A DNA stretch of 37,668 nucleotides from Nitrospira sp. (GTDB lineage Bacteria; Nitrospirota; Nitrospiria; Nitrospirales; Nitrospiraceae). Location of the stretch: positions 1 through 37,668 of the forward strand of contig JAJFBJ010000027.1 in NCBI GenBank assembly GCA_020697375.1, given 5' to 3'. Below the pieces are notes generated by a model. It searched no databases and was not told the origin of the DNA. It saw nothing but the letters and a program-made list of their open reading frames with translations. Below are positions 1-37,668 of the stretch, one piece after another. Every line of letters begins with the position of its first letter. The stretch's first letter is position 1. The position numbers and the translations under genes are program-made.

Positions 1-285
1 CTCGAAGATTGGGCCTATCGGCGCGGTGTGCAGTTGGACTTCATTCGACCGGGCAAACCCGTGGAAAACGCCTTTATTGAATCGTTTAACGGGCGGCTTC
101 GGGACGAGTGCTTGAACGTGCATCAGTTCGCCTCGCTCGATGAAGCAGGAATCATCATCGAAGCTTGGCGCGTGGACTACAATCAGCGTCGGCCTCACAG
201 CTCGCTTGGGCACCTGACCCCGAACGAGTTCGTCGCACAACGTCAGGGACAACAGATCGTCGAAGACCTCGTTTGCTCTGGTTAA
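1..285 (+). CDS. IS3-family transposase OrfB, C-terminal part (cut by window edge)
   Basis: The reading frame is open from base 1 (Leu-Glu-Asp-Trp...), so the start lies outside the window. The protein carries the end of the DDE integrase core: an [17 protein letters not shown] block containing the catalytic Glu, then the RPHSSLG and TPNEF motifs typical of the C-terminus of IS3 OrfB, with stop TAA at 283-285. It would catalyse transposition together with OrfA. The next ~60-75 bases should hold the right terminal inverted repeat, but its exact end cannot be fixed without the left end. Sure about the family, not the subgroup. Confidence 0.9.
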
Positions 286-342
286 GGACTGTCTCGTTAC
301 GGGACCAACGTCAAGTGCCAGAATGTTCCCCTTTTGACTGTC

Positions 343-777
343 TCAATTTACGGGGAGCTTACGCGGATAGTGGTGTACCAACGAGACGAGACTCAGGAAG
401 GCTTTTTCCCCCAAATCAGCTTGTGATGGACATTCTTCATTGTCGAGGCAATTGGGCCCATATGCCACTTTTGGAAATTCAGAAAGCACTTTTGCTCGTA
501 CGGTATCATTGTCGGTATTCAATTCAGGATCTTTGAGGGGCACAAACCGAGCATCACCGATCGGAAACATGTTTTCAATTCGTCTCTGATCATCAAACAC
601 ATTACCTAAGATTTCGACTTTCTTCCCGTTTATTAGAGAGAATGAGATCCCAACAGCGGCCGCAATTATCGATAGGATCGTGGCGTGAATTCCCGCAAGT
701 GCAAGAAGTGAAGCGTAAGACTCATAATTTTCTATTGGCACTGCTCTAGCCCTCATTTTGGCCATGGCGGTTGCCAT
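343..777 (-). CDS. Small membrane protein, probably truncated at the C-terminus by the IS3 insertion
   Basis: The 144-residue product has one strong hydrophobic segment at about residues 21-49 (alanine/isoleucine-rich) after a basic N-terminus. A soluble, acidic tail with two cysteines follows (NCLDNEEC). I do not recognise a family. The last residues lie only ~60 bases from the transposase stop, where the right end of the insertion sequence must be, so the C-terminal few residues and the stop may come from the element rather than the original gene. No strong ribosome binding site is seen, so the start is uncertain. Confidence 0.5.
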   Translation of the reverse strand: MATAMAKMRARAVPIENYESYASLLALAGIHATILSIIAAAVGISFSLINGKKVEILGNVFDDQRRIENMFPIGDARFVPLKDPELNTDNDTVRAKVLSEFPKVAYGPNCLDNEECPSQADLGEKAFLSLVSLVHHYPRKLPVN

Positions 778-896
778 ATATCTTGAATAGCAGTGGATTA
801 CAAGCTTTTTTCAAGCGGAAATGCATTTGAGGTTCAGCACATCTCCTGATCCATATAACAGGGAGCGAGTTCTTCAAGCGGTAAGCTTGAGAGGAG

Positions 897-1034
897 ATGA
901 TGAGATGGTTAAGTCAGTGTATGAACGCCCCCGACGATGGCCCTTGCGCCGGTGGCTGTGAACTGGCAGCAGGCCAAGCGTTCCTCTATTCCCTTATGCT
1001 GTTGCAAGACTTTCTCGTCAGACCGTCTTCCTAA
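897..1034 (+). CDS. Possible 45-aa small protein
   Basis: A short ORF starting ATG-ATG reads through a Cys-rich part (DDGPCAGGCELAAG) into a hydrophobic segment (FLYSLMLLQDFL), stopping at 1032-1034. A purine-rich GAGAGGAG lies directly upstream but sits too close to these ATGs; it fits better the ATG at 905, which gives only an 18-residue peptide, or a later internal start at 921. The composition looks protein-like but no family is recognised. Low confidence. Confidence 0.3.
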   Translation: MMRWLSQCMNAPDDGPCAGGCELAAGQAFLYSLMLLQDFLVRPSS

Positions 1035-1080
1035 ACTCCCACGGTGGCACAGGGTTCAGTTTCTCCCAACAATCCTCATG

Positions 1081-1443
1081 TCAACGAGAAATAGAAGTTG
1101 TTTCACGTGGAGGAGATGCTGCCCTCAAATCCTGACCATGGTATACGCGCCGGTCTCCGACTGCGTCTCTATACTCAAAGGTTCTAGTTTCCGTTTGAGG
1201 CGATCCGAAATTTGTATTCTCGGATTCCCTGGGTTTCTCGATAAGCTTACGCTCACATTCTCGAATTGCTTCACTCACCTTTATCTTCTTTTCAATGGAT
1301 AATTTCTCAAAGTTCCTGGGTGTTAACAGTTCGCAAGGACTGCCTGCAGAAAACGCCGACAAAATATCCAATGTCAGTAGCGCGTCAAAGGTGAGAAAAA
1401 GTCTTATCAGAAGTGAATGCAGGCGTCGAGCAGAGGTACTCAT
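1081..1443 (-). CDS. Hypothetical small exported protein
   Basis: The 120-residue product starts with a basic, hydrophobic segment (about residues 6-33, RRLHSLLIRLFL...) like a signal peptide or anchor, with a possible cleavage site after AFSAG. A charged central part (residues ~42-75) contains one Cys, and the tail is Arg/Thr/Ser-rich. The start is supported by GGAGG six bases upstream of the ATG (tcGGAGGtcaccATG). No family is recognised. The gene stands alone, with about 570 gene-poor bases upstream. Confidence 0.5.
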   Translation of the reverse strand: MSTSARRLHSLLIRLFLTFDALLTLDILSAFSAGSPCELLTPRNFEKLSIEKKIKVSEAIRECERKLIEKPRESENTNFGSPQTETRTFEYRDAVGDRRVYHGQDLRAASPPRETTSISR

Positions 1444-2019
1444 GGTGACCTCCGATGGAACCGACGACTATGGAATGACCTTATGGTTGATTCTGCTCTG
1501 GTGGCTGGCCCTCCACGCAGCATGCGATATTTGACCCAGTGATGGTATTGCCCTAGTACATGAGCTAGTCTCCTCCTCTGGTCCTGAATGGACTGTTCCC
1601 GCAAGGACTAAAATACACACCCTATGCCTCATGCCTGCCATGGAACTCGCCGCTCTCCGATCGTTGAATACATTGCAGAAAGCGCTTCTGCCCATGGAGG
1701 GACGAGCGCATATCTGTCGCCCGGAACGTATCGAGGACGATACAGGACTATCAAATCGGATACATGTCCCACGCGAATTAATCGAGCGCCACCTTTGGCA
1801 ATGAGTCAGCCTGAAGTGAGTGATATTGGACCTCTACGTTCGCATCGTATCTCAGCGGTGGACAGATGTGGTCAATGTCTTCCGCTGCTCTGAGGACATC
1901 CTGCCCATCTCCATGGCTTGCTTGTCAAAAGACACACGACCGTCCGGCTTCAGTCGTGCATACGGAATGACGATGTGGCAGGTTAGCGAGAGGCTGTCTA
2001 AAGCAAACACATTGCCCGG
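1444..2019. other. Gene-poor stretch
   Basis: Open frames exist on both strands, but none has a ribosome binding site, recognisable domain or convincing composition (many Arg/Ser/Cys/His residues, typical of out-of-frame reading). No tRNA, repeat or clear terminator was recognised. The region separates the small exported protein from the end of the cytochrome P450 gene and could contain their promoter and terminator regions. Confidence 0.4.
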
Positions 2020-3354
2020 CTAAGGCGCCGTGGGGGAGTAACTCGGCTCTGTCGTCATGATCGCCGTCACATCGGTGCTCGGCCGAAGCGCGATTGTGGC
2101 CCTGGGAAGTACGTCACAGCTCTCAACGAGCCGAATAGAAAAGTGGCTCAACAGCGCGCTCAGGATGACGCGTGCTTCGAGCCCGGCGAGTTGTGCTCCC
2201 ACACAGCCTCGGGGACCTGATCCGAAGGGAATAAACGCGATATTGCCTTCGCCTTCCCCGCCCGGCAAAAACCGCTCCGGATTAAACAGCGTAGGCTGGT
2301 TCCAGTGTTGGACATGCCGATGGAGCAGATACGGAGAGACAAGAAATCGGGCGCCGATCGGCATCTTCCTTCCTAACACAACGTCTTCAACTATGGACTG
2401 CCTGCTCATCAGTACGGCGGGAGGATAGAGCCGCAATGCTTCGGAGAACACCGCCGCGATAAGGCTTGCGCCTTCAAGGCGCTCGAACGTCGGTGGTCCC
2501 TCGTTCCACATCTCCCGTGCCTCCTTCCGCGCTTCTTGCTGAACCTCGGGATGTTTGCATAATAGATAGAGTGTCCATGTGAGCGCAGTAGCCGTGGTGA
2601 GGTGCCCTGCAAGCAACAAGGTCAATGCCTGGTCTCGCACTTGTTGGCGAGTGAACGTCCGGCCTTCCTCATCTCGCGCCGTCATTAACCGTGACAGAAG
2701 ACTGGTGCCGGCTATGCCGCAACGGTGAGCATGATCCATCTGTTGAGTTACCAGCGCGTGGAGTTCCTTTCGGCATCGCTGAATTCGACAGTTCAGGGGC
2801 GTGGGGATCCACCGGGGGAACGAGAGGAGTGATGTGACGCGGCGCTCGGCCACCTGTGAAAGCTCTTCCACGGCGCGATGCCACCCTTCTACCTTGTCCG
2901 AGACATCCACTCCCATCACGATCTGCCCGATCACACATGCGGTCATATGGACCATTTCACGATTCAGCTCTGTGGGTGCCCCTCTGTCGGCCCTCTCACG
3001 GAGATGGCGCATCCGACCGGTCACACTATGGACAATCGACGGGACAAGCGATTCAAGCGCCTGTCGGCCAAAGAAGGGCTGAATGAGTTTTCGCTGCTGT
3101 TTCCAATAGGCCCCCTCGCTTGTAATCAGTCCCTCTCCGAGTAACATCCGGAGTCGCTGGTTCATATGGCCCTTGCGATACCGGGCGCTCCGTGGACCGA
3201 GGACGGCATGGACTTCGCGGGGGTCATTCAGCAAGTAGACCGTCTGCGGGAGCCTGAGGGGGATGAAATCCCCCTCGCGGGCTACTTGAGTCAGGAGGGC
3301 AAGCGGATCACGTCGAAACAGGGGAAGATGGCCGAGAATAGGATGCCCGCGCAC
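2020..3354 (-). CDS. Cytochrome P450
   Basis: This 444-residue heme monooxygenase-type protein shows the full P450 signature set. It has a short proline-rich start (RGHPILGHLP), the I-helix AGHLTTA, the K-helix ExxR in SEALRLYPP, the PERF-type NPERFLPG, and the heme-thiolate loop FGSGPRGCVG near residue 385 whose Cys binds iron. Resemblance is to the bacterial CYP fatty-acid/terpene hydroxylase type, but the substrate cannot be told. The I-helix has Leu where Glu/Asp normally precedes the oxygen-activating Thr. Start is GTG: an in-frame TAA lies just upstream and GGAGAGAGG sits about 7 bases before it. No ferredoxin partner gene adjoins. Confidence 0.95.
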   Translation of the reverse strand: MRGHPILGHLPLFRRDPLALLTQVAREGDFIPLRLPQTVYLLNDPREVHAVLGPRSARYRKGHMNQRLRMLLGEGLITSEGAYWKQQRKLIQPFFGRQALESLVPSIVHSVTGRMRHLRERADRGAPTELNREMVHMTACVIGQIVMGVDVSDKVEGWHRAVEELSQVAERRVTSLLSFPRWIPTPLNCRIQRCRKELHALVTQQMDHAHRCGIAGTSLLSRLMTARDEEGRTFTRQQVRDQALTLLLAGHLTTATALTWTLYLLCKHPEVQQEARKEAREMWNEGPPTFERLEGASLIAAVFSEALRLYPPAVLMSRQSIVEDVVLGRKMPIGARFLVSPYLLHRHVQHWNQPTLFNPERFLPGGEGEGNIAFIPFGSGPRGCVGAQLAGLEARVILSALLSHFSIRLVESCDVLPRATIALRPSTDVTAIMTTEPSYSPTAP

Positions 3355-3501
3355 AAAGATCCTCTCTCCACGGGAATGTACTTAGACAGTGAGAATCGTT
3401 GAGCTTCAATATATCATTCGTCTCCAGTATGAGAATGCAATCAGGCTGCACATACATGTTTTCGCCGGGCTCTCCCTTATCAATCCCGGCGCCATTTGAA
3501 T

Positions 3502-3795
3502 CTAGACGCACTTCCCTCCCGATTCTTCACTCAACAAGTGTGCTTTCACCAGACGCTCGGCCTCTAGCCAATCGTCCAGGGCTGTCATAGCCACACGCTT
3601 CTCGTACAGCTCAAAGGCTTTCCGGGCGACACGCGCCGTAAATTCCTCCTGTGTCAGAACGCTTCCCTGTAGAAAGGCTGTCGGCTCGTCTCGATGCGTG
3701 GAAGGCTTGAGATCTTTTTTGGCCCCTGACGACACCGTGGCTCCGCTCTTTCGTGTGGTTCGCTTTGGTTTCTCGTTCTCCTGAGAATTTCGCAT
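3502..3795 (-). CDS. DUF2934 domain protein
   Basis: A 97-residue soluble protein. The N-terminal ~45 residues are Lys/Arg/Ser-rich and probably disordered; the C-terminal half matches DUF2934 (around residues 55-90), with the pattern VARKAFELYEKR...DDWLEAERLV typical of that small helical domain of unknown function. I chose the ATG at 3795 over the upstream one at 3846 because GAGGGG lies just ahead of it (gaGGGGaaaaatacaATG) and the longer version adds only a non-conserved leader. The C-terminus contains one Cys. It lies upstream of the P450 gene on the same strand, 147 bases away, so co-transcription is possible but unproven. Confidence 0.8.
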   Translation of the reverse strand: MRNSQENEKPKRTTRKSGATVSSGAKKDLKPSTHRDEPTAFLQGSVLTQEEFTARVARKAFELYEKRVAMTALDDWLEAERLVKAHLLSEESGGKCV

Positions 3796-3998
3796 TGTAT
3801 TTTTCCCCTCTATATCTAATGAATCTGTGGAGATGTATAGCAACAAACATTGAAAGGGTCAAATTCCTACGGCTCACGCCGTCTGACGACTGAGCCGCTG
3901 CTGGGCCGATAGCTATCACGGAGTCAAGGGTTGGCAATTGGGATGTTGCTTGCAAAGACCACATTGCCGCGTACACTGACAGTAGGAGGAGTCAGTCA

Positions 3999-4127
3999 AT
4001 GCATGAACGGCCCCTGTACGAAAATACCTTCAACCATGGTGCTATCGTCAATCGACGGTACCGCTGGGTTGCCCTGGCGAGTCTCATCTTGTCTTTAAGC
4101 CTCTTAGCGCTCTATCTTCTGCAATAG
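3999..4127 (+). CDS. 42-aa single-helix membrane protein (copy 1 of a tandem pair)
   Basis: An uncatalogued small gene: ATG preceded by AGGAGGA eight bases upstream. The product has a polar N-terminal half of about 20 residues, then NRRYRWVALASLIL leading into one transmembrane helix and ending YLLQ. Fifty-four bases downstream lies a second gene of exactly the same length, whose product shares the NR-YRW-ALAS core and the same YLLQ end. The pair and its strong Shine-Dalgarno sequences make this a real gene family rather than a chance ORF. Topology is likely N-in with a short cytoplasmic part. Function unknown. Confidence 0.75.
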   Translation: MHERPLYENTFNHGAIVNRRYRWVALASLILSLSLLALYLLQ

Positions 4128-4153
4128 CCTCCGTTCCCACGGTATGACGATCC

Positions 4154-4172
4154 TGTATAATGCGGATGGAGG
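4154..4172 (+). promoter_or_regulatory. Candidate extended -10 promoter and RBS for the second 42-aa gene
   Basis: TGTATAAT (TATAAT at 4156-4161) is a consensus extended -10 element, with no good -35 at 16-18 bases. A start near 4168 would place the GGAGG (4168-4172) at the very 5' end of the message and 9 bases before the ATG at 4182. The 12-base string CTGTATAATGCG recurs at 18798-18809 ahead of another gene. Confidence 0.4.
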
Positions 4173-4181
4173 TACCGTCCC

Positions 4182-4310
4182 ATGAACCGACGCCATCGGC
4201 GCACGCCTTTCTTTGATCGGACCGACTATAACAACCGATGGTACCGGTGGCTCGCACTGGCCAGCGCCCTCCTCGCAGGAGGCCTCTTAACGGTGTATTT
4301 GCTGCAATAA
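4182..4310 (+). CDS. 42-aa single-helix membrane protein (copy 2 of a tandem pair)
   Basis: Start ATG 9 bases after GGAGG (4168-4172); stop TAA at 4308-4310. The product has an Arg/His-rich N-terminus (NRRHRR), a short acidic stretch (FFDRTDYN), then NRWYRWLALASALLAGG, one transmembrane helix, and the terminal YLLQ shared with the gene just upstream. Identity is concentrated in the juxtamembrane NR-YRW-ALAS motif and the last four residues, while the N-terminal halves differ, as expected of duplicated genes under constraint at the membrane anchor. Function unknown. Codon positions 3 are G/C-rich, consistent with coding. Confidence 0.75.
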   Translation: MNRRHRRTPFFDRTDYNNRWYRWLALASALLAGGLLTVYLLQ

Positions 4311-4576
4311 GTTCATGGTCGCCGTTGCATCGGCATCACAGTATCCTCTGTCATTCACCCACCAGAAGAGCTACGTCAATCTTCGTGAGCCGTCCCACCT
4401 CCCGAATGGAATGCGGCGTTGTGACAGCATGGCGTAAACGGAAAGTCCGACCTCCGTACAAAGGGCCGTCCGGTCGCATCCGCGTCGATACGGGTCCGTT
4501 TAATTCGTGCCAGCAGGGTCAAGATAAGCACTGCCTCAACCGTAACGCAACTGGCGGATTCGTCGCCGGCTCCTTG

Positions 4577-4936
4577 CTATCGGCGTTGGGAGCCTAGAAA
4601 TTGTCCGCCTACGTATCTCTCGCTGCCATCCTCATTCACGACGAGCCTCCAACCATCGGCCAGCAGTTGAGCATAGAGAAGGCTCTTGATATACGCCCAC
4701 CCGACTTCACTCTTTAAAAATGAGGAGACTTCGTCCAGAGTAGGAGCGACGGTGCAAGGTGGCTGGCAGGACGAGAGATTATCGGGCAACTTCGTTTTCA
4801 TCTGAAGAGCGTTCCCGTAAGCCTCATCATAAGCGAGTTTGTGGTAGGTCTTAAGCTGGTCAGCAGACAGGGTGCCGGCACAGCCGACCATGGTGAGGCT
4901 CACCGCCAACGCTAAGGGAATGAGAGTTTTCAACAT
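4577..4936 (-). CDS. Small lipoprotein of unknown function
   Basis: About 119 residues. The N-terminus is a lipoprotein signal peptide (hydrophobic LIPLALAVSLTMV followed by the lipobox VGC-A), so the mature protein should be lipid-anchored at the Cys near residue 19 and face the periplasm or outer membrane. The mature part contains two more cysteines close together (SSCQPPCTV) and ends with a segment rich in aromatic residues. I prefer ATG 4936 over GTG 4942 because AGGA lies at suitable spacing (taggatggcgtgactATG). No family recognised. A strong palindrome lies 57-82 bases upstream of the start. Confidence 0.75.
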   Translation of the reverse strand: MLKTLIPLALAVSLTMVGCAGTLSADQLKTYHKLAYDEAYGNALQMKTKLPDNLSSCQPPCTVAPTLDEVSSFLKSEVGWAYIKSLLYAQLLADGWRLVVNEDGSERYVGGQFLGSQRR

Positions 4937-4992
4937 AGTCACGCCATCCTAGCAGACCCCGGCCTGTGAGCAAATGAGGCGCGCCAGTTCAT

Positions 4993-5018
4993 CCTGCCTA
5001 TCCACGTGGGTAGGCAGG
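4993..5018. repeat. 26-base near-perfect palindrome
   Basis: CCTGCCTATCC (4993-5003) pairs with GGGTAGGCAGG (5008-5018) around an ACGT centre: 11 pairs, one of them a G-T wobble. It lies between the end of the frameshifted gene (~5180) and the start of the lipoprotein gene (4936), both on the minus strand. No T-run follows on either strand, so it is not a typical intrinsic terminator. It could be an operator, a stabilising RNA hairpin, or an upstream-gene terminator of an unusual type. Confidence 0.6.
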
Positions 5019-5177
5019 CGCTGAAGTGCTGCTCTCCATCCTTCCTTCAATCGTCGAAAGCCGGATCAACTCCAGCCGGTCGTCCCCAGTCTCACCTCGG
5101 CGTGCACTTCTGATTCTTTAAGATCCAGATTAATGCGCTTCATATGCTCCTGTCATTCATCGCACCCTGCCGTCACC

Positions 5178-5408
5178 TTAGAGGCCGATCGATTTCGTCA
5201 GCCAGCAAGGCAGGTATGCTCGTCGCGAGGGGTTCCTCCAGTTCGATGGCTTCATAATGCACCGCGACGATAGAAGTGAGGGGCAGGAGATCCATCCATT
5301 GAGGCTCCGAGTTTTGAACCGCACTTCCGTCGTTGATACGGCCGCCATGTCTTGACCGTCCTGCATCAGCAGACGAGCGACGGTAGTAATATCAATGCGA
5401 AGGCCCAT
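5178..5408 (-). pseudogene. Small protein gene with an apparent frameshift
   Basis: The start is convincing: GAAAGAAGG then tatccg and ATG at 5408, reading MGLRIDITTVARLLMQDGQ and on to about KTRSLN. After that this frame turns into an implausible Trp/Arg/Ser/Cys-rich sequence. The adjacent frame over the same bases instead gives SEPQWMDLLPLTSIVAV followed by HYEAIELEEPLATSIP and a normal-looking end (ALLADEIDRPL). An intact ~78-residue protein would need one frame change near 5290-5310. Either a real pseudogene, a sequence error, or coincidence; family not recognised. Confidence 0.45.
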
Positions 5409-5434
5409 CGGATACCTTCTTTCGCGGCTCTATC

Positions 5435-5731
5435 ATGGCTTTTTTAAAGCAGTCTGCGAGCGCTTGTATGGCCAGCGGCGCATTCCCTCTGACCGATTAT
5501 TCAACAACAGGCAGGCGCGAATCCTCTGTGCCGCCGCCTTCCTCACCAATTCACCGTCTCAACTCGCATTTCCCAGGCAACTCCACAATCTTGTGGTATG
5601 GTGCCGCCTGCTTCTTGGCTGCCGCATGCGTCATGTTGATGGTGATCAGAAGCCGTAACAGCGTGAAAGATCCAGCGAATTCGCTCACGCGTTTATGCTG
5701 TTCCGAGAGGCCGAGCATGAAGCATCAGTGA
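5435..5731 (+). CDS. Possible small membrane protein
   Basis: The 98-residue frame contains a good transmembrane helix at about residues 52-72 (ILWYGAACFLAAACVMLMV) followed by basic residues, which is unlike most shadow frames. No clear ribosome binding site precedes the ATG, and a later start is possible. It diverges from the frameshifted gene at 5178-5408. Unrecognised and low confidence. Confidence 0.3.
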   Translation: MAFLKQSASACMASGAFPLTDYSTTGRRESSVPPPSSPIHRLNSHFPGNSTILWYGAACFLAAACVMLMVIRSRNSVKDPANSLTRLCCSERPSMKHQ

Positions 5732-5739
5732 TTCTACAT

Positions 5740-6306
5740 GCGGGCCATGCCGTGGCCGCGAAGGATTTGACCATATAGATCTCCTGACAGACCGGGATTC
5801 CGCGGTTCGACTGCATAGGGAATGGAAGCATTCGAACTCACATGGTCAATGATGGTCACCTACAATCGACGCGCTGACTAATACGGGTATTATTTTTCCT
5901 CTCACCTGAGGAAACCTGTTGACAGTATAAGCCTCTGACCTTAGTGTATGGTCAACCATACAGCGGCTCATACATGCGCATGCTCTCGAGCCTCATGGTC
6001 AACCCACCGCCTTCTACAAATTCTCCCCAGAATAATGCCATGCCCGTTGAAGATCACCGCCAAAACGACTCCCAGTTCTACAGGTTTCTTGCTCGTCTGA
6101 CAAAGACTGCTTAACAGACCAAGGAGGAAATGTGAAGGGAGGATGGTTGCGTCAGGCAGTGCAAATCTTCCTCGGATGAGCACGTCCTCTCTCGTGATGG
6201 ACACGTCAGAAAGTACAGACCACTCTTCTGCCGAATAGCTTCTGAAGCTCGGTTCCGATAGCTTTGGCGGGTGAGTGGCTCATGCAACTTGATATCGGAG
6301 GTGGCC
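5740..6306. other. Gene-poor stretch before the PhyH gene
   Basis: No convincing gene. A minus-strand frame at 5968-6204 has a protein-like central part (PVELGVVLAVIFNGHGIIL) but no ribosome binding site or recognisable family. The region upstream of 6300 probably holds the promoter of the PhyH gene; no good -35/-10 pair was recognised. Confidence 0.35.
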
Positions 6307-7044
6307 ATGGTACCGTCATCCATCGCATCTGCCGGACACATCCTTTCCTCCACCCACTGTGATCAATTCCATCGCAACGGCTTTTTGGCTCTTCACGAGG
6401 TTTGGAACCCGGGCGCAGTGACTGAAGTGCGAGACCTCATCGACGGTTTATTTCAGTCGGCAGGCCGAGAATGCGGCGCCCTCCCCAACCTGGTCTGCCG
6501 GATGCCTCAGCTGCGGGATACCGCAATATTCCAGTCATGCCTGGCCATTGCGAAACAATTGCTCGGGCGAACAACGCTGTTTGCCTGTGATAATGCCCTG
6601 TACAAAGAGCCGCACGGCACACATGGCACGCCTTGGCACCAAGATGGCGCTTTTCATGGGCGGTATTTTCCCAACAATACCCTCGCCTTTTGGGTCCCCT
6701 TGCAGGATGTCATGCCAAAGAATGGCTGTATGCAGTACATTCCTCTTGAGAAATATCAGATCCTTCTGCCCCATCGTCCCTATTACCCCAACGATCCGCA
6801 ATCCATGATGACTGATCACGCGGATAGTTCTCTGGCGATCATGTGTCCATTGAGAACCGGGGATGCCGTCATCCATGGACCATTGACGTTGCATGCAGCA
6901 TTCGCCAATCAGAGTGATGACATACGTCGCACCTGGCTTCTGACATTTCGGCCCTGGGGCAAATGGGGCACGCTCGCTCCTTCCCGACTCGTGCAACGAG
7001 CGAAGCTCTTGCGCAATGGTCTGCTTTACCAGAGGCACGTTTAG
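6307..7044 (+). CDS. PhyH-family Fe(II)/2-oxoglutarate dioxygenase
   Basis: A 245-residue phytanoyl-CoA dioxygenase-type enzyme, which uses Fe(II), O2 and 2-oxoglutarate to hydroxylate a small organic substrate. It has the metal-binding HxD in TPWHQDGAFHG (about residues 112-122), a central WVPLQDV strand typical of PhyH, and the distal His in HGPLTLHAAFANQS followed by the 2-oxoglutarate-binding Arg in IRRTW. I start at ATG 6307, six bases after GGAGG, instead of the upstream GTG at 6271. The substrate is unknown; relatives act on lipids, osmolytes or natural products. A 54-aa membrane protein gene follows 47 bases later, probably in one operon. Confidence 0.9.
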   Translation: MVPSSIASAGHILSSTHCDQFHRNGFLALHEVWNPGAVTEVRDLIDGLFQSAGRECGALPNLVCRMPQLRDTAIFQSCLAIAKQLLGRTTLFACDNALYKEPHGTHGTPWHQDGAFHGRYFPNNTLAFWVPLQDVMPKNGCMQYIPLEKYQILLPHRPYYPNDPQSMMTDHADSSLAIMCPLRTGDAVIHGPLTLHAAFANQSDDIRRTWLLTFRPWGKWGTLAPSRLVQRAKLLRNGLLYQRHV

Positions 7045-7091
7045 TAATCTGTTCCGCCAATGAAAAGGACTATTTTAGCGGAGGAAATGCC

Positions 7092-7256
7092 ATGCTGGCA
7101 CCCGAATTCATCGTGTTTAGCGCGCTCTTCGCTATCCCACTGGTCTGGACCATCTTGAAGATCCTGATCGATCATCTGATCGACTCCGAACTCCCGCCCA
7201 TTCATGTGAAAAACAATTCAGAAGCGGCCGACGACCACCGTCTAAGGGTGGCCTGA
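7092..7256 (+). CDS. 54-aa single-helix membrane protein
   Basis: ATG preceded by GCGGAGG at good distance. The product starts APEFIVFSALFAIPLVWTIL, a transmembrane helix of about 20 residues, followed by an amphipathic KILIDHLID stretch and a polar C-terminal tail of about 25 residues with Glu/Asp/His. It lies 47 bases after the PhyH-type gene on the same strand, which suggests co-transcription and perhaps a membrane adaptor role. No family recognised. Confidence 0.65.
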   Translation: MLAPEFIVFSALFAIPLVWTILKILIDHLIDSELPPIHVKNNSEAADDHRLRVA

Positions 7257-7508
7257 CTGACGCGAGAGAACATGCGGCCTATTGAGCGGCCGCGTTGGGC
7301 CGTATCTTTCACGTCTCCGGCATCTCTCCACGTCCCGGGACGCCTCTCGTTCTACCGATGCATCGGGGCAGTTGGGTTAAGCGGAATCCAATGATTCCGC
7401 CTGGACTCATTGTTGTATACGCGACTCTTTATGCGAATGGGAAATGGGCTCGGAAATTTCACGACGCATGTCCGATTTTCCCCGGCATTTCTTGCAGGAG
7501 GTCGTGTT

Positions 7509-7824
7509 ATGAAGGTAAGCCTCGTGCTCGCATTGTCCACTCTTGTTGGTTGATTCTCCTCTATACGCGCAAAGCCCTTGTTCAAATTGTCTCAAAGCGT
7601 CTGATGAAGAGATAAAATGCCTGGATAACGCCATTAGCATCAATGATAAAGTTTCTTGTCCGGAGAATTCTAATGCGCATGTTCAGTTCTGCGCGAACAA
7701 TGAGTGCAAGATCGAGAGAAGTGAGAGAAGGAAGCTGAGAATAGAACCGAGCCACAGACGCCGACCCCGCCAGGCCTCACACCCTACACACCAACGTAAA
7801 GCGAGTTGCTGGCGTAAACAATGA
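7509..7824 (+). pseudogene. Small cysteine-rich secreted protein, reading frame broken in the signal peptide
   Basis: A strong ribosome binding site (AGGAGGT) precedes ATG 7509, which begins a signal peptide (MKVSLVLALSTLVG) but meets TGA after 14 residues. The +1 frame takes over without a gap: DSPLYAQSPCSNC, a likely signal-peptidase region, then a Cys-rich body with C-x2-C (PCSNC), KC, SC, FC and EC. One inserted or deleted base near 7545 would join the two into a ~105-residue exported protein with six cysteines. The very basic last 35 residues may be read-through of a shorter original. Unrecognised family. Confidence 0.45.
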
Positions 7825-7975
7825 GAGCGGGCCTAAGACGAGATTCAGGCCCCCGACCGGCGGTATTCGCGCGAACCGTTTGCTGCGAAGGTTGTACCTA
7901 AACTCGATGAACATTTGAAAGGGACCACCCAACGTAGGATTGAGGGCGTCAAGACTTGTCTTTAGACTCGCCCGA

Positions 7976-8155
7976 ATGTCGACCACAAGAATTGACATTG
8001 CGGCGCTTTGGGCTGTTGTAAGGAACGGCGAGAAAGACGCCTGTCATGAAACAGACGCCGTAATCAGCCGCCTTCAGCAAGAAGTGATGTCAGGCACCCT
8101 GGTGGGAACTGCTTGCAAAACGATTGATCCGGAGAGTCATGAACCGTCGGTCTGA
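7976..8155 (+). CDS. Possible 59-aa protein overlapping the next gene
   Basis: The frame starting at ATG 7976 gives a plausible soluble helical protein (AALWAVVRNGEKDACHETDA...) and its stop overlaps the start of the retropepsin-like gene at 8139 by 17 bases, as in coupled genes. No good Shine-Dalgarno precedes it, and an antisense frame covers part of it. Low confidence. Confidence 0.25.
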   Translation: MSTTRIDIAALWAVVRNGEKDACHETDAVISRLQQEVMSGTLVGTACKTIDPESHEPSV

Positions 8156-8882
8156 CTCGATACCCTTCCGCTCTCTCCTGCCGCAGCCTTCGCCATACTT
8201 AATTTCCTTCGCATTCATAGTGCTTGGGGTGATATCTGTAGGGTATGCCTCTGAAGCTCAGACCATGTTCCGGTGCATCGATTCCCGCGGTCAGGTCCTC
8301 TTTACCGATAGTCCGCTTCCACGCCTAGCCTGCCGCCCGCTGAAGTCCATTTCTTCCGTCCAGAGTCAGCCATCACCCTCCGTTCAGACCAGCGCGTTTT
8401 CGACATCGAAATCCCCTGGCGCTGCGCACAGTCCCCTTGCTCCTCTGCCTGGCGATTCAGATGTCGTTGCCGTGCCGATTGAAAGATTGGGGAATATCAT
8501 TGTCGTATCGGCCACATTGAATGGGTCGAGGCCGGTTCGTCTGATTGTCGATACCGGCGCATCGCAGACCGTCATTTCCCGACAAATGGCGTTGGATCTC
8601 GGTCTCTACGCCACGGCCCACAATCCTCACGTACTGCTTCATACGGCCGGTGGAAATGTCCAGGCGGATTCGGTGCGGCTTGATTCGCTTCGGATCGCCG
8701 GCGCGGAGGTACGGAACAGCCAGGTGTTGATACACGACCTCTCTGACCTGCCGGTTGCTGTGGATGGGCTATTGGGTTTGAGTTTCCTGGGTGCGTATCA
8801 AGTCACCTTGGACGTTGCCAAAGGAGAACTGGTTCTCAGAACCTCCCAGCCGAAACCGGGCGGCTTACCGGAAGCGAAGTGA
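8139..8882 (+). CDS. Exported retropepsin-like aspartic protease with N-terminal DUF4124-type segment
   Basis: A 247-residue protein. An N-terminal hydrophobic segment (about residues 17-35) acts as signal anchor or signal peptide. It is followed by a DUF4124-like stretch (MFRCIDSRGQVLFTDSPLP) that often begins periplasmic proteins. After a Ser/Pro-rich linker comes the clan AA protease domain: strand with the catalytic motif VDTGASQTVIS, a later LHTAGG flap region, and GLLGLSFLGAYQV with the hydrophobic-hydrophobic-Gly motif. Such single-domain proteases work as dimers in the periplasm. ATG 8139 is chosen because GGAGAG lies just upstream; two longer in-frame starts exist. It is convergent with glrR, 32 bases away. 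Confidence 0.85.
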   Translation: MNRRSDSIPFRSLLPQPSPYLISFAFIVLGVISVGYASEAQTMFRCIDSRGQVLFTDSPLPRLACRPLKSISSVQSQPSPSVQTSAFSTSKSPGAAHSPLAPLPGDSDVVAVPIERLGNIIVVSATLNGSRPVRLIVDTGASQTVISRQMALDLGLYATAHNPHVLLHTAGGNVQADSVRLDSLRIAGAEVRNSQVLIHDLSDLPVAVDGLLGLSFLGAYQVTLDVAKGELVLRTSQPKPGGLPEAK

Positions 8883-8914
8883 GAACCCTCTCGGGCCTCC
8901 AACGCCCCCACCCG

Positions 8915-10327
8915 CTAGACGTCCTTTATTTCTTCTGACTCGGCAAGTTCTCTCAGATCGACCTCGGGCCGCTCTTTGAGCATAGAGGGATGCAACCCAT
9001 ATTTCTTCAGCATCTTGTAGAAATCGGCTCGATACCGACCGGCGAATTGCGCGGCCCTGGAAATGTTACCATTCGTCATTTGCAGCACGCTGCGTAAGTA
9101 GGACCGTTCGAATTCTTCCTTCGCCTCGGTCAAGGGCTTCAACGCCATATCCGACGATAGTCCGATCGTCGGAAGCAAATCAGGCAACAACATGTCCTGC
9201 CTGGACATTACGACAGCCTTCTCAATGGCATTTTCAAGTTCGCGGACGTTACCCGGCCAGGGATAAGCCATCAGTCGATGCATCGCCGCCGGCGTAAAAC
9301 CGCGCACGTCCTTATTCGACCGTTTCACGCTTTGTGTCAGAAAATGTTGCGCAAGAAGCGGAATATCATCTTTGCGTTCGCGCAAAGGAGGAATGGCAAG
9401 CGGGACGACCGATACCCGGTAATATAGATCGTGGCGGAACGTCCCGGCCTTTACGGCTTCATTCAAATCCCTATTGGTGGCCGTAATGATGCGAACATCG
9501 ATTTTTGTCGGGTAATGGGCTCCGACTTCGCGCACCTCTCGCTCCTGCACCGCGCGAAGCAGTTTGACTTGCATCGGCAACGGCATCTCGGCGATTTCGT
9601 CCAGAAAGATGGTGCCTCCATTCGCACTTTGGAACAGCCCCATCTTCGCTTGCACGGCACTGGTAAAGGCTCCCCGGATATGTCCGAACAGTTCACTTTC
9701 AAAGAGCTGCTCGCTGATGGCCCCGCAGTTCAGCGCTACGAAGGGTCCCTTGGACCGGCGGCTATTGGCATGGAGGACGCGGGCCAGTACCTCTTTTCCT
9801 GTTCCGGTTTCCCCGGTCAAAAGAATCGTTGCATCCGAATCCGCGATCTGAGCGATCTGCTGGAACAACCGCTGCATGGCAGGGCTTCGGGCAACGATAT
9901 TCTCCAGGCCGTAGAGTTCTTTCACCAACGATTTCAAACGCTGAATTTCACGAGTCAGACGCTGCTGTATCAATGCCTTGTCGAGAGTGGCTTTCAACTC
10001 TCGATCGTCAAACGGTTTGGTCAGATAGCCGAACGCGCCGCGCTGCATGGCTTCCACTGCGTTGGGAATGCTGCCGTGAGCGGTAAGGATGATCACCGGC
10101 AGCCCCGGCTGTATGCGCAATAGCTCTTCCGTCAATGCAAGCCCGTCCTCGGCTCTCAAGCGCAGGTCTGTAATGGCGATATCGAACATTTCCTGCTGCG
10201 CGGCAATCAAGGCATTGGCCCCGCCCGTGCAGGGCGTCACCATAAATCCCATCGCCGACAATCGCATTTTCAATAGATGCAATAGGCCTTCGTCATCGTC
10301 CACGACCAGAATACGTTCTTGCTCCAT
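8915..10327 (-). CDS. glrR: GlrR-like sigma-54-dependent response regulator
   Basis: A 470-residue NtrC-type activator with three domains. The receiver (residues ~5-120) has phosphorylation site Asp54 in AITDLRL and the TKP motif. The AAA+ domain (~145-380) has Walker A GETGTGKE, Walker B GTIFLDEI and the loop GAFTSA. A Fis-type helix-turn-helix at the end (NISRAAQFAGRYRADFYKML) has the RxxFYKLL signature of GlrR/QseF. Phosphorylated by its kinase, it would open sigma-54 promoters; in enterobacteria the orthologue drives glmY and rpoE. The canonical GAFTGA sigma-54 contact loop reads GAFTSA here. It is the last gene of a glrK-qseG-glrR operon, starting 7 bases after the lipoprotein stop. Confidence 0.92.
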   Translation of the reverse strand: MEQERILVVDDDEGLLHLLKMRLSAMGFMVTPCTGGANALIAAQQEMFDIAITDLRLRAEDGLALTEELLRIQPGLPVIILTAHGSIPNAVEAMQRGAFGYLTKPFDDRELKATLDKALIQQRLTREIQRLKSLVKELYGLENIVARSPAMQRLFQQIAQIADSDATILLTGETGTGKEVLARVLHANSRRSKGPFVALNCGAISEQLFESELFGHIRGAFTSAVQAKMGLFQSANGGTIFLDEIAEMPLPMQVKLLRAVQEREVREVGAHYPTKIDVRIITATNRDLNEAVKAGTFRHDLYYRVSVVPLAIPPLRERKDDIPLLAQHFLTQSVKRSNKDVRGFTPAAMHRLMAYPWPGNVRELENAIEKAVVMSRQDMLLPDLLPTIGLSSDMALKPLTEAKEEFERSYLRSVLQMTNGNISRAAQFAGRYRADFYKMLKKYGLHPSMLKERPEVDLRELAESEEIKDV

Positions 10328-10334
10328 GTGGTCC

Positions 10335-11102
10335 TTATGGTTTGGATGGCTCCGAGGGTTGAAGCGGAAGCACGTTCGACGGAGGCTTGATCGGACGGGT
10401 TTTCTCCCTCATTTCCTGATCGATACGCTTGAGGGCTTCCAATTGTCCGGACAGCTCTTCGATCTTCTTGTCCCGATCGCTAAGTTGCCGTTGCAGGTTT
10501 TGAAGCGCGGCCGGTTCGACCGGCATCCGAGCGCTATCTCGCCTCGAATTGAACGACTCCGCTCTCTTCTCCTGATCCTGAAGTTCCCGCTGCAACGCCC
10601 CCGCAGACTGGGCATCAAGATCCTGCATGGCGCGCAATTGCTGAATTGTGAGTTCACGATCGAGCAAATCATGCACGGCCCGTTCTATCGCCTGGGACAA
10701 GAGGGTGTGGTGTTCAGCCGTCGCGGGAGCGGTCAGGATGGACCTCAACCATGATTGATCGACAGGCGCCTCTCCGCTATGCAGCAGACGCAACCATAGT
10801 CTGCTCGATGCGGCAAGTTGGCCCTTCGGAGCGACCGCAATGACTTTTTCGAAATAGCGAACGGCCGACTCTCGACTTTCATACAGGGCAGCCAGCGCCT
10901 GAGTGAAGAATACATGATCGCAGGTATTCTTACTAGCACATTTAGAGGCCAGCGGGCTTTCTTTGCGCAGCAACCCCTGCCATTTACTGTCATTCCCATT
11001 CGCCGGAAAATAGGGAGTGTGGGGCGGAGGCGGGTTGATCGTACTGCAGGCGGCCAGGAGCACCGACGTCAGCAGCGCCCCGATGGATCGCACAGACCGC
11101 AT
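10335..11102 (-). CDS. qseG: QseG-like outer-membrane lipoprotein
   Basis: A 255-residue lipoprotein. The signal peptide ends with lipobox LLAAC at about residue 19, followed by a Pro-rich spacer. The middle is helical, with a Cys pair (KCASKNTC). The C-terminal third is a coiled coil of Gln/Glu/Arg-rich heptads (LQRQLSDRDKKIEELSGQLE) ending in a Pro-rich tail. Size, architecture and the final coiled coil match enterobacterial QseG (YfhG), the lipoprotein between the kinase and regulator genes that modulates GlrK signalling. Sequence identity is low, so the symbol rests on position and layout. Its ATG shares one base with the glrK stop (TAATG), suggesting translational coupling. Confidence 0.8.
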   Translation of the reverse strand: MRSVRSIGALLTSVLLAACSTINPPPPHTPYFPANGNDSKWQGLLRKESPLASKCASKNTCDHVFFTQALAALYESRESAVRYFEKVIAVAPKGQLAASSRLWLRLLHSGEAPVDQSWLRSILTAPATAEHHTLLSQAIERAVHDLLDRELTIQQLRAMQDLDAQSAGALQRELQDQEKRAESFNSRRDSARMPVEPAALQNLQRQLSDRDKKIEELSGQLEALKRIDQEMREKTRPIKPPSNVLPLQPSEPSKP

Positions 11103-12574
11103 TACGTCAACCGCCGGAGTTTGGACAGATATAAAATCAATCGCACCGTCGTTCCTTTTCCCACTTCACTTTCAACCCAGATGCGGCCACCATGGGCTTC
11201 CACCACTTTTTTTGCAAGGGCAAGACCCAATCCGCTTCCCACGGAAGCATGCCTGGTTTTCGTGCGGCCCTGGTAGAATCGATCAAAAATATGCGGTACG
11301 TCTTCAGCGGGTATCCCCGGTCCTGCATCCGTCACGGCGACAAACAACAGCTCTTCGTCGCGTCCCGGCGTCATCTGCAATTTCACCACCGCCCCCTCAG
11401 GACTATACTTCAAGGCATTCGACAGTAAATTGTCCAGTACCTGTTCTATACGTGCGCTATCAGCCTTCACCAGGTAGCGTTCAGCCGGCGCTTCAACCAG
11501 TAATTGTACCTGTTTCGCATCTGCCAGTAACCGTATTTTATTGACCGATATGCCGGCTATCCGCTTGAGATCGGTCGGTGCAAAATTGTATTCCATCATG
11601 CCGGCCTCCATTTTCGACAGGTCCAGGATGGTCGAAATGAGATGCATCAACCGCCGGCAGCTGTCGGACATGATGCGCAGCGTGGTCCGCTGGTCCTGAC
11701 TCAGCGGCCCGGGAATTTCATCGAGCAGCAGATGCGTGCCTTCCTGAATGGACGCCATCGGTGTGCGGAGTTCATGCGACACATGGGCAAGAAATTCGCG
11801 TTTGATATCGTCCAACTGCTGGAGCTTGTCTCCCATCCACTTGACCGTATCGCCCAATTCTCGAAGCTCGCGAGGCGCCGGCCCCTCTAACGACACGTGG
11901 AAATTTCCCTGCCCCATTTCCTGGATAGCCGCCTGAAGACGCCGCAAGGGACGGAGAATATTGTAACTCGCCACCCCGGCCAAGCCGAGTCCGAACAACA
12001 GGGCCACCAGGACCAGGTTCCGAGTCACCGATTCTGCATGGGCGGAACTTGCGCGCGATTCATTCACCCCTACCTCAATGCGTGTTTCATGCAGTCCGAT
12101 ATACTGCCGCAACGTGGAAGACATTCTTCCGGCCAATGCGTTTCGCCGCTCGTCATAGTCGGCCGCGAATCCCACGGGCTGTCCTGAGGGCATCCCGATC
12201 TGAGCCTGGAAAAGAGCCAGATGGGCTTGTTGTATGCGCTCCACCTCCTTCAGCAGCCGCGCCTCCGGCTCGGGTGCGTTACGCGTCTGTAGGCTTCGCA
12301 ATCGTTGTTGAAACTCCTTGGCTTCTTCATTGAAGTGATCGAGAAACACTGCCGAAGGCAGGATCAGAAACTTTTTCTCGTTCTGAAGCTGCTCGTACAA
12401 TGATGTCAGCAACTGTTTGGCTGAATCAATTTCCGGGTGGTGGTGCGAAGCGACTTCCGTATTCAACGCGGCCAAGGTTCGAATCTGGAATAAGGCATAG
12501 AGGTTGACGGCGGCCATGACAGCGATCAGCACCAGATACGTCAAAACTAGCCGCCAAAAAATCGAGAGGCGCAC
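11102..12574 (-). CDS. glrK: GlrK-like sensor histidine kinase
   Basis: About 490 residues. An N-terminal membrane helix (FWRLVLTYLVLIAVMAAV), a periplasmic helical sensor of ~130 residues, and a second helix (NLVLVALLFGLGLAGVA) are followed by HAMP (LRPLRRLQAAIQEMGQGNF), the dimerisation domain with phospho-His in HVSHELRTPMAS, and the ATPase with N box (LLSNALKYSP), G1 (DAGPGIP), F box and G2 (GSGLGLAL). The HELRTPMAS-QEGT-LLLDE segment closely resembles E. coli GlrK/QseE. It senses envelope state and phosphorylates GlrR. I use GTG 12574, where homologues begin (VRLSIFWRLVL); a GTG at 12637 with a GAGGGGGG upstream is an alternative. Confidence 0.9.
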   Translation of the reverse strand: MRLSIFWRLVLTYLVLIAVMAAVNLYALFQIRTLAALNTEVASHHHPEIDSAKQLLTSLYEQLQNEKKFLILPSAVFLDHFNEEAKEFQQRLRSLQTRNAPEPEARLLKEVERIQQAHLALFQAQIGMPSGQPVGFAADYDERRNALAGRMSSTLRQYIGLHETRIEVGVNESRASSAHAESVTRNLVLVALLFGLGLAGVASYNILRPLRRLQAAIQEMGQGNFHVSLEGPAPRELRELGDTVKWMGDKLQQLDDIKREFLAHVSHELRTPMASIQEGTHLLLDEIPGPLSQDQRTTLRIMSDSCRRLMHLISTILDLSKMEAGMMEYNFAPTDLKRIAGISVNKIRLLADAKQVQLLVEAPAERYLVKADSARIEQVLDNLLSNALKYSPEGAVVKLQMTPGRDEELLFVAVTDAGPGIPAEDVPHIFDRFYQGRTKTRHASVGSGLGLALAKKVVEAHGGRIWVESEVGKGTTVRLILYLSKLRRLT

Positions 12575-12712
12575 GTGAGAACATGCTCCATGGAGGAGAA
12601 CAGGCCGATCCGCAGTGTAGGTAATGCCATACACCACTTTGAGACCCCCCTCAACAAGTTCTCCATTTTGTGCGCACCACGAGGCGAGGACGCGAGCGCA
12701 AGGAAGCGGAAT

Positions 12713-13531
12713 TTATCTCGAGGAATCGCGAAATTGAGACTGATAGAGGCGCTGACGTCGTGATGTGGCGGATAACGCGACGAACAGGTGCCCTCGAAAG
12801 AGCAGCATGCCGACTGTGAGCGGCGGTGTCAGCAACAACGCCATGGCGCCGGTGAGTTCCTCCGAGATGCCGGCATCCATCAGCCAAGTCGTCAGCACGG
12901 TAAACGGCAGGAGCAGTAATTGGATGAAATCGAGCCCCGCGCCTCTCCCCAGTCTGCTCGACAATTTGAAGAACAATGAAAGCCCCAGTGGAGCAAGTAC
13001 CAGCGCCAACGGCAGGAACCATTCAATCCAGTTGTCGATCACGAATTCGTAACTGCGCTTCAACACATCCAGGGGCGAGTCATGGCGGGTCAGATAAATA
13101 ACCTCCGGCGCGGGGTTCAGCAGGATAAAGACCAGCAATAAACAGGCGGTCACGAGAAACTGGCTGTCCGGATTTGCGCGCAGGCTCGCATCCAGCAGCA
13201 TGGTGGGAATCCACAACACGAACGCAACGCTGATGACATCCCAAAAGTAATGCCCCATGCTGCTCAGCACGTCGCGGACGGTGATACCCCGCATGCCTTT
13301 GATGGCCTGTTCGATGAGGCTGAGCGTTGCGCCGATCAACAGCGCATTGACAGCGCCCAACAGAAAACCGCCGGCGATACCCAATGGCCGCGCGACCATG
13401 CCGGCAATCCACATCAACCCCGTGAAGACGATGACGGCAAGGATCACCAGCCAACCCCGGACGAACGAACGTCTGGTCGCATACAACGCGTCGCGGTAGA
13501 GCTGTAAGGTAGACGTAAAGAGTGCCAACAT
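12713..13531 (-). CDS. Multi-spanning inner-membrane protein of unknown function
   Basis: About 272 residues with roughly six hydrophobic helices: two near the start after LYRDALYATRRSF, two in the middle (ISVAFVLWIPTMLL, FLVTACLLLVFILL), and two or three towards the end (FLPLALVLAPLGLSLFF, ...LLLPFTVLTTWLM, LLLTPPLTVGMLLFRGHLF). It ends with a basic cytoplasmic tail. The open frame extends upstream to 13654, but ATG 13531 gives the start that fits a membrane protein; no strong ribosome binding site decides it. It lies 138 bases upstream of glrK on the same strand, so they could share transcription, but no functional link is visible. No named family recognised. Confidence 0.75.
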   Translation of the reverse strand: MLALFTSTLQLYRDALYATRRSFVRGWLVILAVIVFTGLMWIAGMVARPLGIAGGFLLGAVNALLIGATLSLIEQAIKGMRGITVRDVLSSMGHYFWDVISVAFVLWIPTMLLDASLRANPDSQFLVTACLLLVFILLNPAPEVIYLTRHDSPLDVLKRSYEFVIDNWIEWFLPLALVLAPLGLSLFFKLSSRLGRGAGLDFIQLLLLPFTVLTTWLMDAGISEELTGAMALLLTPPLTVGMLLFRGHLFVALSATSRRQRLYQSQFRDSSR

Positions 13532-13696
13532 GAGACAGGGTTTCAACGTGCCGCTGATGAGGATGGCAGCCACTTCGCATGAGCAGCACTCTCCAACCAT
13601 TCGGAGCGGACAATAATCTGGATCACCCCGGGAGGTCAAGTCAGCGCGCGCCATCCCCTAGCCTCATACCAGGCTGCAGACTACGATACCCAGACG

Positions 13697-13724
13697 TTGA
13701 CTTGAGACTCGCTATGATTATGTT
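13697..13724 (+). promoter_or_regulatory. Candidate sigma-70-type promoter for clpB
   Basis: TTGACT (13697-13702) and TATGTT (13719-13724) are separated by 16 bases and would start transcription near 13731, 30 bases before the clpB ATG. No heat-shock-type element (CIRCE inverted repeat or sigma-32 CCCCAT box) was recognised. Confidence 0.35.
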
Positions 13725-13760
13725 GTGTTTACAAGATCAGCCTGCATAGGAGTAACGCAC

Positions 13761-16355
<2,595 letters not shown>

Positions 16356-16408
16356 GCAGGTACCCTCGCTGTGAGCAAGGAGAGGCGCGGTCACCATCGG
16401 ACAACTCG

Positions 16409-16834
16409 TTAGCCGAGGGGAACCGCCCCTCCGTTCACATCCGTTTCCTTGCCGCTGAAACTCTTTTTATCGATTCGCCATTCCGTCTGCGACACGTCCA
16501 ACTGGTGCCCCTTGATCGTGTGAAACCTCCCGCGGCTGAACCGCACACGATTGCCTTCGCCCAGTTCTAGTGTGAATACGACCGTCCCTGACTCTTCATG
16601 TTTCAACGAGACGCTCGTCGGACTCTTGGCGAGTTGATAGGCTCGCCGTTCATTGAAGGTCAGGTTGCTGTCGACGACCTTGGCCATCATACGCCCCGCA
16701 TTGTCAAACAGCGCGAAATTCACCATCAAGGTCCGCGCAGGCTCCTTGATCGCCACTTCAAACTGGGGCACCCCTTCGATATCAATGATGCCGTTGGAGT
16801 TGCGATACAGATTCGAGCCGACTTCAATATCCAT
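16409..16834 (-). CDS. Hypothetical beta-rich protein
   Basis: A 141-residue soluble protein with no signal peptide or membrane helix. The sequence alternates hydrophobic and polar residues (FEVAIKEPARTLMVNFALFD; TVVFTLELGEGNRVRFSRGRF), suggesting beta-sheet, and it contains short GNRVRFSRG and WRIDKK segments. I do not recognise a family. It is convergent with clpB (53 bases between stops) and lies 39 bases downstream of the small membrane protein gene at 16874-17107, so it may be the last gene of a comM operon. Confidence 0.75.
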   Translation of the reverse strand: MDIEVGSNLYRNSNGIIDIEGVPQFEVAIKEPARTLMVNFALFDNAGRMMAKVVDSNLTFNERRAYQLAKSPTSVSLKHEESGTVVFTLELGEGNRVRFSRGRFHTIKGHQLDVSQTEWRIDKKSFSGKETDVNGGAVPLG

Positions 16835-16873
16835 TCAACAGCACTCCTTTATGCTGATCCGCACGGATGCCTG

Positions 16874-17107
16874 TCACGATTTCTTGATGCGATCCAAAAT
16901 CAGCGCGATACATCCCCCCAATAGCCCACCGCCCAGAATCGTCGTCAAAAATTCCATCAGTTTCAATTCCCACACTGAGCCCTGGGCCTGCAATGCCTCG
17001 CGGATGCCTCCCTGGAGGAGAATGACAGCCAAGGCCATGGTTGCCCCCACGATGAACCACCAGATAAACACTCGTGCCATATGGGCCACTGGAGATGACC
17101 TCACCAT
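16874..17107 (-). CDS. Small two-helix membrane protein overlapping comM
   Basis: 77 residues with two hydrophobic helices (residues ~11-32, VFIWWFIVGATMALAVILL, and ~53-71, LTTILGGGLLGGCIALIL), the second Gly-rich, joined by an amphipathic loop. The ATG overlaps the comM stop (ATGGTGA), a layout typical of translational coupling; an internal ATG at 17080 is the alternative start. No family recognised. Confidence 0.65.
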   Translation of the reverse strand: MVRSSPVAHMARVFIWWFIVGATMALAVILLQGGIREALQAQGSVWELKLMEFLTTILGGGLLGGCIALILDRIKKS

Positions 17108-18636
17108 TCCACCCGGCGATCAAAGCTGCGATATTGAATCGCTTCCGCCAGGTGGGACGGGCCGATAGTAGCAGACTCGGCCAAATCGGCAATAGTCCTT
17201 GCTACACGGAGTATTCTGCCGTGCGCGCGAGCTGAAAAGCCGAGGCGGGTCATGGCCTGTTCCACCAGATCACGCCCCGCGGTATCCAATCCACAATACT
17301 GCTTCAGATGGCGGGGTTTCAATTGAGCATTGGTATAAATCCCATCCCGTCGATACCGGTCGGCCTGACGCGCACGCGCATCCATCACCCGGCTCCGGAT
17401 CGCCGCGGATGAATCTGTGGCGGGCAAGTCCTCGCCCAACGCGCGAATCGGCACAGCCGGCACTTCAATCTGTAAATCCAGGCGATCCAGGAGGGGTCCG
17501 GACAACCGGCCCCGGTATCGCCGCACTTGCGCGGCGCTGCAGACACAGTCCTTGGTACGGTCGCCATAATACCCACAGGGGCAGGGATTCATCGCGGCGA
17601 CGAGCATGAAGCGGGCGGGAAAGCGCAAGGACCCGCCGGCCCGCGTCACCGTCACGTGACCGTCCTCCAGCGGTTGTCGCAATCCATCGAGCGTGGCACG
17701 TCCGAATTCGCCGGCCTCATCAAGAAACAAGACGCCGTTGTGAGCCAGTGAGACTTCACCGGGTCTTGGGATTGATCCGCCGCCGATGAGACCGGCCTCT
17801 GAAATGCTATGGTGAGGCGCGCGAAACGGACGCCGGCGCATCAACGGATGTTGCCGCGACAGTTGTCCGACCACGCTATGAATGCGGCTGGTTTCCAACG
17901 CTTCTTCCTGCGCCAAGAGGGGCAAAATTCCCGGAAGGCGCCGCGCCAACATAGTCTTCCCTGCTCCGGGCGGACCCATCATCAGCAAGTTGTGCCCGCC
18001 GGCGGCAGCCACCTCAAGGGCCCGCTTCGCATGCGCCTGCCCCTTCACCTCGGCAAAATCATCGTCCTCGGGGGGTCCGGCGGAATTCATGCCGTCGCGC
18101 GCCACCGTCAGCGCACCGATGGGTTGGGTCCCCCGCAAAAATTCCACCGCCTCCGGCAAGGTGTGAATAGGAAACACCTCCGCGCCTTCCACCTGGGCCG
18201 TCTCCTCAGCATTCTCCGCCGGAACCAGCACACGATAACGATGCCGGCAGACGATGCCGATCGAGAGGGAGCCTGGAATCGGTTTCAGACGACCGTCCAG
18301 CGACAGCTCTCCGACAAACACATGGCCCTTCACCGCCTCACGCGGAATGACCTCTTCCGCGGCGAGAATGCCGAGCGCGATGGCCAAGTCCAGCCCGGCG
18401 CCTTCTTTCTTAATATTGGCGGGCGCCAGGTTGACGGTAATTTTTTTCACTGGAAAATGAAAGCCACTGTTTTTGAGCGCGGCGCGGACCCGATCGCGGC
18501 TCTCGCGCACGGTGGCATCGGGAAGCCCGACGATAGAGAACTGAGGAAGGCCGGCTGAAATATCGACTTCCACGTCGACCAGATGCGCCTCGACACCGAC
18601 GATCGCAGCACTCAGGACATTGGCCAGCACCGTCAC
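17101..18636 (-). CDS. comM: ComM/YifB-type Mg-chelatase-like AAA+ ATPase
   Basis: A 511-residue member of the ComM (YifB) family, hexameric branch-migration helicases that extend donor DNA during natural transformation. The N-terminal ChlI-like domain begins VLSAAIVGVEAHLV and contains SIVGLPDATVRESRDRV. The AAA+ core has Walker A MGPPGAGKTMLARRLPG at about residue 220, the RPFRAPHHSIS and HNGVLFLDEAGEF blocks diagnostic of the family, and a C-terminal Mg-chelatase domain with the NPCPCGYYGD Cys pair plus a second Cys pair (KDCVCS). Length is normal. GTG start; a second GTG at 18630 sits better relative to a GAGG. No other competence genes lie in the window. Confidence 0.95.
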   Translation of the reverse strand: MTVLANVLSAAIVGVEAHLVDVEVDISAGLPQFSIVGLPDATVRESRDRVRAALKNSGFHFPVKKITVNLAPANIKKEGAGLDLAIALGILAAEEVIPREAVKGHVFVGELSLDGRLKPIPGSLSIGIVCRHRYRVLVPAENAEETAQVEGAEVFPIHTLPEAVEFLRGTQPIGALTVARDGMNSAGPPEDDDFAEVKGQAHAKRALEVAAAGGHNLLMMGPPGAGKTMLARRLPGILPLLAQEEALETSRIHSVVGQLSRQHPLMRRRPFRAPHHSISEAGLIGGGSIPRPGEVSLAHNGVLFLDEAGEFGRATLDGLRQPLEDGHVTVTRAGGSLRFPARFMLVAAMNPCPCGYYGDRTKDCVCSAAQVRRYRGRLSGPLLDRLDLQIEVPAVPIRALGEDLPATDSSAAIRSRVMDARARQADRYRRDGIYTNAQLKPRHLKQYCGLDTAGRDLVEQAMTRLGFSARAHGRILRVARTIADLAESATIGPSHLAEAIQYRSFDRRVEW

Positions 18637-18799
18637 CTCGCAAACCCATCGCTTCGACTGATGGTCGAGCCACGAACAAGATGCTGAAAATCTGCTCCAG
18701 TGGCCGGATTATAGGCAGCGGCCCCTGCTGAATTCAATCGCCTCACCATTCGCGCGCGGCCGGCGACTCCATGCGGTGGCGTGCCCTGTCGTCGTTCTG

Positions 18800-18805
18800 T
18801 ATAAT
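18800..18805 (+). promoter_or_regulatory. Candidate extended -10 element
   Basis: TGTATAAT, embedded in the same 12-base string (CTGTATAATGCG) found ahead of the second 42-aa membrane protein gene. No clear -35. Transcription from here would begin at about 18812, at the ATG at 18813, so the mRNA would be leaderless or translation would start further in. Confidence 0.3.
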
Positions 18806-18812
18806 GCGCGCC

Positions 18813-19496
18813 ATGCCATCCCGATGTGACGATCCTTCTGTCGCGCAAGGTCTCTTCCGAACGGGTGAGCCGCGGTCGACGATTCACGCGGCAGAGAGGC
18901 CGCCGAGGCTGTCCTATTCCCTCACGGTTGGAATTTTGCTCTCGGTTCTCTTTCCGGCCATGGTCCTGAGCCAACCACGAACGGATGGACCGGTCTCCCC
19001 GTCCCATACGGTCGCCCAACCGGGGCGGACGCCTTCCTCCTACATCGGGTCAGTCATGGCGCTGCTCGCCACGTTTGAAGATGCGGGCGTGCTGCCGCCA
19101 GAAGGAACGCCTCAGGCCAATGGCATCATCAAAGCCGTCATTCAATTTCAGTCGGCGTTCTTGAAAAGCAACCATCCTGCGGTCCGGCAGTTTTTCGCAC
19201 ACGCGCATCGCGCGAAGTTCGGAGCTCGCGCCGATGAAGTCGAAGCCTCCTTTCGACAGAGCGGCTGGTCGGGAAAGACTTTTGCGGCCATCGTCGAGAC
19301 CGGGCAAACCATGAACGACTGGAGCGCCGCCGGTCTCCGTGAAGGCTTTCAGGAGTTCAATATCGGCAAGCCTGATTTCGACGTCCTCGTGCGGTTATAT
19401 CAAGACAGCTCCGCCGCGTTGTCCACCCAGGGCAGGACGTTCCAAGAAGTCTACGCCCAGCGCCGCCGGGAGATGCCCGGCGCCACATCGGAGTGA
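18813..19496 (+). CDS. Hypothetical exported protein
   Basis: About 227 residues. After a long polar N-terminus comes a signal-peptide-like helix (LSYSLTVGILLSVLFPAMVLSQ, positions ~37-57), then a mature, mostly helical domain without cysteines (SVMALLATFEDAGVLPPEG; IIKAVIQFQSAFLKSNHPAVRQFF; TFQEVYAQRRREM). No recognised family; likely periplasmic. The frame is open from 18771, but a consensus -10 element at 18800 argues that the upstream ATG is not transcribed with it. No Shine-Dalgarno supports any start. It is followed 66 bases on by the RAM-domain gene. Confidence 0.7.
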   Translation: MPSRCDDPSVAQGLFRTGEPRSTIHAAERPPRLSYSLTVGILLSVLFPAMVLSQPRTDGPVSPSHTVAQPGRTPSSYIGSVMALLATFEDAGVLPPEGTPQANGIIKAVIQFQSAFLKSNHPAVRQFFAHAHRAKFGARADEVEASFRQSGWSGKTFAAIVETGQTMNDWSAAGLREGFQEFNIGKPDFDVLVRLYQDSSAALSTQGRTFQEVYAQRRREMPGATSE

Positions 19497-19562
19497 CCTC
19501 CCCCGTGCAGATCGGCATCAGCGACATCAACCCCAGTTCTTTTCACGACAGCCAGAGGAGGC

Positions 19563-19802
19563 ATGATGGCCACGAAAGCGTACATTCTCATCAAGGTCAA
19601 GGCAGGAAAAGGCAAGTCGGTCCTCACCGCGCTGAAGAGTATTGCCGGCGTCGAGCAAATTCACGCCTGCTTCGGCCAGCCGGATATTTTCGTATTTATC
19701 AATGTGGCGGATGAACGGGCGCTGTCGGATGTCGTGATCACGCGCATTCACGCTATCGAAGGGGTGGAAGAAACGGATACGCATATCGTCGCGGAAACCT
19801 GA
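19563..19802 (+). CDS. Stand-alone Lrp/AsnC-type RAM domain protein
   Basis: A 79-residue protein that consists only of the ligand-binding (RAM, AsnC-type) half of an Lrp regulator: beta strand KAYILIKVKAGKG, helix, GVEQIHACFGQPDIFVFI strands, then a helix and VVITRIHAIEGVEETDTHIV. There is no DNA-binding helix-turn-helix. Such proteins form multimers that bind amino acids or other small effectors and can modify full-length Lrp proteins. GAGGAGG lies just before the ATG; a second ATG follows immediately. The likely terminator is at 19859-19888. Confidence 0.88.
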   Translation: MMATKAYILIKVKAGKGKSVLTALKSIAGVEQIHACFGQPDIFVFINVADERALSDVVITRIHAIEGVEETDTHIVAET

Positions 19803-19858
19803 TAGATTACGGAACAACTCGACTTTCGCTCAAGGGCCAAAGGTATTCTTACCGGCCC

Positions 19859-19888
19859 GCCCTGAGCCTGCCAAGACAGGGCTCTTTT
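19859..19888 (+). terminator. Candidate intrinsic terminator after the RAM-domain gene
   Basis: GCCCTG (19859-19864) and CAGGGC (19877-19882) form a 6-pair stem followed by TCTTTT. It lies 57 bases past the RAM-domain stop and before the convergent oxidoreductase gene. The stem is short and the loop long (12 bases), so moderate confidence. Confidence 0.45.
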
Positions 19889-19960
19889 CCCATGGCTGTA
19901 CGTGAAGCAGTTGAGCGACGCGAGAATGCTGCCGGCGGACCTTTTCAGCATCCTGCTGAG

Positions 19961-20950
19961 TCAGGCGTAATCGACCGGCACAACACGTCCTCCCTGTTGC
20001 GCGGAGGCGTAGCAGGCTTCGGCGATTTCAATTGCGCGCTTGCCGTCTTCAATCGTCACCGCCGGCGGCAGGCCCTCCCGCACCGATCGCACAAACGCGC
20101 GCAGCGTGCCGAGCACGGTCGGCTCGGTGGCGATCGGCCATTCCCCCGCGCCAGGTCCCGCGGAAATTTGCACCACTCGCCGCCGGAACCAATCCGCCGA
20201 CAACTGCCCCTCGGTCCCGATCAGTTCAACTCGTCCAATCCGTCCAGACGAGACTCGGGACACGTCCAAGAGGCACATGAGCCCTTGGTTGGTCACGATC
20301 CGGCCGACGACCCGGCGCTCCGCTCCATTCGGAGGGACCACATCCATGTTGCAGGACACCGCGTAGACGTCATCTCCCGTTAACACTCGAACCAGGTCCA
20401 ACAGATGGACACCGGTTTCAAGCAAACATCCGCGTCCGCCGAACCCCCGGGTCTGTTCACTGTCCCCGTTCGGTTCCATGCGACTGGCCAAGCTGAGGTA
20501 TTGGAGTGTACCGATCTGGGACTGCCGCTCACGAAGCGCGGCCAGCGCGGCATCGAACCGTAAGGTCTGCGCCGTCATCATGACTTGCCCGGTCTGTTGC
20601 GCCTCTCGAGCGATCCCGCGCGCCTCTTCCGCCGTAATTGCCAGCGGTTTTTCAATCAACAGTGGTTTCTTCGCGCGCGCGACGGCGGTACAAATTTCGC
20701 GATTGAGCACCGGCGGCGTAACCACCACCACGGCCTGCACCCGAGGGTCGGCGATCAATTGGTGATAGTCGGGATAGCAAGGTACTTCTGGAGCTGATGC
20801 AGGCCCGTTCCCTTCGCCTCCCCGCCTGCGACTGACGGCCACCAACCGGGCGTCCGGAAGATCGGTAAGAAGGTGTCTGGCATAGCGGCTGCCGTGCCGG
20901 CCGAGACCGATCAGTCCGATCCCAAGGGGTGCGAATGGTTCGTAAGTCAT
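19961..20950 (-). CDS. Gfo/Idh/MocA-family NAD(P)-dependent oxidoreductase
   Basis: 329 residues. The N-terminal Rossmann fold opens with IGLIGLGRHGSRYA (GxGxxG-type dinucleotide-binding loop) and continues with the family signature VVVTPPVLN and the EKPLAITAEEA motif, whose Lys is catalytic. The C-terminal alpha/beta domain includes GCLLETGVHLLDLV, with the conserved Gly-His-D pattern for substrate binding. Members oxidise or reduce sugars, inositols or similar polyols; the substrate cannot be told. ATG 20950 follows GGAG with 5-base spacing. The gene stands alone. Confidence 0.92.
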   Translation of the reverse strand: MTYEPFAPLGIGLIGLGRHGSRYARHLLTDLPDARLVAVSRRRGGEGNGPASAPEVPCYPDYHQLIADPRVQAVVVVTPPVLNREICTAVARAKKPLLIEKPLAITAEEARGIAREAQQTGQVMMTAQTLRFDAALAALRERQSQIGTLQYLSLASRMEPNGDSEQTRGFGGRGCLLETGVHLLDLVRVLTGDDVYAVSCNMDVVPPNGAERRVVGRIVTNQGLMCLLDVSRVSSGRIGRVELIGTEGQLSADWFRRRVVQISAGPGAGEWPIATEPTVLGTLRAFVRSVREGLPPAVTIEDGKRAIEIAEACYASAQQGGRVVPVDYA

Positions 20951-21021
20951 CTTCTCCGACGCACTTTACCGGGCAGGCGGGGAAGGGTCAATATTGCAGC
21001 GGAACCCGGCTGCCGTTTCGA

Positions 21022-21051
21022 TTGACAACGCTCAAATGGGCTCCCTATAGT
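21022..21051 (+). promoter_or_regulatory. Strong sigma-70-type promoter for the dienelactone hydrolase-like gene
   Basis: Perfect -35 TTGACA (21022-21027), 18-base spacer and -10 TATAGT (21046-21051, 5 of 6 consensus). Transcription would start near 21058, 60 bases before the ATG at 21118. Confidence 0.6.
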
Positions 21052-21117
21052 ACCTGAATAGTGCCCGCCGGACAGCGGTTGGGACACAGTACCAATCGAG
21101 AAAGGACTTCATCGTCT

Positions 21118-21909
21118 ATGACTACACAGGTCCCGCCCTTTTCACTCCAGCAAATCGGTATCGGTACGGCGCGCTTTCCCAGCGGAGCAGCGATTCCCAC
21201 AGCGACAGACGCCATGGTGGATCCGTATATCAAGACGCGGGTGACCAAAGACGTGCAAGTGGAATGCATGGAATTCTGGCCGCAGGATAGGACCGCCTAT
21301 CCCGGCATCGTGCTGTTGCATGACTGGTGGGGCATGAATTCCCAGATCACGGATCTCGGGGCCAGATTGGCCTGTGAAGGTTACGGGGTGATCATTCCAA
21401 AGTTGTACGGTCGGATCGGCGGCATGGTGACGGCCAATGCCGAAGTGGCGGACGCGCTCATGGCCAAATGTAACGAGCCACTCCTGCTGCAGGACATCAA
21501 TTCCTGCTGCGAATACCTGAACACCAGCGAACACGTCAAACGCAATATTCATGGTGTGGTCGGCTTCGGCATGGGAGCCTCCCTTGCTATCCGCTTCGCC
21601 TGCCAGCGCAAACGGCTGCGCGCCGCCGTCGCCTACTACGGAAAAGTCACCGCCCCCGAGCTGCTCACAAATATGCTGAGTCCCCTGCTCTATCATCAGG
21701 CAGAACAGGATACCTGGGCCACACAGCAGGATGTCGACCATCTTCGAAATGCAGCGAACGAGGGGAAGCGGATCGAAATCAAAACCTACCCGGGCGCTGC
21801 TCGCGCATTTGCCGACGAGACGCGTCCGGCGGGATACGACGCCACGGCTTCGGCTCAAGCCTGGGATGCTACCGTGACATTTCTCAAAACATCATTTCAG
21901 GGAACATAA
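21118..21909 (+). CDS. Dienelactone hydrolase-fold protein lacking catalytic Cys and His
   Basis: 263 residues. The fold is clear: HDWWGMNSQI after the strand GIVLLHDWW (hallmark of the DLH family), the nucleophile elbow region GVVGFGMGASLAI, a conserved Asp in AEQDTWAT, and YPGAARAFADETRPAGYDA near the end. In active dienelactone hydrolases the elbow is G-x-C-x-G and the His lies in an AGHxF motif; here those positions read Gly and Arg. Only the Asp of the triad is kept. Thus hydrolysis is unlikely by the known mechanism. ATG 21118 is chosen because GAAAGGA precedes it and the upstream extension lies over the promoter. Confidence 0.85.
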   Translation: MTTQVPPFSLQQIGIGTARFPSGAAIPTATDAMVDPYIKTRVTKDVQVECMEFWPQDRTAYPGIVLLHDWWGMNSQITDLGARLACEGYGVIIPKLYGRIGGMVTANAEVADALMAKCNEPLLLQDINSCCEYLNTSEHVKRNIHGVVGFGMGASLAIRFACQRKRLRAAVAYYGKVTAPELLTNMLSPLLYHQAEQDTWATQQDVDHLRNAANEGKRIEIKTYPGAARAFADETRPAGYDATASAQAWDATVTFLKTSFQGT

Positions 21910-22020
21910 TGACGTCGCGGTGAACGTCCCCGGCGTCCGCGAGGCCTGTTCGGCCACCGCTCGCCGTCCGACAAAGTCCTTTCCCTACCTTTTCTTCACA
22001 TAGAGGAAGCGGTGTCAGTC

Positions 22021-23040
22021 ATGCCGAACCATGCAGTCCGGACGCTTTTTCTTTTCTTTTCCTTCTGTGTCGTCACTTGGATCGCCTGCGGGATCGCATT
22101 GGGAGCAAATGATTCCACGCCCCTGGAGCGGCCGGCGCTTGTCGATCGGTTGCCGTCCTTTCCGGAGATCGTGCGGGCCAACGCCTCCAAGCTGGCTTCC
22201 CTTCCGGGACAGGAAGACCCCGTCACATTCTTCAACAGTGTGCTCGGTCCAGCGCTCGGATTGAATGATGCGGCCATGACCGTCATGGCCAAAGGGCTGT
22301 CTCCGACCATGACGAAAGAACTCATGATCGATGAGCTTAAACAGACGGCCTCCAAACTCGTGCAGGGACTGGCCGCCTGGCAAGTGGCACAGGCCGCCCG
22401 GGAACTCGGTCCTTCTACGAGCGCCGACCAACAAGAGCAGTTCCAACGACAGATCGAGACTCAGATGGATTGGTTGATTGAAGGTACTCCGCTGGAACCG
22501 CCCCTGCGGCAGCTACTGGCGCTCTCCAAAGCGTTGCAGCCACGGGAACCTTCCACGGATGCCGTGACTGATCCGGCCCGCACTGGCGAAGCGACAGACC
22601 AACTGGCTGCAGAGGCGGCCGTGATTGAGACGTGGGCAGTTCAGACCGTGCATCGCGAGTGGTTCAAAATGTTCAACTGGAAAGATCAAGTGCGCCAGCA
22701 GCGGGGCCTCGCCCGGTTGTGCGGCACGTGGCAATGGTCGATTCACAACCATCAGAACCACCGCGAGGAAAAGACGGCCGTCATTTTCGCGCCACCGGGA
22801 ATCGCTTCGCCGACCAGTCCGGCGGAAATCATCGTGCTCGGCGACAGCCTGTACTTGCGATGGGAAACCAAAGCCGGCGTCCAGGAAGACAGTCTATTGT
22901 TTTCAGGGGAAGGGCAGCGACTGGAAGGGACATTCGTCAATACAGCGGGCGGCTGGGGCTCCATCACCGGCAAACGTACCGCGGCCTGTTTTCCCAAAAC
23001 GGGAGACAAACCCGCTGCCGGACAGCGCCGCCGTCACTGA
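22021..23040 (+). CDS. Hypothetical exported protein
   Basis: 339 residues. A Sec signal peptide (VRTLFLFFSFCVVTWIACGIALG) is followed by a helical middle region with long amphipathic helices (ELMIDELKQTASKLVQGLA; GPSTSADQQEQFQRQIETQ) and a C-terminal beta-rich domain beginning LCGTWQWSI and ending GSITGKRTAAC that resembles a lipocalin-like or extracytoplasmic binding fold, though no named family is recognised. ATG 22021 with GAGGAAG upstream; GTG 22012 is too close to that site. It overlaps the convergent DUF423 gene by 7 bases. Confidence 0.8.
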   Translation: MPNHAVRTLFLFFSFCVVTWIACGIALGANDSTPLERPALVDRLPSFPEIVRANASKLASLPGQEDPVTFFNSVLGPALGLNDAAMTVMAKGLSPTMTKELMIDELKQTASKLVQGLAAWQVAQAARELGPSTSADQQEQFQRQIETQMDWLIEGTPLEPPLRQLLALSKALQPREPSTDAVTDPARTGEATDQLAAEAAVIETWAVQTVHREWFKMFNWKDQVRQQRGLARLCGTWQWSIHNHQNHREEKTAVIFAPPGIASPTSPAEIIVLGDSLYLRWETKAGVQEDSLLFSGEGQRLEGTFVNTAGGWGSITGKRTAACFPKTGDKPAAGQRRRH

Positions 23041-23426
23041 TCGCGTCCGGATCGCCACGCCGTCCAGGCGACACAGAGCCATCCGCCGATGAACGACAGG
23101 CCGCCCAACGGAGTCAGCGCGCCCATCCATTTGATTCCGGCCAGCGCCACGAGATACAGGCTGCCGCTGAATAGCAGTATCCCGATGCAAAACAGCCAGC
23201 CGGCTTTGGCCGCCGATCGACTATTGGTTTCGCGCAACAACCAGGCTACGATAAACAGGCCGAGCGCGTGGTACATTTGGTAGCGCGCCGCCGTGTCGAA
23301 TACCGCAAGCATGGACGGGTCCAGAATCGATTTGAGTGCATGGGCGCCGAAGGCGCCGGCTGCCACTGATGTGGAGGCAAACCCCGCGCCCAACATGGCG
23401 AACTTGAACGACTGAGGATGAGCCAT
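23034..23426 (-). CDS. DUF423 family inner-membrane protein
   Basis: 130 residues with four transmembrane helices. The DUF423 signature is clear: GAGFASTSVAAGAFGAHAL after the start, TAARYQMYHALGLFI in the middle, and LFSGSLYLVALAG...LTPLGGLSFIGGW towards the end. Function is unknown in all bacteria. I start at ATG 23426 (cGGAGaacgatATG) rather than GTG 23447. The last 7 bases overlap the end of the exported protein gene on the other strand. Confidence 0.92.
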   Translation of the reverse strand: MAHPQSFKFAMLGAGFASTSVAAGAFGAHALKSILDPSMLAVFDTAARYQMYHALGLFIVAWLLRETNSRSAAKAGWLFCIGILLFSGSLYLVALAGIKWMGALTPLGGLSFIGGWLCVAWTAWRSGRDQ

Positions 23427-23498
23427 ATCGTTCTCCGGAACAACCACTGATCATGGTACGAGCAAGGCGGGCGATTGTACCATGAGCGCGACGGTGAA

Positions 23499-24065
23499 AT
23501 GAGCAAGCCGATGCCGCTTGAATGTCCTCGTTGTCTGCTATCCAATCCTGAGGCCGTCCAGTTCTGTGAATGCGGGTATGACTTTACGCCGCACTTTCAG
23601 GGCTTCCCGATGAAGCCGGCCGCTGAAGCCTCTCCGCGCAAACGTCTATTTTCGGAAGAAATGGGGCGTGGCAGTTTTCTGCTCGGTATCTTCCTGATCT
23701 GGCTGGCTCTTTCCGTCGGGGAACTCTATCGTATTCGTATCGAACTGCCGCGTCGTCCCAAGTCAGAACTGGCGCTCAGCAGTCTCATGGTCGGCATGAC
23801 GGATCTCGCCGGCGCACTCGTCGTCGGAGCGATCGGCTGGGCTTGTGTCTGGATAGCGCTGGCGACGCAAAGCAAGCGCGACGGCAGCCTCTGTCCAAAG
23901 CGCACTACATTCATCGTGACATTGATTGCGGCCGCTGTGCTCTTCGTCACGAGAACGATCGAACCAAGTGTCCTCGTCCAGCATGTCATGCAGATTGTGT
24001 TCATCCTGGCCATCGCCATCGCTTCCTACTACGCGGGCTGCCGGAACTGGCTGGGCAAATGGTAG
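23499..24065 (+). CDS. Zinc-ribbon membrane protein
   Basis: 188 residues. An N-terminal zinc-ribbon has two Cys pairs (ECPRCLLSNPEAVQFCECGYDF), which would bind one zinc in the cytoplasm. It is followed by four transmembrane helices (FLLGIFLIWLALSVG; LAGALVVGAIGWACVWIAL; FIVTLIAAAVLFVT; QIVFILAIAIASYYAG). The layout resembles zinc-ribbon membrane proteins annotated as hypothetical. Start ATG 23499 is supported by position of the ribbon; the frame is open to 23475. Start regions of this gene and the DUF423 gene are 72 bases apart and diverge. Confidence 0.75.
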   Translation: MSKPMPLECPRCLLSNPEAVQFCECGYDFTPHFQGFPMKPAAEASPRKRLFSEEMGRGSFLLGIFLIWLALSVGELYRIRIELPRRPKSELALSSLMVGMTDLAGALVVGAIGWACVWIALATQSKRDGSLCPKRTTFIVTLIAAAVLFVTRTIEPSVLVQHVMQIVFILAIAIASYYAGCRNWLGKW

Positions 24066-24175
24066 CCGCACGGAAAGCATCCGGCTTATACGCAGGTCCA
24101 TTGTGGATGAAAATGAAGAGTCGGAAGGTAAGAGAGATGCAGGAGAAGAGGAGGCCGCCTGAATGAGGCGCCCTG

Positions 24176-24676
24176 TTATTCTTTGCAGAAATACAGATAG
24201 AAGTCCGCAAACTCTTCCGCGTCGATGGCAAGGTTCAGCCGTTTGGTCGTATACCCTTGCAATAACACCCATTCCGCCGCGGCCTTCGCCAATTGATCTT
24301 CTTTCACGCCGTGGGTACTCCACAGATTGACCGCGCCGGAACTCAATAGGACGGTGATTGTCTGCAATGAAGGCCCGTAGCTGAACTTGAATTCATAGCC
24401 TCCTCGAAACAACAGCATCACGCCTTCCCTGGACCGAAATCCACGATGCCCGCAGATGGCACAGACCAATCCTTCCAAGCCGGTTCGAGGATCATCGCCA
24501 GAGATTTCTCCTTTGAGACGGCCGGCGCATTTGTTGATCGGACAAAACGGAGCGGATGAACCGCTTGACGAAGCGGATGCTGGAGCCGAAAGCAATGGCG
24601 CCGGCATCTGCAGCTGATCCCAATCTTCCGTACGGTCACTGCCTTGCGGAATCATCCTTTCGGTGCGACGTGCCAT
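24176..24676 (-). CDS. Hypothetical protein with two Cys pairs
   Basis: 166 residues. A polar N-terminus (RRTERMIPQGSDRTEDW) is followed by a Ser/Ala/Pro-rich linker and a putative zinc site formed by C-x4-C (FCPINKC) and C-x2-C (LVCAICGHRGF). A beta-rich stretch (GVMLLFRGGYEFKFSYG) and a helical end finish the protein. ATG 24676 is supported by AGGAG eight bases upstream, whereas the longer frame (to 24763) has no site. Not recognised as a named family. It is convergent with the zinc-ribbon membrane protein. Confidence 0.7.
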   Translation of the reverse strand: MARRTERMIPQGSDRTEDWDQLQMPAPLLSAPASASSSGSSAPFCPINKCAGRLKGEISGDDPRTGLEGLVCAICGHRGFRSREGVMLLFRGGYEFKFSYGPSLQTITVLLSSGAVNLWSTHGVKEDQLAKAAAEWVLLQGYTTKRLNLAIDAEEFADFYLYFCKE

Positions 24677-25009
24677 CCTTGGATCTCCTGCTGCTGATGA
24701 TGAGAATTGATCTGCGAATATGGAGCGCTGTAGGAAGAACATTCGAGAGTTGCTGTCGCGCATATGAAGGATGATTCAGATCTCTCCGGCGAACTGTTGC
24801 AAGTATACCAGACGGCTGAATCGCTCACGTGATCCGAACCATCTTCCATCGATCTTTAGGATTTCGAAGAAGGGAAAACACCTAGTTCGGTGGGATAGGA
24901 GATGATGACCTAATGAATCCGTCTTCCGACATGGCGGGAGACGGGACTGTGAAGAAAATGCTGCCGTCAAAAGAGACGCGCCGGCGTGAGGGAATCCGAA
25001 AGCGTGTGT

Positions 25010-25192
25010 TCAATAATCATGTGGGCCGATACCTTCTTGTTTCGCGCATGCGGGACAGTAATACATTGCCGCCGTCCATATGGTCCACAATCCCTCTTCC
25101 GAAGCGCCCGCAGCTTTCTGCCCGCATTCGAAGCAGAATGCATTCCAATACTTTTTTACCAATGTCGAGGCTTTCAAGTGTTGAACTGGCAT
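25010..25192 (-). CDS. 60-aa zinc-ribbon-like small protein
   Basis: Two Cys pairs spaced as in a treble-clef or ribbon: CFECG and CPAC, with an Ala/Trp-rich segment between them. The start ATG 25192 has a weak AAAGGG about 10 bases upstream. Overlapping frames on the plus strand (24913-25299) have no Cys pattern and look random. Function unknown; small metal-binding domain or toxin/antidote partner are possible. It sits about 330 bases upstream of the gene at 24176-24676 on the same strand. Confidence 0.5.
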   Translation of the reverse strand: MPVQHLKASTLVKKYWNAFCFECGQKAAGASEEGLWTIWTAAMYYCPACAKQEGIGPHDY

Positions 25193-25374
25193 CTGAAGAC
25201 TACCCTTTCAGCGACGTTCTGAATCCATCTTCTAAACATTTGCCCGCAACAGGTCGACGGATGACATTTCTCTCTGTTACGTCTTTACTCGAACTCTAGC
25301 ACGCCAATTGTTCCCGCCGAAGAGATTTGCGAATCTCTCATTGCTTATAGACCAGGGCGACAGGTGTCTCGAAC

Positions 25375-26349
25375 CTATTGGCCGGCCGCTTGTGCGCGAT
25401 TGACGTGCACAATGTCGATGTCGGCCATGACTCCGTAGTGATCGGACGGCCAGAGGGGGCTCCCATCGGATAACTGTCCCGGGCGATCGAGCACAATGTG
25501 GCTGGATCGGACTCTGGCGGTCGATTCTCGGCCGTTCAGGAGCAAAATGAAATCCACGCGCCGGGAGACGGTGGAGTCAGGTGCTTCAATACGCTGCCAT
25601 ACGGTGGGTCCCTGCGCCTCGGGGTTGGCGATTCGGAAGGCATCGACGAAGCCGCCTTCGTCTCTGAGCCCGCTGAGTAGGTTCGAGGTCTCGGCTGTGT
25701 TGAAGTCACCCACCAGGACGGAAGGACCAGCGCCGATCCGGTCTCGCACGATTTCGCCGATCCGCTCTACCTGGCAGTCGTCTCCGCGAGCCGTATGTGT
25801 CGAGAACAGTTGAAGCGGTCCCCACGGCGTCGTAAGTTCGGCGCGCAACAGAATACGCCGGTCGATCCAGCTGTTGCAGCGCGGCAACTCATACACCTGG
25901 GACGCCACGATGGGGAAGCGGCTCAGGATGGCGGAGCCCTCCTTGAATCCCAGCAGGCCGACGACCAGTCGGTCAAGGGGCCACGGGCCGAACAGATGAT
26001 CCGTGGCCGGCGCGAAGACGACGTGGAAGCCGAGCGCGCGGGCAAGGCGCTCCGGCACATTGCCATGCCTGCGGCTCTCAGACGCCTCTTGCACCGCAAC
26101 GATGTCAGGATCGAGGGTCTGGAGTTCGCGAATCGCTATCTCCATCCGCTCTTCAAGATGGGTGTGGCCGTCGAGAAATCCTGAGCCCGCCCCGTCGTGC
26201 AGGAGATTGTAGGTGACGACGCGCAACGGCCGGGCGCCGTCTTCCACAGCGGCCGACGCCTGCCCATTCGAGAGACTAATCAGAACGCCAGCCACGAACA
26301 GCGTCGATAGGAGGATACGGGCAGTCATGCCGCGGCCTGAGGCGACCAT
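25375..26349 (-). CDS. Exported endonuclease/exonuclease/phosphatase family protein
   Basis: About 324 residues. A signal peptide (LLSTLFVAGVLISLSNGQASA) is followed by the EEP metal-dependent phosphoesterase fold. Key motifs in order: RVVTYNLLHD (Asn), DIVAVQEASES (catalytic Glu), FSTHTARGDD, VLVGDFNTAE (Asp/Asn), and the C-terminal SDHYGVMADI (Asp-His). Targets in this family include DNA, RNA, phospholipids and phosphoinositides, so the substrate is open. The frame runs back to 27075, but that part is antisense to the beta-barrel gene; the start is taken at ATG 26349, or 26328. The divergent partner begins 90 bases away. Confidence 0.9.
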   Translation of the reverse strand: MVASGRGMTARILLSTLFVAGVLISLSNGQASAAVEDGARPLRVVTYNLLHDGAGSGFLDGHTHLEERMEIAIRELQTLDPDIVAVQEASESRRHGNVPERLARALGFHVVFAPATDHLFGPWPLDRLVVGLLGFKEGSAILSRFPIVASQVYELPRCNSWIDRRILLRAELTTPWGPLQLFSTHTARGDDCQVERIGEIVRDRIGAGPSVLVGDFNTAETSNLLSGLRDEGGFVDAFRIANPEAQGPTVWQRIEAPDSTVSRRVDFILLLNGRESTARVRSSHIVLDRPGQLSDGSPLWPSDHYGVMADIDIVHVNRAQAAGQ

Positions 26350-26439
26350 AAGTTTACTCGCTTGTGGCAAGGGAGAAGAATGCGGTATGAAGCATAATCC
26401 GAGATCCGGACCGTTCACAATAACGTCACGAAAGCCGTC

Positions 26440-27018
26440 ATGCCTCGCTCCGCTTTCATTCACTCCCTGTGGCTCTGTGCTTGGATTCTGTTGGGCCTCT
26501 CCATGGCCGCTCGCGCCGAGGCGGAGGTGAAGGACCTGACAACAGATCAATGGTCCAGCGGGGTGGGTATGGGCTTTGTTGGGAATACGCCTGACGGAGC
26601 CGCGGAGTTTGCGGTCAATGGCCATGCCGACTATTTCGTCGCGGAGCGGTTCTCCATCGGTGCGTTGGCTCAGTATGCCGGTGCAGGGAACGACTTTCTG
26701 TTCGGCCTGTCGGCTCAGGCGAGATATTGGTGGGACATCCCGGGGACTGACTCCCTGGCCAAGCTCGTGTTGCAGGGTGGAGTCGGCTTTGTCCGCGCCG
26801 GCATCAAGGATACCGACAGTAGAACCGCCGACACGTACGGCTCCTTCTTGATCCCGGTGGGCATCGGAATCGACTACGCCGTCACGAAGCGATTGGCCGC
26901 CACGGCCGATTTCCTGCTCAACTTTACGTCGCTCGGTGAAACGGTCCACACGGGTGGCCGGGAGTTCGATCTCCACACCAACGTGATGCCCGCGTTGTAT
27001 CTCGGCATCCGTTTCTAG
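26440..27018 (+). CDS. Outer-membrane beta-barrel protein
   Basis: 192 residues. The Sec signal peptide ends with AARAEAE. The mature protein is Gly/aromatic-rich with alternating residues typical of small barrels (GVGMGFVG..., FAVNGHADYFVAERFSIGALAQYAG, ARYWWDIPG, and PVGIGIDYAVTKRLAATADF). It ends LYLGIRF: the terminal Phe is the standard outer-membrane assembly signal. About eight strands are expected. It is divergent from the EEP gene, sharing the 90-base intergenic region. Confidence 0.85.
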   Translation: MPRSAFIHSLWLCAWILLGLSMAARAEAEVKDLTTDQWSSGVGMGFVGNTPDGAAEFAVNGHADYFVAERFSIGALAQYAGAGNDFLFGLSAQARYWWDIPGTDSLAKLVLQGGVGFVRAGIKDTDSRTADTYGSFLIPVGIGIDYAVTKRLAATADFLLNFTSLGETVHTGGREFDLHTNVMPALYLGIRF

Positions 27019-27509
27019 CGGGTTCGATCCCGATGGGTCTGTCTCATGCCTTAGATCTGCCCCTGCCCGGCACATTAGTCCCCGCTACATCCCCATCTCA
27101 TAAGATGCTTTCCATAATAATGCCTTCGTTTATGCAGCTGAGCTGTTGTTCATTCGTTTTTTCATTCTTTATTCCTCGTAGGCCAAGCCCTTGCTCTCTG
27201 GCTACTATCTGCTGTTCGACCAACCCACATTGGCATTGTTGTCGGCTGTCAAAGCTGAGACGTTCCCAGGCCCTCAAGTAGCCGGCATGGAAGCTATTCC
27301 CTCCAGGTTGTGCCGTCAAACTATACTGAGTTGTTCTCAGATTTCAGGTCTGCGAAAATAGGAATTATCACGGCCGAGGGCGTAGCGGGAGCCCTTCCTC
27401 TCCTGATCCTAAGCAGTTCCCGCATATAGGACATCCGCAAAAAAGCCGTGGAAACTCTGTTGGGACTGACCTGGGAAAATACAATGGCGAACTAGTCGGA
27501 GGAAGGAGC
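27019..27509. other. Gene-free stretch upstream of the GAF histidine kinase
   Basis: No supported gene is visible. It contains the terminator/promoter space between the beta-barrel gene and the kinase gene (ribosome binding site GGAGGAAGGAG at the end). The sequence GGTTCGATCCC at about 27023 looks like a tRNA T-loop but no tRNA can be folded around it. No clear hairpin terminator recognised. Confidence 0.4.
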
Positions 27510-28826
27510 ATGACCGAGGTCACATCTTCCAGCCATGCACTCAGTCAAGCCAAGCGCTCCGAATCTCATCTTATGGCTCAATACGCCATCACCCTCGTAT
27601 TGGCGGAGTCGGTCACCTTGAAGGAGGCTACTCCGGCCATTCTACGAAGCATAGGCGAAAGTCTCGGTTGGCAACTGACCATATTCTGGAAAGTAGAAGA
27701 GCAGACGGATGTATTGCGATTTGTCAGCCTTTGGCATAACTCGAGGATCGACGCGTCTGAGTTCGTGGCAGATAGCCGGGACCAGCCTGTTCAGCAAGGC
27801 GGAGAACTTATTGACCGCGTCTGGAAAACCGGCAAGCCTTTCTGGTCTCCGGATATCGTCATGGACACCGGTTTCCGCCGGGCTTCTATAGCGGCGAACG
27901 CCGGTCTCCATGGATGGTGTGCCTTCCCGGTTCGAAAAGGAGAACGGATTTATGGCGTCATCGAGTGCTTCAGTCCTGAGATCCGTCAGCCGGATCACGA
28001 GGTGCTGCACATGATGGCGGACATCGGCATCAAAATGGGGCAATTCGTCGACCGTAAGGAGACCGAGGCGGAGCTTCGCCGATTGGAGGTGCAAGACCAG
28101 GAAGAGGCGCGGCTGGCGGAGGTAGCGCGGGTGTTGGGAGACATCGCGCACGATATCAAGAATATGCTGATGCCAGTCGTCTCTGGAGCGTCTCTGCTTG
28201 AAGACGAACTCGACGAGTGCTACGGACGCTTGGCGCAGCCGTCGGCCGCCTTGATTCGCAGCCGTGAACTGACAAAAGAGCTGGTCGAGATGATTTTGAA
28301 TGGATCCCGGCGTATTCAGCATCGGGTGGGAGAATTCGCCGATTCCATCAAAGGGCATACGCGCGCCCCACAGTTTGCTCCATGTCACATCGCCACGGTG
28401 GTGTCGAGCGTATATGCGATTCTCCGTATCCCCGCGCAGGAATGCGGCATTACCCTATACGTCGATGGGCTCGACAATCTACCAGTGATCCAAGCGGATG
28501 AGAGCCAGCTGTTCAATGCTTTTTATAATCTGGTGAACAATGCCCTGGCGGAAGTACCGCAGGATGGCTCGATCACTATCAAGGGCCGAACGAAGCGCGG
28601 TGGACGGAGTATCATGGTATCCGTCAGTGACACCGGCAAGGGAATGCCTCCCGAGGTTCGAGAGAGTCTGTTCACCTACCATGCAATCAGCCGGAAAGTC
28701 GGCGGGACCGGACTCGGAACGAAGATTGTGAAGGATGTCGTCGACGCGCATCGAGGTGAAATTACGGTTGATAGCGAACCAGGCGTTGGAACTTCGTTCC
28801 ACATCACGTTGCCGATGGGCGGATGA
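27510..28826 (+). CDS. Soluble GAF-domain histidine kinase
   Basis: 438 residues and no transmembrane helix, so cytoplasmic. N-terminal helix, then a GAF sensor (residues ~35-185: GWQLTIFWKVEEQTDVLRF, LHGWCAFPVRKGERIYGVIE), a coiled-coil linker (ETEAELRRLEVQDQEEARL), a dimerisation region with an HDIKN-type H box (LGDIAHDIKNMLMPV; phospho-His), and a C-terminal ATPase with N box (FYNLVNNALAEV), G1 (DTGKGMP) and G2 (GGTGLGTKI). No response regulator is adjacent: an orphan kinase. Start ATG follows GGAGGAAGGAG. A [2Fe-2S] ferredoxin gene ends 201 bases downstream, in the convergent direction. Confidence 0.92.
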   Translation: MTEVTSSSHALSQAKRSESHLMAQYAITLVLAESVTLKEATPAILRSIGESLGWQLTIFWKVEEQTDVLRFVSLWHNSRIDASEFVADSRDQPVQQGGELIDRVWKTGKPFWSPDIVMDTGFRRASIAANAGLHGWCAFPVRKGERIYGVIECFSPEIRQPDHEVLHMMADIGIKMGQFVDRKETEAELRRLEVQDQEEARLAEVARVLGDIAHDIKNMLMPVVSGASLLEDELDECYGRLAQPSAALIRSRELTKELVEMILNGSRRIQHRVGEFADSIKGHTRAPQFAPCHIATVVSSVYAILRIPAQECGITLYVDGLDNLPVIQADESQLFNAFYNLVNNALAEVPQDGSITIKGRTKRGGRSIMVSVSDTGKGMPPEVRESLFTYHAISRKVGGTGLGTKIVKDVVDAHRGEITVDSEPGVGTSFHITLPMGG

Positions 28827-29027
28827 ACGTAAACCAGCTCGCGAGCGTAACCATCTCACGTTGCCCGACAGAGAGGGTGACGGGGACCAGATCGAACGAG
28901 GGACCAGCGGCTTATGAGTACCAGATTTGTTGTCGGCTAGCCACGCCACAGGAGCACAAGTTGATAGTAGAGATCTTATCACCAACGCGGTCATAGCCTC
29001 ATCAGGTCCTCCATGTGACCGAATGAT

Positions 29028-29351
29028 TTACCAGACAGAGTCGGGCTTCAACTTCTCAGCGGGCTTGCCGCCTTTGATATGCTCATCCAGGATGGTAGCG
29101 ACGTCGTCTTCGGTAACCCTGGAATACCAAGTGCCTTCCGGATATACGACGACCGTCGGTCCCTGCTCACAGGGTCCAAGGCAGGACGACCCAGTGACGA
29201 GTACTTCTCCCGGCATGATGCCGCGTTGCATCAATCCTATATTGAAGGTCATGAGCAATTTATCAGACCCTTGGCCCCCACAGGAAGGCTTCGGGTGACC
29301 TGGCGGGCGGGCATTGGTACAGACGAGGATATGATATTTCGGCTTTGGCAT
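29028..29351 (-). CDS. Thioredoxin-like [2Fe-2S] ferredoxin
   Basis: 107 residues, the length of Shethna-type (NuoE-like) [2Fe-2S] proteins. Four cysteines can ligate the cluster: Cys in HILVCTNARPPGHPKPSC (two) and in GSSCLGPCEQGPTVVVYP (two). The pattern C-x12-C ... C-x3-C and the GPTVVVYPEG motif match the family. It acts as a soluble electron carrier; partner not known. Start ATG has GGAGA six bases upstream (ttGGGAGAtcagcATG). Confidence 0.9.
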   Translation of the reverse strand: MPKPKYHILVCTNARPPGHPKPSCGGQGSDKLLMTFNIGLMQRGIMPGEVLVTGSSCLGPCEQGPTVVVYPEGTWYSRVTEDDVATILDEHIKGGKPAEKLKPDSVW

Positions 29352-29522
29352 GCTGATCTCCCAAGATAGCGATGGGGTGATGACCGTCTTGCAAGGCGCT
29401 CAGTGAGGTTTATATGCATTGCGAATGCACGATGCTTTCTTCGAGTTATTCCCACTGCTTGGCTTCGTTGATGACCCAATCTACCGCACTCCGCCTGTAG
29501 ATCATCTCAGCGGTGAAGATGT

Positions 29523-29819
29523 TTAGAATTGGGGCGGGCCATGGTTTGTTTTTCTGATCTCTTCTTCTCCTTGGCAGGTGCGTTCCGCCAACATGCGCTG
29601 TCCGACACTTGCCTTCGCCGGGATTCTCGCGAGACATGCCTTCAGTGTGTCCTCTACGGCGCCCGATGCCACCTCGCTCTCCTTGTCCGTGGGAGGAAGA
29701 ATCATGGTGCCCTTCACGTGCGCTTCCTCCGCATGAGTGAAGGACGGCGACAGCGATGACGCGAGCAATAGCATTGACGGGAGAAGGATTGACCGTTTTA
29801 CCAATAGATGAGTTTTCAT
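29523..29819 (-). CDS. Small secreted two-cysteine protein (copy 1)
   Basis: 98 residues. A clear signal peptide (SILLPSMLLLASSLSPSFTHA, cleaved near AEE) is followed by a mature ~70-residue polar domain with two cysteines: SGAVEDTLKACLARIPAKAS and then VGQRMLAERTC. The core motif ED-(T/S)-L-x-AC-x-ARIP-x2-AS-(V/I)-GQRM-(L/I)-AE-x2-C recurs in the gene at 33613-33921, so the two are paralogues. The Cys pair may form one disulfide in the periplasm. Function unknown. The start is supported by a GAGG about 9 bases upstream. Confidence 0.8.
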   Translation of the reverse strand: MKTHLLVKRSILLPSMLLLASSLSPSFTHAEEAHVKGTMILPPTDKESEVASGAVEDTLKACLARIPAKASVGQRMLAERTCQGEEEIRKTNHGPPQF

Positions 29820-30239
29820 GACAGATACCTCATTGGGTGTTGGCCGCTTGTTGGCATTTCATAGTAGGCCGTTCTATGAAACGACTAGCACTTACTTGTT
29901 GAGATAGACTCGCAACGCCATACGTTCACTGGAGGACAGAAAGACATGCCTCACGACAATTGGCACGCTGAAGCTGATGTACTACAGATCAGGCCTAGCC
30001 CGTCGGTTTGACAACGAACGATCATTTACTGTCCCCTATTCATCCGCAATCGATGGCTCACACGCAGTCGATTCACTCGCAAGAGCACCTGGTTCGACGA
30101 TGATTTGGCCGCCTCTTCCGTTCAGAGTCAGCGACTTCGAGCCGGATTCAGTTCCCCGGCAAAGTGGGCTTTGCACGTCGGACCCTGTTTCGGAGTCCCA
30201 TTGTTCGAGATCCCTGTGGCCGTCGTCTGTGTGTGCAAA
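29820..30239. other. Gene-poor stretch
   Basis: No supported gene. A 21-residue frame at 29946 is preceded by GGAGG (GGAGGacagaaagacATG) but stops at once and may be a remnant. The rest lacks features; a T-rich, palindrome-free spacer lies next to the small secreted protein start. Confidence 0.35.
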
Positions 30240-30362
30240 TCATCGGTCATCCACACAGCCGAAATTGATGCATCGCGTATCCTGCAGCGCCGTTTGTTGA
30301 CCATAATCCCTGACGTTCCAGCTGTTCTGAAGCAGTAACCCGCCACATCGTGTACAGTGCAT
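30240..30362 (-). CDS. 40-aa CxxC zinc-ribbon miniprotein (copy 1)
   Basis: Start ATG 30362 is preceded by GGGAGAAC. The product is MHCTRCGG... with C-x2-C at residues 3-6 and, after about 25 residues, RCINFGCVDD (second Cys pair, C-x4-C). The arrangement resembles MHCSRCEGLM...WRCLLCGE of the gene at 34181-34393, so both belong to a family of small zinc-ribbon proteins. The longer frame to 30470 adds an unconvincing leader. Function unknown; possibly metal-dependent RNA/protein binding. Confidence 0.65.
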   Translation of the reverse strand: MHCTRCGGLLLQNSWNVRDYGQQTALQDTRCINFGCVDDR

Positions 30363-30470
30363 GGCCTGTTCTCCCATTTTTCCTATGCTGCGCCTTGAGC
30401 TGCAACCTGGCTGGTCAAAATTGCTCAGTTTGTAAATGGTGTCTAGCCCATAGTGTTCAAGGTGCGGCAT

Positions 30471-31027
30471 GGCGGAAAAAACGGGCTATATGGAACTAGT
30501 TCAGGCTCGCTATGCGCTCTTGGGGCGTATTCCAGAAGCGCAAACAAGTTGCCGTTGGGGGTCTACCGTCGACGACGAGCGACAATAACCGAAGGATGAC
30601 TGTGATGTGGTTACGGATAGGTACATGGATAGAGCTCGGTATGCACATCGGGTCGCCGGATAGAAGGGGCGAACCGCCGGATAGGTATTTGGTTCACGCT
30701 GCAGTACGGTTTGGGACGACTCAGTGGCATTACGGCCCGGCTCCTCCTAACCCGACAGCGGATCCGGTGGCCTCGCTCCAGCCGGCACCTCAGCCGACCC
30801 TGGTTCTGCATCCTGAGCCTGAGCTAGAGAGAAGGCATCTCTTGTGGCGATAGGTCCCGCCAGTCGTGTAGAAGTTGGCACCGACACCAATCAGTGGGTG
30901 GGTTTTCTTAGAAGGCTCTCACAAATTCCAGGGGAGAAAAACACGGTCACGCGAGATGAGCTCATGACGATGAAGGGCGTCATCGCGGCAGGTCACTCCA
31001 ACCATGGCAAATTAGTCTCGTCAGCCG
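30471..31027. other. Gene-poor stretch
   Basis: Open frames (e.g. 30512-30853 and 30844-31122, plus strand) have a protein-like but unrecognised composition; the first contains a Pro/Ala-rich tail (PAPPNPTADPVASLQPAPQ) and the two overlap at a GTG/TAG junction, but no Shine-Dalgarno site or family supports them. They could be remnants of a decayed gene pair. Confidence 0.35.
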
Positions 31028-31444
31028 ATGATTCTGCGACTGCTAGCGCTGTGTGCCTGTGGATCGTCCCACCTCGGGCCTGTTCCCCCGGAGCAATTCC
31101 TCGATGTATCGACGGAGGTTGACATGAATGGGCTTCCTCTCCGCTTCAAGAAAGAGGGTTTAATCGAACGGTACCAGGTCGAAGGGATGGATCCAAGCGA
31201 CCGCTCCTTCAATCGAACAGTCTTCGTCAACCGAACTGTGGGCGGGTATGCGGGGAAGGTGACCTATGAATCCTTCGCCGTGGAGGGAACCGATCAACCG
31301 ACCACCGGCGCAGCCGTCAGGTCGGTTGTTGAAAAGCTGCTCGGCTTTGGGTTCACACGATTGCGCTCACGCCTCAACTTCAAAGGGTCTCGGTACCTGG
31401 CTGAAAAAGAAACGTGGGTCGACTACGCGGACCTGCCGTCCTGA
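31028..31444 (+). CDS. Hypothetical protein, possible short-leader lipoprotein
   Basis: 138 residues. The first 11 residues (LRLLALCAC) resemble the end of a lipoprotein signal but are too short for a normal one, and an in-frame stop lies just upstream, so the N-terminus may be truncated. The body is a soluble alpha/beta domain with segments such as NRTVGGYAGKVTYESFAVEG and AVRSVVEKLLGFGFTRLRSR. No family recognised. No clear ribosome binding site. It precedes the Crp/Fnr remnants by about 70 bases. Confidence 0.55.
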   Translation: MILRLLALCACGSSHLGPVPPEQFLDVSTEVDMNGLPLRFKKEGLIERYQVEGMDPSDRSFNRTVFVNRTVGGYAGKVTYESFAVEGTDQPTTGAAVRSVVEKLLGFGFTRLRSRLNFKGSRYLAEKETWVDYADLPS

Positions 31445-31511
31445 GCTCTTAATCGCAGTGCACCCTGAGCCCAGGAATTCGCGACGGTCGTGCCAAGGCC
31501 AGCCATGAGCC

Positions 31512-31641
31512 GTTGCGGAGATCCGTACCACGGGATGATGAGTGTATTTCTTCACGAACAAGTTCGGAAGTTGGATACATCGAATACGATGGCAAGTATC
31601 ACCTCCACAGCTCATTCCTGAATGTTGTACTGCATGACTAG
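31512..31641 (+). pseudogene. C-terminal remnant of a Crp/Fnr-family regulator
   Basis: The last ~22 codons read GYIEYDGKYHLHSS then FLNVVLHD and stop at 31639-31641, the same ending as the Crp-type gene just downstream (HSSLLNVVLHD). Further up, the text corresponding to TTR-SRVSFF-NKFRKL is still recognisable (ttcttcacgaacaagttc) but needs at least two single-base corrections. No N-terminal part is present. A decayed duplicate of the adjacent gene. Confidence 0.6.
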
Positions 31642-31727
31642 CCCTTCTACTTTGTCACTGCTGATCGCTATGCAATTCTCAAAGTAGCCTTCGGCCCACC
31701 GGGAGGCATTTGTATTTCTGAGCAATA

Positions 31728-32400
31728 TTGACCACTCTCCTTTGCCTCGGCGGCATAGCCTGGAAAAAGGTATACATCCGTCAGACTTTTTTAGTCAAAG
31801 TCGGCACTGGCAGAACGTATCTCACCTCTCCGAAGAACCACACGATTTTCTCTCAAGGAGACGTCGCGAATGCCGTATTTTTTATTCAGGCCGGAAAGGT
31901 CAAGCTCAGTGTGGTACCCCGGCAGGGCAAAGAAGCGGTGCTGCGCTACTGGAGACCGGCGCGTTCTTTGGAGAATCCTGTCTCGTTGGACAATTGATTC
32001 GCACGATCACTGCAACCGCTGGAGAAGAAACCACACTCGCGCGCATCGACAAGGAAGCTATGATTCGCGCGCTGCATAAAGAGCCGACGTTTTCCGACCT
32101 GTTTATGTCCTATCTGTTATTACACAACATGCGCATCGAAGAAGGTTTGATAGGCCAACTCTTCCATTCAAGTGAGAAGCGGCTCGCGCGCGTATTGTTG
32201 TTGTTGGCCCATTTCGGGAAGGAGGGTAAGCCGGAGACGGTCATTCCGAAGATCAGTCAAGAAACGCTGGCCGAGATGATCGGCACCACGCGATCACGGG
32301 TCAGTTTCTTCATGATAAGTTCCGGAAATTGGGATTCATTGAGTACAACGGCAAGCCCCACGTCCACAGTTCCCTTCTGAATGTTGTCCTCCACGACTAA
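31728..32400 (+). pseudogene. Crp/Fnr-family transcriptional regulator gene with frameshifts
   Basis: Three reading-frame segments together give one cNMP-binding regulator. The first (31728 onward) has FLVKVGTGRT, IFSQGDVANAVFFIQAGKVKLSVV. A single missing base near 31943 would restore the expected AVL-ALLETGAFFGES, continued in the second frame through SSEKRLARVLLLLAHFG and the helix-turn-helix SQETLAEMIGTTRSRVSFFM. A second missing base at about 32315 (atgataag for atgaataag) leads to the third frame: KFRKLGFIEYNGKP then VHSSLLNVVLHD, stop at 32398-32400. The intact protein would be a ~220-residue regulator. Real decay or sequencing errors are both possible. Confidence 0.75.
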
Positions 32401-32448
32401 TTTTTCTCACTTCATACAAGTCGCTCTAGAAGGAAGGACCGACATTTA

Positions 32449-32950
32449 ATGAAAGATAAAGAGCCAGGGTCGGGAAACCGGTGGTCTATCTTCGATCGCG
32501 CCGTGAATGGACCGACCATCGGTCTGATGGAAACCCTTGATGGCTGGGGGGTACATCACCACCGGGTTTAGTTTCCTGATCATCGGCATGGTGGTTTTTG
32601 TGCATGCCTGGTACGGCTTTGCGCTCATGGTAGGGTCCAAAGCGATTCCAGCGGTCCTAACTCTAGTGCATGATCTCCTGCTGGTCATTATCCTGCTCGA
32701 ATTATTTCGCACCATCATAAATTTTCTTAAAACAAAAGTTATTACGCTGGAGCCGTTTCTCTATATCTGTGTCATAGCGTCCACCAGACGCATACTCACA
32801 ACGGGCGCCCAAATCGCTTATATGGAAGAGTTGAGAGATCAGGCATTTAACCGTTATCTGCTCGATCTCGGGGCCAATGTACTGGTCATTGTGGCTTTGG
32901 TCGGGGCGGTGTATCTCGCCCGTCGAGCAGCTCAGCCCGCGGTCGCATAA
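32449..32950 (+). pseudogene. PsiE-family membrane protein gene, frameshifted at a G run
   Basis: ATG 32449, preceded by AGGAAGGA, opens a frame reading KDKEPGSGNRWSIF...IGLMETLDGWG and then stops early. From a run of six G (32546-32551) the next frame reads YITTGFSFLIIGMVVFVHAW and continues as a four-helix membrane protein (VLTLVHDLLLVIILLELF, ICVIASTRRILTTG, VLVIVALVGAVYLARR), which matches the PsiE family of phosphate-starvation-inducible proteins. With five G the gene would give an intact 166-residue protein. It lies 48 bases after the Crp/Fnr gene. Confidence 0.7.
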
Positions 32951-33330
32951 GCGGGACAGACCTGTCTCGTTGTGACCTGTGTCCTCCACTATCAACTTCA
33001 GGCGAGTGAGCGTCATCTCAGCGGCGGGCAGCGATAGTCGATGAGAATAATTATTGCTGCATACAATCGTGCGGTTATGGAAGGTTCGGATGTCAGGCTC
33101 ATTGACTCCATCTCTGCACCACTATAGGGTGAATACATGACGCGCTAAGCCCCGTGAGGATTCTTCTCTGGCACGCTGTGCTTTCCTCGTGCGTGTGGGG
33201 TCACTACCTTCGCCGCTTTCTCGCCAACGCATCGCACTTCGCAAGTAGAGTCCCTCGGATCGCCTACGGTGCGCAGCGCTTCATTCTAGTTTTGTGTCAT
33301 CGTCGAATATGTCTAACCGGGAGGCACATT
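32951..33330. other. Gene-poor stretch
   Basis: No supported gene. Contains the promoter and ribosome binding region of the 28-aa peptide gene at its right end (GGGAGG). TGGCACG at about 33168 resembles part of a sigma-54 site, but the spacing to a second half is wrong. Confidence 0.35.
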
Positions 33331-33417
33331 ATGTATCAGATTTTGACGCTGGTGGGATTATTGCTATTCATGTGGGGTACTGCCATGTGGGCGACCAATG
33401 CTACGGATAACGCATAA
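33331..33417 (+). CDS. 28-aa single-helix membrane peptide
   Basis: ATG preceded by GGGAGG six to seven bases upstream. The peptide is one transmembrane helix (ILTLVGLLLFMWGTAMWA) plus a short polar end (TNATDNA). Too short for most gene finders. No family recognised; similar tiny peptides often regulate membrane enzymes or transporters. The spacing to the two-cysteine secreted protein gene is about 195 bases. Confidence 0.55.
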   Translation: MYQILTLVGLLLFMWGTAMWATNATDNA

Positions 33418-33612
33418 AATGCATTCGGCAAACCATCTGGCGTGAGCGCCGGTGGCGGACCCGAGCAAGAGACGACTACACCAATCCGTGGCTGATGATC
33501 CGAGCGACGCTATGAGGAGAGATTGCCTCACAAAGGAAAGCGGGAAGTTTCATGGGAGACCCTGCATGGGGAGTATGTCTAAACGTTCCATTTTTGCTCA
33601 GAGGAGAACGTC

Positions 33613-33921
33613 ATGAAAATGAATCGATATGCTATGCGGATACTCAGTGCGTTGCCCATTTTGTGCGCGGTATGGTTGGCGCCGTTGCCGGCACAGGCGG
33701 AAGACTTGCCATCGGGAAAAGGATTCGCTGAAAACGACACAGTTACTGAATCAAGAATGGCGGCCGGGGCGGCTGAAGATAGCTTGCAAGCTTGTATGGC
33801 TCGGATACCAAAAGATGCCAGTATCGGACAACGTATGATTGCCGAGCAGAGCTGTGGGCGTGATGAAAGCGAACGGAAGCCCTATGAAGTCATTCCGGAA
33901 GCAGGAAGCGTCCGCCATTAA
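33613..33921 (+). CDS. Small secreted two-cysteine protein (copy 2)
   Basis: 102 residues. Signal peptide (RILSALPILCAVWLAPLPAQA, cleavage near AQA-ED) and a mature domain with the same core as the gene at 29523-29819: AGAAEDSLQACMARIPKDAS then IGQRMIAEQSC. The two cysteines are 19 residues apart, as in copy 1. The N- and C-terminal parts differ. The start is supported by AGAGGAGA about 6 bases upstream. Function unknown. Confidence 0.8.
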   Translation: MKMNRYAMRILSALPILCAVWLAPLPAQAEDLPSGKGFAENDTVTESRMAAGAAEDSLQACMARIPKDASIGQRMIAEQSCGRDESERKPYEVIPEAGSVRH

Positions 33922-34180
33922 TATCAGGTAACATTATGCATTAGGCTTTCAGGGCCAAGACTATCGAATATGCATTTCTTCTCGTACACATGGATGATTT
34001 GTCCCTGATGGAACCTGCTGGACATCGCATGTGGGTAAACTATCAGCACCGCTGACTCAGCAGTGATTTCTCAGAAGGTAGCTCCGGAGTTTTCCCTCCA
34101 CGTTGATCTTTGAGTTGAATTGAAATCGTCCAAGCCGGCTGTGGAGGCTATCTGGACGAATTGGTCCGAAGGGGGATTGG

Positions 34181-34393
34181 ATGCATTGTTCGCGTTGCGA
34201 AGGATTAATGGTGACGGTCTGGATGGGAGATGTCCTATTTGCCGGTGCCGTAAAAGGATGGCGCTGCCTTCTGTGTGGGGAGGCTACGGATCCTGGAATT
34301 GAAGCCAATCGTAAGAACCATCCTCAACTGACTGAGGGCCGACCAAGGCTGCCGGGATCCGTTGCGGCCTGGCATGGGAAACGGAAACCCTAG
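34181..34393 (+). CDS. 70-aa CxxC zinc-ribbon miniprotein (copy 2)
   Basis: ATG after GGGGGATTGG. The product reads MHCSRCEGLMVTVWMGD (Cys pair at 3-6) and later KGWRCLLCGEATDPGIEANR, a second Cys pair. The resulting C-x2-C-x22-C-x2-C is a classic zinc ribbon. The last ~25 residues (after NRKNH) are polar and Arg/Lys-rich. Related to the 40-aa gene at 30240-30362 by the MHC-RC-GL start. Function unknown. Confidence 0.7.
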   Translation: MHCSRCEGLMVTVWMGDVLFAGAVKGWRCLLCGEATDPGIEANRKNHPQLTEGRPRLPGSVAAWHGKRKP

Positions 34394-34496
34394 GAGGCAG
34401 GCCGCTGTAGGGGCATGAGCATCGAGGTTCAATGTCTACATTGCCGAGGTTGTCGATGAACGATAGAGAGTTTGAGGTGTGTAGAAGGACGTCAAC

Positions 34497-34595
34497 ATGA
34501 GGATGTGGCGTGACATGTGGCCCGAGATCTCCGTGTTGTTGTTCCTGCTGTTTTGGACTGGTGCCCTGGGGGCCGCGTTCTTGCTCACTCAGTAG
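34497..34595 (+). CDS. 32-aa single-helix membrane peptide
   Basis: AGAAGGA lies eight bases before ATG 34497; stop TAG at 34593-34595. The peptide begins RMWRDMWPEIS, then a 20-residue helix (VLLFLLFWTGALGAAFLL) and ends TQ. Comparable in style to the 28-aa peptide at 33331. An overlapping frame (34510-34743) is less convincing. Function unknown. Confidence 0.55.
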   Translation: MRMWRDMWPEISVLLFLLFWTGALGAAFLLTQ

Positions 34596-34906
34596 ACAAG
34601 CAATGGGCAGCCTGACGTTGCGCGGAACCCACCCGCCTACCCTAGCCTTGCCCCACCGCATCTGCATGCATGTGCTACGGCCGGCGATTGCGGTCGCAAT
34701 GGAGTTTGCCATCGCTTGCTCGATGGCCGGGATGCTCGTCTAGTCTATACGACACTCTCTCGCTCGTGCTGTTTCTTGCCGTGATATTTTCGTCCTTAAG
34801 GCTTTCGGGTGCATCAACAAATTGAGCCGGTCCTGGCCCCAGGCGCTGTCTCCTGCATGCGAAGACTGTCGGTATGACTCCGTCGAGAATTGAGAAAGGA
34901 ACAGTG

Positions 34907-35086
34907 ATGCAACTGTGGTTTTATCAGAATCAATACCGAAACATGGATCGTATCGTTCGGATACTTGAAGAGGAGGGCGTACACACCATTGTGTGGATGA
35001 ATGAATTGAATAACATAGAAAAGCTAGATTTGCGCCATGAAGAATGGGAGGACTTCCATCGTAACTTTATTGGTAGCGAACCTTGA
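34907..35086 (+). CDS. 59-aa hypothetical soluble protein
   Basis: ATG 34907 with GAAAGGA eight bases upstream; the frame is open further up to 34874 but with no site. The product is acidic and helical-looking: LWFYQNQYRNMDRIVRIL, EEEGVHTIVWMNELNNIEKL, LRHEEWEDFHRNFIG. No Cys or hydrophobic helix. Not recognised. It looks like a real gene: good codon use and ribosome binding site. Confidence 0.6.
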   Translation: MQLWFYQNQYRNMDRIVRILEEEGVHTIVWMNELNNIEKLDLRHEEWEDFHRNFIGSEP

Positions 35087-35294
35087 GCGGAAGCTGAGAA
35101 ACCGATACTGCCTAGCAGGAATCTTTCTCGCCGGCACAGGGTTTGACCTGCTCACATCCCGCATACAATGTTCTCGCCAGGCCTGTCGACGCCAAAGAGA
35201 GACTTGGATGGACAATGATATCCGCAAAGGCCCTCAGAACACCCGCGGCGCCTAAACGAGCTCTCAATTGAATAGTCAGTAAGGAGAAGAACCA

Positions 35295-35621
35295 ATGAGC
35301 CTTGCGGTTCAGATAAAAAAGATCGTCGGAGTGTTGTTAGACGATGGCGATTGGCACGAGGTGCGCCCCGGCAGCATGGCAGTTAACAAATTTGAGTTGG
35401 CTGACGGAGACGACACGCTTGTCAGGGGTGGTTCCATCCCCGGGGTCTCGTGTATGGGTCTAGCGTTCAAGGAGAATGAGGGAGGCCTGATGATTGCCTG
35501 CCCCATCACGTCAGTGAAGGCGGTTCGTTATCGAGTTGAGGATTCACTCCGGTCAGGTGTTATTTCCGCTTCTCTTGCCGGCATTCCTACAAAAGAAGCC
35601 ATTCCTGTTAAGAATGTGTAA
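35295..35621 (+). CDS. 108-aa hypothetical protein
   Basis: Start ATG with AAGGAGAAG seven bases upstream. The sequence alternates strands and turns: SLAVQIKKIVGVLLDDGDWHEVRPGSM, FELADGDDTLVRGG, GLAFKENEGGLMIACPITSV. It looks like a small soluble beta domain. No signal peptide. Not recognised. About 40 bases separate it from a degenerate ORF region upstream. Confidence 0.65.
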   Translation: MSLAVQIKKIVGVLLDDGDWHEVRPGSMAVNKFELADGDDTLVRGGSIPGVSCMGLAFKENEGGLMIACPITSVKAVRYRVEDSLRSGVISASLAGIPTKEAIPVKNV

Positions 35622-35963
35622 TGGTCAGCCCAGCTACCCCTGTTCAGTTGTTCCACTCGCTTCACAACCATTTCGCCACAGGATACCAGGCAGCTGTCTG
35701 CCTTACTGCCGCGATTGAGGTGCGTAGAATCCACCGCAACGAGTTAGACACGTGAGCCCGGTGGTATCGGTTCAACGGTCACGCCGGACAGAGATCATCT
35801 TGATTTGCTGCTCTGGTTAGAACGTTTCACACGATTGTCCGGCTCCATATCAGCCGTTCAACCTGGCCTTCCCCATTCATTTCATGAGGCGATTGCGGGC
35901 AGGTGTTCTATCTATGGTTGTCCTTGCCTTGTCTTGGTCCATTCTAGGGCGTAGGATCTAGGC
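35622..35963. other. Gene-poor stretch
   Basis: No ORF with a ribosome binding site or convincing composition on either strand. No repeat or hairpin recognised. Presumably regulatory DNA or decayed sequence. Confidence 0.35.
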
Positions 35964-36173
35964 ATGAACTGGAGCAGAGACACTCCGACGAAAACCGGAT
36001 TCTACTGGTACCGCGAATCCGCCAGTCAATCTTCTTCGGATGAGCCCTATATTACAATCGTGGAGGTCGTCATTTGCGAGGAATCATTCGTCGCGGAACT
36101 CGGTAACGAGGGGGATAAAGAGCTGGACACCTACAAAGGTGAATGGATAGGCCCGCTGGACCTTCCCCAATGA
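35964..36173 (+). CDS. 69-aa hypothetical protein, phage/mobile-element-like
   Basis: Small soluble protein beginning NWSRDTPTKTGFYWYRESAS and ending GEWIGPLDLPQ. The opening TGFYWYR and closing GEWIGPL resemble small hypothetical proteins common in phages and mobile elements, but this is only a resemblance. Weak AGGAT site upstream of the ATG. Confidence 0.55.
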   Translation: MNWSRDTPTKTGFYWYRESASQSSSDEPYITIVEVVICEESFVAELGNEGDKELDTYKGEWIGPLDLPQ

Positions 36174-36905
36174 AGTGGAACCTCCGACACACCCACGCTA
36201 TCCGGCTGGTACTGCACAGAGAAAGCCTGAAGGCGGGACACCGACCATGGGGGAGATGGTGGGGTTCGGTTCAGATGCCGGAATGAAAGAGTGTCATGGA
36301 AGACGATGAACGAATGACTAAAACCTTAAAGGAGATTCGAGATTACCTCTCACTGAATCCCCGACTGTGCCGTCTGAATTCCTACGGATGATGAAGAGCA
36401 CATCGGCAAGCGCATAATCATAACCTGCGAACGGGAGTTCGAACGGACAGGCTCTAAGACCTATCATTCACCTTGTAAGGACATTAATCGCAGACAGCGC
36501 GCCCTCGGCCCACATAACAAAACAGCGAGTCGAGAACCGGGATATAGCAGCTAAAATCAGGCAGTCTACGGGACGTTATGAACTAACACACGAAGCGCTA
36601 GGAGCCCCCACGCCCGGGTAAGCTGTTCTCTGAAGCGTCCTGTAAGTGGGCTTCACCTTATGAGAAGTTCGCCGCGGAGTTCCCTGAGATGCGAGAACAC
36701 AGGGTCACACTCGTGCAGGAGGCTGTCAGCAAGTAAGATTCGAGCCAAGCTGGTGAACAATCGCGCAGAAGGGAATACACCCTTACCCTTCAGCGTTGGA
36801 TGGATGGGCCGCAAGAGAAGGTTTGGAATGAGTTGACCCCATGAAACCAGGGATCTGCACCCAAGGTATTTCGCCAGGACAGCCATTCGTATGAGGAAAC
36901 CCTCC
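36174..36905. other. Gene-poor stretch of ~730 bases
   Basis: No supported gene. A short frame at 36296 (EDDERMTKTLKEIRDYLSL...) and a second, frame-shifted one just after it (DEEHIGKRIIITCEREFERTG) together look like the remnant of a small protein gene interrupted by frame changes, but no family is recognised. The minus-strand frame at 36653-36940 has no ribosome binding site. Confidence 0.35.
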
Positions 36906-37229
36906 ATGAATATCGAAGAAGAAAAAATGCAGGTCATCATCAGCTACTTCTCGAATGAGTTTCCTAAACCATATGAAATAGAATCCGTGCCAATCAAACG
37001 ACCGCAGCATGTCATCCATGATGATCGGAAGTTGCGAGTCTTGTGTGATCGTAAAGTCGAATACACGGTGTGGGTTAGCTCCGCATTATTGTCGGATGCG
37101 CATCCAAGCCCTGCAAAACTTAGCGAGTTACTCAGGGAAAAGTCCGTTTCCGACAAGCTTAGGCGCTCCGCTGAATTCCGTCTCAACCATTACGAACTGG
37201 GTACTGATGAATTCAATGAGCGTGATTAA
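36906..37229 (+). CDS. 107-aa hypothetical protein
   Basis: ATG 36906 with GAGGAAA about 7 bases upstream; the frame is open to 36891. The product is soluble and mixed alpha/beta: NIEEEKMQVIISYFSNEFPK, RPQHVIHDDRKLRVLCDRKV, LSELLREKSVSDKLRRSAEF. One Cys only. Not recognised. Confidence 0.6.
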   Translation: MNIEEEKMQVIISYFSNEFPKPYEIESVPIKRPQHVIHDDRKLRVLCDRKVEYTVWVSSALLSDAHPSPAKLSELLREKSVSDKLRRSAEFRLNHYELGTDEFNERD

Positions 37230-37379
37230 ACAAGGACCGTCTCGTTCGCTGCTTTGATCTTTGCAGCGCGGCCTTAAGGCGGATGGTTGTTAGGAGACCC
37301 CACGTACTTCAGAGTCCAGCGTGGATCGTTGCGGATGGTATGGATTGAGCCGGCGAAATGGCGAAGACAGGTCTTGGCT

Positions 37380-37568
37380 ATGGCATCACAAAGTTACTGC
37401 AGAGACTGTTTGGCCGCCATTGCGGTCGAGGAACTGCCCGAAGATATGGCACGCTTGGCCGAACTCGAGCATTTCTGGGCCATGGGCGAAGAGTTCAAGC
37501 ACAAACAGGGCCTCTGTGCGCGTTGTGGGAAACAAGGCGACGTAGTGTTTCATGAGACGGCGGGCTGA
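37380..37568 (+). CDS. 62-aa zinc-ribbon-like protein
   Basis: Two C-x2-C pairs (SYCRDCLAA and LCARCGKQGDVVFHETAG) flank an acidic helical segment (VEELPEDMARLAELEHFW): a probable zinc-binding miniprotein, the fifth CxxC small protein in the window. Start is uncertain: ATG 37380, ATG 37335 or TTG 37287 are all possible; the first keeps only the Cys-bearing part and has AGGT ahead. It is convergent with the IS630 transposase end by 1 base. Confidence 0.55.
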   Translation: MASQSYCRDCLAAIAVEELPEDMARLAELEHFWAMGEEFKHKQGLCARCGKQGDVVFHETAG

Positions 37569-37569
37569 T

Positions 37570-37668
37570 CTAGTGTTGCGTCCCTGAAATACGTTCACAA
37601 AGTCGTTGGACCTTGCCCAGGATGGAATCGGCCGTGGCGGTCCAACTGAAGGGCCTAGCCTTGGCGTT
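37570..37668 (-). CDS. IS630-family transposase, C-terminal part (cut by window edge)
   Basis: The frame is open from the last base. The 32 visible residues (NAKARPFSWTATADSILGK, then VQRLCERISGTQH and stop at 37570-37572) match the conserved C-terminus of IS630-type DDE transposases, with the FxWTATADSIL-K and C-RI-GTQH motifs. The rest of the gene lies beyond the window. This shows that an insertion sequence borders the right end. Confidence 0.85.
   Translation of the reverse strand, partial: NAKARPFSWTATADSILGKVQRLCERISGTQH

What the first reader, a model, noticed from the sequence alone, without database searches (positions are those of the whole stretch)
29523..33921. Two diverged copies of an undescribed small secreted two-cysteine family
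The genes at 29523-29819 (minus) and 33613-33921 (plus) both encode ~100-residue exported proteins with the same core: (S/A)GA-x-ED-(T/S)-L-x-AC-(L/M)-ARIP-x2-AS-(V/I)-GQRM-(L/I)-AE-x2-C. Outside the core and signal peptides they differ. Two copies within 4 kb, on opposite strands and each with a good ribosome binding site, show selection on the core. I know of no named domain with this pattern. The Cys spacing (19 residues apart) suggests one disulfide in the periplasm; possible roles are stress response, metal or cofactor binding.
Basis: partly seen in the sequence, partly recalled or inferred. Interest (0 to 1): 0.7.

Follow-up and report, generated by a model that had tools for sequence, protein, structure and literature searches.

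The report
Nitrospira stress-linked two-cysteine hairpin proteins
Two small exported proteins in this Nitrospira-type contig belong to a family without a named domain, predicted to fold as a helical hairpin that two cysteines could staple; many relatives, and one of the two here, lie downstream of an RNA-like hairpin element that elsewhere precedes stress genes.

Summary
Confirmed: 29523-29819 (-) and 33613-33921 (+) encode exported ~100-aa proteins sharing a 42-aa core with C-x19-C (BLASTP 1e-18). No Pfam, NCBIfam or PHROGs family reaches its cut-off and no PDB sequence matches. The family is large (1,691 profile hits), in 136 of 175 genomes of the N. moscoviensis family and 0 of 199 of another phylum. 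The two genes are old subfamilies, not recent duplicates; lipoprotein forms with one or two cores exist. AlphaFold gives a confident core hairpin. New: 23 of 37 secreted-form cores, but 0 of 29 lipoprotein cores, have a ~90-nt hairpin element upstream on the same strand. It is not in Rfam, its stems covary, and elsewhere it precedes CsbD/BON/DUF1328 genes and an IscA-oxidoreductase operon. The window holds a diverged copy (33145-33229, E=1.8e-4), then a conserved 28-aa membrane peptide, then the plus-strand gene; the minus-strand gene has none. Best reading: periplasmic hairpin modules of a Nitrospira stress regulon. Binding partner, disulfide and element action are inferred.

The parts
29523..29819 (-). 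alpha-type two-Cys exported protein, 98 aa; Cys62 and Cys82; C-terminal Phe
33613..33921 (+). beta-type two-Cys exported protein, 102 aa; Cys61 and Cys81
33145..33229 (+). diverged copy of the ~90-nt hairpin element, 383 nt before the beta gene
   Evidence: R2: 25.7 bits, E=1.8e-4, next best in window 11.6; R1: 15.2 bits, E=0.0085; aligns with L073:3121-3209, which is itself among the 66 training copies of R2
33331..33417 (+). 28-aa membrane peptide MYQI..., 101 nt after the element, 195 nt before the beta gene
   Evidence: 13 distinct relatives in fetched loci; no Pfam match for 33334-33417
32537..32950 (+). PsiE-like membrane protein; relatives in 6 of 18 comparison loci
   Evidence: PF06146 E=2.9e-7
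31742..32380 (+). Crp/FNR-type regulator, split over several frames; relatives in 9 of 18 comparison loci
   Evidence: PF13545 and PF00027
34181..34393 (+). small CxxC zinc-ribbon-like protein; relatives in 10 of 18 comparison loci
   Evidence: no Pfam match at 0.01
30512..30853 (+). conserved hypothetical f115; relatives in 3 of 18 comparison loci
31028..31444 (+). conserved hypothetical f124; relatives in 2 of 18 comparison loci
35295..35621 (+). conserved hypothetical; relatives in 2 of 18 comparison loci
29857..29881 (.). inverted repeat TTTCATAG/CTATGAAA upstream of the alpha gene; of the five alpha relatives scanned, L143 and L087 have a version

Best explanation
The two genes encode exported members of a Nitrospira-lineage family whose 42-aa core folds as an alpha-helical hairpin, closed in the periplasm by one Cys-Cys disulfide. 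The hairpin is a small non-catalytic module, used once in secreted proteins and once or twice in lipoproteins. The secreted forms are products of a Nitrospira stress regulon: many of their genes, like CsbD/BON/DUF1328 genes and an IscA-ferredoxin-oxidoreductase operon, carry a conserved ~90-nt hairpin in what is probably the mRNA leader, through which expression is likely tuned. Shown by computation: the family, its lineage limit, the conserved Cys, the predicted hairpin, the element, its covariation, and the gene associations. Inferred: export, the disulfide, transcription of the element, stress induction, and a protective binding or scaffolding role in the envelope.
For: Family and limit. 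Core conservation: 267/267 for both Cys, one Asp, one Arg and one Gln in 263 proteins. Confident hairpin, block means 91-93 for residues 61-80. Element upstream on the same strand of 23 of 37 secreted cores, none downstream, 0 of 29 lipoprotein cores. Covariation: 41 double-change cells against a shuffled mean of 9.4, 0 of 500 shuffles as high. Of 37 element copies in 7 genomes, 31 precede one of six recurring gene types, 10 of them two-Cys genes; CsbD, BON, DUF1328, Fe-S_biosyn and POR_N confirmed in examples. Window copy, followed by the MYQI peptide as in L073.
Against: The alpha gene of the window and its near relatives L087 and L143-L146 have no element; nor do the beta relatives L001 and L002, and in L073 the element is 3.5 kb from the beta gene, so the element-beta adjacency of the window is not conserved in the nearest genome held. 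The first 43-copy model showed no covariation above shuffles. The 66-copy alignment was fitted to the structure, and copies are related by descent. A sequence-only alignment did not recover the middle stem. The window copy does not fold better than shuffles (z -0.04). No expression data were seen. 14 of 37 secreted cores have no element.
Confidence: 0.45

Rival explanations
1. The element is a double-stranded DNA site or a mobile hairpin repeat (REP/MITE-like), not an mRNA leader; its place near two-Cys genes reflects lineage history.
For: 2-10 copies in each of the genomes with more than one match; an imperfect inverted repeat with strongly conserved sequence; no covariation in the first 43-copy set.
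Against: Fixed orientation and place: 23 upstream same strand, 2 upstream opposite strand (both besides a same-strand one), none downstream; 31 of 37 copies precede recurring gene types; pair exchanges such as GC to UA and AU to CG are not expected of a protein site that conserves letters.
Confidence: 0.3
2. The hairpin is a periplasmic protease inhibitor: the invariant Arg-Ile-Pro at the border of the first helix and the turn is presented as a bait loop to trypsin-like proteases, as alpha-hairpinin inhibitors do (recalled).
Against: The first core of some tandem lipoproteins lacks the Pro or has Lys; the homologues were gathered by shared words, which favours conserved motifs; the fold scores are in the noise range.
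Confidence: 0.07
3. Metal- or cofactor-binding periplasmic protein.
For: Two invariant Cys.
Against: No conserved His; the main Met is replaced by Leu in 20 of 267 domains; the predicted fold is a bare hairpin.
Confidence: 0.08

Closest known systems
PsiF repeat (PF07769)
   Same: Small exported proteins with two-Cys repeats (C-x20-C in the short repeats seen), single or tandem; found in the same genomes (33 of 60).
   Different: No profile similarity (hhalign probability 0.08-0.38%, column-shuffled controls score higher); different conserved residues; no Pfam match of the 119 members scanned.
Plant alpha-hairpinins / vicilin leader peptides
   Different: Four Cys in a fixed motif (abstract start of PMC11591084 seen in the listing) against two here; no sequence match.
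General stress regulons with CsbD, BON (OsmY-type) and DUF1328 genes (role of these genes largely recalled)
   Same: These gene types recur downstream of the element.
   Different: Here they are linked by a hairpin element; no stress sigma factor or its promoter was looked for.
Rfam cis-regulatory RNA families
   Same: Conserved, covarying hairpin upstream of several functionally related genes.
   Different: No Rfam 15 family matches; ligand or signal unknown.

Membership tests
PsiF repeat PF07769 | match to the Pfam profile | tested here: not met
   no PF07769 hit for the two proteins at E up to 10 nor among the families listed for 119 members
PsiF repeat PF07769 | profile-profile similarity of the repeats | tested here: not met
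   probability 0.08-0.38%; 48 of 200, 65 of 200 and 22 of 100 shuffled profiles score as high or higher
alpha-hairpinin | four cysteines in a fixed motif | tested here: not met
   two Cys in the core; definition from a search listing
alpha-hairpinin | helix-loop-helix fold | tested here: inconclusive
structured cis-regulatory RNA | compensatory base-pair changes | tested here: met
   (41 cells against 9.4 shuffled); alignment fitted to the structure; earlier set inconclusive
structured cis-regulatory RNA | fixed place and orientation before genes | tested here: met
structured cis-regulatory RNA | transcribed and changes expression | not testable with these tools
   no expression data held
general stress regulon | known stress-protein families among the linked genes | tested here: met
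   CsbD 6e-15, BON 6.7e-30, DUF1328 6.8e-7
general stress regulon | shared promoter of a stress sigma factor and induction by stress | not tested
   only gene content was examined

The most novel reading that the evidence does not exclude
A new class of cis-acting RNA in Nitrospira senses a stress-related signal (temperature, oxygen or a metabolite) and switches a lineage-specific regulon that joins envelope microproteins (two-Cys hairpins, the MYQI membrane peptide) with CsbD/BON/DUF1328 proteins and an IscA-ferredoxin-oxidoreductase operon of carbon metabolism.
Probability: 0.3. Interest if true: 0.8.

Novelty: new variant of a known kind. Interest (0 to 1): 0.6.

Why it matters
Nitrospira is a main nitrite oxidiser and includes the complete ammonia oxidisers (recalled). 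It is hard to grow and its stress responses are poorly known (recalled). A conserved element that marks a set of its stress and envelope genes would give a ready list of co-regulated genes, testable in existing transcriptomes, and would place a large unannotated protein family in the envelope stress response.

Tried and rejected
PsiF kinship looked right by eye (two Cys, tandem, exported) but failed profile comparison. One search had by mistake taken only the long repeats; one search used both kinds.

The 20-mer of the element is absent from the window at up to 3 mismatches; only the covariance models found the diverged copy. A regex for FNR/CRP-type palindromes found none in the 220-nt upstream stretches of 21 cores. 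A ferredoxin gene beside the alpha gene has no relative in the 18 comparison loci.

The residue count pre-selected Arg/Lys by its filter, so I recounted by HMM without it.

Literature: searches listed no paper whose title or abstract start names this family or element (one search found no paper at all). I saw listings only and opened no paper; the library holds open-licence papers only, so this does not show that nothing is in print.

Full report
A six-frame HMM scan shows no third copy in the window. Pfam gives one sub-threshold match (0.036), NCBIfam and PHROGs none, the PDB sequences none.

It is a large family of one lineage. phmmer gave 212 and 177 homologues for the plus- and minus-strand proteins; a profile search gave 1,691 at E up to 0.01, of which the best 120 were listed. 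A pattern scan of the genome collection gave 84 stretches, 41 confirmed: 39 titled Nitrospira, Nitrospiraceae or Nitrospirae, one titled Nitrosospira (isolate NOB2), and one Oscillospiraceae match of 30 residues that the core HMM scores only 0.008. With the core alignment, 46 of 198 genomes of the phylum sample match, 136 of 175 of the N. moscoviensis family, and 0 of 199 of the phylum of the Oscillospiraceae genome.

Anatomy. Three forms were seen: secreted with one core, lipoprotein with one core, lipoprotein with two cores. In 267 domains of 263 proteins both Cys, one Asp, one Arg and one Gln are invariant; Ile, Pro, Gly, Ala, Glu and a later Arg nearly so. That sample leans to conserved sequences because candidates must share 5-residue words. 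Of the 120 proteins first listed, 92 end in Phe, against 1 of the 143 first listed. AlphaFold with 119 sequences gives a low overall model (pLDDT 66, pTM 0.34) but a confident core: helices 58-64 and 71-87, means 91 and 93 for residues 61-70 and 71-80. Fold matches are weak; the two best by Z are plant alpha-hairpinin-type peptides (3.4 and 3.2; Foldseek best E 2.5). Core codons are under purifying selection in relatives (median dN/dS 0.16; 222 of 1,770 pairs usable, none with the window genes, whose synonymous sites are saturated).

Surroundings. Around relatives, mostly alpha-type, the same small genes recur that lie around and between the two window genes. Among 18 comparison loci, each with a two-Cys gene, relatives were found of the zinc-ribbon protein in 10, Crp/FNR in 9, PsiE-like in 6, f115 in 3 and f124 in 2. 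Many two-core lipoproteins instead follow an ABC-2/ABC_transp_aux/DUF4340 operon.

The element. Upstream regions of alpha relatives showed a shared block. It can form GACUG(4)AUC(3)CGCGC-loop-GCGCG(3)GAU(4)CAGUC with outer AGC/GCU and CG/CG pairs. A model of 43 copies picked by sequence (R1) showed no covariation above shuffles. R1 then found divergent copies. On 64 distinct copies of that alignment, double-change cells were 41 against a shuffled mean of 9.4 (0 of 500 as high), with 9 pairs changed on both sides (16 of 500 as high); slid controls were far lower. The alignment was fitted to the R1 structure, and the copies share descent, so this is strong but not final. A sequence-only alignment of 26 divergent copies recovered the outer, first and inner stems, with exchanges such as GC to UA, but not the middle stem. 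Rfam has no match. R2 finds it in 39 of 198 Nitrospirota genomes (strict filters) and 0 of 101 of the other phylum; 35 of the 39 are among the 46 with the domain (lists compared by hand).

Association. In loci fetched for the protein (four repeated places dropped; 900 nt required on both sides), 23 of 37 secreted cores have the element within 900 nt upstream on the same strand; 2 of them also have one on the opposite strand; none has one downstream; 14 have none. None of 29 lipoprotein cores has any. By subtype (repeats included): 13 of 16 VPGR-type, 12 of 18 ending in Phe, 2 of 14 others, of which 7 belong to the lipoprotein type by tail and lipobox (one with a masked N-terminus). A view from the element side: 37 copies of 7 genomes (the two weakest of G282 left out), with my reading of the nearby genes, gives two-Cys genes in 10 (one frame-broken, one as second gene), CsbD-like in 8 (two short or broken; of three scanned one matched CsbD, below cut-off, others not), DUF1328/BON in 5, IscA-OFOR in 4, an unnamed secreted family in 3, a zinc ribbon in 1, other in 6. 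Pfam confirms CsbD (6e-15), BON, DUF1328, Fe-S_biosyn and POR_N in examples. That OFOR serves the reductive TCA cycle in Nitrospira is recalled.

The window copy. R2 scores 33145-33229 (+) at 25.7 bits, E=1.8e-4; the next best is 11.6. R1, without the divergent copies, gave 15.2 bits, E=0.0085. It aligns with L073:3121-3209, a training copy of R2, and both are followed, after 101 and 113 nt, by the MYQI membrane peptide with a good ribosome-binding site. In the window the beta gene comes next, 195 nt further; in L073 it lies 3.5 kb away. The predicted fold of the window copy keeps a long hairpin but is no more stable than shuffles. The alpha gene has no copy, nor have its relatives L087 and L143-L146; a different inverted repeat lies before it.

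Mechanism. Likely steps: stress signal, leader RNA, synthesis of envelope microproteins and cytosolic stress proteins, export, disulfide closure of the hairpin, binding or scaffolding in the periplasm. Only the sequence-level parts are shown. Metal binding is disfavoured. A protease-inhibitor role of the invariant Arg-Ile-Pro turn is possible and untested.

Noticed in passing
window 31480-32440: A Crp/FNR-type gene is split over several frames, with a remnant of a second C-terminus just before it (31513-31641); decay or assembly error.
   Followed up: partly
L033, L030, L032, L034-L037 and others: Two-core lipoproteins follow an ABC transporter operon with ABC_transp_aux and DUF4340 proteins.
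   Followed up: partly
window 33331-33417; L066, L073, L088, L117, L125, L129, L130, L132, L135, L137, L138, L141, L142: A 27-32 aa membrane peptide MYQI...WG..WA with good ribosome-binding sites recurs beside two-Cys genes.
   Followed up: partly
L005, L011, L015, L020, L073, L076, L078, L079, L081, L083: An unnamed secreted family with NP(A/D)(M/L)LP(K/E)HPGYP lies near two-Cys genes and after some element copies.
   Followed up: no
L004, L012, L072, L076: A small RRM RNA-binding protein gene lies downstream of the two-Cys gene.
   Followed up: no
window 29028-29351 (-): A thioredoxin-like 2Fe-2S ferredoxin gene lies 171 nt downstream of the alpha gene; no relative in the 18 comparison loci.
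   Followed up: partly
33 of 60 genomes of the N. moscoviensis family: True PsiF proteins with two repeats occur beside the two-Cys family.
   Followed up: partly
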